From an uncultured Pelagibacteraceae bacterium (GTDB lineage Bacteria > Pseudomonadota > Alphaproteobacteria > Pelagibacterales > Pelagibacteraceae): a stretch of DNA of 64,000 nucleotides. The stretch covers positions 1 to 64,000 of the forward strand of contig CACJRL010000008.1 in the NCBI GenBank assembly GCA_902595815.1, read 5' to 3'. The translations under genes and the position numbers were made by a program. Under the pieces are notes generated by a model, which was not told the origin of the DNA, ran no database searches, and worked only from the letters and a program-made list of their open reading frames with translations. Every line of letters begins with the position of its first letter. Position 1 is the first letter of the stretch. Shown here one piece after another: positions 1 through 64,000 of the stretch.

Positions 1-306
1 TAAAATTAAAAAAATTAAGCTAGAAAATGATAAAGCATATAAAAGTATTTTATTCTCGTTTTGTAAGTAACCAATTAAACAATTCCAATAAAAAAACAAA
101 AATAAAACGTATATAAACATAAAAAACTTAAAATAATATTTTACTGGTTCATACCTTCCTGTTCTCGAAATAGATGTACAGCCCTCAAAGAAAGGAATAC
201 ATTTTGGAACTAAATCTAAATGTATGGATATTAGGTAGGAAACTGTAACTGTTAATATGGGTATTATAAAACAGCCTATAGCAAATGCTTTGATGTATTT
301 AAGCAT
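1..306 (-). CDS. Partial integral membrane protein, hypothetical
   Basis: The reading frame is open for 102 codons from an ATG at 306 to the window edge, so the C-terminus is missing. Residues 1-27 form a hydrophobic segment, a polar stretch with Cys (GCTSISRTGRYEP) follows, and two more hydrophobic segments lie at about 60-80 and 88-102. This pattern, with a short conserved-looking loop between TM1 and TM2, loosely recalls Frag1/DUF998-type membrane proteins, but that is only an impression. The start lies 15 nt after the stop of a tiny basic ORF on the same strand, so the two are probably co-transcribed. Function is unknown. Confidence 0.6.
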   Translation of the reverse strand, partial: MLKYIKAFAIGCFIIPILTVTVSYLISIHLDLVPKCIPFFEGCTSISRTGRYEPVKYYFKFFMFIYVLFLFFYWNCLIGYLQNENKILLYALSFSSLIFLIL

Positions 307-320
307 TCAATTTATTTTTT

Positions 321-404
321 CTATTTTTTCTTATTTTTCTTTCTTGCTCGTCTTTTTTTAGAGCCCATTTTCCTTCGGCCTCTATGCTTTTTAGGGTATC
401 CCAT
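321..404 (-). CDS. Very small basic protein (27 aa)
   Basis: ATG at 404 and TAG at 321 give a 27-residue peptide in which about 17 residues are Lys, Arg or His, ending in KKRRARKKNKKK. An AAGGAG Shine-Dalgarno sequence (413-408) lies 3 nt upstream, notable because most starts in this window have no clear SD. The composition resembles small basic ribosomal or ribosome-assembly peptides such as the Thx type, but no specific family can be claimed. It lies divergently upstream of metC and 15 nt before the membrane protein on the same strand. It could be a chance ORF in A-rich DNA; the SD and spacing argue for a real gene. Confidence 0.5.
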   Translation of the reverse strand: MGYPKKHRGRRKMGSKKRRARKKNKKK

Positions 405-479
405 AATCTCCTTAGTTTTACAATTTTATTGACTTATTCGAGGGATATAGCATTGTCAATATAACTAATCAATTTTTTT

Positions 480-1658
480 ATGGTTAATTCAGTTAAAACT
501 TTTTTAAAACAAGTAGGAAAAGATTATCAGAATCAGTCAGTTAATCCGCCAGTAGTAAGAGCTTCAACGATAATATTTAAAACTCTTCAAGATATAAAGA
601 AAACACAAAGTAATTATAAAAAAAATCCCTTAAGCAAAAATTTTGATTATGGTCGAAAAGGAACATCAACAACTTTTGCACTGCAAGAACTATTAAGAAA
701 AATTGAAAATGCTTATCAAGTTTATTTAACTCCAACAGGATTTGGTGCAGTTTTTCTTGGAGTGATTAGCGTTGTAAGACCTGGTGATGAAATTATTATA
801 ACAGACTCAGTTTACTCTCCCACAAGATTTTTAACCGAAGACTATTTAAAAAAATTCAATATTAAAGCAGTATTTTATGATCCAAAAAACTTAGATGACT
901 TAAAAAAAAAAATTACAAAAAAGACTAAACTTATTTTTGTTGAAAACCCTGGAAGTAACACATTTGAATTTCAAGATTTAAAAAAAATATTATCTTTTGC
1001 TAAGCATAAGAATATTTATACAGCTATTGATAACACATGGGGAACACCTTATTTAATCAAGCCTTTAGACTTAGGTTTTGATATGTCTATAGTTTCAGCG
1101 ACAAAATATTATTCTGGTCATTCAGATGTTATGGGTGGCAGCTTAGCTATTAAAAAAAGACTTTTTAAACAAGTGGAATTAAGTCAAAAAGCAGTTGGTT
1201 TAAGACTAAGCCCTGATGATGCCTATTTAATTATGAGAGGACTAAGAACATTAGATATTAGGTTAGACAAACATCAAGATAATACAATCAAGGTAGCTAA
1301 TTTTTTGAGTAAACAAAAAAAAGTTAAAGAGGTTTTTTACCCAATTAAAAAAAATATTAAACAATACAAAATGTGGAAAAAGTATTACTCAGGATCATCT
1401 GGGTTAATGGGTGTAAAAATTATTTCTAAAAATAAAAACTCTGTAATTAAATTTTTGAATAAACTAAAATTATTTGCCCATGGTTACAGCTGGGGTGGAT
1501 TTGAAAGTCTTGCTTTATATCAAGACAAATTGGCACTGGGCAATAGGAGCTACACAAAGCTGAGTAATAACGAACATATTATAAGATTACATATTGGTTT
1601 AGAAGATCCAAATGATTTGATTGCTGACATTAAACAGGCTATTAAATCTGTAAGATGA
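480..1658 (+). CDS. metC: Cystathionine beta-lyase-like PLP enzyme
   Basis: This 392-aa protein is a Cys/Met-metabolism PLP-dependent (fold type I) enzyme. The PLP-binding Lys lies in SATKYYSGHSD (Lys209), the motif typical of MetC-type beta-lyases. The upstream PLP phosphate region includes YLTPTGFGAVFLG, and DNTWGTPYL carries the Asp that pairs with the PLP ring nitrogen. The family cleaves cystathionine to homocysteine, pyruvate and ammonia in the cytoplasm; a cysteine desulfhydrase or related C-S lyase role is also possible. The start ATG follows a run of T with no Shine-Dalgarno. It overlaps the next gene by 4 nt, so the two are translationally coupled. Confidence 0.85.
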   Translation: MVNSVKTFLKQVGKDYQNQSVNPPVVRASTIIFKTLQDIKKTQSNYKKNPLSKNFDYGRKGTSTTFALQELLRKIENAYQVYLTPTGFGAVFLGVISVVRPGDEIIITDSVYSPTRFLTEDYLKKFNIKAVFYDPKNLDDLKKKITKKTKLIFVENPGSNTFEFQDLKKILSFAKHKNIYTAIDNTWGTPYLIKPLDLGFDMSIVSATKYYSGHSDVMGGSLAIKKRLFKQVELSQKAVGLRLSPDDAYLIMRGLRTLDIRLDKHQDNTIKVANFLSKQKKVKEVFYPIKKNIKQYKMWKKYYSGSSGLMGVKIISKNKNSVIKFLNKLKLFAHGYSWGGFESLALYQDKLALGNRSYTKLSNNEHIIRLHIGLEDPNDLIADIKQAIKSVR

Positions 1659-2875
1659 ATGACACCAAATTTTTTCCAACAAAGAAAGCATTAATTACTG
1701 TAATAGCTGCGTCTGTTGTTGTTATTATTGCACTGGGAATAAGACAGACTTTTGGAATGTTTTATTTTGATTTTGCAACTGATTTAGATATCACCATAAC
1801 ACAGTTCGGTTTTACAATGGGATTACAGCTCTTACTGTGGGGTGTTTTCAGTCCTATGTTTGGAATTATTACGGACAAGTATGGTGGCAATATTGCAATT
1901 TTTATTGGATTTGTTTTTTATTTATTAGCAATTTTATTATTTTATTCAGGTTTTAATACTGGTTATTATTTTACTATAACAATTGGAATATTAGTTGGCG
2001 TTGGACTGGGATCCACAGCTATCAGTATACCTGTTTCAGTTGTTGCAAAACATTTTCCGGTATCAAGCAGAACAATAGCAACAGGCATAGTAACATCAGC
2101 AGGATCTTTTGGATATTTTATATCACCTCTAATCACTAGATACTCACTTGTTGAACATGGGTGGGAAAATACAATGTTATTTTTCTGTTTCTTTTTAGGT
2201 CTAGGATTAATTGTAGCATTATTTGTTTCAACACCAAAAATACCTGTTGGTACAAATCAAAATAACAATCAAACAGCTAGAGAAGCTTTAAAAGAGGCTT
2301 TTTTAAATAAAAGTTACATTTATCTTACGTTAGGTTTCTTTGTATGTGGTTGGCACATTGCTTTAGTTGCAACTCATATACCCACGTACATGATTGATAA
2401 AGGATTACCAGATTGGTGTGCAGCAATGGTATTAGCTTTAATTGGACTTTTTAATATGGTCGGAACAATTACAAGTGGATATCTCGCAACCAGATACAGT
2501 CAAAAAATTTTATTAAGTGCGATTTACTTACTAAGAGGAGTATCAATAATCTATTTCATATTCTTACCACCAAGTGTTTTTAATTCAGTAATCTTTGGAA
2601 TTACTTTTGGGATGTTATGGCTATCAACAGTTCCACCAACAAATGGAATCATAGGAAAAGTATTTGGAACTAAATATATCGGATTATTATATGGAATTGT
2701 TTTTGTAAGTCATCAAATTGGATCTTTTTTAGGAGCTTATTTGAGTGGTGTTTTCTACGAACTTAACGGCAATTTTGATTATGCTTGGTACATATCTATC
2801 GCATTATCTATTTTTGCTGGTTTGATACATTTACCTATAAAAGAGAAGCCAATTGAAAGACCTCAAATCGCATAA
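1655..2875 (+). CDS. MFS transporter
   Basis: The 406-residue polytopic protein has about 12 hydrophobic segments and a central cytoplasmic loop near residue 200-215, the usual major facilitator layout. After TM1 comes RQTFGMFYFD, typical of the oxalate/formate and monocarboxylate branch of the family, and the TM2-TM3 loop carries the MFS signature-like GIITDKYGG. Substrate is not determinable from sequence; a small organic anion is a reasonable guess. The start overlaps the metC stop (ATGA), and its 3' end overlaps the TTG start of the pabB-like gene by 23 nt, placing it inside one operon. Confidence 0.85.
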   Translation: MNDTKFFPTKKALITVIAASVVVIIALGIRQTFGMFYFDFATDLDITITQFGFTMGLQLLLWGVFSPMFGIITDKYGGNIAIFIGFVFYLLAILLFYSGFNTGYYFTITIGILVGVGLGSTAISIPVSVVAKHFPVSSRTIATGIVTSAGSFGYFISPLITRYSLVEHGWENTMLFFCFFLGLGLIVALFVSTPKIPVGTNQNNNQTAREALKEAFLNKSYIYLTLGFFVCGWHIALVATHIPTYMIDKGLPDWCAAMVLALIGLFNMVGTITSGYLATRYSQKILLSAIYLLRGVSIIYFIFLPPSVFNSVIFGITFGMLWLSTVPPTNGIIGKVFGTKYIGLLYGIVFVSHQIGSFLGAYLSGVFYELNGNFDYAWYISIALSIFAGLIHLPIKEKPIERPQIA

Positions 2876-4067
2876 ACTTAAATTTAACCCTTATTTAGAA
2901 AAACTTTATCAGTCGGATAAGCCGCTGATAATCTACAAGGTCGATAATGGTTACGACATTTATACAGATTTTTCTAAAAAAATTAACTTAACAAAAAATA
3001 ATATACATAAATTTTTAAACTCTTTTGAGAAAATGAAATATAAAAAGGAAACTGATCAATATATTGGTTTTTTTGGATATGAAATTTTAAATTATTTACT
3101 TGGTATTAAAATAAGTAAACAGTCTAAAAATAGTTTTTATAAGGGAGTTTTTTACAAACCAGAAACAATCATTAAAATAAGAGATAAAATTTCAGTATTT
3201 TCAAATAAAAAGAAGCAAGAATTTAATAATTATTTTAAACCAACTAAAATTTTATCGCCATTTAAATTAAATATTAAATATCAAAAATACAAAAAAATAT
3301 TTGATATTTTTTCAAAAAAAATAAAACAAGGAGAGACATATCAAATAAAAATTTGTACAAAATATCGTAATAAATCTTCAATAAATCCAATTAATTTTTT
3401 CTGGAGATTAATGAAGTCAAATGCTTCACCAGAATCTTTTATGATAAGAGATAAAAACTATTCAATTGTAAGCTGCTCGCCTGAAACTTTATTATTAAAA
3501 AAAGGCAATAAAATTATTACCAAACCTATTGCTGGCACATTACGAAAAAGTAAAAAAACGAACAGATCTAGTGCCCTAAAGTTTTTTAGAAATAATTCTA
3601 AAGAGACCAAAGAACACAATATGATTGTTGATATGGAAAGAAGTGATTTATCAAGAGTTTGTATTCCAGGAACAGTAAAAATTGATAAAGAAAAGTATGT
3701 TGAGGAATACAGGCACTTATATCACTATGTTACAACTATATCTGGAAGTCTATTAAAAGGCATGACTGTAAAAAATATTATCAAATCTATGATGCCTGGT
3801 GGATCAGTCATAGGTTGTCCCAAAGTACGAACTTTGGAATTATTAAATCAACAAGAAAAAGAGAATAGAAATATTTTTACAGGTAGTTTTGGTTATATAA
3901 AATTTAATAAGGATATGAGATTTAACATAATAATAAGATCTATATTAAATTATAAAAATACATCAGAAATATCTGCGGCATCTGGAGTTGTATTAGATAG
4001 TGCAGCAAAAAAAGAATTTAATGAAAATTTTATAAAAGCAAAATCATTACTAGAATTATTTAAATGA
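2853..4067 (+). CDS. pabB: Aminodeoxychorismate synthase component I (PabB-like)
   Basis: The C-terminal two thirds is a chorismate-binding domain: KQGETYQIKIC, EHNMIVDMERSDLSRV and the GGSVIGCPKVRTLEL motif are all present. It would aminate chorismate with ammonia from the adjacent PabA-like subunit. The active-site motif reads PIAGT (Ala227) rather than the PIKGT lysine typical of many PabB proteins; PIAGT is what anthranilate synthase TrpE normally has. The pabA- and pabC-like neighbours favour p-aminobenzoate synthesis for folate over tryptophan. The frame has no early ATG; the TTG at 2853 inside the MFS gene is the best start, and the next Met is about 60 residues in. Confidence 0.8.
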   Translation: MKDLKSHKLKFNPYLEKLYQSDKPLIIYKVDNGYDIYTDFSKKINLTKNNIHKFLNSFEKMKYKKETDQYIGFFGYEILNYLLGIKISKQSKNSFYKGVFYKPETIIKIRDKISVFSNKKKQEFNNYFKPTKILSPFKLNIKYQKYKKIFDIFSKKIKQGETYQIKICTKYRNKSSINPINFFWRLMKSNASPESFMIRDKNYSIVSCSPETLLLKKGNKIITKPIAGTLRKSKKTNRSSALKFFRNNSKETKEHNMIVDMERSDLSRVCIPGTVKIDKEKYVEEYRHLYHYVTTISGSLLKGMTVKNIIKSMMPGGSVIGCPKVRTLELLNQQEKENRNIFTGSFGYIKFNKDMRFNIIIRSILNYKNTSEISAASGVVLDSAAKKEFNENFIKAKSLLELFK

Positions 4068-4630
4068 TTTATATAATTGATCACCAAGATTCATTTACAT
4101 GGAATGTAGTTCATCAATTCTCTCTGTTTGATAAAGTTTATTGTTCAAATTATTTTGAAATAAATAGTAGTTTATTAAATAAATCTAATACAATTGTATT
4201 ATCTCCTGGACCTGGCTCACCCAAAGATTACCCAAATACATCAAAAATTTATAATAAATTTAAAGGAAGAAAAAAAATCATAGGAATCTGCTTGGGATAT
4301 CAGCAAATATTACATTGTGAAAATGCCAAAATTATTCAACAAAAGAGAATATTTCATGGTTATCAATCTGAAGTAAAAGTTGTTTCAAATAAATCCATCT
4401 TTAGAAAGAACTCTAAATTTAAAGTTGGAAGATATCATTCACTTAAGCTTCAAGAGCCATTTATTAAAGAAAATTTTGATATTACTATGAGATGCGTTAA
4501 AACTAATATTGCTATGGCTTTTGAAAACAAAAGAGATGATGTATATGGTTTTCAATTTCATCCAGAATCTTTTTTAACAACAAATGGTAAAATTCTTATT
4601 AAAAAAATCTTACAATCGAAAAGATCTTAA
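4064..4630 (+). CDS. pabA: Glutamine amidotransferase component (PabA/TrpG type)
   Basis: A 188-aa class I glutamine amidotransferase that supplies ammonia to the chorismate-amination subunit. Visible motifs are the N-terminal IDHQDSFTWN, the oxyanion strand SPGPGSP, the nucleophile GICLGYQQ (Cys76), and the C-terminal FQFHPES holding the catalytic His and Glu. The length matches PabA/TrpG (about 190 aa). It overlaps pabB by 4 nt (ATGA) and is overlapped by the start of the pabC-like gene. Because PabA and TrpG are often interchangeable, the subunit could also serve anthranilate synthase. Confidence 0.85.
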   Translation: MIYIIDHQDSFTWNVVHQFSLFDKVYCSNYFEINSSLLNKSNTIVLSPGPGSPKDYPNTSKIYNKFKGRKKIIGICLGYQQILHCENAKIIQQKRIFHGYQSEVKVVSNKSIFRKNSKFKVGRYHSLKLQEPFIKENFDITMRCVKTNIAMAFENKRDDVYGFQFHPESFLTTNGKILIKKILQSKRS

Positions 4631-5360
4631 AGAAAAAGAATTTAAAGATCTATGGAATGCCCATGGGGTATTTACAACTATGTGGATCTATGGGAAACCT
4701 CAAAAGATTTTATTTTTTAAAGAACACATAACAAATCTCATTAAGTCTACTAAAAATTACAAAATTTATGATCAAAATTTAAAAAGAAATATTTTTAAAA
4801 TAATTAAATCTAATTTAAATAGACAAAAAAATTATAATCATTTATTGAGAATTGCAGTAACCAAAAGTTTAATTTCTATATCTTTGAGAGATAAATTAAA
4901 AATTAAAAAAAATCTTCAGTTAAAGTTAGTCAATTACAATAGAATTAAGCCTGAACATAAAAATCTAAAGTATAAATTTATTTTAAAAAATTTATCTAAA
5001 ATGGATAATACAAAATCCGATATTGCTCTTTGCTCAAATGGAAAAATTTTAGAAACAGGAACTTCGAATATTATTTTTATAAAAGATAATAAATACTATT
5101 CACCTATAAGAAAATTTTATCGAGGAGTTAATCTAAAGTTTTTTGAAAAGCAATTTAAAATAAAAAAAACTAATATTAATATAAATAATTTAAATCAATA
5201 TGAGGAAATACTTCTAATCGGATCTGGAAAGGGAGTTTCTACTGTTTCATCTATAAAAGAGAAAAACTGGAATAGAAAAAAATATAAATCCTATGAGACT
5301 TTTGTAAGTAAATATCAAACTCAAATACAAAAACAAAAAAAATTGAGTAAATATTTATGA
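4584..5360 (+). CDS. pabC: Aminotransferase class IV, probable aminodeoxychorismate lyase
   Basis: The 258-aa protein matches the class IV PLP fold: an N-terminal HGVFTTMWIY segment, then SNGKILETGTSNIIFI, the family's G-x-(I/L)-x-E-x-x-x-S/T-N-I signature, and a C-terminal IGSGKGVSTVSSI phosphate-binding region. The family includes 4-amino-4-deoxychorismate lyase (PabC), D-amino acid transaminase and branched-chain aminotransferase; position after pabB and pabA makes PabC the best choice. The protein is unusually Lys-rich and diverged, so catalytic detail is uncertain. The ATG at 4584 overlaps pabA by 47 nt; a later start cannot be excluded because conservation begins near residue 25. Confidence 0.75.
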   Translation: MVKFLLKKSYNRKDLKEKEFKDLWNAHGVFTTMWIYGKPQKILFFKEHITNLIKSTKNYKIYDQNLKRNIFKIIKSNLNRQKNYNHLLRIAVTKSLISISLRDKLKIKKNLQLKLVNYNRIKPEHKNLKYKFILKNLSKMDNTKSDIALCSNGKILETGTSNIIFIKDNKYYSPIRKFYRGVNLKFFEKQFKIKKTNININNLNQYEEILLIGSGKGVSTVSSIKEKNWNRKKYKSYETFVSKYQTQIQKQKKLSKYL

Positions 5361-5755
5361 GAAATCCTAATAATCCGTGCATATTCTGTTTTACAAAGAA
5401 AAAGGAATATCTTTTTGAAAATGAACTAGCTTATGCAACTACTGACACTTACCCTGTATCAAAATTTCATTCACTTATAATTCCAAAGCGGTGTGTTAAA
5501 AATTATTTTGATCTAACCTCAAAAGAAATCTTAGCGTGCAATAAATTAATAAAAAAACTAAAAAAAAAAATTGAAATGAACGATAAATCTGTAAAAGGTT
5601 TTAATATTGGTACCAACTCAGGTAAGGTTGCTGGGCAATCTATTAATCATTGTCATATTCATCTGATTCCAAGACGAAAAAATGATGTTAAAAATCCCCA
5701 AGGTGGTGTTCGAGCTGTAATCTCTGCTAAACAGCATTATGTAAGGAAAAAGTAA
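5357..5755 (+). CDS. HIT family protein
   Basis: A 132-aa histidine-triad protein. The signature NHCHIHLIPRR (His-x-His-x-His) near residue 95 is intact, and CIFCF near the N-terminus resembles the zinc-binding CxxC seen in many bacterial HIT proteins. The family hydrolyses nucleoside phosphoramidates and dinucleotides in the cytoplasm. It overlaps the pabC-like gene by 4 nt and ends the operon; the following 106 nt separate it from aprM. The link to folate genes is probably only positional. Confidence 0.85.
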   Translation: MRNPNNPCIFCFTKKKEYLFENELAYATTDTYPVSKFHSLIIPKRCVKNYFDLTSKEILACNKLIKKLKKKIEMNDKSVKGFNIGTNSGKVAGQSINHCHIHLIPRRKNDVKNPQGGVRAVISAKQHYVRKK

Positions 5756-5788
5756 CTTTTATTAACATTTTTTTATTGAGATGAGATT

Positions 5789-5837
5789 ATTAGTCAGTTG
5801 AACTAATATTTTATATAGATTAAGAGCTTAGATTAGT
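5789..5837. promoter_or_regulatory. Repeated ATTAGT half-sites upstream of apr operon
   Basis: In the 106-nt gap before aprM, ATTAGT at 5789-5794 and ACTAAT at 5802-5807 form a 6-bp inverted repeat with a 7-nt spacer, and ATTAGT recurs at 5832-5837, 43 nt (about four helical turns) from the first copy. This could be an operator for a dimeric regulator of the sulfur genes. In AT-rich DNA such 6-mers can arise by chance, so the call is tentative. The aprM start itself has a good GGAG about 8 nt upstream. Confidence 0.25.
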
Positions 5838-5861
5838 ATTATATTTAGCGGAGATAATAAT

Positions 5862-6656
5862 ATGTTCACAACAAATCCATTTGCTGTCCTTTCCTCAACA
5901 GTTCCTTCAATTGCTTTGCAAGCATTTGTTTTATTGATGTTAGCATTAGTAGTGATTGGAACACTGATGGATATTATTCATAAGAAGAATGTAAAATATT
6001 TTTTTAATAATGCTAAAAAAGCAAAAAAAGCAGCAAGTAGAGAATTAAGTCTTGGCGAGAAAACAGCGATAATTTCTAAAACTGTAGTACATGATATTGG
6101 AACTACATCTGAATTAGGTTTGGGTAAAAGAAGATTTGCACATGTATTAGGAATGTATGGAACAATATTATTTTGGATTGGGTCAGGTGTTATGATATTT
6201 GGATATTCTTCTCCTAATGCGGTAACTCCATCTATATGGCCAATCATTTGGCACGCTGGTGCAATTTTAACTTGCCTTGGAGCTTATTGGTTTTGGTTTT
6301 TTTTAAGAGTAGATGTATCTGCTGAAGCTCACTCAGTTTTTAGAATCATAAAAGCAGATTTATTTGTTTTAGCTTTAGTATTATCTTCTACGTTTGGTTT
6401 AGCTTGGTCGTATTTTCAATATTCAGGATCTAATGGTTTAAGTATTTTATTTTTAATTTTGTTTGCAGTTGCAAACATAGTTTTATTTGGAGGAGTTTAC
6501 TGGTCTAAATTTGCACATATGTTCTACAAACCAGGTGCTGCAATCCAAAAAAATTTAGCAGAAGCCGATGGATCTAGAGATAATTTGCCTCCACCTGCAG
6601 ATGCGCCAGAACAATTTGGACTTGGAATTAAACGTGAGGCACCAAAGCACTATTAA
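5862..6656 (+). CDS. aprM: APS reductase membrane anchor AprM
   Basis: A 264-aa membrane protein with about five hydrophobic segments (roughly 15-37, 92-114, 122-149, 165-186 and 192-213) and a Pro-rich soluble tail. His93, His131 and His219 near membrane edges could be haem or quinone-site ligands (inference). Position directly before aprB and aprA is that of AprM, the proposed electron-transfer anchor of APS reductase in one lineage of sulfur oxidisers and in SAR11, where QmoABC is absent. It would pass electrons from sulfite oxidation to the quinone pool. A GGAG Shine-Dalgarno about 8 nt upstream supports the start. It is the first gene of the apr operon. Confidence 0.85.
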   Translation: MFTTNPFAVLSSTVPSIALQAFVLLMLALVVIGTLMDIIHKKNVKYFFNNAKKAKKAASRELSLGEKTAIISKTVVHDIGTTSELGLGKRRFAHVLGMYGTILFWIGSGVMIFGYSSPNAVTPSIWPIIWHAGAILTCLGAYWFWFFLRVDVSAEAHSVFRIIKADLFVLALVLSSTFGLAWSYFQYSGSNGLSILFLILFAVANIVLFGGVYWSKFAHMFYKPGAAIQKNLAEADGSRDNLPPPADAPEQFGLGIKREAPKHY

Positions 6657-6695
6657 TATGATTGATAAAATTTTAAAGAAAGGTAATAAGTAGAT

Positions 6696-7166
6696 ATGTC
6701 AACTTTTGTATACATGACGAGATGTGATGGTTGTGGTCACTGTGTAGATATATGTCCATCGGATATCATGCACATAGACGAAACTATTAGAAGAGCAAAA
6801 AATATAGAACCAAATTTTTGTTGGGAATGCTATTCATGCGTTAAGGCATGTCCTAATCATGCAATTGATGTAAGAGGATATGCTGATTTTGCTCCAATGG
6901 GTCATAGTGTTAGAGTTAGAAGAGAAGAAGAAAAAGGAACTATTTCTTGGAGAATAAAATTTAGAAACGGTACAGAGAAAAATTTTGTATCACCAATAAC
7001 AACAAAACCTTGGGGAAAATTCATACCAAAATTAGCTGAAGCAGATACTCCTAATCAAGGAGAGATTAATTCACAAATTTTATATAATGAGCCACATGGT
7101 TTAAATACTGAAAAAGATTTACCAACTTTAGACAAGAATTCATTTAAGCAAGGCGTTTATTATTAA
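6696..7166 (+). CDS. aprB: Adenylylsulfate reductase beta subunit
   Basis: A 156-aa ferredoxin-like subunit carrying two [4Fe-4S] clusters. Cys10, 13, 16 and 20 form the first CxxCxxCxxxCP set, and Cys42, 45, 48 and 52 the second, where CWECYSC matches the APS reductase beta pattern. The C-terminal extension without cysteines that wraps the alpha subunit in known structures is present (residues 75-156). It relays electrons between the FAD of AprA and the membrane anchor. It lies 39 nt after aprM and its stop overlaps the aprA start by 1 nt. Confidence 0.93.
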   Translation: MSTFVYMTRCDGCGHCVDICPSDIMHIDETIRRAKNIEPNFCWECYSCVKACPNHAIDVRGYADFAPMGHSVRVRREEEKGTISWRIKFRNGTEKNFVSPITTKPWGKFIPKLAEADTPNQGEINSQILYNEPHGLNTEKDLPTLDKNSFKQGVYY

Positions 7167-9025
7167 TGGCTAAGCACAAAACAATCATTGAAGAATGTGA
7201 TGTACTAGTTGTCGGTGGAGGTATGGCTGGAACAGGCGCTACCTTTGAGGCAAGACACTGGGGAAGAGATTTAAAAATAATCTGTGTTGAAAAAGCAAAT
7301 ATAGATAGAAGTGGTGCCGTTGCACAAGGTCTTTACGCTATTAACTGTTATATGGGAATGCAGTGGGGCGAGAACATGCCAGAGGACCATGTACGGTACG
7401 CTAGAAATGACTTGATGGGTCTTGTTAGAGAAGATTTAGGTTATGACATGGCACGTCATGTAGACTCAACTGTTCACATGTTTGATGAATGGGGTCTTCC
7501 AATGATGAAAAATAAAGAAACTGGAAGATATCAAAGAGAAGGTAAGTGGCAAATAATGATACACGGTGAAAGTTACAAACCAATTGTGGCTGAAGCTGCA
7601 AAAAAATCTGCTGATAAAATTTATAACAGAATAATGATTACTCATCTTTTAAAAGATGAAAAAAATCCAAACCGAATAGCTGGTGCAGTTGGCTTTAATG
7701 TTAGAACTGGAAATTTTCATGTTTTTAAATCTAGAACAGTAGTTGTTTCTGCTGGAGGAGCATCTCACATATTTAAACCAAGAGCAGTTGGTGAAGGTAT
7801 GGGTAGAACATGGTATGCTCCTTGGAGTAATGGATCTGCTTATGCATTACCTATTCAAGCAGGTGCAAAAATGACTCAAATGGAAAATAGAATTGTACTT
7901 TGTAGATTTAAAGATGGCTATGGTCCAGTTGGAGCATATTTCCTTCATTTAAAAACATATACTCAAAATGCTAATGGTGAGAACTATGAAAAGAAATGGT
8001 ATGAAGCTACTAAAGAATTAGTAGGAGAATATATAGACCATCATCCAACACCAACTTGTTTAAGAAATCACGCATTTATTCAAGAAACAGCTGCAGGTGG
8101 TGGACCAATTCACATGGTTACAAAAGAAGCATTCCAAGACCCACACTTAGAAACAGTTGGATGGGAAAATTTCTTAGGAATGACGGTTGGACAAGCGGTA
8201 GTTTGGGCATCTCAAAATATTGATCCAAAATACACAAATCCTGAATTAACAACTTCAGAACCATATGTAATGGGATCTCATGCTACATGTTCAGGAGCAT
8301 GGGTTAGTGGACCAGAAGATATAGCGCCTGATGAATATTTCTGGGGATACAATAGAATGATGACTATCGATGGATTATTTGGAGCAGGAGATGCAGTTGG
8401 TGGAAGTGCTCATAAGTTTTCATCTGGTTCATTTACAGAAGGAAGGTTAGCATCTAAAGCTGCTGTTAAATATATTCAAGATAAAAAAGCTGATGATATC
8501 GAAGTTTCTGATGCACAATTAGAGAAGCTTAAAGAAGAAATATTTAAGCCAATTGAGAACTATACCGTGGGAAGAAATGAAATTACTGGAGGAACTGTTT
8601 CTCCAAGCTATATTTTACCTATACAAGGACTACAAAGACTACAAAAAATTATGGATGAATATTGTGGTGGATTAACAAATAATTACATGACAAATGATAA
8701 TCTACTTAAAAAAGGCTTAGAACAGCTACAATTACTTCAAGAAGACTTAGATCACGTCGGAGCAGAAGATTATCACCAATTGATGAGAGCATGGGAACTT
8801 AAGCATAGAGCTGTAACATCAGAATGTGTTGCTCATCATACTTTATTTAGAGAAGAAACGCGTTGGCCAGGCTATTATTATAGAGGCGATCATATGAAAC
8901 TTGATGATGAAAACTGGCATTGTTTAACTGTTTCTAGAAGAGATCCTGAAACTGGAAAATTTGAAATGGAGAAAAAGCCTGTTTATCATATAGTTGATGA
9001 TAAAGAGAAGAAGCAAGCTTCCTAA
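7166..9025 (+). CDS. aprA: Adenylylsulfate reductase alpha subunit
   Basis: This 619-aa flavoprotein subunit of dissimilatory APS reductase interconverts sulfite plus AMP with adenylylsulfate. The N-terminal dinucleotide fold VVGGGMAGTG (about residues 15-24) binds FAD, and the fumarate-reductase-like core extends to about residue 480, with GLFGAGDAVGGSAHKFSSGS as the second FAD contact. The length and the His-rich C-terminal part fit the family. Because SAR11 generally lacks assimilatory sulfate reduction, oxidation of sulfite released from sulfonates is the likely direction (inference). It overlaps aprB by 1 nt; a small NTF2-like protein gene follows after 9 nt. Confidence 0.93.
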   Translation: MAKHKTIIEECDVLVVGGGMAGTGATFEARHWGRDLKIICVEKANIDRSGAVAQGLYAINCYMGMQWGENMPEDHVRYARNDLMGLVREDLGYDMARHVDSTVHMFDEWGLPMMKNKETGRYQREGKWQIMIHGESYKPIVAEAAKKSADKIYNRIMITHLLKDEKNPNRIAGAVGFNVRTGNFHVFKSRTVVVSAGGASHIFKPRAVGEGMGRTWYAPWSNGSAYALPIQAGAKMTQMENRIVLCRFKDGYGPVGAYFLHLKTYTQNANGENYEKKWYEATKELVGEYIDHHPTPTCLRNHAFIQETAAGGGPIHMVTKEAFQDPHLETVGWENFLGMTVGQAVVWASQNIDPKYTNPELTTSEPYVMGSHATCSGAWVSGPEDIAPDEYFWGYNRMMTIDGLFGAGDAVGGSAHKFSSGSFTEGRLASKAAVKYIQDKKADDIEVSDAQLEKLKEEIFKPIENYTVGRNEITGGTVSPSYILPIQGLQRLQKIMDEYCGGLTNNYMTNDNLLKKGLEQLQLLQEDLDHVGAEDYHQLMRAWELKHRAVTSECVAHHTLFREETRWPGYYYRGDHMKLDDENWHCLTVSRRDPETGKFEMEKKPVYHIVDDKEKKQAS

Positions 9026-9034
9026 CCATTTTAG

Positions 9035-9385
9035 ATGAGTATTGTCGACAAATCAGACGAAGAAATCATTAAAATTGCTGATCCTATCTGGGATAACATG
9101 GTTAGATGTTCCAACATGAAAGATTACGGTGGTTTTACAAGAGATTTATCATCACAAATGCTTTACGGGGCTAACGAAGTAGAGCTTGGTAAGCAATGGG
9201 CAAGCAATAAGCTGATCTCAAGCCTTAAAGAGGGGTGTAAGGCTATAGGCTGTCTAAGAAGAGGCTTGTACGTAACTGTTATCTATAAACAAAACAGTAC
9301 AGAGATACCAGGAGACTTTTTAGGTCGACTTGTCCTTGGAGAAGAGGGAGATGAGGTCAAAGTCTTCGGGGCAACTATTTTTTAA
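9035..9385 (+). CDS. Small apr-operon protein, possible NTF2-like (DUF3887-like) fold
   Basis: A 116-aa soluble protein starting 9 nt after aprA, so almost certainly in the apr operon. The order of segments (ADPIWDNMVRCSN helix, DYGGFTRDLSSQML, then a RGLYVTVIYKQNS strand, a GRLVLGEEGDEVKV hairpin and the terminal FGATIF strand) is like NTF2-like/DUF3887-type domains, which bind small ligands or assemble as dimers. No catalytic residues are evident; three Cys are present, including a CKAIGC pair. It may assist APS reductase assembly or handle a sulfur intermediate, but this is only inference from position. Confidence 0.75.
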   Translation: MSIVDKSDEEIIKIADPIWDNMVRCSNMKDYGGFTRDLSSQMLYGANEVELGKQWASNKLISSLKEGCKAIGCLRRGLYVTVIYKQNSTEIPGDFLGRLVLGEEGDEVKVFGATIF

Positions 9386-9436
9386 ATTTAATTAAATATT
9401 ATTTGCATTTAATAAAACTTGTGGTATTTCGCGGGT

Positions 9437-9583
9437 ATGCTTCAAGCTTTTAATCAAAATATTAAGAAAATCCCTTTATTAGTTTCAAATCAGCTTTCAA
9501 AAATTATTAAATCTTTTCTATATCTTTTTATATTTTTTACTTGGGCAATTATAATCTTAGGAACATTTCAAAATTTTATTTAA
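9437..9583 (+). CDS. Small single-pass membrane protein (48 aa)
   Basis: ATG at 9437 to TAA at 9583 encodes 48 residues: a basic amphipathic first half ending around SKIIKS and a hydrophobic span from about residue 27 to 48 (FLYLFIFFTWAIIILGTF). It fits between the apr operon and the TauE gene in the same direction. The upstream GCGGG is a poor Shine-Dalgarno, so expression is uncertain. A tail-anchored small subunit for the sulfur machinery is possible; so is a chance ORF, since AT-rich DNA readily encodes hydrophobic residues. Confidence 0.45.
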   Translation: MLQAFNQNIKKIPLLVSNQLSKIIKSFLYLFIFFTWAIIILGTFQNFI

Positions 9584-9634
9584 TTTATTCTTATAATCAT
9601 TGACTTTAGATTATGAGAGGAATAGTTAGATTAT

Positions 9635-10720
9635 ATGGAATATTTTCTTCCAATAGCTCAAGTCGAGATTAACATACTCTTTATATTTGGTTTAAGTTTA
9701 GCAGTTGGTATTCTTTCAGGATTATTTGGTGTAGGCGGAGGATTTTTAATGACACCGTTTTTAATATTTTTAGGTATTCCACCTGCTTATGCAGTTCCAA
9801 ATGAAGCAAGTAACATTTTAGGAACATCAGTATCTGGTTCAACTACTCATTATTTAAAAGGTACATTAGATTATAAAATGGGATTGATGATTGTAGTCGG
9901 AGGAACTATTGGAACTTTACTTGGGATATTAACTTTTTCTTATTTTCAAGATATTGGAAAAATAAATATCGTTATCTCTTTAGCCTACATGTACATCTTA
10001 GCTATACTTGGAACTTTAATGCTTATTCAAGGAGTATCTGAAATTGATAAGGCAAGAAAAAAAATTGTTGTAAGAAAAAAATTACATACTCATTATTGGA
10101 TACATGGACTACCTTTTAGAATGCGTTTTAAAAAATCAAAAGTTTATGAAAGTGCATTTACTCCAATTATTATTGGTTTAATTGTCGGATATATTGCAGC
10201 AATTATGGGAGTGGGTGGTGCATTTATATTGGTTCCTGCAATGATTTATATTATTGGAATGCCAACTAAACTAATTCCTGGCACATCTTTGTTTGTTACA
10301 ATATTTGTAAGTGCAATCGTAACAGTTCTTCATGCTTTTAATTACGGAACAATTGATCTTGTTTTAGTTTTTGTACTTATACTTGGCTCAATTATTGGAG
10401 TTCAGTTTGGTCAAAAAATTGGTGAAAAAGTTGATAGCTCAGAATTTAAAACAATTTTAGCAGTACTTTTATTATTAGTTGGAATTGCAATTGCTTATGA
10501 CACTTTTATTAAAGAAGACGTAATCGTTGAAACAGTAGCAAATGGAACTAAAAACCTTGGTAACATTGCACAGTTTATTTTAGATTATTCGAAAGACCTT
10601 CCAGTTTTTTACGGACTTACATCAGTTGTATTAGCAGTAGTTCTTGGAATTGGAGCTGCAATTTTAAGAAATTATATTTCTAAGTGGAACAAAGCAAGAG
10701 AAGCTAAGCTTAAAGCTTAG
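9635..10720 (+). CDS. tauE: Sulfite/organosulfonate exporter, TauE/SafE family
   Basis: A 361-aa polytopic protein with the tandem repeat of TauE/SafE (former DUF81): [14 protein letters not shown] near residue 30 and [15 protein letters not shown] near residue 190, each followed by a NEAS/GTSLF-type segment. It is longer than a typical 250-aa member owing to a basic cytoplasmic loop between the halves (about 130-170) and an extra C-terminal TM. The family exports sulfite, sulfonates or related anions across the inner membrane. Neighbouring apr, suy and xsc genes support export of sulfite or sulfate made from sulfonates. It converges with suyB, the two stops overlapping by 4 nt. Confidence 0.85.
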
Positions 10721-11883
10721 GCACTTCTGTATAATTTAGTCATAACAAATTCTCTATGACCAAGTGCTTCAGCACAAGTTAATCTTCCGTTTGCAACTCT
10801 TATCGTTGCTTTAATTAATTCGTCACCTGCTTCATCTAAATTCATTTCTCTTGATAAGATTTTAGAAACATCAACATCAATATGTTCACTCATAGTTCTA
10901 GCAGTTAAAGGATTAGCTGTTAGTTTAACAACTGGTTCAATCGGGTTTCCAATTATATTTCCTTGTCCAGTTGGAAATAGATGAAGATTAAATCCTCCTG
11001 CAGCTTGTAAAGTTACACATTCTGCAGCAGCTGATGAGGTATCCATAAAGTATAAACCTGGACCTTTAGTTGGTTCTTCTGCTGGCTCTAGTACATCAAT
11101 AAATTTACATCCACCAATTTTTTGAAAGTTTCCAAAAGCTTTTTCTTCAATTGTAGTAAGTCCACCTGCTATATTTCCGGCCGTTGGTTGACTTTCGGAA
11201 AGATCGTCTGTTGCTTCTTTTAAGATAAAATCATTATACGAACTCCAAGTTTTTCTAAACTTTTCTTGAGCTTCAGGAGTTTTTCCTCTTTTTTCACATA
11301 CAGTTTCAGCACCCGTCAGCTCAGATGTTTCACCAAAACATAAATGAACACCAAGGGGCTCTAATTTATCCATTAAATTTCCAACTGTAGGATTTGAGGC
11401 TAATCCTGATGTTGTATCAGACTCTCCGCATTTAACTGAAATCCATAAATCACTTATAGGACGCTCTTCTCTTTGTTTCTCAGATGCCCAAATTGAAAAT
11501 TCTTGAGCTTTCTTTGAAACTCTTGCTATAGTGTCTATATCTCCTACACCTTCTATACTAAAACCTTCAACTGGTTTTCCAGTTGTTGCAATTGCATCAA
11601 CAATTCTTTTTGTCCATTTAGGCTCAATACCTATAACTATAACTGCTGCAACATTTGGATTTTTCCCTGTTCCAATCATTGTTCTAAAATGAAGCTCTAA
11701 GTCTGCTCCAAATTGCAATCTTCCATAAGAATGTGGAAGTGCAATCGTACCTTTAATATTATTAGCTACAGCTTCAGCACAAGCATTTGAAATATCATCA
11801 ACAGGTAAAATTATTACGTGATTTCTTGTACCTGTTCTTCCATCTTCTCTTTTATATCCTAAAAACGTTTTTGGAATTTCCAT
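10717..11883 (-). CDS. suyB: Sulfolactate sulfo-lyase large subunit
   Basis: This 388-aa protein belongs to the UxaA/GarD (altronate/galactarate dehydratase) C-terminal family: it starts [17 protein letters not shown] and contains [15 protein letters not shown], the Cys/metal region of the family. Paired with a SAF-domain small subunit one nucleotide upstream, it fits SuyB of the two-subunit enzyme that cleaves (R)-sulfolactate to pyruvate and sulfite. Altronate dehydratase is the alternative, but the surrounding apr, tauE and xsc genes strongly favour a sulfonate substrate. It converges with tauE. Confidence 0.82.
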
Positions 11884-11884
11884 T

Positions 11885-12172
11885 TTACCACTTTTTAGTT
11901 TTTACGTTGTGAACATGTACATGCTCACCTTTTTTAATTGATTTTACTACTTTTCCAATATCGTGCCCGTACTTTAATATTGTATCTCCCTCGTTAAGAT
12001 CAGTCATAGCAATTTTATGACCCAAAGGTATTTCATCCATCGATTGAATTTTTACCGATTTATCATTTTCCATAATCCAGCAATCGCAGTCTTGTTTAGG
12101 AGTAATTTTTTCAATAACTACAACGCCTACATTGTCTTTTTCATCGTGGATTATAATATCTGTGCCAGCCAT
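11885..12172 (-). CDS. suyA: Sulfolactate sulfo-lyase small subunit
   Basis: A 95-aa SAF-domain protein, the small partner of UxaA-type lyases, with the [22 protein letters not shown] segment shared by SuyA and UxaA N-terminal domains. The frame extends to a TTG at 12205, but the ATG at 12172 gives the usual length and lies downstream of the -10 element at 12211-12206, so it is chosen here. The stop is followed by one base and then the suyB ATG, so the subunits are co-translated. The product acts with SuyB on sulfolactate in the cytoplasm. Confidence 0.8.
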
Positions 12173-12205
12173 TGTGACGATTTCTTTGTTTGAAATTCGA
12201 TCCAA

Positions 12206-12233
12206 TTTATATATGAATTGGGCACTTTGACAA
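12206..12233 (-). promoter_or_regulatory. Candidate suyAB promoter
   Basis: On the minus strand, TTGTCA (12233-12228), a 16-nt spacer and TATAAA (12211-12206) form a good sigma-70-like promoter in the divergent suyA-xsc gap. Transcription would begin inside the TTG-extended frame of suyA, supporting the internal ATG at 12172. The overlapping plus-strand TTGACA (12227-12232) has no properly spaced -10 before xsc, so xsc's own promoter is unclear. Confidence 0.4.
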
Positions 12234-12262
12234 TTAAAAAATAGAATTAAGAAGGATTTGAT

Positions 12263-14047
12263 ATGGCTAAAATGACAACCGAGGAAGCTTTTGTAAAAGT
12301 TTTACAAATGCATGGCATCGAACATTCGTTTGGTATCATTGGCTCTGCATTCATGCCTATTTCTGATCTTTTCCCAGAAGCCGGAATAACTTTTTGGGAT
12401 GTTGCTCACGAAACAAATGGTGGATTGATTGCTGATGGTTACACGAGAGCAACTGGAAAAATGTCAATGGTGATTGCTCAAAATGGTCCAGGTATAACAG
12501 GACTTGTTACACCAATAAAAACCGCTTACTGGAATCACACTCCACTATTATTAGTTACACCTCAAGCTGCAAACAAAACTATGGGCCAAGGTGGCTTTCA
12601 AGAAGTAGAGCAAATGAATTTATTTAAAGACATGGTGTGTTATCAAGAAGAAGTTAGAGACCCATCAAGAATGGCAGAAGTTTTAAACAGAGTAATAGAA
12701 AAAGCATTTAGAGGGTCAGCGCCTGCACAAATAAATGTACCAAGAGATTTTTGGACACAAGTTATAGATATAGAGTTACCTCCAATTGTAAGATTTGAAA
12801 GACAAGGTGGTGGAAAAGATGCTGTTGATAGAGCTGCGAAATTATTATCAGAAGCAAAATTTCCAGTAATTTTATCTGGTGCTGGAGTTGTTATAGGCGA
12901 TGCCATTGATGATTGTAAAAAATTAGCAGAAAAATTGGATGCACCTGTGTGTAATGGTTATCAACATAACGATAGCTTTCCAGGAAGTCATCCATTAGCT
13001 GTTGGCCCATTAGGTTATAATGGATCTAAAGCTGCAATGGAATTAATTTCAAAAGCTGATGTAGTTTTAGCATTAGGAACAAGATTAAATCCATTTTCAA
13101 CATTGCCAGGATATGGAATTGATTACTGGCCAAAAGATGCAACAATTATTCAAGTAGATATGAATCCCGATCGTATTGGTTTAACTAAGAAAGTTACAGT
13201 TGGTATTTGCGGTGATGCTAAAATGGTAGCTCAACAGATATTAGAAAAACTTTCATCAAACGCAGGAGATAATGGTAGAGAAGATAGAAAAAATCTAATT
13301 CATCAAACTAAATCTGCATGGTTGCAAACTCTTACAAGTTTAGATCATGAGGATGATGATCCAGGCACCGTATGGAACAAAGAAGCAAGAGAAAGAGATA
13401 AAGATAGAATGTCTCCAAGACAAGCATGGAGAGCTATTCAAGCTGGAATGCCAGAAGATGTTATAATTTCAAGCGATATTGGAAATAATTGTGCAATTGG
13501 TAATGCATACCCAACATTCGAAAAACCAAGAAAATATTTGGCACCAGGTTTATTTGGACCATGTGGTTATGGATTTCCATCTATTCTTGGAGCAAAAATT
13601 GGATGCCCAAATACTCCAGTTATAGGTTTTGCTGGTGATGGAGCTTTTGGAATAAGCATGAATGAAATGAGTTCGTGTGCAAGAGAAGAGTGGCCAGCAA
13701 TAACAATGGTAATTTTTAGAAATTATCAATGGGGCGCTGAAAAAAGAAATTCAATATTATGGTTTGATGATAACTTTGTTGGAACAGAGTTAGATCCAGA
13801 ATTAAGTTATGCAAAAGTTGCTAATGCATGTGGTTTAAAAGGTGTAATTGCAAAAACAATGGAAGAAACCACTAAAGCTATTAAACAATCATGTGAAGAT
13901 CAGAAAAAAGGTATTACTACATTTATTGAAATAATTCTAAATCAAGAATTAGGTGAGCCATTCAGAAGAGATGCTATGAAAAAACCAGTTAAAGTAGCTG
14001 GTATAAGCAAGAGTGATATGAAACCTCAAAAGTCTCTTGTTAGTTGA
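12263..14047 (+). CDS. xsc: Sulfoacetaldehyde acetyltransferase
   Basis: A 594-aa thiamine-diphosphate enzyme. It has the N-terminal PYR domain with the catalytic Glu in AHETNGG (Glu50), a central domain and a PP domain with the TPP-binding FAGDGAFGISMNE near residue 455. Length and overall sequence match Xsc, which converts sulfoacetaldehyde and phosphate to acetyl phosphate and sulfite, the central desulfonation step for taurine and isethionate. No pta gene is adjacent, so acetyl-CoA formation must use a gene elsewhere. AAGGAT 7-8 nt upstream supports the start. It is divergent from suyAB, next to the apr sulfite-oxidation genes. Confidence 0.88.
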   Translation: MAKMTTEEAFVKVLQMHGIEHSFGIIGSAFMPISDLFPEAGITFWDVAHETNGGLIADGYTRATGKMSMVIAQNGPGITGLVTPIKTAYWNHTPLLLVTPQAANKTMGQGGFQEVEQMNLFKDMVCYQEEVRDPSRMAEVLNRVIEKAFRGSAPAQINVPRDFWTQVIDIELPPIVRFERQGGGKDAVDRAAKLLSEAKFPVILSGAGVVIGDAIDDCKKLAEKLDAPVCNGYQHNDSFPGSHPLAVGPLGYNGSKAAMELISKADVVLALGTRLNPFSTLPGYGIDYWPKDATIIQVDMNPDRIGLTKKVTVGICGDAKMVAQQILEKLSSNAGDNGREDRKNLIHQTKSAWLQTLTSLDHEDDDPGTVWNKEARERDKDRMSPRQAWRAIQAGMPEDVIISSDIGNNCAIGNAYPTFEKPRKYLAPGLFGPCGYGFPSILGAKIGCPNTPVIGFAGDGAFGISMNEMSSCAREEWPAITMVIFRNYQWGAEKRNSILWFDDNFVGTELDPELSYAKVANACGLKGVIAKTMEETTKAIKQSCEDQKKGITTFIEIILNQELGEPFRRDAMKKPVKVAGISKSDMKPQKSLVS

Positions 14048-14093
14048 GATTAGTAAAATTTCATTATAAAAATAATTAACTGTCAGGAAATAA

Positions 14094-15671
14094 ATGAAAG
14101 TTAAGAATATTCTTTTTATAATGGCTGATCAACTTAGGTGGGATTACCTTTCATGTTATGGTCATCCACATTTAAAAACTCCACACTTAGATAATTTGGC
14201 AAAAAAAGGTGTAATGTTTGAGTCTGCTTATGTTCAAGCACCTGTATGTGGACCATCAAGAGCATCTTACTACACAGGAAGAACAGTATTTAGTCATGGG
14301 TCTACTTGGAACCAAGTACCACTGCCAATTGGAGAATTAACTATTGGTGATTACTTGAGGCAGTCAGGAATAAAAACTTGTGTTGTCGGCAAAACACATA
14401 TGAGACCTGATATTAATAGCATGAATAGATTGGGAATTTCAAAAACAACAGAAATTGGTTCTGTAGTAATGGAACCAGGGTTTGATCCTTATGAGAGAGA
14501 TGATGGTCTTCATCCAAACAACATTATGAAAAAATCTGAAAAAAAATTATCCTATAACGAATGGTTAAATAAATTAGGTTATGAAGGAGATAATCCATGG
14601 GATAGCTGGGCTAATTCAGTTGAAGGAGAAAATGGAGAAGTTTTAAGTGGATGGAGATTAAGAAATTCAAATAAACCATCTAGGTTACCCGAAAAACATT
14701 CAGAAACTGCATTTATGACTAATAGAGCAATCGATTTTATAAAAGAAACCAAAGAACAATGGTTTTTACATCTATCATATATAAAACCACATTGGCCCTA
14801 TATTGCACCTGCTCCATATCACAATATGTATTCGCAAAATCAATTTTATCCTGTTCAAAGATCAGACTCAGAAAAAAATATTAATCATCCTGTCTACAAA
14901 GCTTTTATGGAGAATAGTATTTCAAAAACGTTTTCACAAGAAAACGTAAGAGAGACAGTTCTTGCTGGTTATATGGGTTTAATCAAACAAATTGATGACA
15001 ATCTTGGAAGACTTTTTAAGTTTTTGGAAGAAAATGGGAATATGCAAGATACTATGATTGTTTTTACTTCAGATCATGGTGATTATCATGGCGATCATTG
15101 GCTTGGTGAAAAAGAATTATTTCATGAACAAATAGTAAAAGTACCGATGATTATTTATGATCCAAGTGAAGACGCAAATAAAACAAGGGGAAAAAAAGAG
15201 AAAAGATTTATAGAGGCAATTGATTTACTTCCAACATTTTTAGATGCTGTAGAAAGTAATGCGAGCAAACATAGACTTGAAGGTTCTTCTTTAATTCCAA
15301 TTCTAAGAGATGAAAAAATTAGTAAATGGAGAGAGAGTGTATTTAGCGAGATAGATTATTCATTTAATGAAGCAAGAAAAATTTTAAATATAGGCGCTTC
15401 AGATGCAAGAGCCTATATGATTAGAAACGATAAATGGAAATATATTTATTATAAAGGTTTTCCACCACAATTATTTGATTTAGAAAAAGATAAAGATGAA
15501 TTTAATGATCTTGGTCAATCTAAAGAACATCAAAACATACTAAATCAAATGAAAGATATTTTACTAGAAAGATTAACAGATCGAAAAAATAGAACTGCCG
15601 CTGACGATGAATTTGTTTTGAAAGAGAGAGATTATTCTGAAGATGGTGGTATAATGATTGGTGTTTGGTAA
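14094..15671 (+). CDS. Sulfatase-family hydrolase
   Basis: A 525-aa alkaline-phosphatase-superfamily enzyme. Metal ligand Asp12 sits in FIMADQLRWD, and Cys52 in VCGPSR is the CxPSR site that would be converted to formylglycine, as in type I sulfatases and phosphonate monoester hydrolases. A second metal site is in FTSDHGDYHGDH, with the downstream KVPMIIYDP segment typical of choline-sulfatase or arylsulfatase relatives. No signal peptide is seen, so it is probably cytoplasmic. It stands after xsc and converges with the TRAP genes 1 nt away. Substrate is unknown; an organosulfate fits the sulfur context. Confidence 0.85.
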   Translation: MKVKNILFIMADQLRWDYLSCYGHPHLKTPHLDNLAKKGVMFESAYVQAPVCGPSRASYYTGRTVFSHGSTWNQVPLPIGELTIGDYLRQSGIKTCVVGKTHMRPDINSMNRLGISKTTEIGSVVMEPGFDPYERDDGLHPNNIMKKSEKKLSYNEWLNKLGYEGDNPWDSWANSVEGENGEVLSGWRLRNSNKPSRLPEKHSETAFMTNRAIDFIKETKEQWFLHLSYIKPHWPYIAPAPYHNMYSQNQFYPVQRSDSEKNINHPVYKAFMENSISKTFSQENVRETVLAGYMGLIKQIDDNLGRLFKFLEENGNMQDTMIVFTSDHGDYHGDHWLGEKELFHEQIVKVPMIIYDPSEDANKTRGKKEKRFIEAIDLLPTFLDAVESNASKHRLEGSSLIPILRDEKISKWRESVFSEIDYSFNEARKILNIGASDARAYMIRNDKWKYIYYKGFPPQLFDLEKDKDEFNDLGQSKEHQNILNQMKDILLERLTDRKNRTAADDEFVLKERDYSEDGGIMIGVW

Positions 15672-15672
15672 T

Positions 15673-16983
15673 CTAAGGATACATTAAACTCGGCAAGTAC
15701 AAACATAAAGCTGGAAAAGCTATTAATAACGCAAGTCTAATAACATCAGTAATTAAGAACGGCAAAGTACCAAACCAAATTGTTTGAAGAGGCGTTTTGT
15801 TCATTACTCCTTTAATTACAAACAAATTCATACCAACTGGAGGTGAAATCAACCCAAATTCAACGACAATTACAGCAAATATTCCAAACCATACTGGATC
15901 AATTCCAGCATCAGAAATTACTGGATAAAAAACAGGAATAGTTAAAAATAACATTGCAAGAGAGTCCATTACAGTTCCAAGAACTAAATAAATAGCGCAT
16001 ATAACTAAAATAATCCCTAATGGAGTTAGTTGAAGATCATTAATAAAATCTACTACTGTGAACGGTAATTGAGTGACTGTTATTAAAAAATTAAAAACAC
16101 TTGCACCAATAACAATTAAATAAAGAGCACCAACAGTTTTAACGGTATCCCATATAGAATTTCTGAGTAGTTCAATTGTTAGCTCACCCCTAAAAAAAAT
16201 AAATATGATCACCAAAATGACCCCAACTGCTGCACTTTCAGTAGCTGTAAAGAAACCAAGATAAAGACCACCCATAATTATCGCAAAGATTAAAAATATT
16301 GGAAAAACTTTTGTTAGAGCAGATATTCTATCTCTTGCAGTCATTTTTTCTCCATGACCCCCTTGATCAGGGTAAATTACTAAATAAACTCTGATAGCGA
16401 TCATATATAAAACTACTGCAATCAATCCTGGTATCAGAGCTGCAAAAAATAATTGCTGTATCGATTGCTCAGTTAAATAGGCATAAATTATCAATATTAC
16501 ACTCGGTGGAATTATAATTCCTAATGTTCCACCTGATGCAACTGAACCACTTATTAATGCATCGCTGTACCCGTGTCTTTTCATTTCTGGTCCAGCCATT
16601 TGTGACATTGTTGCTGCTGTAGCTATTGAAGATCCACAAATCATTCCAAATCCAGCACACGCACCAACAGTAGACATTGCTAATCCACCTTTATAGTGAC
16701 CAACTACTGCATAGGCTGCATCATATAAATTTCGGGATAAGTTTGCTCTATTTGCAAGATTTCCCATCAAAACAAAAAGAGGTAATACAGATAAAGTGTA
16801 TTTAGAGACAGCTTCAAACGGAGCAGTTCCTAAAACAAAAAGAGCTTGCTCAAAACCTGTTATTAAAGCAAAACCTGTAAAACCAACTACCAACATTGAA
16901 ATACCTATTGGAACATTTAATGCCATAAGAATTAGTACGACTAAAAAAGATAACGAGCCGCTTACAATTGGATCAAAACTCAT
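15673..16983 (-). CDS. dctM: TRAP transporter large permease DctM
   Basis: A 436-aa, about 12-TM large permease of a tripartite ATP-independent periplasmic transporter. It shows the DctM features ALNVPIGISM, GSSIATAATMSQMAGPEM and GGTLGIIIPPSVILIIYA. It drives uptake of an organic acid using the sodium gradient with its DctQ partner, whose gene overlaps by 4 nt. The binding-protein gene for this set is probably the dctP at 18404, on the other strand beyond a hydrolase gene; no dctP lies on this strand. Confidence 0.92.
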   Translation of the reverse strand: MSFDPIVSGSLSFLVVLILMALNVPIGISMLVVGFTGFALITGFEQALFVLGTAPFEAVSKYTLSVLPLFVLMGNLANRANLSRNLYDAAYAVVGHYKGGLAMSTVGACAGFGMICGSSIATAATMSQMAGPEMKRHGYSDALISGSVASGGTLGIIIPPSVILIIYAYLTEQSIQQLFFAALIPGLIAVVLYMIAIRVYLVIYPDQGGHGEKMTARDRISALTKVFPIFLIFAIIMGGLYLGFFTATESAAVGVILVIIFIFFRGELTIELLRNSIWDTVKTVGALYLIVIGASVFNFLITVTQLPFTVVDFINDLQLTPLGIILVICAIYLVLGTVMDSLAMLFLTIPVFYPVISDAGIDPVWFGIFAVIVVEFGLISPPVGMNLFVIKGVMNKTPLQTIWFGTLPFLITDVIRLALLIAFPALCLYLPSLMYP

Positions 16984-17456
16984 GAGTTTTCATTCCTTAA
17001 AGCACTAATTAACCAAAAAACTATAGCAACAACACTCAACCACATGCCAACCGACGCTGCATAATAAAAAGGATAAAAATATATTTCTAAATCAATAGTT
17101 ACTCTTTCATTTTTAAAAAAAGCCATAGCTTCTTTTGTTGTTGCATATGCCATCATGGACATAATCACTATCATTAAAATAAATCTAAAAATGTTTATAA
17201 AAATTTGAAAAGTATTGTTTGATACATTTTTTATAAAATCAGCAGAGACATTTGCATTTAAAAAGAAAGCCCTCGGCATTGCTAAGAAGGCAACCAGGGC
17301 CATTCCAAACTCAACTAATTCAATTGTTCCTGTAACAGGAGAATTTAGAAATCTTCTACCAAAGACATCACAAAAAGTTAGTATAGCTAAAGATAATAAT
17401 ATTAATCCTGATATAATTGCTGAAAGATCAAATATGTAATTAATTTTAAATTTCAT
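16980..17456 (-). CDS. dctQ: TRAP transporter small permease DctQ
   Basis: A 158-aa protein with four hydrophobic segments, the usual DctQ topology. The FCDVFGRRFLNSPVTGTIELVEF-like region (residues about 27-50) carries the family's R-R-F-x-x-x-P pattern, and RAFFLNANVSADFI follows. It forms the membrane complex with DctM, overlapping it by 4 nt. It is transcribed divergently from the FAH-family gene, with 53 nt between their starts, so both promoters must lie in that short gap. Confidence 0.88.
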   Translation of the reverse strand: MKFKINYIFDLSAIISGLILLSLAILTFCDVFGRRFLNSPVTGTIELVEFGMALVAFLAMPRAFFLNANVSADFIKNVSNNTFQIFINIFRFILMIVIMSMMAYATTKEAMAFFKNERVTIDLEIYFYPFYYAASVGMWLSVVAIVFWLISALRNENS

Positions 17457-17509
17457 TTGATAAACTTTCTTCTAATTTATCAGAGATTAACGTATAAAGT
17501 TATAAAAAT

Positions 17510-18367
17510 ATGAAATTTATCTCATTCAATCATGATAACAGTGAAAAGTTTGGAATTATTGAAAATAATTTAATAACCGATCTAACTGGAAAGATAGATG
17601 GAGCTTCAAGTTTAAAAGAATTAATAAAGATAAAAAAGATTAAAGAAGCAAAAGAATATGCAAAGAGTAATCCAGGATCTATAAAACCTGATCAAATTAA
17701 ATATTCTCCTTTAATACCTAATCCAGGTAAAATTATATGTGTAGGTTTGAATTACAGTGAACATGTAAAAGAAACAAACCGTACTGTTGAGGAAAACCCA
17801 GTCATATTTCACAGATTTCCAGAAAGCCAAACAGCTCATATGCAAGCAATACAAAGACCAACTGTATCAGAAAGTTTAGACTTTGAAGGAGAAATGGCAG
17901 TTGTAATGGATGAGGGTGGCAAACACATCAAACCAGAGGATGCATTAAAACACATTGTTGGTTATTCTTGTTACAACGAAAGTACTATAAGAGAGTGGCA
18001 AAGACATACTAGACAATTTGGTATGGGAAAAAATTTTGAAAAAACAGGAAGTTTTGGTCCTCACATGGTTTTAGCAGAAGACATTCCAGACTATAAAAGT
18101 TTAACAATAGAGACTAGGCTTAATGGTGAAGTAATGCAAAATGCTAAACTAAGTCAATTAATTTTCGATATACCAATTTTAATTTCTTATGTATCCAAAG
18201 CTATGGCATGGAGAGCAGGTGATGTTTTGGTAACAGGAACTCCTGGTGGAGTAGGCTTTAAAAGAAATCCACCTGTTTTTATGAAACCAGGAGACAATGT
18301 TGAAGTCGAAATCACTGATATTGGTGTTTTATCTAACACTATTAAGGATGAAATAATCTCAAATTAG
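17510..18367 (+). CDS. Fumarylacetoacetate hydrolase family protein
   Basis: A 285-aa FAH-family enzyme. NPGKIICVGLNYSEHVKE begins the catalytic domain (about residue 75), and the metal-binding acids lie in LDFEGEMAVVMD near residue 128; GDVLVTGTPGGVGFKR is the conserved C-terminal substrate loop. The family cleaves C-C bonds in or hydrates ring-cleavage products such as acylpyruvates and hydroxymuconate derivatives. With the adjacent extradiol-type dioxygenase and FAD monooxygenase, a role in aromatic meta-cleavage is plausible. It is 36 nt upstream of dctP and probably co-transcribed. Confidence 0.85.
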   Translation: MKFISFNHDNSEKFGIIENNLITDLTGKIDGASSLKELIKIKKIKEAKEYAKSNPGSIKPDQIKYSPLIPNPGKIICVGLNYSEHVKETNRTVEENPVIFHRFPESQTAHMQAIQRPTVSESLDFEGEMAVVMDEGGKHIKPEDALKHIVGYSCYNESTIREWQRHTRQFGMGKNFEKTGSFGPHMVLAEDIPDYKSLTIETRLNGEVMQNAKLSQLIFDIPILISYVSKAMAWRAGDVLVTGTPGGVGFKRNPPVFMKPGDNVEVEITDIGVLSNTIKDEIISN

Positions 18368-18403
18368 AGTTAAAATTTTAATATAAATTTTAGAGGGAGA
18401 AAT

Positions 18404-19417
18404 ATGAAAAACAAAATAATTGGATTTGTTTTTGGTGTTTTAAGTTTAGGTATAGTAAATGCTGCTTCAGCAACTGAACTTAAACTTGCAACATTTGAAC
18501 CACCAAAAGCATTTATCGCAAGCAAAATTCTTGCTGCATGGGCTGACAAAGTAAACGAATGTTCAGCTGGAGCAGTTAATGTTAAAATGTTTGCAGGAGG
18601 TGTATTAGGAAAACCACCACAACAATATGATATTGTTACAAAAGGTGTAGCAGACATTTCATGGACGGTACTTGGATATATCGGAGGACAGTTTCCATTG
18701 AGTTCTGTAATTGAATTACCTTTTTTAACAAAAACTTCAAAAGCAGGATCTAGAGCTTTAAATACTCTTTATGAAGAAGGTTACTTAGATAAAGAGATGG
18801 CGGGAATTAAACTAATTGGTTTACATTCTAATCCTGGTTATCAAATACATATGAAGTCAGATAAAGTTGTAAGACCTGCTGACTTCAAAGGTAAGAAAAT
18901 GAGAGTACCAAGTAAAATTGCTGGAACAATTTTAAAAACTCTTGGAGCAACTGGTGTAAGAGTGCCAGCTCCTGGAACATCGGAAGCACTTAACAAAGGT
19001 GTAATTGATGGAACTCCATTCCCTTACACTGCTATCGGATCTTTCAGACTATTTGATGTAACTAAGTATCACACTGAAGTTAACATAACTAATGCAACAT
19101 TTGGTTTGATAATGAACCAAGGTAAATACGATGGATTATCAGCCAAAGGTAAAGGATGTGTAGATAAATTTAGTGGTCAGTGGTTTGGTGACTGGGCATC
19201 TGGATTAATAGATAGTCAAAATGCTAAAATGAGAGTTGAGGTAGAGAATAAATCTGGACATGAGATCATAGTAGCTTCTGATGATGTTATAGCTGAATAT
19301 AAGAAAATATTAGCACCTATCGAAGCAAACTGGCTTGCTGAAATGAAAGGCAAAGGCCTTGATGGAGACGCAGTACTAAAAAGAGCAAGACAAATAATAT
19401 CTAAAATAGACGGTTAA
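18404..19417 (+). CDS. dctP: TRAP transporter substrate-binding protein DctP
   Basis: A 337-aa periplasmic binding protein with an N-terminal signal peptide (residues 1-22, ending NAASA). Family marks include AGGVLGKPPQQYDIVTKG and GKKMRVPSKIAGTIL, where the Arg is the carboxylate-binding residue in DctP proteins. It probably serves the dctQM pair on the opposite strand at 15673-17456. GAGGGAG about 5 nt before the ATG is a strong Shine-Dalgarno, and a 13-bp stem-loop follows the gene, both fitting high expression. Ligand unknown; neighbours suggest an aromatic or other catabolic acid. Confidence 0.92.
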   Translation: MKNKIIGFVFGVLSLGIVNAASATELKLATFEPPKAFIASKILAAWADKVNECSAGAVNVKMFAGGVLGKPPQQYDIVTKGVADISWTVLGYIGGQFPLSSVIELPFLTKTSKAGSRALNTLYEEGYLDKEMAGIKLIGLHSNPGYQIHMKSDKVVRPADFKGKKMRVPSKIAGTILKTLGATGVRVPAPGTSEALNKGVIDGTPFPYTAIGSFRLFDVTKYHTEVNITNATFGLIMNQGKYDGLSAKGKGCVDKFSGQWFGDWASGLIDSQNAKMRVEVENKSGHEIIVASDDVIAEYKKILAPIEANWLAEMKGKGLDGDAVLKRARQIISKIDG

Positions 19418-19431
19418 TTTAAACCTAATTT

Positions 19432-19461
19432 TTGAGCCTGCATTAAATAATGCAGGCTCAA
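19432..19461 (+). terminator. Stem-loop after dctP
   Basis: A perfect 13-bp inverted repeat, TTGAGCCTGCATT / AATGCAGGCTCAA, with a 4-nt loop lies 14 nt after the dctP stop. It is followed by TCTTAATCC rather than a clean T-run, so it may act as a weak terminator or as a 3' mRNA stabiliser that raises dctP levels over the genes behind it. Confidence 0.7.
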
Positions 19462-19484
19462 TCTTAATCCTGTATAATAATTGA

Positions 19485-20459
19485 ATGGCAATAAATGCAT
19501 TAAGCTACATCGGTGTTAATTCAGATCGAATTGAAGACTGGTCAGATTATTCTAGAAAATGTTTGGGAATGCAGCAAGTGGATAGGGCAAAAGACTCTCT
19601 TTCATTTAGAATGGATGATCAAAAGCAAAGATTAGTTGTTACGGGAGACACTGGAGATAGTTTGGCTTTCATGGGCTGGGAAGTTGAGAAAAAAGAAGAT
19701 TTAAAAATGTATGCTGATCGACTTGAGAATAATAATATCCCAGTAACTCATGGACAATCCTCATTTGCAGATAAAAGATTTGTTAAAGATTTAATTTATT
19801 TTAAAGACCCTCAGGGCAATCAGATAGAATTAATATTTGATCCAATGAAAGATAATGATCCTTTTAAACCATCTAGACCAATTTCAGGATTTAAAACTGG
19901 TGCATTAGGAATGGGCCATGTTGTTTTACATGCTAAAGATTTTGATAAACTTGTTCCTTTCTATAAAGACCTTTTAGATTTTAAAATCAGCGATTATAGC
20001 AATACACCAATATCATTATGTTTCTTTCATGTTAATGGTAGACATCATAGTTTTGCATTGTTTGGATCGGGTCAACAAGGATTTCACCATTTTATGGTTG
20101 AGTACAATTCTTTAGATGATGTTGGGCAGGGATATGACTTAATGAATTTAAAAGACGATAAAATTGCTTATACAATGGGAAGACATACTAATGATTACAT
20201 GACTTCATTTTATTCAATAACACCATCAGGTTTCTTTGTAGAAAATGGATGGGGTGGAAGAATAATTGACCCTAAGACGTGGGAAGCTATTGAAACGTTT
20301 GAAGGTCCAAGCTTTTGGGGACATGAAAGATTGTATTTGCCAGAAGAGGAAAGAAAAAAATTTAGAGATAAAAGAATGCAAACTGCTGCAGAAGGTAAAC
20401 AAGCTCCTTTATTAGTAGATTGCCCTTGGCTATATTCAAATATTGCTAAAAAGAAATAA
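19485..20459 (+). CDS. Extradiol dioxygenase-like VOC protein
   Basis: A 324-aa protein of two vicinal-oxygen-chelate repeats, the architecture of type I extradiol ring-cleavage dioxygenases (BphC type). The metal triad appears intact: His145 (MGHVVLH), His201/202 (FHHFMVE) and Glu253 (FFVENGWGG). Probable catalytic His188 (GRHHSF), His234 (GRHTNDY) and Tyr243 are also present. It should cleave a catechol-type substrate next to its hydroxyls using Fe(II) and oxygen. It sits 12 nt before a hydroxylase gene of the MhpA type. The exact substrate cannot be named. Confidence 0.85.
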   Translation: MAINALSYIGVNSDRIEDWSDYSRKCLGMQQVDRAKDSLSFRMDDQKQRLVVTGDTGDSLAFMGWEVEKKEDLKMYADRLENNNIPVTHGQSSFADKRFVKDLIYFKDPQGNQIELIFDPMKDNDPFKPSRPISGFKTGALGMGHVVLHAKDFDKLVPFYKDLLDFKISDYSNTPISLCFFHVNGRHHSFALFGSGQQGFHHFMVEYNSLDDVGQGYDLMNLKDDKIAYTMGRHTNDYMTSFYSITPSGFFVENGWGGRIIDPKTWEAIETFEGPSFWGHERLYLPEEERKKFRDKRMQTAAEGKQAPLLVDCPWLYSNIAKKK

Positions 20460-20471
20460 ATTTAAAAATTA

Positions 20472-21917
20472 ATGAAAGAATATGATGTAATAATTGTTGG
20501 ATTAGGTCCAACAGGAGGAACTTTAGCAAACTTATTAGCAATCCAAGGTTATTCAATTTTAATTTTAGAAAAAGAAAATAGTTTTTATCCTCTTCCAAGA
20601 GCAGTCCATTTTGATGACGAGGTTATGAGAGTATTCCAAACAATCGGAATTACAGATAAATTTCTAAAATATACTTTAATTAATAAAGGTACTAAGTTTG
20701 TAAATAAAAAGGGTGATGTAATTTTAGATTGGCCTAGACCAAAAGAAATAACTGAAAATGGATGGTATCCAAGTTATAGATTTCACCAACCTGATTTAGA
20801 AAGGCAATTACGAAATAGACTTAAATCTTTTAAAAAGGTTTATATCCAACAAAATACCAAACTCTTAAAAGCTACAAATACTAAAAATAACGTTCAAATA
20901 ATTTATCAAGACATAAAAAATAATAAAATTCTGAATATTGAGGCTAAATATTTAATTGGTTGTGATGGTGCAAACTCAACGGTCCGAAATCAAATAAAAA
21001 CAAATATGAGTAATTTAGGATTTACTCAAAAATGGGCAGTGGTTGATTTAATTTTGAATAAAAAGAAAAATAATCTTCCAGATCGTACAATTCAATTTTC
21101 TAACAAAGTAAGACCTGCAACTTATTGCAGAAATGTAGGCAGAAGAAGAAGGTGGGAATTTGTGATTAATAACAAAGAAAAAGAAGAAACCATTATGTCA
21201 GAAAAGTACATATGGAATTTCCTTAAACCATGGCTTAGTAAAAAAGATGCTAAACTAGAGAGAAAAACTATATACACATTCAAATCTGCAATTAGTAAAA
21301 GTTGGAGAAAAGGTAGAATATTCATTGCTGGAGATGCTGCGCACTTGATGCCACCTTTTATGGGCCAAGGAATGTGCGCAGGAATAAGAGATGTTTCAAA
21401 CTTGGCATGGAAAATATCTCATTGTTTAAAGAATAATCATTCTGATAAATTACTTAATACATATCAAAGTGAAAGATATTCCAATGTAAAAGAGTATGTA
21501 AGCACAACTATGAGAATGGGTTCATTTATAAATGCTGTCAGCTCAACAAAAATTACAAAAAATATTTCTTCAAACAAAGAAGGAGTAAAATCTATGAAAT
21601 CTATTAAGCCGAAACTGGGCAAAGGACTTGGAAAAGTTAATGATAAACTTCGAGGTAAAATATTCCCTCAATTTAAATTAAAAAATGGAAAAAATTTAGA
21701 TGAAAAATTTTCTTCAAAACCCATTGTAATAATTTCACCAAAATTAAAGAAAAAAATTTCCAATAAAATTAATTATGTACTGTCTAATAATGTAAATGGT
21801 TTAAGTGAATATCTTAATAATATAAAATCTGAGGGACTTATAGTTAGACCAGACAGATTTATAATTAGTTCTATAAAATCTAATAAAATTTCAAAAATAA
21901 AAAATTATTCAATTTAG
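20472..21917 (+). CDS. FAD-dependent aromatic hydroxylase (MhpA-like)
   Basis: A 481-aa class A flavoprotein monooxygenase. The N-terminal GxGxxG is VGLGPTGGTLAN, the middle DG motif is IGCDGANSTVR (near 165), and the GD motif is IAGDAAHLMPPFMGQGM (near 288). The family hydroxylates phenolic rings such as 3-(3-hydroxyphenyl)propionate with NAD(P)H. It lies 12 nt after the extradiol dioxygenase gene, a pairing expected for hydroxylation followed by ring cleavage. The C-terminal 100 residues are poorly conserved and Lys-rich. Its 3' end overlaps the convergent BKACE gene by 9 nt. Confidence 0.85.
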   Translation: MKEYDVIIVGLGPTGGTLANLLAIQGYSILILEKENSFYPLPRAVHFDDEVMRVFQTIGITDKFLKYTLINKGTKFVNKKGDVILDWPRPKEITENGWYPSYRFHQPDLERQLRNRLKSFKKVYIQQNTKLLKATNTKNNVQIIYQDIKNNKILNIEAKYLIGCDGANSTVRNQIKTNMSNLGFTQKWAVVDLILNKKKNNLPDRTIQFSNKVRPATYCRNVGRRRRWEFVINNKEKEETIMSEKYIWNFLKPWLSKKDAKLERKTIYTFKSAISKSWRKGRIFIAGDAAHLMPPFMGQGMCAGIRDVSNLAWKISHCLKNNHSDKLLNTYQSERYSNVKEYVSTTMRMGSFINAVSSTKITKNISSNKEGVKSMKSIKPKLGKGLGKVNDKLRGKIFPQFKLKNGKNLDEKFSSKPIVIISPKLKKKISNKINYVLSNNVNGLSEYLNNIKSEGLIVRPDRFIISSIKSNKISKIKNYSI

Positions 21918-22694
21918 ATTTAATTCCTCTTTTATAATTTTTATTTTTGTTTCATTATCTTGAGCAATTTCACCTGAAGGAAGATATAATGAATTTTCAA
22001 ATCCAATTCTTATTTTTCCACCAAGTTTTATTGCTTCTTTCAAACAAATAAATTCTTCTTTTTCAAAAGCGCATATAGCCCAATCTGCTTTAAATTTATT
22101 TTTTTCTAATTTTTCTAAATATAAAGGTATTTTATTTGGATCACTAATTTTTCCAGTATAGTGACCAATTACAAATAAGCACCAAGTGTTATCTTTTTCA
22201 ATTTCAGATTTATTTAAAACATTAGAAAGTAAATCTATATCCTCTGGTTCATGACAAATATGTTGAACATTAATTTTTTCATCAAATAAATATTTATACA
22301 GTTTTATATCTTCATCAGTAGGATTTCTGCTTGGAATTAATTCTCTAATTGCAATTGATATTCCTGGTGGCTTAACATCGTATGCATATTTACGCATTTC
22401 ACCTGGTGAATATCTCCCAACAGCCTCAGTAGTAACTTGTAAGTGCATGTTAGGAACTATCTTATTTAATTTTATTAATGCTTCACTGCAGTCATTAGCG
22501 TCTAATATATGTTGGCTATTTTTATCTCTGATGTGGAAATGAATTGCCTCAGCACCTGCTTCGTATGATAATTTTGCGGTATTAACAATTTCATCAATAG
22601 TTATAGGAACTTTTGGATGATCCTTCTTCATAGGTCTCACTCCGTTGGGTGCTACCATAATTTTTGGGAGTTCTTTTGGTTGATAAAATTGCAT
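21909..22694 (-). CDS. BKACE-family (DUF849) beta-keto acid cleavage enzyme
   Basis: A 261-aa TIM-barrel protein of the 3-keto-5-aminohexanoate cleavage family. The zinc-binding His pair appears in AIHFHIRD (His52, His54) and APNGVRPMKKDHPKVPIT is the typical N-terminal strand. The family condenses a beta-keto acid with acetyl-CoA and splits it into acetoacetate and a CoA ester. It is a little shorter than the usual 270-300 aa. It is alone on the minus strand, convergent with the hydroxylase and divergent from the DAO-family oxidase. Its substrate is unknown. Confidence 0.82.
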   Translation of the reverse strand: MQFYQPKELPKIMVAPNGVRPMKKDHPKVPITIDEIVNTAKLSYEAGAEAIHFHIRDKNSQHILDANDCSEALIKLNKIVPNMHLQVTTEAVGRYSPGEMRKYAYDVKPPGISIAIRELIPSRNPTDEDIKLYKYLFDEKINVQHICHEPEDIDLLSNVLNKSEIEKDNTWCLFVIGHYTGKISDPNKIPLYLEKLEKNKFKADWAICAFEKEEFICLKEAIKLGGKIRIGFENSLYLPSGEIAQDNETKIKIIKEELNLN

Positions 22695-22758
22695 AATTAA
22701 AGTCTACTCTTTTTTGAAAAAAATAAATAATATTTTTAACAAATAAACTATTATTCAA

Positions 22759-24063
22759 TTGGATTTAATTAACGACAACTCCTGTGGGTGGACAAATCAA
22801 CTTCCTGAAAGAAGTAATATTAAATTACTAGATCAAGATATTTACTGTGATTATTTGATTGTAGGAGCTGGGTATACGGGATTGTCAGCTGCCAGAAAAC
22901 TTTCAGACATAAAAAAAGATAAAAAAATTGTTCTCATTGATGCCCAATTAGCAGGAGAGGGTGGTAGCTCAAGAAATTCAGGTTATCTTGTTGATACTAC
23001 ATTGAATGATGGTTTTACATCAAATAGCGATAAAGAGAATTATTTAAAAAAAACAAAAATATACCATTTAGGTATAGAGGCTGTGAGAAAATTTATAAAA
23101 GAATATCAAGTTGATTGTGATTGGAATGAATGTGGAAAATATTTTGCTTCTTCGAAAGAACAGGATGAGACAAAAGCTCAATCGTTCAGTAAATTATTAA
23201 ATAGTCTTGGTTTTAAAAATAGAATTTTGTTTAACAAAGAGTTAACTGAAAAATTGGGAACGCCTTTTTATAAAATTGGAGTTTTTACCTCAGGAGGAAT
23301 ACTTTTAAACCCTGGTAAATTAGCTAGAGCAATGGTTGATACTTTACCAGATAATGTAAAAGTATATGAAAATTCACAAATTAACGGTTGGAAAAAGATT
23401 AACAACAAAATTGAATGTTTTACAAAAAAAAACAAAATAACAACTAAAAAAATCATATTTTGCACAAACGGTTTTTTGAAATCTTTAAAAGTAAAAAAAA
23501 ATTATAGCTTTCCAATTACATTAACTGCCAGTCTTACGAGAAAACTAACAGATAAAGAGTTTAAAGATATAGGATCTCCAAAAGAATGGGGCGTTCTTCC
23601 AATAAGACCTATGGGTGCTACAATTAGAATGACTAAAGATAGGAGAATACTTATAAGAAACACTGCAGAGTTAAGAAACCCTTTTTCAATGAATAGAAAT
23701 GAATTAAATAAAAGAGTTGCAATTCATAAAAAAGGTATCAAAAAAAGATTTAAACAATTACCTGATAATATAATAGAGAGCAGTTGGTCAGGGATTGTAT
23801 GTAGAAGTGGTAATAGCTCTCAAATATTTGAAAAAATTGATGATAATATTTTTAGCGCAGGCTGTTACAATGGATCTGGAATTGGAGTAGGAACACTATT
23901 CGGTGAACAAATAGCTCTAATGGCCTCTAATCAACAATCTAATGAAATTGAAGTAATACAACAAAGAAAAAAACCAAACTGGTTACCACCACAACCCTTT
24001 TTAAATTTAGGAATATACACTAGATTAGCTTACGAAAGGATAAAAGCTCAAACTGAAATTTAA
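22759..24063 (+). CDS. FAD-dependent oxidoreductase, DAO family (PuuB-like)
   Basis: A 434-aa glycine/D-amino-acid-oxidase family flavoprotein. DYLIVGAGYTGLSAARKL (from about residue 30) is the FAD fold, preceded by GWTNQLPER as in gamma-glutamylputrescine oxidases, and GGSSRNSGYL is the flavin-proximal motif. GCYNGSGIGVGTLFGEQIA near the C-terminus closes the FAD site. It probably oxidises a secondary or primary amine to an aldehyde or imine. The best start is a TTG at 22759; no ATG lies near the conserved N-terminus. The stop overlaps the next ATG (TAATG). Confidence 0.85.
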   Translation: MDLINDNSCGWTNQLPERSNIKLLDQDIYCDYLIVGAGYTGLSAARKLSDIKKDKKIVLIDAQLAGEGGSSRNSGYLVDTTLNDGFTSNSDKENYLKKTKIYHLGIEAVRKFIKEYQVDCDWNECGKYFASSKEQDETKAQSFSKLLNSLGFKNRILFNKELTEKLGTPFYKIGVFTSGGILLNPGKLARAMVDTLPDNVKVYENSQINGWKKINNKIECFTKKNKITTKKIIFCTNGFLKSLKVKKNYSFPITLTASLTRKLTDKEFKDIGSPKEWGVLPIRPMGATIRMTKDRRILIRNTAELRNPFSMNRNELNKRVAIHKKGIKKRFKQLPDNIIESSWSGIVCRSGNSSQIFEKIDDNIFSAGCYNGSGIGVGTLFGEQIALMASNQQSNEIEVIQQRKKPNWLPPQPFLNLGIYTRLAYERIKAQTEI

Positions 24064-24269
24064 TGAAAAAAAATTTAAAGCTTATAGTTTTTTTAGTATT
24101 AGGAATTATAGCTCTTTACATCTCAACTAATTATTATAACGATTTTAATAGAAGCAAAACTATTAAAGCATGTATAATTGGAAAAGCTGAATTAGATTCT
24201 AAAAAAACTAAAGAGGACAGATTATCAAATGAACAAATTAAAAAATTTTGTGAAGATCAAATAAAATGA
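24063..24269 (+). CDS. Small membrane-anchored protein
   Basis: A 68-aa protein with one N-terminal hydrophobic segment (about residues 5-22) and a polar, Lys-rich tail containing two Cys (KACIIGK and KFCEDQ). It overlaps the DAO-family oxidase by 1 nt and the aminotransferase by 4 nt, so it is translated within the operon. No family is recognised. A periplasm-facing tail with a possible disulfide is an inference. Confidence 0.7.
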   Translation: MKKNLKLIVFLVLGIIALYISTNYYNDFNRSKTIKACIIGKAELDSKKTKEDRLSNEQIKKFCEDQIK

Positions 24270-25414
24270 TGAAAAAATCAAAAAGATCAGATGTTGATCC
24301 ATTTATAGTAATGGATGTAATGGAATCAGCAAGAATTGCAGAGGAAAAAGGTAAAGATATAATTCATATGGAGGTAGGGCAGCCAGGAACACCAGCGCCT
24401 AAGATTGCAAAAGATTATATTACTAATGAGATAAACAAAAACAATCTAGGCTATACCGTATCACTTGGTCTACCAGCTTTAAGAGCTAAAATTTCAAAGT
24501 TATATGGAGATTGGTACAATTTAGATCTTAATCCAAATAGAATAGTAGTTACAACAGGCTCTTCTGGAGCTTTTATATTATCCTTTTCTGCATTGTTTGA
24601 TAGTGGAGACAGAGTTGGAATTGGATCTCCAAGTTATCCTAGCTATAGACAAATACTAAAATCACTAAGTTTGGAAACCGTAGATATTCAAACTAAACTT
24701 CAAAATAGATTTCAACCTGTACCAGATGATATTCTAAATAATAACTTAAATGGAATTCTTGTTGCATCACCTGCAAATCCAACTGGGTCTATGCTAGACA
24801 AACAATCTTTAGAGAATTTAATTAATACTGCAAACGAGAATAATGTAAGCTTTATTAGTGATGAAATTTATCACGGAATTCAATATGAAAATAATCCAAC
24901 TTCAGCTTTAGAGATTACAGATAATTGTTATGTAATTAATTCTTTTTCAAAATACTTTTCAATGACTGGTTGGCGAATAGGTTGGATGGTTGTACCAAAT
25001 GATCATGTCAGACAAGTAGAAAGACTTTCACAAAATTTGTTTGTTTGTCCTCCACACGCAAGTCAAGTTACAGCCCTTGCTTCATTAGATGCAAGTGAAG
25101 AGTTACAATCGAATGTTGAGGTATATAAAAAAAATAGAGAGATACTTTTAGAAGAATTACCTAAAGCAGGACTAAAAAAATTTTCACCACCTGACGGAGC
25201 TTTTTATATCTATGTTGATATTTCTGAATATTCAAATGATAGCTTAGCTTTTTGTAAAAAAGTTTTAGATGAAGCAAATGTTGCTATAACACCAGGAATT
25301 GATTTTGATCAAAAAAGAGGAAATTCTACTATCCGATTCTCATATGCCAGAAGCACAAAAGATATAATTGAAGGTGCAAAGAGAATTAAAGATTTTATGT
25401 CTAAAAATTATTAA
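24266..25414 (+). CDS. Aminotransferase class I/II
   Basis: A 382-aa fold type I PLP aminotransferase of the aspartate aminotransferase superfamily. NSFSKYFSMTGWRIGW holds the PLP Lys (near 235), ASPANPTGS the Asn ligand and SDEIYHGI the Asp-x-x-Tyr pair; the C-terminal RFSYARS Arg binds the substrate carboxylate. The amino donor is not determinable. It ends the operon with the DAO-family oxidase and is followed immediately by a hairpin terminator. A second in-frame ATG at 24269 is an equally possible start. Confidence 0.87.
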   Translation: MMKKSKRSDVDPFIVMDVMESARIAEEKGKDIIHMEVGQPGTPAPKIAKDYITNEINKNNLGYTVSLGLPALRAKISKLYGDWYNLDLNPNRIVVTTGSSGAFILSFSALFDSGDRVGIGSPSYPSYRQILKSLSLETVDIQTKLQNRFQPVPDDILNNNLNGILVASPANPTGSMLDKQSLENLINTANENNVSFISDEIYHGIQYENNPTSALEITDNCYVINSFSKYFSMTGWRIGWMVVPNDHVRQVERLSQNLFVCPPHASQVTALASLDASEELQSNVEVYKKNREILLEELPKAGLKKFSPPDGAFYIYVDISEYSNDSLAFCKKVLDEANVAITPGIDFDQKRGNSTIRFSYARSTKDIIEGAKRIKDFMSKNY

Positions 25415-25460
25415 AAGGGGTCAGCTCAATTGGTTATTACCAAAAGAGCTCCCCTTTTTT
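25413..25460. terminator. Bidirectional hairpin terminator
   Basis: AAAAGGGG-tc-AGCTC (25413-25425) pairs with GAGCT-CCCCTTTTTT (25446-25460), enclosing an inner TTGGT-tatt-ACCAA hairpin. A T-run follows on the plus strand, ending the aminotransferase operon. Read on the minus strand the same stem is followed by TTTTAATAATTTTT, so it could also end a transcript coming from the right. Confidence 0.75.
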
Positions 25461-25660
25461 ATGCCATTTTGGCCAAATCCATCAAATGGATTTAGTTTGT
25501 GTTATTTTAATTATGTGATATCTCACCAGCTAAGTGTCAGGTGGCGTTATTCTAAGCATTTGCACCTCCTTCACTTATAAAAATAAGTTTTAGGTAGGTT
25601 GTATTCAACAAATTTATTTCTATTTTTTATAAATATATTATTTGAATACAACCTATCTCT
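25461..25660. ncRNA. Candidate structured non-coding RNA region
   Basis: In the 348-nt gap between the aminotransferase and the 63-aa protein gene no convincing ORF is seen, but several inverted repeats occur: AAATCCAT-caa-ATGGATTT (25475-25493), CTTATaaaaATAAG (25574-25587) and a 14-bp stem TAGGTTGTATTCAA/TTGAATACAACCTA (25595-25608, 25642-25655). Between them, the plus strand has CACCTCCTT, identical to the anti-Shine-Dalgarno of 16S rRNA, which read on the minus strand is a strong SD before an ATG and nine codons. The minus strand would finish at the bidirectional terminator. The strand and function are undecided. Confidence 0.45.
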
Positions 25661-25762
25661 TTAGTAGATTCTCGATATCAAAATCATCAAAATAATCCCA
25701 AGGTCTTAAATGAAACTTATGTCACAGAGACAGATAATAAATATATTTGTAATTAAAATATT

Positions 25763-25954
25763 ATGAAAACGATATTCGTTATAGGTTCAAAAAAACATAC
25801 TTTGAAGTACACAAGAAAAATGCCAGAAGGTGAAGTTAAGAAAATGAAATCTTTTGTTACTAACAAAGGACAGAAGCTTGAAAAAACTTCAAAATTTAAA
25901 ATTTTAAAAATCTCAGACGATAAAACTTCAAGAACTTTCAAAATCAGTCTTTAA
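25763..25954 (+). CDS. Small basic hypothetical protein (63 aa)
   Basis: A 63-residue protein, very rich in Lys, beginning MKTIFVIGSKKHTL and ending in a beta-like KTSRTFKISL. It ends 8 nt before the photolyase gene on the same strand, which suggests an operon. No family is recognised. An ORF on the opposite strand covers the same bases, but its hydrophobic Phe-rich product is the expected shadow of an A-rich gene. Confidence 0.6.
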   Translation: MKTIFVIGSKKHTLKYTRKMPEGEVKKMKSFVTNKGQKLEKTSKFKILKISDDKTSRTFKISL

Positions 25955-25962
25955 TTATTAAA

Positions 25963-27420
25963 ATGAACAAAATCGTATGGTTCAGGAACGATTTACGTGT
26001 ATATAGTAATGATGCATTTAATGAGGCTGTAAAATCAGGAAAGATTTTACCAATATACATATTTGATAAAGAATATCACAAATTACCTACATCAAGCTCA
26101 TTCCATCTAGATTTTTTAAAATCATCATTAGAAGACTTAAAAAAAACATTGAGTGAAAAATATAATGCTAAACTCAATATATATTACGGAGATACATTAG
26201 AAATTTTAAGTCATTTAACTAATAAATTTAAAATAAATGAGGTTTATTCAAATATAATATTCAAGAACATGTATATAACTAACTTAGATAAAGAAGTTAG
26301 TTTTTTATTTAAAGAAAAAAATATTAATTGGAAAATATCAAATCAATTTGGTGTTCAATTAAATCATAGAATAAGAACTAAATGGTCATATAATTGGAAT
26401 AAATTTATAGATAGTGAAAGCGTAAATTCAAATTTAAATTGCGAGTTTATTTCAGATAATTACGTAGAGGATTTATCAAAAATAGAAACAAATAATTTAG
26501 AAAATGGAAAAATTCAAATTGGTGGAAGACAAAACGCACTTCAACTTTTAGATACTTTCCTTAATGACAGATCAGAAAATTACCAAAAAGAAATGTCTTC
26601 ACCGATAACAGGAGAAACATCTTGTTCTAGGTTAAGCCCTCACATTGCATTCGGAAATATTTCTATTAAAGAAATTTTTAAAAAAACTAAAGATAAGTTA
26701 AAATCCAATTTATCTTTTTCAAAAAAGAAATCCTTAATTGCTTTTAAAAGCAGATTAGCCTGGCACTGTCATTTTATACAAAAATTATATGATGAGCCAG
26801 AAATTGAATTTAGAAATATGAATAGTGCTTATAATGGAATAAGAGAAAATGATTTTAATGAAGATTATCATTTAGCATGGAAAAATGGAACTACAGGTTA
26901 TCCATTTGTTGATGCTTGTATGAGGTACCTTAGAACTAACGGATGGATTAATTTTAGAATGAGAGCAATGTTAGTTTCATTTGCCTCTTATCAATTGTGG
27001 CTAGATTGGAAAAAAACATCAAAACATTTAGCAAAATTATTTACAGATTATGAGCCAGGTATTCATTATTCACAATTTCAAATGCAATCAGGAACAACAG
27101 GAATAAATTCAATAAGAATTTATAATCCAATTAAACAATCAATTGACCAAGATCCTACAGGAGATTTTATAAAGAAATGGGTTCCAGAATTAAAAAATGT
27201 TCCAGGAAAATTAGTTCATGAACCATGGAAATTAACATTCATTGAACAAAAGGGAATAAATTTAGAAATTGATAAAGATTATCCTTCACCAATAGTTGAT
27301 AATAAAATATCAACAAAAATTGCAAAAGAAAAAATCTGGAATATTAAGAAAACAACAGAAGCAAAAATTATTTCAGCAGAAGTATTAAATAAACACGCTA
27401 GTTTATCTCAAAGAAGATAA
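25963..27420 (+). CDS. phrB: Cryptochrome/photolyase family protein
   Basis: A 485-aa photolyase-family protein. Residues 1-130 form the antenna-binding Rossmann domain (IVWFRNDLRVYSND start), and the C-terminal FAD domain shows SRLSPHIAFGNIS, WKNGTTGYPFVDACMRYL and NGWINFRMRAMLVSFA, the core of the CPD photolyase/cryptochrome FAD pocket. It would use blue light to repair cyclobutane pyrimidine dimers, or act as a cryptochrome-like relative; the sequence cannot settle which. A surface-ocean lifestyle fits. It follows the 63-aa gene by 8 nt. Confidence 0.88.
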   Translation: MNKIVWFRNDLRVYSNDAFNEAVKSGKILPIYIFDKEYHKLPTSSSFHLDFLKSSLEDLKKTLSEKYNAKLNIYYGDTLEILSHLTNKFKINEVYSNIIFKNMYITNLDKEVSFLFKEKNINWKISNQFGVQLNHRIRTKWSYNWNKFIDSESVNSNLNCEFISDNYVEDLSKIETNNLENGKIQIGGRQNALQLLDTFLNDRSENYQKEMSSPITGETSCSRLSPHIAFGNISIKEIFKKTKDKLKSNLSFSKKKSLIAFKSRLAWHCHFIQKLYDEPEIEFRNMNSAYNGIRENDFNEDYHLAWKNGTTGYPFVDACMRYLRTNGWINFRMRAMLVSFASYQLWLDWKKTSKHLAKLFTDYEPGIHYSQFQMQSGTTGINSIRIYNPIKQSIDQDPTGDFIKKWVPELKNVPGKLVHEPWKLTFIEQKGINLEIDKDYPSPIVDNKISTKIAKEKIWNIKKTTEAKIISAEVLNKHASLSQRR

Positions 27421-27423
27421 AAT

Positions 27424-27561
27424 TTAATTACCGTAAGGTATTCCAACTAACTTTCCATTTTCATTATAAAAATAAAAAAAGTTCGGGTTTATTACTTTTG
27501 GCTTTTTTGAAAGCGTTTTAGATTTATTTGTTGATTTATTTTTTTTTAGTTTACGTTTCAC
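27424..27561 (-). CDS. Small basic protein (45 aa), GTG start
   Basis: A GTG at 27561 opens a 45-codon frame ending at 27424. The first half is very basic (KRKLKKNKSTNKSK), and the second half is folded-looking and polar: FFYFYNENGKLVGIPYGN. It fills most of the gap between convergent phrB and the divergent multi-domain gene. The ENGKLVG segment looks protein-like rather than random. No Shine-Dalgarno is obvious, so the call rests on the frame and composition alone. Confidence 0.45.
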   Translation of the reverse strand: MKRKLKKNKSTNKSKTLSKKPKVINPNFFYFYNENGKLVGIPYGN

Positions 27562-27672
27562 AACTTCTTAATACTAAAAAAAATTAAGTAAACTATTGAT
27601 AACTTTTCAACCCAGATATGCATTTATTCTTAATCAATAAATTCAAATTAAGTATATCTATTCATTTTACTT

Positions 27673-30264
27673 ATGAAATTATCTGAATTATTTCAGCAAA
27701 ATGGCTTTGATTTAGGAAATCTAAAAGAATCTTTTGGACTAATAGATGGAATATCAGAGCACATAATAGCTGCAAGTGATGAAGTTTTAGCAAAGCAGCA
27801 TCAAATTTCAGAAAACATTTATTTTTTAATTAAAGGCAAAGCTACATTTACCAAGTATTTTGAGACTAAATCTATAACCTTTGCAAAAATAACAAAGCCT
27901 GCAACACCATTAGGTATATCTGGACTTAATCAACCCAATAGATTTATGGGTGAAATATTTATTGAAGATGGAACAGAATATATCTCATTAAAACTAGATG
28001 ATTTAAGAGATTTACAACAAAAAAATAGTAAACTTATATCAACATTATACTCAGCAATTTCTTTTTTTTCTTTCCAACTGCTTGTCTCTTCAAGAAATTT
28101 AAACACTTTGTATAAAGATGATGAAATACAAATTTCTCCAGGTATCCCATCAGAAAAAAGTATTACAAATATACATAGAATTAAATCTGCTACTTTTTTC
28201 TCAACACTTACTGATGATGACTTAGAAAAGTTTATTAAATTAGGTAATATTAAGATGTATTCATCAAATCAATATATAGTTAAAGAGGGAGACGTTTCTA
28301 AAGGTTTAAAGATATTATTAAGTGGTAAAGTTGATGGCTTATTCCACAACTTTATTAATGGAAAAATAAGAAGAAATTTTAGAACTCTAACTAGAGCTGG
28401 TATTGCGCTAACTTTATCTTCCGGGAAAGGAGATTTTTTTAATCCGTATACAATTAAATCTACCAGGGATACGAAAGTTTTACATATTTCTAACGAAGCC
28501 CTTGAAAATCTGATTATTTCTGACCCTGAATTATCAATAAAGATTTTCAAAAGACAATTGTGGCAGCTAGGACGTTTCCAACAAAGTGCAACTGGTCTAA
28601 CAAAATATTCAGCGGAAAACGAATTAGAATTTGTTAATTTATTATTGAAAGATAATACTGCAAGAATACCTGCTAGTTCTAAGTTATATAGTATTCCACA
28701 TTTATTGAAGAGTACTCATACTTATGCAATGGCATTTGATGTAGTTTACGAACTACTTATTAAAGGAAATGAGATAGAAAAATCATTATCTAGTTTAATA
28801 AAAGATACCTTAAATAATTTAGAAAGAGAGTCTCGTTTCCACAGCCAATTAAATATTATTTATAATAGAGTTTCAAATTCTTCTAGTAATTCAGATAAAA
28901 CAAAATTAAGAGAGTTAACCAATTCAAATTTCACCAAAGCTTTTGATAATGTTAAATATGTAATTAAGGGTTGGGAAAATTTGCCAGATGAACCAACAAA
29001 TATTTTTTTCTACAATCACTTAGCAGCTATAGATGATAATCAGCTTGCAAATGGGCATTCATTTTCAATCGATAGTCATTTCATCAGTTCAAAAATATTA
29101 CATCCTAAATACAATGATGGAGGCCAACGTATCGTTAGAACAAGTCGTAACACAGAATTTTGGAGATATAATTACTATGAAAATTTAGATTACATTTTTG
29201 TTCATACCCCAGAGTCTGATAAGTTGGACGAAAGCGAAGAGGAAAAGAAATTAAGAAAACAAAGGCTTTTTGACGAAGCTCAAAAGGTATTTAATCAAAA
29301 ACAACCGATTGTAATTGCGCCCGAAGGAACATCAGAAACAGAAGATAATAAAACAATAACATCTCCAGGACCATTTAAAGCTGGAGCATTTAACCTTGCA
29401 TTTAAACTTAGCCCAAAACCAAAACTTATTCCAATTGCCCTTGCTAATTTTGATTATCCAGTTTCTAAAACAATATATTCAGCCGTTATTAAGGAGCCAA
29501 TAACTATAAGTGATCATGTCAAAGATCCAGAAAATCAAGAGGAAATGAAAAGCTTCTTAGATAATTACAGAACCAAATTTAGATCTTATGTAGAAGAAGC
29601 TATTGATTTAGCCAAGAATGTTCAAGACAACATAGATAAAATAGAGAATCTGAAAACTAATGTAAATTTAGTCAGTCCAGTTGAAGAAGAGTTTGAATTA
29701 GATGTTAGAGAATTAGAACATAATTCTTTTCAACAGACGAAAACAAATAACAGTGTTGCCCTGTATGGAAGTTCAACTTTTAAAATGTGGGATAATGCCA
29801 AAAACGATTTATCAATAAATAATCTTTATAATTTAGGCTTTGGGGGTTCAACTTTAGTATCTTGTAGAAGATATTTTGATAGATTGGTTGCTCCTTTAAA
29901 CCCATCTAATCTTTTCTTTTATGCTGGAGACAATGATATTGGTTATGGAATGGATAGTGATGAATTGTTAAAAGAATTTTTATTATTTTCTAATCAAGTT
30001 GAAGAAAAACTACCAAGAGCGAAATGTTTTTTTATATCTATTAAACCTAGTCCTTTTAGAAGGGATCTTATGACAACAATTTTAGATGCGAATTCAAAGA
30101 TAAAAAAACACTTAACTGATTTAAAAATGTGGGATTATATTGATATTACAACACCAATGATTAACGCTGGTTATGATAAGTTTTATGATGAAGATCCACT
30201 CCATATGAATGAACTTGGATATAGTTTGTTAAGTAAGCTTGTAAGAGACAAAATTTACAATTAA
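27673..30264 (+). CDS. Four-domain protein: two cNMP-like domains, PlsC-like acyltransferase, SGNH hydrolase
   Basis: An unusual 863-aa fusion. Residues about 25-115 and 165-300 resemble two cyclic-nucleotide-binding (Crp-like) beta-rolls; the second has KEGDVSKGLKILLSGKV. Residues about 420-620 look like a glycerolipid acyltransferase: His449-x4-Asp454 (NHLAAIDD) is the catalytic motif and APEGTS (Glu551) the glycerol-phosphate motif. Residues about 690-863 form an SGNH/GDSL-type hydrolase with Ser700 (GSST), GFGGST, the Asn in GDNDIG, and Asp841-x-x-His844 (DPLH). No TM or signal is seen. Membrane-lipid remodelling under a nucleotide or other small-ligand control is the natural inference; actual substrates are unknown. 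Confidence 0.85.
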   Translation: MKLSELFQQNGFDLGNLKESFGLIDGISEHIIAASDEVLAKQHQISENIYFLIKGKATFTKYFETKSITFAKITKPATPLGISGLNQPNRFMGEIFIEDGTEYISLKLDDLRDLQQKNSKLISTLYSAISFFSFQLLVSSRNLNTLYKDDEIQISPGIPSEKSITNIHRIKSATFFSTLTDDDLEKFIKLGNIKMYSSNQYIVKEGDVSKGLKILLSGKVDGLFHNFINGKIRRNFRTLTRAGIALTLSSGKGDFFNPYTIKSTRDTKVLHISNEALENLIISDPELSIKIFKRQLWQLGRFQQSATGLTKYSAENELEFVNLLLKDNTARIPASSKLYSIPHLLKSTHTYAMAFDVVYELLIKGNEIEKSLSSLIKDTLNNLERESRFHSQLNIIYNRVSNSSSNSDKTKLRELTNSNFTKAFDNVKYVIKGWENLPDEPTNIFFYNHLAAIDDNQLANGHSFSIDSHFISSKILHPKYNDGGQRIVRTSRNTEFWRYNYYENLDYIFVHTPESDKLDESEEEKKLRKQRLFDEAQKVFNQKQPIVIAPEGTSETEDNKTITSPGPFKAGAFNLAFKLSPKPKLIPIALANFDYPVSKTIYSAVIKEPITISDHVKDPENQEEMKSFLDNYRTKFRSYVEEAIDLAKNVQDNIDKIENLKTNVNLVSPVEEEFELDVRELEHNSFQQTKTNNSVALYGSSTFKMWDNAKNDLSINNLYNLGFGGSTLVSCRRYFDRLVAPLNPSNLFFYAGDNDIGYGMDSDELLKEFLLFSNQVEEKLPRAKCFFISIKPSPFRRDLMTTILDANSKIKKHLTDLKMWDYIDITTPMINAGYDKFYDEDPLHMNELGYSLLSKLVRDKIYN

Positions 30265-30272
30265 TATTTTTA

Positions 30273-30815
30273 ATGAGTTTTAAAAAATATCTATGGAAAT
30301 GTAGATTGTTAGTTATTAATACGCCAAATTACAGCCATCCAGATTATAAAAGATCAAAAGATATATATCAAAAAGAAATTAAAGGCTTTCACAAAAGATA
30401 TATAAAATTAGTAACAAAATTAGATAAATCAAAAAAATTTAAAATTACTTTAATTGGTTTTGATGGTAAAAAAAAAAGTGAGTTAGATAAAATATATTCA
30501 AAAAAAATCTTTGGAATAGTTGATAAAATGCCAATGAATAAACTCATCAAGGATAAAAAATTTAAACCTTTAAATCTTTCTTTGTTTTCAGATTATAAAC
30601 CAGAGACAACCTTAAAAGGTTTAGGATTTAAAGATAAGGAAAAAGCATTGTTTACTGTTTCCGCTATAAAAAAAAGACCAATAAAATATCAAGTAAATGT
30701 TATTGCAACTATGCTAGGCAGAGCTAAAAATCATCCAAATAAAACAAAAGGCATGAATGAAGCTATAATTATTTTTAAAAAATGGATGGAAAATTACAAA
30801 GCAAATAAAAAATGA
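30273..30815 (+). CDS. Hypothetical protein, thioredoxin-like first half
   Basis: A 180-aa, highly basic protein, starting 8 nt after the four-domain gene. The first half (KYLWKCRLLVINTPNYSHPD, then KFKITLIGFDGKKKSE) resembles DUF4174-type proteins, which have a thioredoxin-like beginning. The second half (GLGFKDKEKALFTVSAIKKR, YQVNVIATMLGRAKNHPNKT) is helical and ends with an Asn/Lys tail. The match is weak and no function is assigned. It overlaps the pilin gene by 4 nt (ATGA), so the three form one operon. Confidence 0.7.
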   Translation: MSFKKYLWKCRLLVINTPNYSHPDYKRSKDIYQKEIKGFHKRYIKLVTKLDKSKKFKITLIGFDGKKKSELDKIYSKKIFGIVDKMPMNKLIKDKKFKPLNLSLFSDYKPETTLKGLGFKDKEKALFTVSAIKKRPIKYQVNVIATMLGRAKNHPNKTKGMNEAIIIFKKWMENYKANKK

Positions 30816-31327
30816 AAAATAAAGGTTTTACCTTAATAGAACTTCTAGTTGTTGTAGCAATCATAGGTATTCTAGCTGCAGTTGGAGTGGTTGCTTATGA
30901 CGGATATACTACTGGTGCAAGAAAATCTGCAATAACGTCGGCATGTAAACAAGTGATTAAAAAATTTGAAGCAGAAACAGCATTATGTTTAATCAAAGGA
31001 CCAACAGATTATGCTTATGAGTCAGCAAGAAATTATGGTAGCAAGTACCACCAAATGGAATGTCAAACTTTAAACAATCCAACATATAATTGGTCCTCTC
31101 GATTTGGAGCTATACAGGATCATCATAATAGTGAACTTGGAATGACAAATTTATTTGATAAAAACAGACCATTTATTAATTTGAACTCGAATTACAACCT
31201 AGATATTAATTTTGGAAGTGTTCATGTATCTGCACAAAATAATCCTTGGCAAGTTACTTTTTCTTGCTGCTTGAAAAAACCATGTGCTGACTCAAAAAAT
31301 ATTTATTCAAAAACAATAGTTAAGTAA
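30812..31327 (+). CDS. Type IV pilin-like protein
   Basis: A 171-aa prepilin. Residues 1-30 hold the class III signal: cleavage after Gly5 in KGFTLIELL, Glu at mature position 5, and the hydrophobic helix VVVAIIGILAAVGVVAY. The body is short and polar with six Cys (ACKQ, ALCLI, MECQT and a terminal CCLKKPC cluster) that may form disulfides. The N-terminal helix matches two other pilins in the window (45378-45854 and 45954-46448) closely, but the bodies differ completely. It would be assembled by type IV pilus machinery for DNA uptake or adhesion. It overlaps the previous gene by 4 nt. Confidence 0.88.
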   Translation: MKNKGFTLIELLVVVAIIGILAAVGVVAYDGYTTGARKSAITSACKQVIKKFEAETALCLIKGPTDYAYESARNYGSKYHQMECQTLNNPTYNWSSRFGAIQDHHNSELGMTNLFDKNRPFINLNSNYNLDINFGSVHVSAQNNPWQVTFSCCLKKPCADSKNIYSKTIVK

Positions 31328-31328
31328 G

Positions 31329-31526
31329 ATGATTGAATTTCTATTTAAAGTATCGCTTTTAATCCTTGGTTTAATTGTAATTAGGTTTGGTATAATTCAG
31401 ATTAGAAAGTACAAAAAAGGAGAAATTAGATCAAAGAATAATATTTTTAGTCAAATTTCATTTTTAATTTTCTTTGCTGCAATCATAGGGTTAGTTATTT
31501 ATTCAATATTAGGCTTACTCGAGTAA
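31329..31526 (+). CDS. Small two-TM membrane protein
   Basis: A 65-aa protein with two hydrophobic helices (about residues 4-23 and 41-62) separated by a basic loop RKYKKGEIRSKNN. It starts 1 nt after the pilin stop, so is probably co-transcribed with it. No family is recognised; small two-helix proteins occur beside pilins, but no link can be shown. Confidence 0.65.
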   Translation: MIEFLFKVSLLILGLIVIRFGIIQIRKYKKGEIRSKNNIFSQISFLIFFAAIIGLVIYSILGLLE

Positions 31527-31575
31527 GCTAATTTATCTCATATATTAATTTTTAAATTCTAATAAAGAGCTGATT

Positions 31576-33003
31576 ATGAAAAGAATTATATTCGTTTTTC
31601 TCAGTATTTTATCTATATTTAGCTATGCTAACGCTAAAGATTTTTTCCTAAATAAAACTGATCAAATAGCAGAAAATGAGTTTCGATTAAGCTATGGAGT
31701 TTCAGTTACCGATGTTAACCAAGATAATAATTATGATTTTGTGGTAACTGGCTTTGGTTTCAAAAATTTAGCCCTCTCTTATAAAGATGGAAAATTAATA
31801 AATATTGTGAATGAAAAAATATTTACAGATGAAGAGAGAAGAACGATAGGTGTAGCCGCATGTGATATCGATCAAGATGGCTATGAAGAAATATATTTTT
31901 TAAATACTGATACATATAGTGGATCAAAAATTTATTCTGATCGATTAATAGATTTGAATAGTAATAAATTCGAAGATTTATTTGAAAAAGAAATCAATCA
32001 AAGTGAATTAAACTTAACAGCTGGAAGGTCAGTAGTTTGTGTAGATAGAAATGGTGATGGTGCATATGGTATTTACGTTGCAAATTATGGTGGTCCAACT
32101 CGATTTTATGAATTAATTAGAGATCGAATAAAAGACCAAGCAAAATCATTATCAATTGATAAAATTACTGGAGGCAGAGCCATTGTGTCTGGACACATAC
32201 TTTCAGATCGATCAGATATTTTTGCGGCAAATGAAAGAGGAGATAACTTTTTATATTATAATTCTAAAGGTTCTTTCCAAGACGTTGCTGAAGAGTATGC
32301 AGTACAAGATAGATTTGAAAACGGTAGAGGAACAGCTCTGAGTGATCTTTTGTATAGAGGAAGATTAGATATTTTATCTTCCAACTGGGATGGAATGCAT
32401 AGAGCATATGTTTTAGATGGTGATAAATTTAAAGATATATCAACATCTCCATACAATGATCCTACAAAAATAAGAACAGTTATTTCAGCTGATTTTGATA
32501 ATGATGGATATGATGAAATTTTCATGAATAATATTGGAGAACCAAATAAACTTTTCAAAGTTTTAGAAGGTGGAGTATTTAAAGAAATTAAAATGGAAAA
32601 TGGTTTAGAGACTGTTGGTCTTGGGACTGGAGCAGCTGTTGCAGACGTTGATGGCGATGGAATTTTAGAGCTATTAGTTTCACACGGAGAGTCCGGCTTT
32701 CAACCTTTAACTTTATATAAAGCAGATGTACAAAATTTTAATTATCTACGTATTAAACCACTTAATCAGTATGGAGCTCCAGCAAGAGGGGCAACAGTAA
32801 CAATAAAATCTAATAAAAGAATTCACTCAAAAACAATAGATGCAGGCTCAGGTTATCTCTGTCAGATGGAACCCGTTGCCCATTATGGAATAAGAAAAGG
32901 TGAAAAAGACTTTAAAGTTGAAATTAAATGGACTGATGGATCAATAGAATCATTTGATATTGATGAATTAAATAAAACTTACGAATTTAGACAAAAACTA
33001 TAG
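31576..33003 (+). CDS. Secreted FG-GAP/VCBS repeat protein with UnbV-like domain
   Basis: A 475-aa exported protein; residues 1-20 are a signal peptide (FLSILSIFSYANA). Several calcium-binding DxDxDG loops recur: DVNQDNNYDF, DIDQDGYEE, DRNGDGAYG, DFDNDGYDE and DVDGDGILE, the mark of FG-GAP/VCBS beta-propeller repeats. The C-terminal 110 residues (YGAPARGATVTIK to WTDGSIESFD) match the ASPIC/UnbV domain. The family is often surface-exposed and possibly adhesive or carbohydrate-related. It lies downstream of a pilin and upstream of a Cys-rich secreted protein, suggesting an envelope theme. Confidence 0.87.
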   Translation: MKRIIFVFLSILSIFSYANAKDFFLNKTDQIAENEFRLSYGVSVTDVNQDNNYDFVVTGFGFKNLALSYKDGKLINIVNEKIFTDEERRTIGVAACDIDQDGYEEIYFLNTDTYSGSKIYSDRLIDLNSNKFEDLFEKEINQSELNLTAGRSVVCVDRNGDGAYGIYVANYGGPTRFYELIRDRIKDQAKSLSIDKITGGRAIVSGHILSDRSDIFAANERGDNFLYYNSKGSFQDVAEEYAVQDRFENGRGTALSDLLYRGRLDILSSNWDGMHRAYVLDGDKFKDISTSPYNDPTKIRTVISADFDNDGYDEIFMNNIGEPNKLFKVLEGGVFKEIKMENGLETVGLGTGAAVADVDGDGILELLVSHGESGFQPLTLYKADVQNFNYLRIKPLNQYGAPARGATVTIKSNKRIHSKTIDAGSGYLCQMEPVAHYGIRKGEKDFKVEIKWTDGSIESFDIDELNKTYEFRQKL

Positions 33004-33061
33004 GACAATACTACTCATTATATAGTGTTGAAAAATTATAAAGCTTTTATATATCAAGCTA

Positions 33062-33205
33062 ATGACCATTTGTTCTTTATCATTATTGGCATTATTTGTT
33101 TCAGGAATTGTGATGTATCTTTTTAGGGAACCATCTGAGGAAGAATTAAAAAAATTCAATAGCAAAACTCAAGACCGAAGCAACTGGTCTAATATGGGTT
33201 TTTAA
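33062..33205 (+). CDS. Small single-pass membrane protein (47 aa)
   Basis: ATG at 33062, TAA at 33205: residues 1-21 are hydrophobic (ICSLSLLALFVSGIVMYLF), followed by an acidic-basic tail REPSEEELKKFNSK and SNWSNMGF. It fits the gap between two secreted-protein genes on the same strand. The tail composition is more protein-like than the AT background would give. No Shine-Dalgarno is evident. Confidence 0.5.
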   Translation: MTICSLSLLALFVSGIVMYLFREPSEEELKKFNSKTQDRSNWSNMGF

Positions 33206-33216
33206 ATCATTAATTA

Positions 33217-33918
33217 ATGCACAGTATTAAAAATATACTTAGTCTTATTATATTTGTTGTTTTTTTTTCTATTCCGATAAATTCAGTAAATTCTCAAGAA
33301 AAAAACTATTATCAAGATATCGTTAATGATTGGAATAAAATTTTCCCAGACAGAAATAGAAATGCGGCAGGTCCTAAATTTTTTAAATATATAATTGATA
33401 AAGATATCTCTTATGAAGATTTTGTTGAATATAACAAATTATATTGTGCGGTATCGGGTTCTTTAATAAGTCCAAATGCAGTACCAGAATATGTTTATTT
33501 GAGTGAAAACAATACAGGTAAGAAAATATGTGGTGAATATTATAGATGCTGCATTCCATGTTCTTGTGATTTAATGAAATATTCAAAAACAACTAAAATG
33601 AAACATAAATTTAAAGGCATAGAAAAAGAATTTTATGTTTTCACAATTGAAAATCCTTGTGGGAAAACAGATTTTCCTGAAAGGGTAAACAAAAAATATT
33701 TTTGTAATGGCAATGATTTAGATACGAAACAAGTTTCAGTAGTAGATGGAAAACTGGTCATTGGTTTATTACACAAAGCCAAAACCTGCACACAATATAA
33801 TGTTAATGCCATAGACAGGCACCAGGTGACTGGCAGATATTGCACGCTTAGAAACAATACTCCATTAGATCAGCTTCAGTCAGGTATGGGAGATATATTC
33901 ATTAAACTTGCAAGATAA
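33217..33918 (+). CDS. Cys-rich secreted hypothetical protein
   Basis: A 233-aa protein with an N-terminal signal peptide (about residues 1-26, SIPINSVNSQ) and ten Cys in the mature part, grouped as CGEYYRCCIPCSCDLMKY (residues about 105-123), then ENPCGK, YFCNG, KTCTQ and GRYCTL. The dense CCxPCxCD block could bind a metal or form disulfides. The predicted fold is mainly beta with repeated hydrophobic-polar strands. I do not recognise a family. It follows the small 47-aa membrane protein by 11 nt and precedes an 89-aa protein by 24 nt. Confidence 0.7.
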   Translation: MHSIKNILSLIIFVVFFSIPINSVNSQEKNYYQDIVNDWNKIFPDRNRNAAGPKFFKYIIDKDISYEDFVEYNKLYCAVSGSLISPNAVPEYVYLSENNTGKKICGEYYRCCIPCSCDLMKYSKTTKMKHKFKGIEKEFYVFTIENPCGKTDFPERVNKKYFCNGNDLDTKQVSVVDGKLVIGLLHKAKTCTQYNVNAIDRHQVTGRYCTLRNNTPLDQLQSGMGDIFIKLAR

Positions 33919-33942
33919 CACCAAGATTATATATTCATCAAA

Positions 33943-34212
33943 ATGGTATTATATAACGAAAAAATTAAACACCTTAGTTGTTCTGATTTAAGGGTGTTTT
34001 TGAAAAGATTAGTCAAAGATAAGATAGAAAAAGAGTGGACCGAGGACTTCATTGATAATATGAACCTCGTAATAATCCCAAGAATGACAATAAAAAGACG
34101 TTATGAGAATAAGGGTATAGATATGTCAAGACTGATTGATAATCCTACCTACTATCAGCATGTCAAAAAGAGTGTTGACTCTCGAGGCAATCTTGAATTT
34201 AAAGATCGATAA
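33943..34212 (+). CDS. Hypothetical protein (89 aa)
   Basis: An 89-aa soluble protein, mainly helical: LSCSDLRVFLKRLVKD and WTEDFIDNMNLVII followed by MTIKRRYENKGI and a C-terminal VKKSVDSRGNLEF. It has no signal or membrane segment. It ends the run of small genes before the TRAP operon. Base composition is less extreme than its neighbours at the start, but nothing identifies a family. Confidence 0.65.
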   Translation: MVLYNEKIKHLSCSDLRVFLKRLVKDKIEKEWTEDFIDNMNLVIIPRMTIKRRYENKGIDMSRLIDNPTYYQHVKKSVDSRGNLEFKDR

Positions 34213-34300
34213 TTTTTTTTCAGTACGCCAATTTAATCCCTAGCACTGCATTCATATTTTCTGTAAGCTGCTTTAAAAAAAACAAACTTAAGAGGGAAAT

Positions 34301-35275
34301 ATGAACAAATATTTTAAGATAATTGTTGTTTTATTATCTTCTCTATTTCTAAGTTTCTCAGCAAATTCAACTGAAGTAAAATTTGGACACGTAGGAAAAC
34401 CTGGATCTTTATTTTCTGCATCAGTTGATCATTTTGCTAAACTTGCAAATGAGAGATTAGGCAGCAAAGGAAAAGTAACTGTTTTTGGTTCTTCGCAACT
34501 TGGTAAAGACAAACAAGGAATGCAAAAACTAAAATTAGGTACAGTTAACATGTGGTTACCTTCATCAGTAATGGCATCTATTCATGATGAGTTTGGTGTA
34601 TTTGATATGCCTTTCATTATTAAAGACAGAAAACACATGAATAAAGTTGAAAGCCAAGTTTTACCAGGTATGTTTAAAAATCTTGAAGATAAAACTGGAT
34701 ACAAAGTTATTGCTGTTTGGGAAAATGGATTTAGACATATCACAAACAACACTAGACCAATTAACACTCCAGGTGACTTAAAAGGAATTAAATTAAGAAC
34801 ACCTAAATCAAAATGGAGAGTTAAAATGTTCCAATCATATGGTGCAAACCCAACTCCAATGTCTTTCTCAGAAGTATTTACTGCTTTGAAAACAGGAACT
34901 ATGGATGGACAAGAAAACCCATATGCTCAGATTGCTAGTGCTAAATTCCAAGAAGTTCAAAAATATTTATCAATCACAGGTCACGTTTACACTCCTGCTT
35001 ATGTAACAGTACATAAAGACCACTGGAGCAAACTTCCTGCAGATGTACAAAGTATTTTAGAGCAAGCTGCTAAAGATACACAAAAATTTGTGTACGCTGA
35101 AGCTGCTAATCTTGAAAAATCTTTATTGGGAGTTATCAAATCAGCTGGAGTTCAAGTTAACGAAGCTGACAAAGGTGCTTTCATTAGTGCAAGTAAAGGA
35201 ATATACGATCAATTCGCGTCAGAAGTACCAACTGGTGGTGCGTTAATTGATAAAGTATCGTCTTTAGCAAATTAA
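34301..35275 (+). CDS. dctP: TRAP transporter substrate-binding protein DctP
   Basis: A 324-aa periplasmic binding protein with a signal peptide (residues 1-23, SFSANS). Conserved DctP features: GSSQLGKDKQGMQKLKLG, DLKGIKLRTPKSKWRV with the carboxylate-binding Arg, and GTMDGQENPYAQI. It belongs to the C4-dicarboxylate/sugar-acid type. GAGGGA about 6 nt before the ATG is a strong Shine-Dalgarno. A 10-bp stem-loop separates it from dctQ. The downstream CoA-enzymes suggest that the imported acid is CoA-activated. Confidence 0.92.
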   Translation: MNKYFKIIVVLLSSLFLSFSANSTEVKFGHVGKPGSLFSASVDHFAKLANERLGSKGKVTVFGSSQLGKDKQGMQKLKLGTVNMWLPSSVMASIHDEFGVFDMPFIIKDRKHMNKVESQVLPGMFKNLEDKTGYKVIAVWENGFRHITNNTRPINTPGDLKGIKLRTPKSKWRVKMFQSYGANPTPMSFSEVFTALKTGTMDGQENPYAQIASAKFQEVQKYLSITGHVYTPAYVTVHKDHWSKLPADVQSILEQAAKDTQKFVYAEAANLEKSLLGVIKSAGVQVNEADKGAFISASKGIYDQFASEVPTGGALIDKVSSLAN

Positions 35276-35287
35276 CATAATTTGTAA

Positions 35288-35310
35288 CAGGCCCTCTATC
35301 AGAGGGCCTG
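35288..35310 (+). terminator. Stem-loop between dctP and dctQ
   Basis: CAGGCCCTCT-atc-AGAGGGCCTG is a perfect 10-bp GC-rich hairpin, 12 nt after the dctP stop and 8 nt before the dctQ ATG. It is followed by nine A, not T, so it is not a classical terminator. It probably protects dctP mRNA from 3' decay and lowers translation of dctQ by sitting on the initiation region. Confidence 0.75.
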
Positions 35311-35318
35311 AAAAAAAA

Positions 35319-35828
35319 ATGACATTGCAAAAATTTATAAATTCTTACGAAAAAATATTAAAACTAATACTGTTTATAATGATGGTAGCATTAGCAGTAA
35401 CAGTTTTGCTTGGTGTCACCTTTCGTTTTGCTGGTAGCGCTTTGGTTTGGTATGACGAGGTTGCAGCTGTTCAGCTTGCTTGGATAACTTATTATGGTTC
35501 AGCCTATGCGGCTTTGAAAGGCTCTCACATAAGTGTTCCAAGTATTTTCAAAGCCTTTCCATTAGCACTTAGAAAAATTTTCTTTGTAGTGTCAAAATTA
35601 GTTGTTTATGGTTTTTTAATATTATTGGCTTACTATGGTTATTTAGTTTTAACTCTTATAACAGGAGAGACTTTAGTAACATTAGAGTGGGTTCCCCAAC
35701 CTTTTGTACAATCAGTTATTCCAATTGCATCATGTTTATTTATTTTATCTGAAACTTTAAGAATTCCTGAAGACTATAAAAATTTAGTTCTTCAAACAAC
35801 AGGTGACGAGCAAACAGGAGATATTTAA
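35319..35828 (+). CDS. dctQ: TRAP transporter small permease DctQ
   Basis: A 169-aa protein with four TM segments. The GVTFRFAGSALVWYDEVA region (about 29-46) and AALKGSHISVPSIFKA show the DctQ pattern, where the acidic residue after the first TM pair and the following HI are conserved. It has no Shine-Dalgarno because the ATG follows an A-tract 8 nt after a strong stem-loop. It overlaps dctM by 1 nt. Confidence 0.9.
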   Translation: MTLQKFINSYEKILKLILFIMMVALAVTVLLGVTFRFAGSALVWYDEVAAVQLAWITYYGSAYAALKGSHISVPSIFKAFPLALRKIFFVVSKLVVYGFLILLAYYGYLVLTLITGETLVTLEWVPQPFVQSVIPIASCLFILSETLRIPEDYKNLVLQTTGDEQTGDI

Positions 35829-37111
35829 TGATAATTCTTACAATGTTTGCAGTCCTTCTACTTCTTTTATCTATCAATGTACCTATCGCTATTGGCCTTG
35901 CAGTAACAACAATTATTGCAATGGTATTGAAGACAGGAACAAGTTTTTTAATTGATACAGCAATAGTTATGTTTGATGGATCTATGAAGTTCCCATTGAT
36001 TGCTATTCCATTATTTATCCTAGCCGGATCAATTATGAATAGTGCAGGTATTTCTAGAAGATTAATAGCTTTTGCTTCAGCGCTTGTTGGATTTATCAAG
36101 GGTGGTTTAAGTATGATCAACATTGCTACCTCTATGTTTTTTGCTGAAATTTCTGGATCTGCGGTTGCTGATGTTGCTGCATTAGGATCTATTTTAATTC
36201 CAGCGATGAAGAAAAAAGGATACCCTGGTCCTTTCGCTGCTGCAGTAACTTCATCTTCAGCATCATTAGCGATAATTATTCCACCTTCAATACCAATGAT
36301 TGTTTATGCGGTTATGGCTCAAAGTTCAGTTGTGCAATTGTTTGTAGCAGGAATAGTTCCAGGAGTAATAGGTGGCTTCTTCTTAATGTTAGCAGCATAT
36401 ATTACTGCAAGACGTAAAAATTTTCCTGTTGAAGAAACATTTAATATTCCAAATGTTAAGAAAACTGCAAAAGATGCAGCATTAGCATTTTTATTACCAA
36501 TTATAATCTTAGGTGGAATTTTTGGAGGAGTTGTAACTGCAACTGAAGGAGCAGGTTTAGCAGTTGTAGCATCATTAGTTATTGGATTTATTTATAAAGA
36601 AATAGATTTTAAAAGATTATACGAGTCAGCTTGTGAAGGAGCAATTCAAACTGCTTCAGTAATGTTATTAGTAGCTGCATCTGTATTACTTGGTGAATTT
36701 TTAACAATTGAACAAATCCCACAAAAAGTTGCAGAGTCAATTATTGATTTTACAAATAATAAATATGCAGTCTTAGGAATACTTAATGTATTTCTTTTAG
36801 TAATAGGTTTCTTTTTACATTCAGTTGCAGCAATAATTTTAACAGTGCCAATTGTTATGCCATTAGTTAATGCTGTAGGTATTGATCCAGTTCACTTTGG
36901 TATAATTGTAACTTTAAATTTAGCAATTGGTCAACAAACACCGCCAGTTGCAAGTGTACTGGTTACAGCTTGTTCTGTTGCAAAAGCAGACATATGGGAT
37001 GTAACAAGATCGAATATATCCTTTATATGTGTATTATTAGTATTGTTAATGCTAGTAACTTATGTTCCAGCTATACCAATGACTTTAGTTGAATTTTTTT
37101 ATAGGAGCTAA
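35828..37111 (+). CDS. dctM: TRAP transporter large permease DctM
   Basis: A 427-aa large permease with about 12 TM helices. DctM features include INVPIAIGLAV, GSAVADVAALGSILIPAMKKKG and SSSASLAIIIPPSIPMIVYAV. It forms the sodium-driven channel with DctQ. It overlaps dctQ by 1 nt and ends directly at the enoyl-CoA hydratase start, so transport and catabolism genes form one operon. Confidence 0.93.
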   Translation: MIILTMFAVLLLLLSINVPIAIGLAVTTIIAMVLKTGTSFLIDTAIVMFDGSMKFPLIAIPLFILAGSIMNSAGISRRLIAFASALVGFIKGGLSMINIATSMFFAEISGSAVADVAALGSILIPAMKKKGYPGPFAAAVTSSSASLAIIIPPSIPMIVYAVMAQSSVVQLFVAGIVPGVIGGFFLMLAAYITARRKNFPVEETFNIPNVKKTAKDAALAFLLPIIILGGIFGGVVTATEGAGLAVVASLVIGFIYKEIDFKRLYESACEGAIQTASVMLLVAASVLLGEFLTIEQIPQKVAESIIDFTNNKYAVLGILNVFLLVIGFFLHSVAAIILTVPIVMPLVNAVGIDPVHFGIIVTLNLAIGQQTPPVASVLVTACSVAKADIWDVTRSNISFICVLLVLLMLVTYVPAIPMTLVEFFYRS

Positions 37112-37894
37112 ATGAGCAAATTAATTAAAGTAATTAAAAAAAATAAACATTTAGTTGAAGTTGTTATCAATAGACCAGAAAAACTAAATGCAATGACTAA
37201 GCCAATGTGGATTGAGCTTGGCAAAGTTTTCAAAAAGTTATCTAAGAATAAAAATTTAAGATGCATCATTATAAGAGGAGAGGGTGGTAAATCTTTTTCA
37301 CCAGGAAATGATATTGGAGAATTTAAAAAACAAAGATCTTCATCAAAATTAGCAAAATCTTATGGTAAATTTTTACACGGAACACTCGGAGCAATTTTTG
37401 ATTGTCCAATACCAACAATTGCTTTGATTGAAGGAATATGTGTTGGAGGTGGATTGGAAATAGCAGGATGTTGTGACATTAGAATTTGTGGCAAAAGCTC
37501 TAGGTTTGGAGTTCCAATTAAAAGATTAGGCTTAACAATGGCTGCAAAAGAACTTGAGGTACTTTTAAAAGTGACCAATTACACAACTGCAATGGAAATA
37601 TTATTTGAAGGAAGAGTCTTTGGAGCTGATGAGGCATTTCAGAAGAGGCTAGTTAATAGAGTAGTTAATGATAAAGATGTTGAAAAAGAAGCTTATAAAT
37701 CAGCTGAATTAATTTGCGAAGGTGCTCCAAAAGTTGCAAGGTGGCACAAGCAATTTGCAAGAAACATTTTAAAAAATGGAAAAGTCACAGAAAAAATAAA
37801 TAATCTAGGTTACAAATGTTACGATACCCAAGACTTTAAAATTGGATATCAATCTTTCCTAAACAAAACAAAACCAAAATTCAAAAATAAGTAA
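37112..37894 (+). CDS. Enoyl-CoA hydratase/isomerase family protein
   Basis: A 260-aa crotonase-fold enzyme. SPGNDIGEFKK supplies the first oxyanion-hole strand and IEGICVGGGLEIAGCCDIRI the second (near residues 105-125), with FGVPIKRLGLTMAA following. The acid/base Glu pair of true hydratases is not clearly placed, so isomerase, hydratase or crotonobetainyl-CoA-type activity are all possible. It starts immediately after dctM and is followed, 3 nt later, by a class III CoA-transferase, a pairing also seen in carnitine-type (CaiB/CaiD) pathways. Confidence 0.88.
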   Translation: MSKLIKVIKKNKHLVEVVINRPEKLNAMTKPMWIELGKVFKKLSKNKNLRCIIIRGEGGKSFSPGNDIGEFKKQRSSSKLAKSYGKFLHGTLGAIFDCPIPTIALIEGICVGGGLEIAGCCDIRICGKSSRFGVPIKRLGLTMAAKELEVLLKVTNYTTAMEILFEGRVFGADEAFQKRLVNRVVNDKDVEKEAYKSAELICEGAPKVARWHKQFARNILKNGKVTEKINNLGYKCYDTQDFKIGYQSFLNKTKPKFKNK

Positions 37895-37897
37895 TAG

Positions 37898-39091
37898 ATG
37901 ACCGCATCATTAAAAGGCATTCGTGTACTTGAGATGGCACAAATAATGGCTGGTCCTACATGTGGATTACTATTAGCTGATCTTGGTGCGGAGGTAATTA
38001 AAATAGAAAAGACACCTGGCGGAGATGATACCAGAAACTTCTTGCCACCAGAAATTAATGGTGAATCTGCAGCTTTCATGATGATGAATAGAAATAAGAA
38101 AGGTATCGCATTAAATTTAAAAGACAAAGATGGAATAGAAATATTTAAAACTATGGTAAAAAATTCTGATGTAGTTTTGGAGAATTTTAGAAAAGGAACA
38201 TTAGAAAAATTAGGCGTTGGATATGATGTTATGTCAAAAATCAATCCTAAAATCATTTTATGTGAAATATCTGGATACGGTAGAACTGGTCCTTACGCAG
38301 ATAAAGGAGGATTTGATTTAGTTGCACAAGGCATGAGTGGATTAATGAGTATTACTGGTGAAAGCAAAGATAAACCACCAATGAAAGTAGGTGCACCTAT
38401 TACAGATATTACAGCTGGTTTACTTGCGGCTAGTGGAATTTTAGCAGCATTAGTTTACAGAGAAAAAACTGGTGAAGGACAAAAAGTTGATACCTCTTTA
38501 TATGAAGCGGGTATTGTTCATACTTACTGGCAGTCTGCTATTGCAGGTGCAACTGGAGAGTCGCCTGGACCTTTAGGTTCAGCACATCCTTTAACAGCTC
38601 CTTATCAAGCATTTAAAACAAAAGATAAATGGATAACGGTAGGTGCTTCAAATCAAAATACTTGGCTTATGTTACTCAAAGCAATTGGTCGTGAAGATTT
38701 GCAAGAAAATGAAAAGTTTTCATCTAACTTAAACAGAAAACAAAATTTAAAAGAACTAGTTAATATTCTTAACGAAGAACTAATTAAAAAAACTTCTAGT
38801 GAATGGTTAAAAATCTTTGATGATAATGGATTACCATGCGGACCTATTAACTCGATAACAGACATGTTTAAAGATCCTCAAACAATTGAAAGAGAAATGG
38901 TTATAGAGGTAGATAATAAAAAAGCTGGTAAAAGTAGGGCTATTGGTATGCCAATTAAATTTTCAAAAAGTAAAACAGAAAAATCAAAAGGTGCTCCAAA
39001 TTTAGGAGAACATACTAAAGAGGTTATGCAAATTTTTGGTTACAAAGATGACCAGATTGAAGATTTTTATAACAGAAAAGTAATTCTTTAA
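37898..39091 (+). CDS. CoA-transferase class III (CaiB/BaiF family)
   Basis: A 397-aa family III CoA-transferase. VLEMAQIMAGPTCGLLLADLGAEVIKIE is the typical N-terminus, with the catalytic Asp near 170 in KVGAPITDITAGL; RNKKGIALNLKD and ISGYGRTGPYADKGGFD are family motifs. It moves CoA between carboxylates, activating the acid taken up by the upstream TRAP system before the hydratase step. Formyl-, crotonobetainyl- or succinyl-CoA donors are possible. It converges with the large FAD oxidase, with overlapping stops. Confidence 0.9.
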   Translation: MTASLKGIRVLEMAQIMAGPTCGLLLADLGAEVIKIEKTPGGDDTRNFLPPEINGESAAFMMMNRNKKGIALNLKDKDGIEIFKTMVKNSDVVLENFRKGTLEKLGVGYDVMSKINPKIILCEISGYGRTGPYADKGGFDLVAQGMSGLMSITGESKDKPPMKVGAPITDITAGLLAASGILAALVYREKTGEGQKVDTSLYEAGIVHTYWQSAIAGATGESPGPLGSAHPLTAPYQAFKTKDKWITVGASNQNTWLMLLKAIGREDLQENEKFSSNLNRKQNLKELVNILNEELIKKTSSEWLKIFDDNGLPCGPINSITDMFKDPQTIEREMVIEVDNKKAGKSRAIGMPIKFSKSKTEKSKGAPNLGEHTKEVMQIFGYKDDQIEDFYNRKVIL

Positions 39092-41991
39092 TTAACAGTT
39101 TCAAAAATTTTAAATAATAATTCTGAGACATGCTTACCTTTTTTCTCAGATAAATCAGATATTTGATGTCTGCAGCTTGTACCATTTGCAACTATAAAAT
39201 CTTTTTCACCACTATTATTGATTGCAGGTATCAAAGAAAGATTTGCCATTTTTTTGGAGACATCATAAGTCTTACTGTCATATCCAAATGAACCAGCCAT
39301 ACCACAACAACTAGAATCTATCATTTTATTATTAATATTTAATTCTGATAAAAGATTAGTTAGCCCTTTCATTCTATCCTGTGATTTTTGATGACAGTGT
39401 CCATGAATTAATACATTTTGATCAAACTTATTTGCTTTAATTTTATTATTATTTCTTATTTGTTCTAAAATAAATTCCTCAAGTAGATAAAATTTATTTT
39501 TAATTTGTTCTTTATTATTTACATTCTTTAAAGTCTGATATTCATCATTAAATGTTAATAAACAGGATGGTTCAATACCTACAACTGGTAAATCTACATA
39601 ATTATTTTGTATAACGTAATCATTAAATCTATTTAGTTCTTCAGATGCTTTGTCTAATTGACCATAAGATATATAAGTTCTGCCACAGCAAAGGGGTCTC
39701 TTTAATTTATCTTTACCAAAACTTGGTATAATTGCCTGAAAACCAAATTTATTTAGTACTTTAATTGCATAAACCAAATTTTCATTTTCAAAATTAATAT
39801 TAAATGTATCTGCAAATAAAATTACTTTGTTTTCTGATACTGTCTGACTTTCATAAATCTCTCGTAACGCGTTCTGGTTTTGAACTTCAGGCATAGTCCT
39901 TGCAGTTGCAAAACCAAACTTTTCAACAATTGTTGAGATTAGCGGTATATTTTTGATCTTATTGAATATAGGAGCAACAATTTTTAATAACCAAATAAGT
40001 CTTGGCATATCTGAAATAACTCTATCTTTAATTCGCATACTAAATTTTTTATAGTAATGAGAAAGAAACTCAGATTTCATCTTAGCCATATCAACCGACA
40101 TAGGACATTCTCTTTGACAAGCTTTACAGCTCACACATAACTCCATAGTTTCATACATTTCATTTGATGCAAATGAACCCTCTGGAAGTTGATTAGATAA
40201 AGCTAATCTTAAAGTATTTGCTCTACCTCGGACTAAATCTTTTTCTTCTTTAGTTACTCTGTATGATGGACACATCACACCAGAGTCTAACTTTCTACAA
40301 GCTCCATTGTTATTACACATCTCAACAGCATCAGAGAATTGACCCCAATTAGACCAATCATAATGTGTATCTATATTTTCTGTTTGATAACCTGACTTGT
40401 ATCTCATTAGAGATCTATCATTTGATTTAAATGGTCGAACAATTTTTCCAGGATTTAAAAGGTTTTTACTATCGAATGTATCTTTTATTTCTTCAAATGC
40501 ATTTGTGATTTTTTTTCCAAACATCATCTCATGAAATTCTGATCTAACAATTCCATCACCATGCTCACCAGAATGAGAACCTTTATAATCTTTAACCATT
40601 TCAAAAGCCTCTTCAGATATAGATCTCATATTTTGTATATCTTTGTCAGATTTCATATTTAAAACTGGTCTTACGTGAAGAGTTCCAACAGATGCATGAG
40701 CATAAAACATTCCACTTGTCCCATATTTTTTAAATATTTCTTTTAATCTTGCTGTGTAATCAGCTAGGTGTTCTAAAGAAACTGCACAATCTTCAATGAA
40801 GGCAACTGGTTTTTTATCACCTTTCATTGACATCAAAATATTTAATCCTGCTTTTCTTATTTCAAAAACTTCTTTCTGCTCTGATAGATCTGAATAATAT
40901 GAAAACTCATTTTTTTTGTTTTGGTTTAAAACTAAGTATTCTAGATCCTTTATTTTCTTTTCATATACACTTTTCTCTGTATCAATAAACTCAACCATCA
41001 AAACTGCTTCAGGATTTCCTTTGATGTATTTTTTTATACCTCCAGCATACATTGGTATTTCTTTTGCCAAATTTAATAAATTTTGGTCCATCAACTCAAC
41101 ACAAGTTGGTTTTAATTTTACAATCTCTTTTGATAATTCCATTGCTTGATGAAAATTATCAAAGTAGCAGACACCTAAAATTTTATTCTTTGGTATTTCG
41201 GATAACTTTAATTTTATTTTATTGAATAAAGACAATGTTCCTTCAGAGCCAACAAGAAGATTGGATGAGTTAAATCCTTCTGGATCAATTAAATCAATGT
41301 TATATCCTCCAACTCTTCTTTGTGTTGTTGGCCAATTAGCATCAATTTCGCTTCCAACCTGTTGTCTCACATCTATGAATTTATCTATTATTTTATAAAG
41401 TCTGTCTTTGTTGTTCTTTGTGGCTAAATAATTCTTATTTATTTGATCAAAATTAAATATAGAGCCATCATCTAATATTGCTTCAATAGCTAATACGTTA
41501 TGAACCATGTTCCCATAATATAAAGATCTTGATCCACAGGAATTGTTAGCTGACATTCCTCCAATTGTTGCTCTACTACTTGTTGAAACGTCTACTGGAA
41601 ACCAAAGTCCATGAGGCTTCAAATAAGTATTTAGATGATCTAACACGACACCTGGTTGAACCCATACATATTTTTCTTCAACGTTAAGTTCTAAAATTTT
41701 ATTTTGATGTTTGCTGTAATCTAATACAACGCTCTCTCCGACAGTCTGACCACATTGAGAACTTCCACCACCTCTAGCTAATAGAGGAACGGAATTCTTT
41801 TGCGAATATTCCATTAAACTTAATACATCATTGGTATCTTTTGGAAGAACTACACCAAGTGGTTTAATTTGATACACAGAAGCATCGGTACTGTATCTTC
41901 CTCGTGAGAATTCATCGAATAAAGTTTTTCCATCAACTTTACTGCTAATTTCTTTACCAATCTTTTGTATCTGATCTGAATTAAACCGCAT
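39088..41991 (-). CDS. FAD-linked oxidase/Fe-S protein (D-lactate or 2-hydroxyacid dehydrogenase type)
   Basis: A 967-aa membrane-peripheral dehydrogenase fusing a GlcD-like half with a GlpC-like half. Residues about 35-270 bind FAD (VPLLARGGGSSQCGQ and DVSTSSRATIGGMSANNSCG), 280-520 form the FAD-oxidase C domain, about 570-635 hold Cys-rich iron-sulfur sites (CNNNGACRKL, CVSCKACQRECP), and 740-960 carry CCG domains (LCCGRTY, SSCCGMAG). It would oxidise D-lactate or another 2-hydroxyacid to the quinone pool. It is followed on this strand by none within 3 nt and preceded by the enolase-family gene 17 nt upstream, suggesting a common acid pathway. Confidence 0.88.
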   Translation of the reverse strand: MRFNSDQIQKIGKEISSKVDGKTLFDEFSRGRYSTDASVYQIKPLGVVLPKDTNDVLSLMEYSQKNSVPLLARGGGSSQCGQTVGESVVLDYSKHQNKILELNVEEKYVWVQPGVVLDHLNTYLKPHGLWFPVDVSTSSRATIGGMSANNSCGSRSLYYGNMVHNVLAIEAILDDGSIFNFDQINKNYLATKNNKDRLYKIIDKFIDVRQQVGSEIDANWPTTQRRVGGYNIDLIDPEGFNSSNLLVGSEGTLSLFNKIKLKLSEIPKNKILGVCYFDNFHQAMELSKEIVKLKPTCVELMDQNLLNLAKEIPMYAGGIKKYIKGNPEAVLMVEFIDTEKSVYEKKIKDLEYLVLNQNKKNEFSYYSDLSEQKEVFEIRKAGLNILMSMKGDKKPVAFIEDCAVSLEHLADYTARLKEIFKKYGTSGMFYAHASVGTLHVRPVLNMKSDKDIQNMRSISEEAFEMVKDYKGSHSGEHGDGIVRSEFHEMMFGKKITNAFEEIKDTFDSKNLLNPGKIVRPFKSNDRSLMRYKSGYQTENIDTHYDWSNWGQFSDAVEMCNNNGACRKLDSGVMCPSYRVTKEEKDLVRGRANTLRLALSNQLPEGSFASNEMYETMELCVSCKACQRECPMSVDMAKMKSEFLSHYYKKFSMRIKDRVISDMPRLIWLLKIVAPIFNKIKNIPLISTIVEKFGFATARTMPEVQNQNALREIYESQTVSENKVILFADTFNINFENENLVYAIKVLNKFGFQAIIPSFGKDKLKRPLCCGRTYISYGQLDKASEELNRFNDYVIQNNYVDLPVVGIEPSCLLTFNDEYQTLKNVNNKEQIKNKFYLLEEFILEQIRNNNKIKANKFDQNVLIHGHCHQKSQDRMKGLTNLLSELNINNKMIDSSCCGMAGSFGYDSKTYDVSKKMANLSLIPAINNSGEKDFIVANGTSCRHQISDLSEKKGKHVSELLFKIFETVN

Positions 41992-42008
41992 AAAACTTAA
42001 TTAAAGGT

Positions 42009-43163
42009 TTATTTATTTTTGTAAACCAGTTTACCGAACTTTTTTAACGCGGCCTCTGAAATCTCTAAACCTAAACCAGGTTTTTCATTTAAATGTATCC
42101 ATCCATCACTCATTTTGTGTGAATTTTCAAATAATTGAGCTTGAAGAGGATCTCTTTCATCATCAAATGACTCAACAATTCTTCCTGCTGGAGTTGATGC
42201 TACTAATGGTGCATGAATATAACAATCATGATGTGGAGCTACATCTATATGATTTAATTCACACAGTGCAGAAAGTTTTTTTCCATTAGTAAAACCACCA
42301 AACATTGTACAATCAAATTGTAAAATTTGTATTGCCTCTTCTTCAATCATGGACCTACATCCATAAATAGTTATTTCACTTTCACCACCTGATAATGGAA
42401 TTTTGGTTTGCTTTGATAAAAGTTTTAAAGTCCTTCTATCATCTTCCCATCTAACTGGTTCTTCAATCCATGTAGGATTAAATCTCTCAAATTCTTTTAC
42501 ACCTTCAATTGCAGTTTTTAGATCCCATGCTCTATTGACATCAATCATTAAACCTTTTTGATCTCCAATTTCATCTCTAATAATTTCTAATCTCTTAGCG
42601 TCTTCTTTGATACTAAGTCCTCCAACTTTAACTTTAAAACTTTGATGACCAATATTTACTAATTTTTTAATTTCATCTCTTAATTCTTTTTCATCTTTAC
42701 CATCTCTGTAGTAAGCACATGTAACATAAACAGGAATTTTATTTCTGTATCCTCCAAATAATTTGTACAATGGGATGTTTGATGCCTTTCCTATTAAATC
42801 CCAACAAGCAATATCTAAAGCTGCTGAAATTCTGATTAATGCTTCTCTGCTCCAACCTTTTTCGCTACTGGTTCGAGTATCAGTTAATTTGAAAATTTTT
42901 TCATAAATTTTTTCAGGGCAAAACGGATCTTCACCAATTAATAAATCTTGTAAGCCATTTGAAAATGGTTTGATGATTGGAGTAATATCAGTGTAGCTTG
43001 TTGCTAAACCAAATCCTGAATGACCATCTTTAGTTTTAATTTTAATTAAGAGTTCATTAGCTGTTGGTACAATAAAGTGACTAACCCAATGTGGTTTTAC
43101 TTCATCTGGATTATTAAGAACATAAACCTCTAAGCTATCAATTAAATTACTACTATTTGTCAT
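42009..43163 (-). CDS. Enolase-superfamily enzyme (mandelate racemase/muconate lactonizing type)
   Basis: A 384-aa enolase-superfamily member. The barrel has FKVKVGG with the Lys base (near 170), the metal acids in LMIDVNRAW (Asp), PTWIEEPV (Glu) and SGGESEI (Glu), and the C-terminal VAPHHDC His. This set matches the mandelate racemase and D-sugar-acid dehydratase subgroup, so it racemises or dehydrates a 2-hydroxyacid. It is 17 nt upstream of the FAD/Fe-S oxidase on the same strand and divergent from the aminotransferase gene, 45 nt away. Confidence 0.88.
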   Translation of the reverse strand: MTNSSNLIDSLEVYVLNNPDEVKPHWVSHFIVPTANELLIKIKTKDGHSGFGLATSYTDITPIIKPFSNGLQDLLIGEDPFCPEKIYEKIFKLTDTRTSSEKGWSREALIRISAALDIACWDLIGKASNIPLYKLFGGYRNKIPVYVTCAYYRDGKDEKELRDEIKKLVNIGHQSFKVKVGGLSIKEDAKRLEIIRDEIGDQKGLMIDVNRAWDLKTAIEGVKEFERFNPTWIEEPVRWEDDRRTLKLLSKQTKIPLSGGESEITIYGCRSMIEEEAIQILQFDCTMFGGFTNGKKLSALCELNHIDVAPHHDCYIHAPLVASTPAGRIVESFDDERDPLQAQLFENSHKMSDGWIHLNEKPGLGLEISEAALKKFGKLVYKNK

Positions 43164-43208
43164 ACATTATAAATTTGCTTATATAATTTCTTTAGCATAT
43201 ACAGCGGT

Positions 43209-44381
43209 ATGGCAATTTCAAATAATATAAGACCTGGTCGACATTTTTTACAAATTCCAGGACCAACAAACGTTCCAGATAGAGTTCTAAGAGCTATGGA
43301 TTATCCTACTATAGATCACAGAGGTCCTGACTTTGCTGAATTAGGATTAAGAGTTTTGGATCGAATAAAATTAATTTTTAAAACTTCTGAACCTGTAATA
43401 ATTTTTCCAGCTTCAGGAACAGGTGCGTGGGAAGCTGCACTTGTAAACACTTTAAGTGCTGGTGATAAAATCTTGATGTTTGAAACTGGACATTTCTCAA
43501 CTCTTTGGTTGGATATTGCTAAAAAATTTAAAATTGAAGTAGACTTTGTTGAAGGCGATTGGAGAACAGGTGTTGATCCAAACATCGTTGAGCAAAAACT
43601 AAAAGAAGATAAAGATAATAAAATTAAAGCAGTTTGCGCTGTACATAATGAAACTTCTACTGGTGTTACAAGTAGAATTGGAGAAATTAGAAAAGCTATG
43701 GATAATGCGGAACATCCAGCTTTGTTATTTGTTGATACGATATCTTCATTAGGTTCTATAGATTATAGACACGAAGAGTGGAAAGTTGATGTAACTGTGG
43801 GTGGTTCTCAAAAAGGATTACTATTACCACCAGGACTTTCTTTTAATGCAATAAGTTCTAAAGCTTTAGAGGCATATAAAACATCTGAATTACCAAAATC
43901 GTATTGGGATTGGGGACCGATGTTAGAAAACAATAAAAAAGGATACTTTCCTTATACACCTGCAACAAACTTATTTTATGGTTTGGATGAAGCAATCAAT
44001 ATGCTTACAGAAGAAGGTTTAGATAATGTTTTTAAAAGACACAAAAGATTTGCAGAAGCTACAAGAGTTGCTGTCAACTCTTGGGGATTAGAAATACTTT
44101 GTAAAAATCCAGAAGAATACTCAGACTCATTAACAGCTGTAATGGTTCCAGATGGCCATGATGCAGATTTTTTAAGAAAAACTATTTTAGATCATTACAA
44201 CATGTCATTAGGAACAGGACTTGCAAAAGTTGCTGGTAAAATTTTTAGAATTGGCCACTTGGGTGATTTTAATGAACTAATGTTAGCTGGAACATTAGCA
44301 GGTGTTGAAATGGGTCTAATGAAATCTAAAATACCTTATAAAAAAGGTGGAATACTTAAGGCACTTGAGTATCTTTGTTAA
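43209..44381 (+). CDS. Serine-glyoxylate/alanine-glyoxylate-type aminotransferase
   Basis: A 390-aa class V aminotransferase. QIPGPTNVPDRVLRAM near the N-terminus, the PLP Lys in VGGSQKGLLLPPGLS (near residue 201), AVHNETSTGVTS and DTISSLGS are all as in serine-glyoxylate aminotransferases. Aspartate-glyoxylate aminotransferase (BhcA) of the beta-hydroxyaspartate cycle is a close relative and an alternative; no bhcB, bhcC or bhcD genes lie beside it. It makes glycine from glyoxylate in either case. Divergent from the enolase-family gene. Confidence 0.9.
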   Translation: MAISNNIRPGRHFLQIPGPTNVPDRVLRAMDYPTIDHRGPDFAELGLRVLDRIKLIFKTSEPVIIFPASGTGAWEAALVNTLSAGDKILMFETGHFSTLWLDIAKKFKIEVDFVEGDWRTGVDPNIVEQKLKEDKDNKIKAVCAVHNETSTGVTSRIGEIRKAMDNAEHPALLFVDTISSLGSIDYRHEEWKVDVTVGGSQKGLLLPPGLSFNAISSKALEAYKTSELPKSYWDWGPMLENNKKGYFPYTPATNLFYGLDEAINMLTEEGLDNVFKRHKRFAEATRVAVNSWGLEILCKNPEEYSDSLTAVMVPDGHDADFLRKTILDHYNMSLGTGLAKVAGKIFRIGHLGDFNELMLAGTLAGVEMGLMKSKIPYKKGGILKALEYLC

Positions 44382-44399
44382 TCAGTCAAGTTACAAATC

Positions 44400-45365
44400 A
44401 TGCTTGATTTTTGCATTATAGGATCAGGAATTTCAGGATCAACAATCGCAAACTTATTAAATAAAAAATATTCTGTTGAAGTTTATGATAAAGCAAGGGG
44501 TTTTGGCGGAAGAAGCTCATTTAAAAAATATAAAGATAAAGTTGGATTTGACCATGGACTTCAATATATCTCTCCGAAATCTACAAAATTTAAAACATTT
44601 ACTAATCAACTTATAAAGAAAAAAGTTTTAAAAAAGTGGGGAGGAAATCATTTATTTCTGCATAAAACAGTTAAAGAAATTAAAAATCATTTAAAATTAA
44701 TTGGAACAAAAGGAAACAACTCTATTAGCAAACATCTATTAAAGAAAATTAAATGTAATTTTGAACATGAACTAATAAATATAGAGAGATTAAACGACTA
44801 TTGGGAATTAACATTCAAAAATGATGTAAAACAAAAATGTAAAAATCTTATTTTGACCTGCCCATTTCCTCAAAGTAAGAAATTAGGACAAAGATATTTA
44901 AATAAATCCTATTTAAATCAAAAAGTTAAAATGGATGCTAATTTAACAGTCATGATTGTCACCAATAAGCTCAAACAATCAAATAGTAGTTATTTTTTTA
45001 ATGATGATATGCTTGGTTGGGCAGCATACGAAAATAGTAAGAAAAGATTTAACTATAAGTATGATTTATGGACGCTTCAAAGCACTTACAAATACGGTAA
45101 TAAATTTACAAAAGATTATAGAAATAAGAGTAAATATTATACCAAACAGCTTGTTAAAAAATTTGAGAAATTAACAAATTTAAAAATTAAAAAAATTCAT
45201 CACTCAAGAATTCATGGCTGGTTGTATTCATCAAATTCAAAGCCACTCAAACAATTATCTTTGTGGAATAAGTCTTTAAAATTAGGATTGTGCGGCGATT
45301 ATTTTGGAGGACCAAGATTAGAAAATGGGTGGTTAAGTGCACAAGACTTATTTAAAAAAATATAA
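44400..45365 (+). CDS. NAD(P)/FAD-binding protein, renalase-like amine oxidase
   Basis: A 321-aa flavoprotein starting with the GxGxxG fold FCIIGSGISGSTIANLL and GFGGRSSFKKY (FAD ribose contact), and ending LGLCGDYFGGPRLENGWLSAQDL, the amine-oxidase C-terminal FAD motif. This is the renalase/short amine-oxidase type, often annotated as a deaminase or NAD(P)-binding protein with unknown substrate. The middle region is Lys- and Asn-rich and diverged. It follows the aminotransferase gene by 18 nt and precedes a pilin gene by 12 nt. Confidence 0.8.
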   Translation: MLDFCIIGSGISGSTIANLLNKKYSVEVYDKARGFGGRSSFKKYKDKVGFDHGLQYISPKSTKFKTFTNQLIKKKVLKKWGGNHLFLHKTVKEIKNHLKLIGTKGNNSISKHLLKKIKCNFEHELINIERLNDYWELTFKNDVKQKCKNLILTCPFPQSKKLGQRYLNKSYLNQKVKMDANLTVMIVTNKLKQSNSSYFFNDDMLGWAAYENSKKRFNYKYDLWTLQSTYKYGNKFTKDYRNKSKYYTKQLVKKFEKLTNLKIKKIHHSRIHGWLYSSNSKPLKQLSLWNKSLKLGLCGDYFGGPRLENGWLSAQDLFKKI

Positions 45366-45377
45366 TAAGTTACATTA

Positions 45378-45854
45378 ATGAAACAAAATGGTTTCACATT
45401 AATCGAACTTTTAGTCGTAGTAGCCATTATAGGTATTTTAGCCGCTGTCGGGGTAATTGCTTATAGTGGTTATACAGCTGGTGCAAAAAAAAATACATCT
45501 AAAGTTAATCACAAAGCTGTCTGCAAATATATTACCAATGAAATGAAATTATGCAATTTAGGAGAAACTGAAATATTTAATGGTAATTTAAAATGTTCAG
45601 ATTTAGTTGGTAATAACTCTGATAGAGTTGCTAGAGCTGCAGCTAAAGATCTTATTGATTTTGCTAAAAATGCATATTCACCCGATAAATCAGCTGTAAC
45701 ATTATTCCATAATAATGATATCTCAGGAGATATTGGAATTGGAAAATTTAGTAAAAAAGAAATTCATATTAGAACATGTTGGGATAAAACCTGTCCGTCT
45801 CAAACCACTTCGTCGACAACAAATGTAGATCAATGCGTAATTTATGTAGATTAA
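45378..45854 (+). CDS. Type IV pilin-like protein
   Basis: A 158-aa prepilin with the class III leader QNGFTLIELL (cleavage after Gly5, Glu at mature position 5) and hydrophobic helix VVVAIIGILAAVGVIAYSGYTAGAKK. The body has Cys pairs (CKYITN, KLCN, KCSD) and a C-terminal CWDKTCPSQ and DQCV, similar in spacing to minor pilins with disulfide loops. It converges with another pilin gene 99 nt away. The leader DNA differs at synonymous sites from the other two pilins, so recent gene conversion is unlikely. Confidence 0.88.
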   Translation: MKQNGFTLIELLVVVAIIGILAAVGVIAYSGYTAGAKKNTSKVNHKAVCKYITNEMKLCNLGETEIFNGNLKCSDLVGNNSDRVARAAAKDLIDFAKNAYSPDKSAVTLFHNNDISGDIGIGKFSKKEIHIRTCWDKTCPSQTTSSTTNVDQCVIYVD

Positions 45855-45953
45855 AATAAGTGGCAAAGTGTACACAATTTATATATTAAAATATTATAGA
45901 GTAAATAAATGAAAATTATATTTCTTTCTTTGGTTGCACTAAAGAATTATAGT

Positions 45954-46448
45954 TTAACACCAACCATCTTTTGCAATTAAAACCGGATAATATTCTTTGT
46001 GTGTCTTTATCCAAAGTGCAATTTGTTTTTTTGATGAATCTGTAGGACATACAGTTTCGTCAAATCTCATTCGTCCATCTCTGTCATTAGCACCATTTCT
46101 TGCTGTGTAAACTACTGGATCACTCTCTCCATATGGATTTTTCCAACCAAGATCTAAAAAATGATTAATGAATACATCATTCATACTATTTATATTTCCA
46201 GAGTTATTTACAATATTACAGTTTATAGATCTTTTGTTACTTAGTTTTAAAGTTCCACCACCTTGCACATCACACAAACCTAGAGAATTTTTTATAAATT
46301 TAATCGCTGTTTGATGTTGTGCTAAAGCTGCATTTCTTTTTGCACTTTGTGTGTAACCACTGTAAGCCACTACTCCAACTGCTGCCAAGATACCAATAAT
46401 TGCAACGACTACCAATAACTCTATCAATGTAAAACCTTTATTATTCAT
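45954..46448 (-). CDS. Type IV pilin-like protein
   Basis: A 164-aa prepilin with leader NKGFTLIELL and helix VVVAIIGILAAVGVVAYSGYTQSAKR, nearly identical to the pilins at 30812 and 45378 over residues 1-36. The body differs: Cys in GLCDVQ, INCN, TVCPTD and the C-terminal DGWC. It lies 5 nt after the M24 enzyme stop on the same strand. Having two pilins tail to tail suggests duplication and inversion of a pilin gene, with diversifying bodies. Confidence 0.88.
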   Translation of the reverse strand: MNNKGFTLIELLVVVAIIGILAAVGVVAYSGYTQSAKRNAALAQHQTAIKFIKNSLGLCDVQGGGTLKLSNKRSINCNIVNNSGNINSMNDVFINHFLDLGWKNPYGESDPVVYTARNGANDRDGRMRFDETVCPTDSSKKQIALWIKTHKEYYPVLIAKDGWC

Positions 46449-46453
46449 AAGTT

Positions 46454-47605
46454 TTATAAAACCACTAAATCTAATTTTTTGTTTCCTAATCTTTCATTTC
46501 CATTTTCTGTAACTAAGTACGTCTCACCCAAATTCATAGCTAATTGATTCTCTGAATCCATTAATATCATATGCATGAAGAAAACGTTACCAGGTTCTAT
46601 GACATAAGGGTTACCTGTATATAACATTGGCCAATCCATCCAGTTAGGAGAAAAGGTTGCACCTAAGGAGTATCCGCATGCATTCATTCTTGAATTCTTA
46701 AAGTCATGATCATCAAAGGTTTTTGCATGAACATCAAAAACTTCTCCAATTTTATTTCCTGGCTTTAGTCTATTCTCACAATTTATAAGAGCCTCAACGC
46801 ATGCTTCATGCATTTTATGATGTCTTGGATCTGCTTTTCCTATGGGTATTGTTCTAAACATCGCTGAATGATAGTGTCTATAAGTACCAGCCCATTCGAT
46901 GGTTAATTGATCTTGATTATTAAGTATTTGTTTTTCCGCTTGATAACGACAGAGTAGGGCATTCTTTCCAGACCCTATAATAAATTCATTTGCAGGATAA
47001 TCTCCACCTCCTTCAAATATAACTCTGTTCATTTCAGCTAAAATTTTTGACTCACTTACACCTGCTTTTGCATACTTCCAAACCTCATCTAAAGCTTTGT
47101 CAGCCAAATTTGCTGCTTTTTTTACATAACTAATTTCTTCATCAGATTTAATTACTCTTAGTTTTGTTATTAATTCTGACTTATCTTCAATTGAGCAATA
47201 GTTTTGTAAAACTGTATTAAGTCTTAATGCATTTCTCCCTGTAAGACCGTAGGCCTCATATTCAACGCCAATTTTTTTTCCTTTTAAGTTTAATTCATCT
47301 AAAATTATTTTGAGATCATCAGCAGGATTAGCACCATCTTTATCAACCCAAATTCTTATATCACTAATGTTTGAAGTATTTTGAGCTTGCCTTAAATCAG
47401 GGGCTCTAGTTAATAGTATTACATTGCCCTTTTGATCTAAAATTAATGCTTGAAAAAAAACATATCCAAAAGTGTCGTAACCAGTTAGCCAATACATAGA
47501 CTCTTGTCTAAACATGATGAGAGCATCTACACCCTCATTTTTCATAGAGTTCAGTGTCTTTTCTTTTCTATTTGAGAATTCTTCTTTACTAAAATGAAGA
47601 CCCAT
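46454..47605 (-). CDS. M24-family (creatinase/aminopeptidase P-like) protein with altered metal site
   Basis: A 383-aa pita-bread-fold protein with the N-terminal creatinase domain (MYWLTGYDTFGY) and a C-terminal catalytic domain. The metal ligands of aminopeptidase P are largely replaced: IEWAGTYRHYHSAMFRT lacks the usual two Asp, CGYSLGATF has Tyr where His is expected, and GNVFFMHMIL has His for Glu. This resembles creatinases and other non-metal members such as ectoine hydrolase or DMSP-lyase-related branches; the reaction cannot be named. It overlaps the hydratase gene by 1 nt. Confidence 0.75.
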   Translation of the reverse strand: MGLHFSKEEFSNRKEKTLNSMKNEGVDALIMFRQESMYWLTGYDTFGYVFFQALILDQKGNVILLTRAPDLRQAQNTSNISDIRIWVDKDGANPADDLKIILDELNLKGKKIGVEYEAYGLTGRNALRLNTVLQNYCSIEDKSELITKLRVIKSDEEISYVKKAANLADKALDEVWKYAKAGVSESKILAEMNRVIFEGGGDYPANEFIIGSGKNALLCRYQAEKQILNNQDQLTIEWAGTYRHYHSAMFRTIPIGKADPRHHKMHEACVEALINCENRLKPGNKIGEVFDVHAKTFDDHDFKNSRMNACGYSLGATFSPNWMDWPMLYTGNPYVIEPGNVFFMHMILMDSENQLAMNLGETYLVTENGNERLGNKKLDLVVL

Positions 47606-48378
47606 TAACGAATGTTAACACTAACAGAACCGATTTTATCAACTGTTCCTTTGTATAATCCTTTTCCTTTAAATGGAACTACTCCCACAGTTGAACCTGT
47701 GAAAACATAAAAATCTTTATTTAAATTAATCTTTTCTTTCTTAACTTTATTTAAAACAAATCTTAAAGAATTTAATGGGTTAATATAAACAATATTTGTA
47801 TTACCATTTACTTTTACCCCATTTTTCTTGCTGACCAGTGAAGTTTTTAAATTATTGAGGTTTAATTTTTTAAATTTTGTTTTTCTTCCAACAACAAACT
47901 TTATATTAAACCCAAAATCTCCACAAATATCTCCTAAATATATAAATTTTTTATTTCTTTGTCTAAATCCAACTATTTCAAAACAAGGCCCCATAAATTT
48001 AATAAATTTAGTGACATTTGATTTTGTAACCTTTCCTTTAAAATCAAAGAAAGATTTCTTAATAAAATAATAAACTTCAACCTCTATACCTTTAGTGTGT
48101 TGGTTTATTTTTACTTTTTGACCAGATTTAACTAATCTTTTTTTAAATACTTTTGCTGTAAAAGGTTCTTTTTCTTTTAATTTTTTTAAAGCTTGAATTC
48201 CAGTTCCACCAGCTTTTATTCCAATTGTTTCATCTTTAATTTGATCTTCACACAATTTTCTTAGTTTGTTAGCTAAATTAATATTTTTACAATATTTAAC
48301 TGGGATAGGATTAATGACTGTATTTGTGTTGTAAGCTTTGACTAATCTGCCAGCAATACGATTAATTTCATTTTTCAT
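47605..48378 (-). CDS. 2-keto-4-pentenoate hydratase-like protein (FAH superfamily)
   Basis: A 257-aa MhpD/FAH-superfamily protein. IGIKAGGTGIQALKKL (residues about 52-68), GIEVEVYYFIK with the metal acid pair, and the C-terminal GSTVGVVPFKGKG loop are the family's marks. The family hydrates 2-hydroxypentadienoate-type ring-cleavage intermediates or decarboxylates 2-oxo-acids. It is very basic, like many proteins here. It lies in a minus-strand run, overlapping the M24 enzyme by 1 nt, with the M23 peptidase gene 9 nt upstream. A true pathway partner is not obvious nearby. Confidence 0.78.
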   Translation of the reverse strand: MKNEINRIAGRLVKAYNTNTVINPIPVKYCKNINLANKLRKLCEDQIKDETIGIKAGGTGIQALKKLKEKEPFTAKVFKKRLVKSGQKVKINQHTKGIEVEVYYFIKKSFFDFKGKVTKSNVTKFIKFMGPCFEIVGFRQRNKKFIYLGDICGDFGFNIKFVVGRKTKFKKLNLNNLKTSLVSKKNGVKVNGNTNIVYINPLNSLRFVLNKVKKEKINLNKDFYVFTGSTVGVVPFKGKGLYKGTVDKIGSVSVNIR

Positions 48379-48387
48379 AGCCAGAAC

Positions 48388-49176
48388 TTATTGAAGAATG
48401 CTCATAGGATCAAGTCTAGTTTGAAACCAATTTATCCTAAAATCTAAATGAGGCCCAGTTGATCTACCAGTAGATCCAACAGTACCTATAATTTCTCCTT
48501 GTATAACTTCATCACCAACTTTAACCATTACATTTTCTAGATGTGAATATATTGTTGAAATTCCGTGTCCGTGATCCATTATTACAGTACCACCTGTATA
48601 ATAAAGATCATCTTCTGCCATAGTCACTATTCCAGTTCCAGATGATTTAATTTTAGTTCCTTGTTTAGCTGCAATATCAATTCCATAGTGAGGCCATTTT
48701 GGTTTACCATTAAGAATTCTTTGGCTACCGTAAACTCCACTAATTATTCCTTTAACTGGCATAATAAATTGTTCAGTAAAGAAAGTTAAATCTGAATTGA
48801 TGGCTCTTGCTTTTCCAATTCTTCCATTTTCTTCTTTAATTCTTTTATAAACAGACTCTGGTGGTGTGACTTTATTTTCAGGCAGACCATCTATTCTTTG
48901 AATATTATATTTTCTTTTAAAAACTTTTTTTATAATTTTGTTTTTTTTACCATTTCTTATTTCAGTAATGGCTACATCGAATTTTCGATCTCTATCAATA
49001 CCGAATACAAAATATCCATCCTTAGATACTTTAACTTGTGTTTTATCTACAAATACTTTTGATCCAGCCTCCGCTTTACCTAAAATAAAATGACCTTGTA
49101 AAAATTTACCCTGAAACTCTAAAGCATGAGAGTGTGTAGAAAATATAATTGCTAGAAAAAGCAACAATTTTTTCAT
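48388..49176 (-). CDS. M23-family (LytM) peptidase, exported
   Basis: A 262-aa protein beginning MKKLLLFLAIIFSTHSHA, a signal peptide, so the start at 49176 is preferred to an ATG 15 nt upstream. The C-terminal M23 domain has HYGIDIAAKQGTKI, MDHGHGIST and GRSTGPHLDFRI, giving the zinc ligands His and Asp and the HxH-type catalytic His (H-x-D-x(n)-H). It would cut peptidoglycan cross-bridges in the periplasm during cell growth or division. It overlaps the SDR stop by 1 nt (TAATG). Confidence 0.88.
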   Translation of the reverse strand: MKKLLLFLAIIFSTHSHALEFQGKFLQGHFILGKAEAGSKVFVDKTQVKVSKDGYFVFGIDRDRKFDVAITEIRNGKKNKIIKKVFKRKYNIQRIDGLPENKVTPPESVYKRIKEENGRIGKARAINSDLTFFTEQFIMPVKGIISGVYGSQRILNGKPKWPHYGIDIAAKQGTKIKSSGTGIVTMAEDDLYYTGGTVIMDHGHGISTIYSHLENVMVKVGDEVIQGEIIGTVGSTGRSTGPHLDFRINWFQTRLDPMSILQ

Positions 49177-49934
49177 TATTTTGCTGTCCAACCCCCATCA
49201 ATTACAATTGATGTCCCAGTTATCATACTTGCTGCATCTGAAGCTAAAAAACATACTGCTGTAGCCACATCAGATTCCGTTGCAACCTTTCCCATCGGAA
49301 TATTGCTTAAAGCAAGCTGTTTAAATTTTTTATTTTTAAAGAATTTTTTAACCATTGGAGTTTCAACAAATGTAGGTGCAACTGTATTTACTCTTATATT
49401 TTTTGTTGCTAGTTCAACACCCATTCCCTTTGTTAAACCTTCAATTCCAAATTTTGTCATATTGTAAATATTTCTACCTGACATACCGACATGCCCTAAT
49501 TGTGAGGACATATTAATTATAGATCCACCTTTTTTTTTATTTTTTAACATTTTTAGTACTACTAATTGTGCAACATTGAATGCTGCTTTCATATTTAAAT
49601 CTACAAGATAATTCATACTTTTTTGTTTTATTTTTTCGAAAGGCTCAGGAATGTTTGTACCTGCATTATTTACAAGTATATCGATCTTCTTAATTTTTTT
49701 TAATTTAGAAGAAAGATCTTCATAATCCATAATATCACAGGTTATTTTAATTAATTTTCCTTTAACTTTTCTTATATCTTTTTGCAGTTTATCAAGATCA
49801 GAAGCAGTCCTGCTCACTCCAATTATTGTTGCACCAGCTTCTGCAAGTGCAATAGAACAAGCTCTACCTATACCTTTTCCTGCACCTGTTACTAAAGCAA
49901 CTTTATTTTTTAAATTAATTTTTTTTAAGTACAT
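49176..49934 (-). CDS. Short-chain dehydrogenase/reductase
   Basis: A 252-aa SDR. The cofactor-binding TGAGKGIGRACSIAL (about residue 17), the NNAGT strand, Ser in NMSSQLG, the Tyr-x-x-x-Lys YNMTK (Tyr near 162), and a C-terminal GTSIVIDGGWTAK are all present. The substrate is not defined; gluconate 5-dehydrogenase or 3-oxoacyl reductase types are closest. It lies directly before the M23 peptidase gene and 1 nt downstream of the TerC-like gene. Confidence 0.88.
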   Translation of the reverse strand: MYLKKINLKNKVALVTGAGKGIGRACSIALAEAGATIIGVSRTASDLDKLQKDIRKVKGKLIKITCDIMDYEDLSSKLKKIKKIDILVNNAGTNIPEPFEKIKQKSMNYLVDLNMKAAFNVAQLVVLKMLKNKKKGGSIINMSSQLGHVGMSGRNIYNMTKFGIEGLTKGMGVELATKNIRVNTVAPTFVETPMVKKFFKNKKFKQLALSNIPMGKVATESDVATAVCFLASDAASMITGTSIVIDGGWTAK

Positions 49935-50513
49935 TTATAAAAATAGTTTTATGTCTGTATATATTAGTTCTATCGCAACAAATAATATTGCTAATAATCC
50001 AACCCATCCTATCCATTTATACTTTTTAATCCAGCCAGATATCAATGTTGCTGCAGTAGCCATTAGAACTATTGATAAAACTAGACCAAATATCAATAAC
50101 ATGTAATGATCTCTAGCAGCACCTGCTACACCCAACACATTATCTAAGCTCATTGTTACATCTGCAAGAATTACAGTTGTTATAGCTTTCATGAATGATG
50201 AGCTATCTACTTTTTTGATATTTTCTTCAGTGTTACTATTCATTTTAATTACATCCACATAAAGTCTGTAACATATATAAAGAAGTAATATTCCACCTAT
50301 AAGTCTAAGTCCTGTGATTTGTAATAGATAAGCGGTGATCAGAGTAAATATAATTCTTAAAACTACAGCAGCTCCAATTCCCCAAAAAATAATTTTTTTT
50401 CTTTGCTCGGTTGGAAACTGAGAGGCAACCATTCCAATTATAATTGCATTATCTCCTGCTAAAACTAAATCGATAAAAACTATTTGAAAAAAAATTACTA
50501 TTTGTTCGGTCAT
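49935..50513 (-). CDS. TerC/YjbE-family integral membrane protein
   Basis: A 192-aa protein with six or seven TM helices. IVFIDLVLAGDNAIIIGMVAS (residues 12-32) and VILADVTMSLDNVLGVAGAARD (about 115-136) contain the DNA and DNV acidic motifs characteristic of TerC and YjbE/YkoY families. These proteins are implicated in metal export, notably manganese. It overlaps the GMC oxidoreductase by 4 nt, and the SDR start follows its stop after no gap, so it shares their transcript. Confidence 0.85.
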   Translation of the reverse strand: MTEQIVIFFQIVFIDLVLAGDNAIIIGMVASQFPTEQRKKIIFWGIGAAVVLRIIFTLITAYLLQITGLRLIGGILLLYICYRLYVDVIKMNSNTEENIKKVDSSSFMKAITTVILADVTMSLDNVLGVAGAARDHYMLLIFGLVLSIVLMATAATLISGWIKKYKWIGWVGLLAILFVAIELIYTDIKLFL

Positions 50514-52114
50514 CTTCTACTATCCTCAATTATCATATCAGCTGCTTTTTCCGCAATCATTATTGTCGGTGCATTTGTATTTCCTGATGTGATATGAGGC
50601 ATAACAGAGGCATCTACAACCCTTAAATTTTCTAGTCCGTGAGCGACTAATCTATCGTTAACAACAGCATTTTCATCTTTACCCATTCTACATGTGCTTA
50701 CAGGGTGGAATATAGTATTCGCAAATTTTCCAGCTTCTGTTGCTAATTCTTCATTATCTGTGATATTGATTCCCGGTCTAAGTTCTTCAGGTTGATAATC
50801 TTTATAAGCTTTAGACTCCATAACAATTTTTCTTACAATCTTTAAAGCTTTTCCAGCAATTTCACGATCTTCATCAGTTGATAAATAATTCATTTTAATT
50901 TTTGGTGAAACTCTTGTGTCTGGGGATTTTAATTCTATAGATCCTCTGCTTGTTGGTCTTACATTTGTAATTGTTGGAGTGAATGCTGGAAATTTATGTA
51001 AAGCTGATTTTCCTAAAAGATCAGTACTTGCTGGTGAAATATGAAATTGAAGATTTGGTGTTTCTAAATGTTCATCACTCTTGACAAAACCACAAACATA
51101 ACTAGCACCAACTGTTAAAGGTCCTTTTCTTAATAGAAAAAATTTTAAACCAGATAACATTTTTTTTGTAAAACTGTAGTAAATATCATTTAAAGTTTCT
51201 AAATTTTTAATTTTGTAAACAGGTCTTAGCATTAAATGATCAGTTAGATTTCTTCCAACTCCTTGATGATCTTTTAATACATTAATATTATTTTCTTTTA
51301 GAAGTTCTCCTGGACCAATACCTGATGCTTGTAATATATGAGGTGAACCAATTGTACCTGCGCTTAATATAATTTCTTTATTAGTTTCAACAGAAAATTC
51401 TTTTCCATCTATCCAATAATTTACTTTTTTTGCTTTATTATTTTCAAATTCTATATTTTTAATATGAGCCTTAGTAATAATTTTTAAATTTTTTCTGCTC
51501 TTAACTGGATTTAAATAACCAACTGCTGTACTGCATCTAAAGCCATTTTTAATTGTAAATGGAAAATATCCCATTCCCTCATTATCACCGTTATTAAAAT
51601 CATCAGTTCTTTTATAACCATGCTCTTCAGCGGCTTCTAAAAATAGATCGAGAACTTTAAATGTTGCTCTAATTTTCTCAACTGCAATGGGTCCTCCAGA
51701 ACCATGAAATTCATTTTCTCCAAATTGAAAATCTTCAGACTTTTTAAAATAAGGAAGAACATCATCCCAAGACCAACCAACATTACCCAATTGTCTCCAA
51801 TAATTATAATCATTAGATTGACCTCTAATATAAAGCATTCCATTAATCGAAGAGCTTCCACCTAATGTTTTACCTCTTGGATAAACCATTTGCCTGTTAT
51901 CGCAGTTTGGTTCTTTTTCAGTATTAAAACACCAGTCGGTATCTGGATTATGCATTGTTTTAAAATAACCCCCTGGGATATGGATCCAAGGATTAGTGTC
52001 TTTACCACCAGCTTCAAGTAAAAGAACTTTAGTATCAGGATTTGCTGTTAATCTATTAGCTAGGACACAGCCTGCGGATCCTGCACCAATAATTATGTAA
52101 TCAAATTTATCCAT
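50510..52114 (-). CDS. GMC oxidoreductase (choline dehydrogenase-like)
   Basis: A 534-aa FAD-dependent GMC-family oxidoreductase. DYIIIGAGSAGCVLANRL is the N-terminal FAD fold, YPRGKTLGGSSSINGMLYIRGQ the GMC signature 1, and FHPVSTCRMG holds the catalytic His near 470, with ASVMPHITSGNTNAPTIMIAEKAADMI at the end. It oxidises an alcohol with an acceptor other than oxygen; choline or a primary alkanol are the usual annotations. It is the first gene of the minus-strand run and is divergent from the third TRAP operon by 135 nt. Confidence 0.9.
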   Translation of the reverse strand: MDKFDYIIIGAGSAGCVLANRLTANPDTKVLLLEAGGKDTNPWIHIPGGYFKTMHNPDTDWCFNTEKEPNCDNRQMVYPRGKTLGGSSSINGMLYIRGQSNDYNYWRQLGNVGWSWDDVLPYFKKSEDFQFGENEFHGSGGPIAVEKIRATFKVLDLFLEAAEEHGYKRTDDFNNGDNEGMGYFPFTIKNGFRCSTAVGYLNPVKSRKNLKIITKAHIKNIEFENNKAKKVNYWIDGKEFSVETNKEIILSAGTIGSPHILQASGIGPGELLKENNINVLKDHQGVGRNLTDHLMLRPVYKIKNLETLNDIYYSFTKKMLSGLKFFLLRKGPLTVGASYVCGFVKSDEHLETPNLQFHISPASTDLLGKSALHKFPAFTPTITNVRPTSRGSIELKSPDTRVSPKIKMNYLSTDEDREIAGKALKIVRKIVMESKAYKDYQPEELRPGINITDNEELATEAGKFANTIFHPVSTCRMGKDENAVVNDRLVAHGLENLRVVDASVMPHITSGNTNAPTIMIAEKAADMIIEDSRR

Positions 52115-52200
52115 ATTTTTTATAAATAATCTTTAATGAATATTTAATGATTTTAAACATTTTTCTCATAAAAACGTCGAAATGACACTTGTATGTGGCT

Positions 52201-52231
52201 TTGATTTTTGAGAGGATCTTCACATTATAAA
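52201..52231 (+). promoter_or_regulatory. Candidate dctP promoter
   Basis: TTGATT (52201-52206), a 19-nt spacer and TATAAA (52226-52231) lie 19 nt before the dctP ATG, with GAGAGGG as the Shine-Dalgarno. Spacing is slightly long, so the call is weak. Confidence 0.3.
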
Positions 52232-52249
52232 TAAAAAGAGAGGGATATA

Positions 52250-53347
52250 ATGAAAAAAATCGTTTCAGCGTTGTTTGCTGCGTTCTTAGTATTTGGATTT
52301 ATTTCAAATGCGAATGCTGCAAAAACGTTAAAGTGTCAGACGGTTATTAGCGCTAAAGGTGATGAAGCGGTAATGTTAAAAGACTTTACTGACAACGTAA
52401 CAAAACTAACAGGTGGATCTCTAAAATTTGAAATTATGCCAGCAGGAACAGTAGTTGGAGTTAAAGAAACTCTTGATGCTGTTGATAAAGGTTTGATTGA
52501 TTGCGGATTTGCTTGGACTCACTATTGGTCTGGAGAACATCCAGCTGCTATGTTATTTGGTTCGCCAGTAGCAGGTGGTGGTGTAGGAATTGATAACATC
52601 GCATTCTTATCATGGTTTTTATATGGTGGTGGAGAACAACTATATGACAGACTTTGGGGAGAAATGAAAAGAGACATTAAAGGTTTCATGCTTCAACCAG
52701 TTGGTCCAGAAGCTTTAGGATGGTTCCCAAGAAAAATCAAAGATATGGATGATTTCAGAACATTTAAGTTCAGAACTCCTCCAGGAATTCCAGGTCAAAC
52801 TTATAAAGACATTGGAATAGCTTCAGTTGCAATGGGTGGTGGAGATATTCTTCCAGCATTGGAAGCAGGAACTATTGATGCTGCTGAGTGGTGTTGTCCT
52901 CAACCAGATAAAGTGTTTGGTATACATAAAGTATTAAAACACTACTATCTACAAGGTTTGCACCAAGTAGTCGTAAATGCTGACTTTTACTTAAACAAAA
53001 GCACTTACGATAAGTTCACTGACCATGAGAAATTTTCAATGAAGATGGCTGCTGATGCATCGTTGATGAGAGCTTTAGCTTACAGAATCAACACTAATGG
53101 ATTAGCACTTAAAGATCTAACTGAAAATCATGGTGTGATACTTGAAGATACACCAGCTGATTATTTCCCAGCTTATATGGCTGCAGCAAAAGCAACTTTA
53201 GAGAAAAATGCAAAAGAAAACGCATTCTTTAAAGAAGTTTATGACTCAATGATAAGCTTTGCTAATACTGCTGTACCATTCTGGTCTGGTGCACAAACTT
53301 CGAATGCTAAGCTAGGAATGGCTTATGCTAATTCGTTGAAGAAATAA
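52250..53347 (+). CDS. dctP: TRAP transporter substrate-binding protein DctP (2-oxoacid/TakP-like)
   Basis: A 365-aa binding protein with a 23-residue signal peptide (FGFISNANA). TIDAAEWCCPQPDKVFG and IHKVLKHYYLQGLHQ recall the longer TakP/lactate-type DctP subfamily, whose ligands are 2-oxoacids or hydroxyacids; here EWCC stands where a Val-Gly-Pro is usual. GAGAGGG 5 nt before the ATG is a strong Shine-Dalgarno. A terminator-like hairpin follows before dctQ. It is the first gene of the third TRAP operon. Confidence 0.9.
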   Translation: MKKIVSALFAAFLVFGFISNANAAKTLKCQTVISAKGDEAVMLKDFTDNVTKLTGGSLKFEIMPAGTVVGVKETLDAVDKGLIDCGFAWTHYWSGEHPAAMLFGSPVAGGGVGIDNIAFLSWFLYGGGEQLYDRLWGEMKRDIKGFMLQPVGPEALGWFPRKIKDMDDFRTFKFRTPPGIPGQTYKDIGIASVAMGGGDILPALEAGTIDAAEWCCPQPDKVFGIHKVLKHYYLQGLHQVVVNADFYLNKSTYDKFTDHEKFSMKMAADASLMRALAYRINTNGLALKDLTENHGVILEDTPADYFPAYMAAAKATLEKNAKENAFFKEVYDSMISFANTAVPFWSGAQTSNAKLGMAYANSLKK

Positions 53348-53358
53348 ATAAAGTTATT

Positions 53359-53388
53359 AAGCGGGCTTTTTTAAGCCCGCTTTTTTTT
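53359..53388 (+). terminator. Rho-independent terminator-like hairpin between dctP and dctQ
   Basis: AAGCGGGCTT-tttt-AAGCCCGCTT, a 10-bp hairpin, runs straight into six T. It would partly terminate transcription after dctP, so the binding protein is made in excess over the membrane subunits. It is 12 nt after the dctP stop and 12 nt before the dctQ start. Confidence 0.85.
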
Positions 53389-53399
53389 CAAAAAATTTT

Positions 53400-54005
53400 A
53401 TGTCGGATAATCCAAAGTTAGATATTTCAGATGAAATGATAGCCGAAAGGCGATCAGGATCAGGAAAGATGCCTGATGATATGCCAACTTGGATGGCTAA
53501 AACTATAGTTAACATAGACAAATTTAGTAAATTAATAGGAAACATAGTTTGCTGGATTACAATCCCACTAATGCTTGGGATGGTTTATGAAGTTTTAGCA
53601 AGAAAATTATTTTTAGCTCCTACAATCTGGGCTTATGATATGAGCAGATTTTTTTATGGAGCATTGTTTATGTTGGGAGCAGGATATGCTCTTTCAAAAG
53701 GAGTTCATATAAGAGCAGATTTTTTATACAGAAATTTTAAAGTTAAAACTCAAGGCAGAATAGATTTTTGGCTTTACTTATTATTTTATTTTCCAGGATT
53801 AATAGTCTTTTTGTATATGACAACAGGCTTTGTCCAAGAAAGTATAATGAGAAACGAAAGAGGGATGGATACAACATGGATGCCATATATGTGGCCGATT
53901 AAATCTTGTCTATGGATTGGAATTGTTTTCCTTCTTATCCAAGGTGTTTCAGAACTTTTTAAAAGTTATTACGCAGCCGTCAAAGGTAAATGGCCAGGTA
54001 GTTAA
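53400..54005 (+). CDS. dctQ: TRAP transporter small permease DctQ
   Basis: A 201-aa small permease with a polar N-terminal extension (residues 1-35) ahead of four TM segments. MVYEVLARKLFLAPTIWAYDMSRF is the DctQ first-loop motif, and GYALSKGVHIRADF matches the conserved KGxHIxxD pattern. The longer form is typical of TakQ-like subunits of 2-oxoacid systems. The stop overlaps the dctM start by 1 nt. Confidence 0.88.
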   Translation: MSDNPKLDISDEMIAERRSGSGKMPDDMPTWMAKTIVNIDKFSKLIGNIVCWITIPLMLGMVYEVLARKLFLAPTIWAYDMSRFFYGALFMLGAGYALSKGVHIRADFLYRNFKVKTQGRIDFWLYLLFYFPGLIVFLYMTTGFVQESIMRNERGMDTTWMPYMWPIKSCLWIGIVFLLIQGVSELFKSYYAAVKGKWPGS

Positions 54006-55342
54006 TGCTTTCACATTTAATAGATCCAGCAATTTTAGGTTTCATACTTATAGGTGTGATGTTGTTTGCAATATTTATAGGATTTCCAATTTCATTTACT
54101 CTTATTTTTTTAGGATTTGTTTTTGGATACTTAGGTTTTGGAAAATTAGTTTTCTATTTAATGACACTGCAATTTTCTATGGTGATGACCGAACAAACCC
54201 TCGCCGCCGTCCCCTTATTTGTATTTATGGGAATAATGATGGAACAAGCAGGTTTAATGGAGAGATTATTCTCAGCTTTCCAAATGATGTTGGCAAGAGT
54301 TAGAGGCTCTTTATATTATGCAGTCTTATTTGTTTCAGTAATATTCGCTGCTGCAACTGGAATAGTTGGTGCATCAGTTACAATTCTCGGAATTATGGCT
54401 GCAAAATCAATGAATAGATCAAACTATGATGTAAAATTAGCAGCAGGAACAATTACTGCTGGAGGAACTTTGGGTATTTTAATTCCCCCAAGTATTATGC
54501 TTGTAGTTATGGGTCCAATTATGGAAATTCCCGTAACTGACTTATTTGCTGCAGCAATTGTTCCAGGAATATTGTTGGCATGTTTGTATGCTGCATACAC
54601 AACATTTAGATGTATGATGAACCCAAAATTAGGTCCACCCATACCAGAAGAATTAAGAACAACAGATTTAAAAAAATTATGGCTGGAATTTTTCTTAGGA
54701 TTGGTGCCACCCGCTGCATTAGTATTTGCTGCATTAGGAAGTATTTTATTTGGTTTTGCTACCCCAACAGAAGCTGCAGGATGTGGTGCAGGTGGTGCAT
54801 TATTGCTTTCATTAGCTTACAAAAAATTAACATTAAAAAAATTACAGGATGCTTTAGTTAAAACTTTAGAAATTTCTGCATTAATTATGGTTTTAGTTGC
54901 TGCTTCTAATTTCTTCGGAGCAGTGTTTGCAAGATTAGGAACCCCAATGGTTTTAACAGATTTTCTATTATCACTTGAGATGAATAAATATTTAATCTTA
55001 GGAATAATCATGATTATGATTTTTCTTTTAGGATGGCCACTAGAGTGGGTACCTATTGTTATGATAGTTGTTCCTATTATTTTACCATTAGTAGAAGCAT
55101 TAGGATTTAATTTAACTTGGTTTGCAATTCTTGTTGCTGTTAATTTACAAACCGCCTGGCTCTCACCCCCCGTAGCGTTATCTGCTTATTTCTTAAAAGG
55201 TGTTGTTCCAAGTTGGGATTTAAAAGATATTTATCTTGGAATGATGCAGTTCATGGTTTTACAGATAATTGGATTAATTATAATCATAGCGTATCCAAAA
55301 ATAGTACTGTGGTTGCCAACTCTCTTATATGGACAGCAGTAA
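54005..55342 (+). CDS. dctM: TRAP transporter large permease DctM
   Basis: A 445-aa large permease with about 12 TM helices. FIGFPISFTLI, AAATGIVGASVTILGIMAAKSM and GGTLGILIPPSIMLVVMGP are DctM features; the EMNKYLILGIIMIMIF segment and WLSPPVALSAYFLKGVVP follow the usual C-terminal half. It overlaps dctQ by 1 nt. With the upstream TakP-like DctP it should import a 2-oxoacid or hydroxyacid. The next gene, an NCS1-type permease, starts 22 nt later. Confidence 0.92.
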   Translation: MLSHLIDPAILGFILIGVMLFAIFIGFPISFTLIFLGFVFGYLGFGKLVFYLMTLQFSMVMTEQTLAAVPLFVFMGIMMEQAGLMERLFSAFQMMLARVRGSLYYAVLFVSVIFAAATGIVGASVTILGIMAAKSMNRSNYDVKLAAGTITAGGTLGILIPPSIMLVVMGPIMEIPVTDLFAAAIVPGILLACLYAAYTTFRCMMNPKLGPPIPEELRTTDLKKLWLEFFLGLVPPAALVFAALGSILFGFATPTEAAGCGAGGALLLSLAYKKLTLKKLQDALVKTLEISALIMVLVAASNFFGAVFARLGTPMVLTDFLLSLEMNKYLILGIIMIMIFLLGWPLEWVPIVMIVVPIILPLVEALGFNLTWFAILVAVNLQTAWLSPPVALSAYFLKGVVPSWDLKDIYLGMMQFMVLQIIGLIIIIAYPKIVLWLPTLLYGQQ

Positions 55343-55364
55343 ATAATTGATTAATATCATTTAA

Positions 55365-56819
55365 GTGAATCAAAGTGAAAAATTTCAATTAAGGAATTGG
55401 GAATTAGTTTCAATAAATCCTAATAATAGAGACTGGAGTTGGAAAAATTACTTTAACTTTTGGGCTATAAATATTCAAACAATAGTAGGGTTCTCTTTAA
55501 TATCAGCTTTATATTTATTTTATGATCTTAATTTTTTTGTTGTCTTAACAGGATCATTACTAGCAGGATTATTAGTATTCTTTTTTGCTAACATTATTGG
55601 AAAAATTTCTCAAAGTAGTGGATTAAGTTTTCCAACAATTCTCAGACTTTCAATGGGTTTTACTGGCGCCAGATATGTAGGGATGATCAGAGGATTAGTC
55701 GGTTTGTTCATGTTTGGAGTACAAACATTTTTTATATCAAAATCACTAGGTTATATTGCAAGGATAATCCTATTTAAAATAGACAATCAACTCTTACAGA
55801 ATGAAATATTCCTATTATTCTTTTTTGGTTTGAATTTAATTGATTGGGTTTGTTTATTTTTAACTTTAATATTTCAATATATCCTTTTTACAAAAGGACA
55901 GAATTTTCTAAAATCATTTATTAATTTTTCAGGTCTTTCAATATATTTAGGACTATCTGTACTACTAATTGTTATTTTATCTGAGTATTACAATGAACTC
56001 CTTAATGGAATAAAACTAAGCTTAGTCTTTAGCAATTTTGCAATTCAATCAAATATCGCTCCAATAATTTCAATCACAGGAACTTTATTTGCTTATTTTG
56101 CTATAGTTCTCCTCACTTTTGGTGATTTTTCTAGATACTCAATGAATTATAAAGAAATGACCAAAGGAAACTTAAGTATAATATTAAACTTAATATTCTT
56201 TTCTTTTTTCTCGGTATTGATCACATTAGGTTCAGATATCATTCTTACCAGCAAAGGTTTAAATGCTTCAAGTCTACTTACAAATCCAAATGACATAGTC
56301 GGTAAATTTAATAATAATTTTTTAACTTTCTTTTGTTTGATATTTATTATTATCTCTTCGTTATCAACTAATTTGATAGCAAATTATATTCCTTCGCAAA
56401 ATACATTGATAAATTTTTTCCCGAACTCTTTAACGTTAAAAAAAACAGGAATTGTAATATCAATTATTGGTTTAATTATTTCAACATTTTGGCTTTCAAT
56501 TTTTAGTAAAGCTAATGTTTTGATATTTGTTGAAGCTGTAGCTACGACTTTTGGCCCAATTTTTGGAGTATTGGTTGCAGATTATTATTTGTTTAAAAAA
56601 CAACAAATTAATCACAAAGAGCTTTTTTATCCTAAAGAACATACGGAATATATTTATAGCAATGGTTGGAACCTCAAAGCATTGTATGCTCTTTTAATTG
56701 GATCAATATTTTCTTTATCATCTTTGCTTAATGAAAACTTAATACAATATCAATCTTTTGGATGGATTATTGGAGCATTCGCATCTTATTTAGTATATTA
56801 TTTATTGAATAATAAATAA
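55365..56819 (+). CDS. NCS1-family permease (cytosine/purine/allantoin type)
   Basis: A 484-aa protein with about 12 hydrophobic helices. SLISALYLFYDL, then LSFPTILRLSMGFTGARYVGMIRGL, is the NCS1 motif around TM3, and AYFAIVLLTFGDFSRYSMNYKEM matches the conserved GDFARY-type loop. The start is a GTG at 55365, giving NQSEKFQLRNWELV before the first helix. It probably imports a nucleobase or a related hydantoin; the Lys-rich and Phe-rich composition is like its neighbours. It lies 22 nt after dctM and 2 nt before an alcohol dehydrogenase gene. Confidence 0.85.
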   Translation: MNQSEKFQLRNWELVSINPNNRDWSWKNYFNFWAINIQTIVGFSLISALYLFYDLNFFVVLTGSLLAGLLVFFFANIIGKISQSSGLSFPTILRLSMGFTGARYVGMIRGLVGLFMFGVQTFFISKSLGYIARIILFKIDNQLLQNEIFLLFFFGLNLIDWVCLFLTLIFQYILFTKGQNFLKSFINFSGLSIYLGLSVLLIVILSEYYNELLNGIKLSLVFSNFAIQSNIAPIISITGTLFAYFAIVLLTFGDFSRYSMNYKEMTKGNLSIILNLIFFSFFSVLITLGSDIILTSKGLNASSLLTNPNDIVGKFNNNFLTFFCLIFIIISSLSTNLIANYIPSQNTLINFFPNSLTLKKTGIVISIIGLIISTFWLSIFSKANVLIFVEAVATTFGPIFGVLVADYYLFKKQQINHKELFYPKEHTEYIYSNGWNLKALYALLIGSIFSLSSLLNENLIQYQSFGWIIGAFASYLVYYLLNNK

Positions 56820-56821
56820 TA

Positions 56822-57826
56822 ATGAAAGCGCTTGTCTACACTGGTGTTGAGGAGATGGTATTTAGGGAGGAAAAAGAACCTTCTGAAAAACCTGGGGAAA
56901 GTATTCTTAAAGTACATGCGTCAGGTATCTGTGGCTCAGATATGCATGCTTACCACGGAAAAGACGAGAGAAGAATTCCACCATTAATTTTAGGTCATGA
57001 AGTTAGTGGTCAAATAATTAACGGTAAACTTAAAGATCAAATTTCAGTTCTTAATCCATTAATAACTTGTAGAAATTGTGAATACTGCAAAAGTGGAAGA
57101 GAACATTTATGTCCAGATAGAGTACTTCTAGGAATGAATAGACCTTATGAAAGACAAGGTGCGTTTGCTGAACTCATTACAGTTCCAGATCATAATATTT
57201 TCAAAGTTCCTGAAAAACTTGATGTAAAAGAAGCTGCGGTTGCAGAACCAACAGCAGTTTCATATCATGCAGTATTATTAGCAGTGGAAGCATCAAAAAA
57301 ACCATTAAATGAATGTAGAACTCTTGTTCAGGGTGGAGGAGCAATTGGGCTATTATGTGCATTAATTTTATCCAAGATCCAAGGAAATACAAATTTAACT
57401 ATTTCTGATCCAAATCAAAAAAGACTTAATGCATGCTCAAAATATGTAGATGCAAAAACAGTATCACCAGATCATAAAGACATTAAAGAGAGCAGCTTTG
57501 ATTTAGTTTTTGATACTGTTGGACTTGAAGTTTCAAGACAACAGGCAATCAGTGTAGTAAAACCAGGCGGAATAATAGTTCATATCGGACTAACTCAGCC
57601 TGCAGGATCTTTTAATTTTAGAAAAGCAACTCTTCAAGAAGTCACTTTTATTGGGACTTATTGTTATACAAATAAAGAGTTTGGAGAAACTATTGATATT
57701 TTAACTAATAACAAGCTAGGCAAGATAGAGTGGATTGAGTACAGAAATCTTAAAGACGGGTGGGGAGCTTTTAAAGAAATTCATGATGGAACCTGTTCAG
57801 CCCCTAAGATAGTGCTTCTGCCTTAA
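56822..57826 (+). CDS. Zinc-dependent alcohol dehydrogenase
   Basis: A 334-aa medium-chain dehydrogenase. Catalytic zinc ligands lie in GICGSD (Cys37) and GHEVSG (His59, Glu60); Cys83, Cys86, Cys89 and Cys97 bind the structural zinc. VQGGGAIGLLCALIL is the NAD(P) Rossmann motif. It belongs to the threonine-dehydrogenase/sugar-alcohol-dehydrogenase group; the substrate is unknown. It is likely co-transcribed with the upstream permease. Its stop overlaps the end of a convergent 43-aa ORF by 4 nt. Confidence 0.88.
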   Translation: MKALVYTGVEEMVFREEKEPSEKPGESILKVHASGICGSDMHAYHGKDERRIPPLILGHEVSGQIINGKLKDQISVLNPLITCRNCEYCKSGREHLCPDRVLLGMNRPYERQGAFAELITVPDHNIFKVPEKLDVKEAAVAEPTAVSYHAVLLAVEASKKPLNECRTLVQGGGAIGLLCALILSKIQGNTNLTISDPNQKRLNACSKYVDAKTVSPDHKDIKESSFDLVFDTVGLEVSRQQAISVVKPGGIIVHIGLTQPAGSFNFRKATLQEVTFIGTYCYTNKEFGETIDILTNNKLGKIEWIEYRNLKDGWGAFKEIHDGTCSAPKIVLLP

Positions 57827-57954
57827 ATTCTTGGTTTTTTAAGAGGTACTAATACCTTTTTTTCTCCAAATTTTTCAGAATTTTTTGAAATAACAGGTGC
57901 GGTTATAATTATAGACCAATAAATCATCAAACCAAAAAGAACTGCTAACTTCAT
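57823..57954 (-). CDS. Small membrane or secreted protein (43 aa)
   Basis: ATG at 57954 to TAA at 57823 encodes 43 residues: an N-terminal hydrophobic helix (LAVLFGLMIYWSIIITAPVI) followed by a basic tail KNSEKFGEKKVLVPLKKPRI. It fills the gap between the alcohol dehydrogenase and the DUF3047 gene, its stop overlapping that of the alcohol dehydrogenase. No Shine-Dalgarno is clear. A single-pass small protein is likely if expressed. Confidence 0.45.
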   Translation of the reverse strand: MKLAVLFGLMIYWSIIITAPVISKNSEKFGEKKVLVPLKKPRI

Positions 57955-58049
57955 ATCTTCTAAGTAGAGAACAATAATGATTTATGCATGTTTAAATAAT
58001 GTCAAAATTTTGAATTTGAAAATTATTTTATCTTTTATATAGAAAGGAC

Positions 58050-58703
58050 ATGTTTAGATTTTTATTTAAATTAATTTTTGTTACAGCGTTGTTTCAAACA
58101 ACTTTGTATGCGGAGGATATAAAAGTATTTGAGTTTACAGACAAAGAATTATCAGAATTGACAGTTAGAAAAGTAAGAGGGGCAGATAATAAGACTACAT
58201 ATTCAGTTGGATCTAATGAGAATGGCAATTATTTAAAAGCTATTGCAGATAATGCTGCTTCTGGCCTAGGTAAGGAGATTAAAATTGATCTAAATAAAAC
58301 ACCTTTCATAAATATAACTTGGAAAATTGAGAAAGATATACCGGGGATAGATGAGACAGCTAAAAAGGGTCATGATTTTGCAGCAAGAGTATTTGTTATA
58401 AAGAAAACTGGAGCTACAGCTTTGTCAAATAGAGCCATAAATTATGTTTTTTCAAGCAATCAGAATGTTGGAAGCAATTCACCAAGCCCATACACTAAAA
58501 AATCTATAGATAATGTTCTTGCTACCACCAAAACAAATTTAAATGAGTGGGTAACTGTTAAGGCGAACGTTAAAGAAGATTTCAAGAAATTCCATGATTT
58601 GGATGTTAATGAGCTAGATGGTATAGCCATCATGTCGGATACAGATAATTCTAAGAAAAAATCAATTACTTATTATCAAAATATCTATTTTTCTTCTCAA
58701 TAA
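58050..58703 (+). CDS. DUF3047 family exported protein
   Basis: A 217-aa protein with a signal peptide (residues 1-21, TTLYAED). It shows the DUF3047 run: NITWKIEKDIPGIDETAKKGHDFAARVFVI and a C-terminal GIAIMSDTDNSKKKSITYYQNIYFSS. The fold is a beta-sandwich of unknown function, periplasmic. AAGGAC about 5 nt upstream is a plausible Shine-Dalgarno. It is followed 19 nt later by a thioesterase gene. Confidence 0.85.
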   Translation: MFRFLFKLIFVTALFQTTLYAEDIKVFEFTDKELSELTVRKVRGADNKTTYSVGSNENGNYLKAIADNAASGLGKEIKIDLNKTPFINITWKIEKDIPGIDETAKKGHDFAARVFVIKKTGATALSNRAINYVFSSNQNVGSNSPSPYTKKSIDNVLATTKTNLNEWVTVKANVKEDFKKFHDLDVNELDGIAIMSDTDNSKKKSITYYQNIYFSSQ

Positions 58704-58722
58704 ATTTTATTAATATCAACTG

Positions 58723-59115
58723 ATGAAAGTATTTAAGTATAATTTAAAAGTATACTATGAGGATACTGATTTTGGTGGAATAGTTTACCATGCAAATTAT
58801 TTAAAGTACTTTGAAAGAGCAAGATCTGAGCTTATTTATTCAATAGGATATTCAAATAAAAAGTTATTAGATAAACATAACGTTTTAATAGCAGTAAAAA
58901 CTTGCAACGTAGACTTTAAAAAACCAGCAAAATTTGAGGATAAAATAACCGTTTTCACAAAAGTAAAATCTAATACTTTAACTACAATTACAATGTCACA
59001 AGTAATTAAAAGAAAATCAGATATTTTATGTGATGCAGAGATTAAATTGGTATCTTTGAATAAGTTGGGAAAACCCATAAAACTTCCAAAAGTATTTATC
59101 AATAAACTAAACTAG
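58723..59115 (+). CDS. ybgC: Acyl-CoA thioesterase, YbgC/4-hydroxybenzoyl-CoA thioesterase type
   Basis: A 130-aa hotdog-fold thioesterase. YYEDTDFGGIVYHANYLKYFERARSE (about 11-36) contains the active-site Asp (EDTDFGG) and the conserved HANYLKYFE helix of YbgC proteins. It hydrolyses short acyl-CoA or acyl carrier thioesters. YbgC is often next to tol-pal genes, but none are here. Its 3' end overlaps the convergent uracil-DNA glycosylase gene by 9 nt. Confidence 0.88.
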   Translation: MKVFKYNLKVYYEDTDFGGIVYHANYLKYFERARSELIYSIGYSNKKLLDKHNVLIAVKTCNVDFKKPAKFEDKITVFTKVKSNTLTTITMSQVIKRKSDILCDAEIKLVSLNKLGKPIKLPKVFINKLN

Positions 59116-59781
59116 TTCTTTTACTTTTTTAAATAGTTTAGTCATTTGTTTTTCATTAATTCGTCCGGTATTTACATTTCTTGGACTTGGATGATAACAC
59201 CCCATTAACAATACATTGTTAGGTAATTTATAATATGTTCCATGACCAAATTTTACTTTTTCAGTGTAATCGAAATTTTCTCTATAAAATTTTACGCAAG
59301 TATCAAAGGCAATTTTCCCTAAAGCCACAATAATTTTTAGATTTTTAAGTATTTCAAATTCAGATTTAAAATAACCAAAGCAATTTTTTAACTCTTCATT
59401 TAATGGTTTATCTCCTGGAGGAACACACTTTAAAGCCGGTGTTATGAAAGTATTTTTTATTTTCAATCCATCATTTATATGATCCGAATTACTTTGATTG
59501 GCAATTTTTACATTGTGTAAACATTTGTATAAAAAGTCTGAAGATTTATCTCCAGTAAAGACCCTACCAGTCCTGGTTCCACCATGGGCCGCTGGTGCAA
59601 GTCCTACTATCATTATCTTTCCATTTATATCTCCAAATCCTGTTACTGGTTTACCCCAATATATTTGGTCAATATATTGTTTTCTTTTTTCTTTAGATAT
59701 TTTTTTTCTAAAGTTCACAAGTCTTGGACATTTATTACATTTAATTATTGTTTTTTTTAATTTTTCAAATTTAACTGTCAT
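59107..59781 (-). CDS. Family 5 uracil-DNA glycosylase (UdgB-like)
   Basis: A 224-aa DNA-repair glycosylase. The active-site motif MIVGLAPAAHGGTRTGRVFTGD near residue 57-78 is the UDG family 5 signature, and CNKCP near the N-terminus, with Cys in KCVPPGDKP and DTCVKF, gives the Fe-S cluster ligands. GCYHPSPRNVNTG is the C-terminal DNA-binding motif. It removes uracil and other deaminated bases. It is convergent with the thioesterase gene and divergent from the phosphatase gene, whose starts are 2 nt apart. Confidence 0.9.
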   Translation of the reverse strand: MTVKFEKLKKTIIKCNKCPRLVNFRKKISKEKRKQYIDQIYWGKPVTGFGDINGKIMIVGLAPAAHGGTRTGRVFTGDKSSDFLYKCLHNVKIANQSNSDHINDGLKIKNTFITPALKCVPPGDKPLNEELKNCFGYFKSEFEILKNLKIIVALGKIAFDTCVKFYRENFDYTEKVKFGHGTYYKLPNNVLLMGCYHPSPRNVNTGRINEKQMTKLFKKVKELV

Positions 59782-59783
59782 TT

Positions 59784-60338
59784 ATGAAATATATTTATAT
59801 CTCTATTTTCTTTATTCTAAATCTTTTTATTTCAAATACTGTAATAGCTGATCAATCAGTTATTAAAGAATTACAGAAGGGTGGGAAAATTGTATTTATA
59901 AGACATTCCCTTGCACCTGGAAATGGAGATCCTGAAAATATTGATTTAAAAAAATGTGATACTCAAAGAAATTTAAATCAAGAGGGCATAGAGCAATCAA
60001 AAAAAATTGGAAAATTATTTAGTGAAAATAATATTCAAATTGACAAAGTATTATCCAGTGAGTGGTGTAGATGCAAAGATACTGCAAGATTTGCCTTTAA
60101 TAATTATGAAACCTTCAAAGGTTTAAACTCTTTTTATCAAGAAAAGTTTTATAAATATAAAGATGAACAAATTAAGAGTTTAAAAAAATATATATCTAAC
60201 TGGAATAGTGAGAAAAATCTTATTTTAGTAACACATTTTGTAGTTATTTCTGAAATGTTAAATTTTGGTACTTCTTCTGGTGAAATTGTAGTTATAGATA
60301 AAGACTATAAATTTATAGGAAGTATTGAAACTATGTAG
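59784..60338 (+). CDS. Histidine phosphatase family protein
   Basis: A 184-aa exported-looking protein with a signal peptide (residues 1-22, SNTVIA). The phosphohistidine motif is VFIRHSLAPG (Arg-His near residue 40), with CDTQRNLNQEGIEQS next and SSEWCRCKDTARFAF and LVTHFVVISEML supplying the second Arg and His. The DP/CDTQRNL form is a periplasmic branch of histidine phosphatases. Substrate is unknown. Starts 2 nt from the glycosylase gene on the other strand, so both promoters overlap the neighbouring coding regions. Confidence 0.85.
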   Translation: MKYIYISIFFILNLFISNTVIADQSVIKELQKGGKIVFIRHSLAPGNGDPENIDLKKCDTQRNLNQEGIEQSKKIGKLFSENNIQIDKVLSSEWCRCKDTARFAFNNYETFKGLNSFYQEKFYKYKDEQIKSLKKYISNWNSEKNLILVTHFVVISEMLNFGTSSGEIVVIDKDYKFIGSIETM

Positions 60339-60442
60339 CTATATTTAGTTAAGACTTTAAAGATAGACCTATTGATTATAAATCAATTGCTAAGGTTTAA
60401 ATAAACGTTTGTTTACAACATTGATTGTAAAATCTTTTAGAC

Positions 60443-60472
60443 TTGGCAACAATCTAGCAACAATGGTAATAT
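60443..60472 (+). promoter_or_regulatory. Candidate promoter with overlapping direct repeat
   Basis: TTGGCA (60443-60448), an 18-nt spacer and TAATAT (60467-60472) lie just before the Mrr-like gene. The expected start of transcription (about 60479) is only a few bases before the ATG at 60482, so the mRNA would be nearly leaderless. GCAACAAT repeats at 60446-60453 and 60457-60464 (11-nt period) overlap the -35 and spacer and could be a repressor site. Confidence 0.4.
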
Positions 60473-60481
60473 TTTTTTGTT

Positions 60482-61492
60482 ATGATTACAGACGGTTCCT
60501 GGGAATATGTAAGAAAAAAAATTTTTAAATATCCTAAATCAGGTAAACTTGTTATTGCACCAATAACTCAGCAAGGCGGTGGATCTTTTATAATGGATTT
60601 AGATAACAATTTTAATTACGTAGGTTTAAGAACAGTTAAAAGAAATCCATATGTACACGGTACAACATACGTTGCTGATGTCTTAATTAATTCAAAAAAA
60701 GAAAATAATCAGATTGTAGCTCAATTTAAGCTATTAAGAGTTTTAAACGAAAAAGAGGTTGACCTCGAATTTTGGAAACCTTCAAAAAGATTAGAAAAAC
60801 TAAAGATACTTCCCGCTGAATTTTTAACAGAAGAGGAGTCCTATTGGGCTGGAAAAGTGAATGGTAACGAAGTTGAATTTTTTGGATGGTGGGGAGCTTT
60901 AATAGCATTCATATATTTTGCTTTTAAAAAAGGTTTGTTAAGTGTTGAACTTTCATCAAGCTGGCCAATTTTTTTGATAATTGGTCTTGGTATTTTTTTT
61001 ATTAAAAGCATGAAATTAATTAGAACAAAAAAACCAATTGAAAAAAAAATAAATCAATTAATGGCTTATAAACGTAAGATCATTAAAGATAATAAAAATC
61101 AGATTGGAAGACAATTATCAGAATTAGATGTTGCATTAGGAAAATATACTACGTGGACTAATTTATCTCCAATCGCATTTGAGGGAGCTTTAAAAAGAAA
61201 GTTAAATAATACAGGAATGAAAGTTGATACAACTAAAACGACTGGTGATGGAGGAATAGATTTGACAGGAGTTGACGAAAACAAAAAGTCAGTTTTAATT
61301 CAAGCCAAAAAATACTCAAAACCTGTTGGTGTATCCGTTGTTAGAGAAATGATTGGCGTGAGGCAAAATTATCAAAACAAACCTAGAACAATTATTTATA
61401 GCCTTGAAGGCTTTACTAAGGGAGCATATGATCTAGCTAATGAACACGATATTGAATTAAAATCAATTAGGGATGATTTAATAGGTAAATGA
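60482..61492 (+). CDS. Membrane-associated Mrr-like restriction endonuclease domain protein
   Basis: A 336-aa protein. Residues 1-130 are a soluble domain of unknown type (GSWEYVRKKIFKYP, EEESYWAGKVNGNEVEF). Two hydrophobic segments, about 135-149 and 160-177, suggest a membrane hairpin. Residues 225-336 form an Mrr_cat-like nuclease: FEGALKRKL, GDGGIDL (Asp260) and IQAKKYSK (Gln274-x-Lys276), the PD-(D/E)xK core that cuts DNA. Usually these act on methylated or foreign DNA. No methyltransferase is adjacent, so it would be a stand-alone type IV-like defence or stress nuclease. Confidence 0.8.
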   Translation: MITDGSWEYVRKKIFKYPKSGKLVIAPITQQGGGSFIMDLDNNFNYVGLRTVKRNPYVHGTTYVADVLINSKKENNQIVAQFKLLRVLNEKEVDLEFWKPSKRLEKLKILPAEFLTEEESYWAGKVNGNEVEFFGWWGALIAFIYFAFKKGLLSVELSSSWPIFLIIGLGIFFIKSMKLIRTKKPIEKKINQLMAYKRKIIKDNKNQIGRQLSELDVALGKYTTWTNLSPIAFEGALKRKLNNTGMKVDTTKTTGDGGIDLTGVDENKKSVLIQAKKYSKPVGVSVVREMIGVRQNYQNKPRTIIYSLEGFTKGAYDLANEHDIELKSIRDDLIGK

Positions 61493-61524
61493 AAAAACTT
61501 TTAGGGATTAAGGAATAAAGATAT

Positions 61525-62379
61525 ATGAAAGTTGGATTTATAGGTGTTGGATGGATGGGATTTGGTATCGCAAATAATATCCTTAAAAATAATCATGAAT
61601 TATTTGTAATTGCTAACAAAAATAGAAAGCCAATTGATAGAATAGTTAGAGAGGGCGCAAAAGAAGTTAAATCTTATGAAGAACTCTGCAAAAGTGGATT
61701 AGATGCTTTGTTTTTGTGTGTAACAAATTCTCCTATCGCTCATGAAATTGGTAAAAAAATAGTTTCATTACTGACTGATAAAACAATCATAATTGATATT
61801 ACCACTCATAATCAAAATGGATCTATCGAAATGGAGCAAATATTAAATGCAAATAATATTCCTTATTTAGAATGCCCTGTAATGGGAGGTCCTGTTCAAG
61901 CAGAAGAGGGAATATTGGGTGGAATTGTCGGTGGATCTGATGAAAATTTAAAAAGATCAGAACAGCTTTTAAAATGTTTTTGTAAAAATTATTATCATTT
62001 TGGTGGGATTGGAAATGGTGCAAAAACAAAATTATTAAATAATTTTTTATCTTTAGGAACAGCAACATATGTAATTGAATTAATAAAAGCTGCAAAAAAA
62101 TTAGATATTGATTTAGATAAACTTTATAAGGTAGCTCAATTAGGCTCAGGCAATTCTAATGCTTTAAAAAGGATTTTTGATAAGGTTTTAGAGGATGATT
62201 ACACAGGTTTTAAGTTTACAGCGACTAATACACTAAAAGATTTAACTTATATAACTGAATTATTAAAAGGTATGGATAATGCAGAAAAATTATCTGATCT
62301 ATCAAAATCTTTTTACAAAAAAGCTGTTGATGATGGTGATGGTGAACTTTTTATAAGTGAATTAATAAAGAAGAATTAA
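61525..62379 (+). CDS. 3-hydroxyisobutyrate dehydrogenase-like protein
   Basis: A 284-aa beta-hydroxyacid dehydrogenase. The N-terminal Rossmann motif is GFIGVGWMGFGIANNI, the substrate motif is PVMGGPVQAEEGILGGIVGG (near 118-137), and the catalytic Lys lies in GNGAKTKLLNNFLS (near residue 170). It reduces or oxidises 3-hydroxy acids with NAD(P), for example in valine breakdown or glyoxylate/tartronate metabolism. A 33-nt gap separates it from the Mrr-like gene. A 59-aa minus-strand gene overlaps its stop. Confidence 0.88.
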   Translation: MKVGFIGVGWMGFGIANNILKNNHELFVIANKNRKPIDRIVREGAKEVKSYEELCKSGLDALFLCVTNSPIAHEIGKKIVSLLTDKTIIIDITTHNQNGSIEMEQILNANNIPYLECPVMGGPVQAEEGILGGIVGGSDENLKRSEQLLKCFCKNYYHFGGIGNGAKTKLLNNFLSLGTATYVIELIKAAKKLDIDLDKLYKVAQLGSGNSNALKRIFDKVLEDDYTGFKFTATNTLKDLTYITELLKGMDNAEKLSDLSKSFYKKAVDDGDGELFISELIKKN

Positions 62380-62555
62380 TCTTTTTTTTCTTGTTTTTCT
62401 TTTTCTGCAAAGAATAAAGCAATCGCAAATAAAGTTGTCCATGCAATTCCTAATAAAGCTTTTGGACTAGTTTCAGCACTCCATATATCTAAAAAGATTG
62501 CACCTAATGCAAGACCGACGAGATAAATAACAATTGCAATATTTGTTTTGCTCAT
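62376..62555 (-). CDS. Small two-TM membrane protein (59 aa)
   Basis: ATG at 62555 to TAA at 62376 encodes 59 residues with two hydrophobic helices: IAIVIYLVGLALGAIFLDIW (residues 6-25) and ALLGIAWTTLFAIALFFA (33-50), then a charged tail EKEKQEKKD. The Trp and Ala-Gly content and sequence complexity are above those expected of random AT-rich DNA, so it is probably a real gene. The stop overlaps the dehydrogenase stop by 4 nt. Confidence 0.65.
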   Translation of the reverse strand: MSKTNIAIVIYLVGLALGAIFLDIWSAETSPKALLGIAWTTLFAIALFFAEKEKQEKKD

Positions 62556-62632
62556 ATCAATTAAGCTAATGTTTTACACTATTATTCTAATTGGACAATT
62601 ATAAACAATCATATATAAAGCACCAATAATTT

Positions 62633-62717
62633 GGGCGAGTGGCGGAATTGGTAGACGCGTTGGTCTTAGGAACCAATAGTGCAAACTGTGAAGGTTCGAG
62701 TCCTTTCTCGCCTACCA
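62633..62717 (+). tRNA. tRNA-Leu (anticodon UAG)
   Basis: An 85-nt class II tRNA: acceptor GGGCGAG pairs with CTCGCCT (one G-U at position 1), the D-arm has GGCGGAATTGGTAGACGC, and the anticodon stem TTGGT/ACCAA holds loop CTTAGGA with anticodon TAG. A short variable arm (TAGTGCAAACTG) precedes the T-arm GGTTCGAGTCC. CCA is encoded at 62715-62717. It lies 6 nt upstream of the trigger factor start. Confidence 0.95.
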
Positions 62718-62723
62718 TAATTT

Positions 62724-64000
62724 ATGAAAGTAACAGTAGAAAATAAAAAAGGTTTAGAAAAAGATATAAAAGTTTTTATCGATAAAAAAACCATATCTGG
62801 ATATCTCGAAGAAAAATACGAAGAGATAAAAAAAGATGTAGTTTTAAAAGGATTTAGACCAGGAAAAGTGCCTACAGAAATTTTAAAAAGACAGTTTGGA
62901 AAAGCTGTATATGGAGAGGTAATTGATAAAGTATTAAAAGATACAACAACTAAAGCTCTAGAAGATAATAAAATTAAACCAGCGGGTCAGCCTAAAATTG
63001 ATTTAAAGTCATTTGGTGAAGGAAAAGATCTTGAATACACAATTTCTGTGACAGAATTACCTAATGTTGAAGTTGGATCATTAAAAGATTTAAAAGTAGA
63101 CGAGTATGTAGTTAAAATCGATCCTAAAGAAACAGATAAAAGAATTGATCAAATAGCAAAAACTCAAAAAAACTTTAAAGATGCTGAAGAAAGTTATGCA
63201 GCTAAAGTAGGTGATTTAGTTGTTTTTGATTATAAAGCTACTGCTGATGGTAAAGATTTTAAAGGAAATGAAGGAAAAAATACTCAATTGGAACTTGGAA
63301 AAGATTTGTTTATTAAAGGGTTTGATAAGCAATTAGAAGGTGTCAAAAATAAACAAGATAAAAAAGTAGAAGTTAAACTACCAGAAAACTTTCCAGAAAA
63401 AGATGTAGCTAACAAATCAGCAGTGTTTGAATGTAAAATAACAGCAGTTAAAAAACCTGAAGAAACAAAAATAGATGACAACTTTGCAAAAAATTTAGGA
63501 GCAAAGGATTTAAATAATTTAAAAGAATTAATATCTAAACAAATCAATGATGAATTTAAAAATTCATTAGAAATGATTTCAAAAAAACAAATTTTAGAAC
63601 AAATTGAAAAACAAAAACTAGATCAGTTACCAGCTAATCTTATTGAACAAGAAGTAAATTTATTAGCTCAAGGTATGAAAGAAGAAGAAAAGAAAAAAAA
63701 TATGAAATACTTTGAGGAACAAGCTAAAAAAAGAATTAAAACCGGTCTAATTTTAAATGCATTTGGTGAAAAAAATAAAATTAAGGTTTCTCAAGAAGAG
63801 TTAAACGCAGAAATACAAAAACAATTTAGAATGATGCCTGGACAAGAAAAAATGGTTAAAGAATATTATGAGAAAAACCCAGGAGCGATAGAGAGTTTAA
63901 GAGGTTCTATTTATGAAGAAAAAATAATAGGTGAACTTAAAAAAATTGCGAAAGTAAATAAAAAAGAAATTAGCAAAGAAGAAGCTGAAAAAATATTAAA
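62724..64000 (+). CDS. tig: Trigger factor (partial, 3' end beyond window)
   Basis: 425 codons are visible of the ribosome-associated chaperone trigger factor, running off the window edge. Residues 1-150 hold the ribosome-binding domain, with the GFRPGKVP signature (about 43-50) and FGKAVYGEVIDKVL. The FKBP-like peptidyl-prolyl isomerase part (VGDLVVFDYKATADG to LPENFPEKD) is at about 155-245, and the helical chaperone domain begins after it, with LPANLIEQEVNLLAQGM. ATG at 62724 is 6 nt after the tRNA-Leu CCA. In many bacteria clpP and clpX follow. Confidence 0.95.
   Translation, partial: MKVTVENKKGLEKDIKVFIDKKTISGYLEEKYEEIKKDVVLKGFRPGKVPTEILKRQFGKAVYGEVIDKVLKDTTTKALEDNKIKPAGQPKIDLKSFGEGKDLEYTISVTELPNVEVGSLKDLKVDEYVVKIDPKETDKRIDQIAKTQKNFKDAEESYAAKVGDLVVFDYKATADGKDFKGNEGKNTQLELGKDLFIKGFDKQLEGVKNKQDKKVEVKLPENFPEKDVANKSAVFECKITAVKKPEETKIDDNFAKNLGAKDLNNLKELISKQINDEFKNSLEMISKKQILEQIEKQKLDQLPANLIEQEVNLLAQGMKEEEKKKNMKYFEEQAKKRIKTGLILNAFGEKNKIKVSQEELNAEIQKQFRMMPGQEKMVKEYYEKNPGAIESLRGSIYEEKIIGELKKIAKVNKKEISKEEAEKIL

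Follow-up and report, generated by a model that had tools for sequence, protein, structure and literature searches.

What does a direct repeat just ahead of a solitary nuclease gene do, and how did the gene come to stand where it does? The window, the whole stretch of 64,000 nucleotides that was analysed, comes from contig C8 of a 1.16-Mb genome (G000) that is 83% complete and, to judge by its size, base composition and neighbouring genes, probably SAR11-like. A preliminary description of this DNA had singled out a membrane-tethered Mrr-like nuclease gene and had read the repeat at its promoter as a site of repression. We consider it probable that the gene is instead cargo left over from an integrative cassette of the tRNA-Thr type that has since decayed, that the repeats are integrase arm-type sites, and that the cassette was mobilised in trans. 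The features of the locus are collected in Table 1.

Table 1. Features in and around the nuclease locus (positions are those of the window)
Feature	Position	Strand	Remarks
Remnant of tRNA-Thr(TGT), nt 23-48 (anticodon arm), presumed attachment-site core	60366..60391	-	25/26 bases
Conserved left-end spacer with a further copy-like CAACA motif	60392..60445	+	alignment with nine + 20 Thr-type left ends
Promoter-like site TTGGCA-18-TAATAT, TG before second hexamer	60443..60472	+	consensus only; overlaps repeat, near start codon
GCAACAAT x2, presumed integrase arm-type pair	60446..60464	+	copies 60446-60453 and 60457-60464
Mrr-domain nuclease ORF	60482..61492	+	336 aa; N-terminal orphan domain followed by a probable membrane hairpin and Mrr_cat
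First hydrophobic segment, aa 137-155	60890..60946	+	Kyte-Doolittle 1.41, weak; helix 117-149 in low-confidence model
Second hydrophobic segment, aa 162-180	60965..61021	+	Kyte-Doolittle 1.98; followed by lysine-/arginine-rich residues
Mrr_cat domain (PF04471), with D260 and Q274-x-K276	61160..61462	+	profile match
20-nt remnant of dispersed signal-peptide leader (MKKLLGI...)	61489..61508	+	overlaps nuclease stop codon; lost second cargo gene

The open frame comprises 340 amino acids and begins YFFVM, so that position 60482 is the first start codon. Residues 227-327 of the protein match the Mrr_cat profile with 68 bits, well above the curated cut-off of 21. E234, D256, D260, Q274 and K276 are invariant in all nine aligned proteins, and D260, Q274 and K276, which we take to be the catalytic residues of the Mrr family, supply the aspartate and Q/E-x-K motif that characterise it. 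The Mrr nuclease domain of the preliminary description is thus borne out, and its homologues retain the catalytic residues. The Mrr_N domain of classical type IV enzymes gave no match up to E = 1; the layout is, as had been claimed, unlike that of normal type IV restriction. The N-terminal part is not covered by any family match in Pfam, PADLOC or NCBIfam, which agrees with its description as a domain of no recognised family and gives it no tie to a housekeeping function. Nor does any of the five neighbouring genes scanned encode a methyltransferase, as had also been observed.

Two hydrophobic stretches separate the N-terminal domain from the Mrr domain, as had been noted, although the first is weak. 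An AlphaFold2 model from the single sequence places helices at residues 117-149 and 161-223. However, the mean pLDDT of the model is only 40.5, and for this reason we regard anchoring by a membrane hairpin as probable and no firmer. The lysine and arginine residues after the second segment would place the Mrr domain in the cytoplasm and, given a hairpin, the N-terminal domain as well. The nuclease is probably held at the inner membrane. A sequence search of solved structures returned no match to the nuclease.

The region upstream of the ORF contains two 8-bp copies of GCAACAAT, 11 bp apart from start to start. This agrees with the one-turn spacing, and with the overlap with a promoter-like site, in the preliminary description. 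The promoter-like site is a weak consensus match that contains both repeat copies, and such a match is uninformative by itself because 15 sites were found in the scanned sequence compared with 17.3 expected in shuffles. Position 60443, the first of the range given in the preliminary description, is where this consensus match begins, whereas the coding start lies at 60482. The fold of positions 60339-60481 is no better than that of shuffled sequences (z -0.42) and gives no sign of a structured RNA leader. The recurrence of the repeat pair in the genus exceeds chance: with up to one mismatch it occurs at 15 places, spread over 11 of the 201 genomes of the genus, and the reversed pattern occurs at none.

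The places where the pair recurs are of two kinds. In the first, a piece of tRNA-Thr is followed by the repeats and then by a start codon. In the second, the repeats and an inverted copy are followed by the next tRNA-Thr piece. The window is of the first kind. Its tRNA-Thr remnant was identified by BLAST against the tRNA-Thr of a relative (25 of 26 bases, E 7e-9 in 2 kb) and again, with 96% identity, by a search with sequences of its own genome, where the full tRNA-Thr is located elsewhere, at C2:123846-123921.

We identified a family of cassettes with this organisation by searching 34 loci for partial copies of the ten kinds of tRNA found in them. Partial copies detected by BLAST beside full tRNAs comprise nt 23-76 of tRNA-Thr, nt 1-39 of tRNA-Leu and nt 24-77 of tRNA-Met. 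Between consecutive copies of one tRNA lie 29 cassettes, 20 of which are associated with tRNA-Thr, seven with tRNA-Leu and two with tRNA-Met. They range from 498 to 6360 bp in length with a median of 1718 bp, and all but one (28 of 29) fall within 0.5-3.2 kb. In 16 of the 20 Thr-type cassettes the first listed ORF begins 88-115 nt beyond the core, and in 12 the left repeat begins 50-60 nt beyond it; the edge of the core itself differs by up to 7 nt between copies, and the exceptions to the ORF offset are partly due to poor start choices by the ORF script. In most of the 20 aligned Thr-type left ends the repeats are followed by TGnTA. The window conforms to this geometry, its repeat beginning at +55 nt from the core and its ORF at +91 nt, although its core spans only nt 23-48 of the tRNA, while most cassettes show it from nt 23-30 to nt 76.

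Repeats with a spacing of 11 bp are concentrated at the tRNA copies. Of these, 71 lie no more than 200 nt from a tRNA copy, in a zone that makes up 12.4% of the sequence, and 35 lie elsewhere. Each of the other spacings from 8 to 20 accounts for 2-19 in that zone and 22-120 outside it (counts made without the 7-kb overlap of loci L100 and L169). Such repeats are present within 260 nt of both ends in 22 of the 29 cassettes; in the other seven, no repeat pair was detected at one end or at both. The two ends of a cassette carry a matched, cassette-specific unit. They share all eight positions in 16 of the 22, seven in one, six in three and four in two (L161 and L164, where the units of the two ends are unlike). 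The end-to-end unit score is 161, compared with a mean of 131.5 and a maximum of 151 when units are permuted within tRNA type, and none of 2000 permutations reaches it. Even with a loose profile, no convincing integrase was found among the 71 ORFs of the cassettes; the sole match to the integrase profile (11.5 bits), in a 127-aa leader-bearing ORF, we take to be due to chance.

The window fits only half of the cassette pattern, since the right end is absent and the full tRNA-Thr is distant. A search for the second tRNA-Thr copy that would mark a right end found none nearby and none elsewhere on C8. The 20-nt leader piece at the end of the nuclease gene, with no right end behind it, indicates a cassette that once had two genes and of which the second gene and the right end are missing. 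Because of these losses the cassette is probably immobile now. It is also off its usual site, as the genome's full tRNA-Thr is on another contig, and it arrived there either by secondary integration or by a later move. The gene described as standing alone does so as a relic, and was formerly the cargo of a cassette with a second gene.

The leader to which the 20-nt piece belongs is widespread. It is conserved at the nucleotide level (ATGAAAAAACTTTTAGGGATCGTGGTTCTGGG...), its conservation begins sharply at the ATG, and it opens many otherwise unrelated cargo genes. The MKKLLGI leader occurs 131 times, in 68 of the 151 genomes covered, compared with five for the reversed pattern; nine copies lie within 10 kb in one locus (L090). 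We considered whether the leader is a recombination element of its own and dropped this idea: an ORF starting with MKKLLGI is present in seven of the 29 cassettes. Of 81 copies collected, however, 26 are broken remnants, in which the 5' end is fixed and the 3' end varies. It is better seen as a signal-peptide leader shared by cargo genes.

The cargo itself is varied. Among 67 plus-strand cargo ORFs, four match Mrr_cat, ten the pilin-type N_methyl motif and three trypsin; DpnI-like, T5orf172 and HNH nucleases are represented once each among the 25 families listed of 46. PADLOC matches include MkoA, MkoC, mREase_II and mREase_IV, with one member each. PF04471 occurs in eight of the 201 genus genomes, that of the window included, and four of the seven other Mrr genes are cassette cargo (in G332, G031, G387 and G243); near the remaining three (G206, G156 and G165) no partial copy of the tested tRNAs was seen. 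Nucleases and defence-like genes are therefore frequent in the cargo, yet they are not its only content. Tandem pilin-like genes with a near-identical N-terminal methylation segment and divergent sequence behind it occur in L168 (6991-9228), L163 and L164. A 1068-aa helicase-PLD protein (L100:6758-9964) is encoded in a 6.4-kb tRNA-Thr cassette, which also contains a small Mrr protein gene and an ORF of 112 aa. In four loci (L155, L102, L168 and L103) a leader-bearing gene for a secreted protein or lipoprotein comes directly after a nuclease gene, and often overlaps it or is flush with it, the nucleases being an Mrr protein, a GIY-YIG-type T5orf172 protein, a DpnI-like protein and a 335-aa ORF read as HNH.

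The recurrence of Mrr genes as cargo and the frequency of defence-like genes there make protection from foreign DNA the likeliest role of the nuclease. That it would do so from the membrane, as the preliminary description imagined, is a fair guess by analogy. The nuclease could also be selfish or addictive cargo, either a toxin with a lost partner or a helper of cassette movement. This reading, which we find doubtful, draws on the nuclease genes of L155, L102 and L168 (the last with MNKLLGI), each of which stands directly ahead of a gene for a secreted protein or lipoprotein that opens with the MKKLLGI leader, and on the trace of such a second gene in the window. However, the Mrr, DpnI-like and Mokosh-like proteins of the cargo match anti-phage families, and in the window the nuclease ORF is still open even though the second gene has been lost.

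What could have moved cassettes that encode no integrase? Phage_integrase proteins were found in 15 of 20 genomes searched, a set to which the cassette genomes G375, G332 and G031 do not belong. Fourteen have just one, located off the island contigs, and the 13 of these that could be read are mutually alike (61-84%). As there is one per genome, away from the islands and similar among genomes, the single integrases are probably chromosomal Xer proteins. G028 has a second Phage_integrase protein. No match was found in G000 (83% complete), and hence no recombinase of its own such as a tycheposon or satellite would have.

Candidate movers were found in viral contigs. Two contain the Thr core and 23 the Leu core. 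Six contigs that have a cassette tRNA core and such repeats also carry an integrase, which is the first gene behind the core in four of them. L174 combines a tRNA-Thr core, repeats on either side of it and a Phage_integrase protein (68 bits) at +98. Among the contigs with the Leu core, eight of the 23 have repeats nearby and 15 have none. L190, L191, L193 and L196 have a repeat about 101-107 nt before the tRNA-Leu core and the integrase as the first gene behind it. L175 has the core at both ends and an integrase and a DUF5906 primase within 7.8 kb, organised as a satellite would be. Six integrase genes are of the L175 kind (L175, L190, L191, L193, L194 and L196), and these six satellite-like contigs share a tRNA-Leu core, an integrase and small regulator-like ORFs. 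In L191 (6408) and L193 (1972) the opening codons of the integrase gene contain the left 11-bp-spaced repeat.

Cassette cargo may thus occupy the position that the integrase has in these elements. For the Thr type this exchange is read from one contig, L174, which is the strongest example. For the Leu type it is an inexact reading because the integrase ORF of the viral elements starts at +101 to +102 and the cassette cargo at +172 to +225. Direct likeness between cassette and viral ends is uneven. The arm region of L170, a cassette with a trypsin-like gene at the tRNA-Leu of G000 itself, agrees with that of L190 in 28 of 31 bases, and its local score of 25 exceeds all 300 shuffles. In local alignments of cassette ends with integrase-bearing ends, three or fewer of 300 shuffles are as good in only six of 42 pairs; seven further pairs reach this level, all with L183, in which no integrase was found. 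Likeness between cassette and integrase-bearing right ends is thus mostly no better than in shuffles. No 11-bp-spaced repeat was found near the integrase of Pelagiphage HTVC019P. Pairs of GCAACAAT occur in nine viral contigs, which is about chance by estimate, and a search of the viral contigs for an attachment site bearing the left end of the window copy found none. In phage records the 20 matches listed of 56 were to tRNA only.

Direct repeats spaced by 11 bp are typical of OmpR/PhoB-type regulators, and in many left ends the repeats overlap a promoter-like TGnTA just ahead of the first ORF. The repeat might on these grounds be the operator of such a regulator, or of another regulator of accessory genes, with no recombinase involved and the tRNA fragments merely marking old islands. 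We judge this improbable, for the same units are also found where no gene starts, in right ends that lie some 93-106 nt ahead of the following tRNA-Leu copy; they vary between cassettes yet match within one; and they flank the core in viral contigs that carry an integrase. The repressor operator envisaged in the preliminary description was set aside because 11-bp-spaced repeats are present both at cassette right ends and in integrase-bearing viral contigs, although a protein bound at the repeat could also repress the overlapping promoter. The 11-bp arm-type direct repeats of Tn916 are likewise found at both ends of the element. As the cassettes bear such repeats and the integrase-bearing viral contigs share both cores and repeats with them, the repeat in the window is most likely an integrase arm-type site.

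The locus is variable among close relatives. In seven sister genomes (L032-L038) the downstream dehydrogenase is 95-99% identical, and positions 60339-61524 of the window, between the phosphatase-like and dehydrogenase genes, correspond to a spot of differing content. In L032 and L034 the whole 1.2 kb is absent and just 28 bp are found. The other five carry different genes (serine-protease-like, two related secreted, thioredoxin-like and sulfotransferase-like ORFs, named by eye only). In G199 the same decayed core (tRNA-Thr nt 26-44) precedes a gene at this spot. The first half of this gene is 62% identical over 182 aa to the cargo of a tRNA-Thr cassette and the second half 44% identical over 199 aa to the cargo of the tRNA-Leu cassette of G000.

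Full-length relatives of the nuclease were not found in viral contigs, phages, plasmids, two scans of species genomes or 297 genomes sampled from the order. No more than one of these 297 has the full-length gene, and one other matches in the Mrr part only; in the class sample, 20 others among 385 genomes match, every one in the Mrr part only. As this rarity and the absence of the gene from the same site in sister genomes mark it as accessory rather than core, we think it highly improbable that it encodes a housekeeping enzyme of DNA repair or uptake at the membrane, even though membrane-linked PD-(D/E)XK proteins with non-restriction or unknown roles, RmuC and COG4741, are described in the part of the source consulted (PMC1189080).

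The combination of membrane segments and an Mrr domain is not unique, since at least six loci of the class (L011, L013, L015, L017, L021 and L024) encode hydrophobic segments before Mrr. L011 (238 aa) has two such segments followed by an Mrr part with 37% identity to that of the window protein. However, proteins of this type have no counterpart of the N-terminal 130 residues. A search of other genomes for the same N-TM-Mrr architecture, as the preliminary description proposed, thus found membrane segments and Mrr together but no full-length relative with this N-terminus, and the domain is an orphan.

The following mechanism would account for these observations. Cassettes would consist of one to a few genes between tRNA-fragment copies, with a repeat pair or triplet near each end and no integrase. 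They are probably moved in trans by a tyrosine integrase for which the repeats serve as arm-type binding sites and the anticodon arm as the place of recombination. The window would retain the left end of such a cassette (tRNA remnant, repeat pair and promoter region) and the nuclease, most likely a guard of the type IV-like or SNIPE-like kind that cuts foreign DNA. More tentatively, integrase-less mini-cassettes may exchange accessory and defence genes by parasitising integrases that belong to tRNA-targeting satellites. Each cassette would have its own 11-bp 'arm code', identical at the two ends, that decides whose integrase can move it. As the cargo comes first behind the left end, in the position of the helper's integrase, integrase binding could also switch the cargo, and the window nuclease would be a stranded cassette.

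Streamlined marine bacteria have few classical defence systems and vary strongly at tRNA-linked islands. If the proposal is correct, an arm-coded cassette of 1-2 kb would explain how single defence or surface genes are transferred between strains without a recombinase of their own, and the sequence would predict which satellite integrase mobilises which cassette. The control region of the nuclease would be re-read as a recombinase site in place of a repressor operator.

With E. coli Mrr the window protein shares an Mrr_cat domain with the conserved D and QxK. However, in place of Mrr_N it has an N-terminal orphan domain and what is probably a membrane hairpin; the classical Mrr_N-Mrr_cat form is found in the L155 cassette of another genome. 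The orphan membrane-Mrr layout joins a small set of membrane-bound nucleases. SNIPE, a membrane-bound anti-phage nuclease able to cut phage DNA as it enters the cell, combines DUF4041 with a GIY-YIG nuclease in the portion of the report considered (PMC13190303), and a family search of the window ORF matched neither. COG4741, proposed in 2005 as a 'membrane-associated guardian against foreign DNA', likewise combines an N-terminal membrane part with a C-terminal PD-(D/E)XK domain. However, that domain is YraN-like rather than Mrr-like, and according to the relevant part of that article there is one helix and no large N-terminal domain (PMC1189080).

Additive flexible genomic islands with tRNA-fragment repeats are known in other streamlined bacteria and resemble the cassettes in being small, inserted at tRNA genes and marked by the tRNA fragments left behind; matched 11-bp repeats at two ends and integrase-first relatives are not among the features described in the sections consulted (PMC7771536, PMC10872708). 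Tycheposons are likewise tRNA-linked cargo elements of marine bacteria. However, as described in the passages drawn on here, they are 4-200 kb in size and have a tyrosine recombinase (PMC10872708), whereas the cassettes are mostly 0.5-3.2 kb with no convincing recombinase. Our search of the literature, mainly open-access, found no description of matched 11-bp repeats in tRNA-flanked cassettes. Cassettes flanked by tRNA fragments are thus already known, and what may be new here is the matched arm code.
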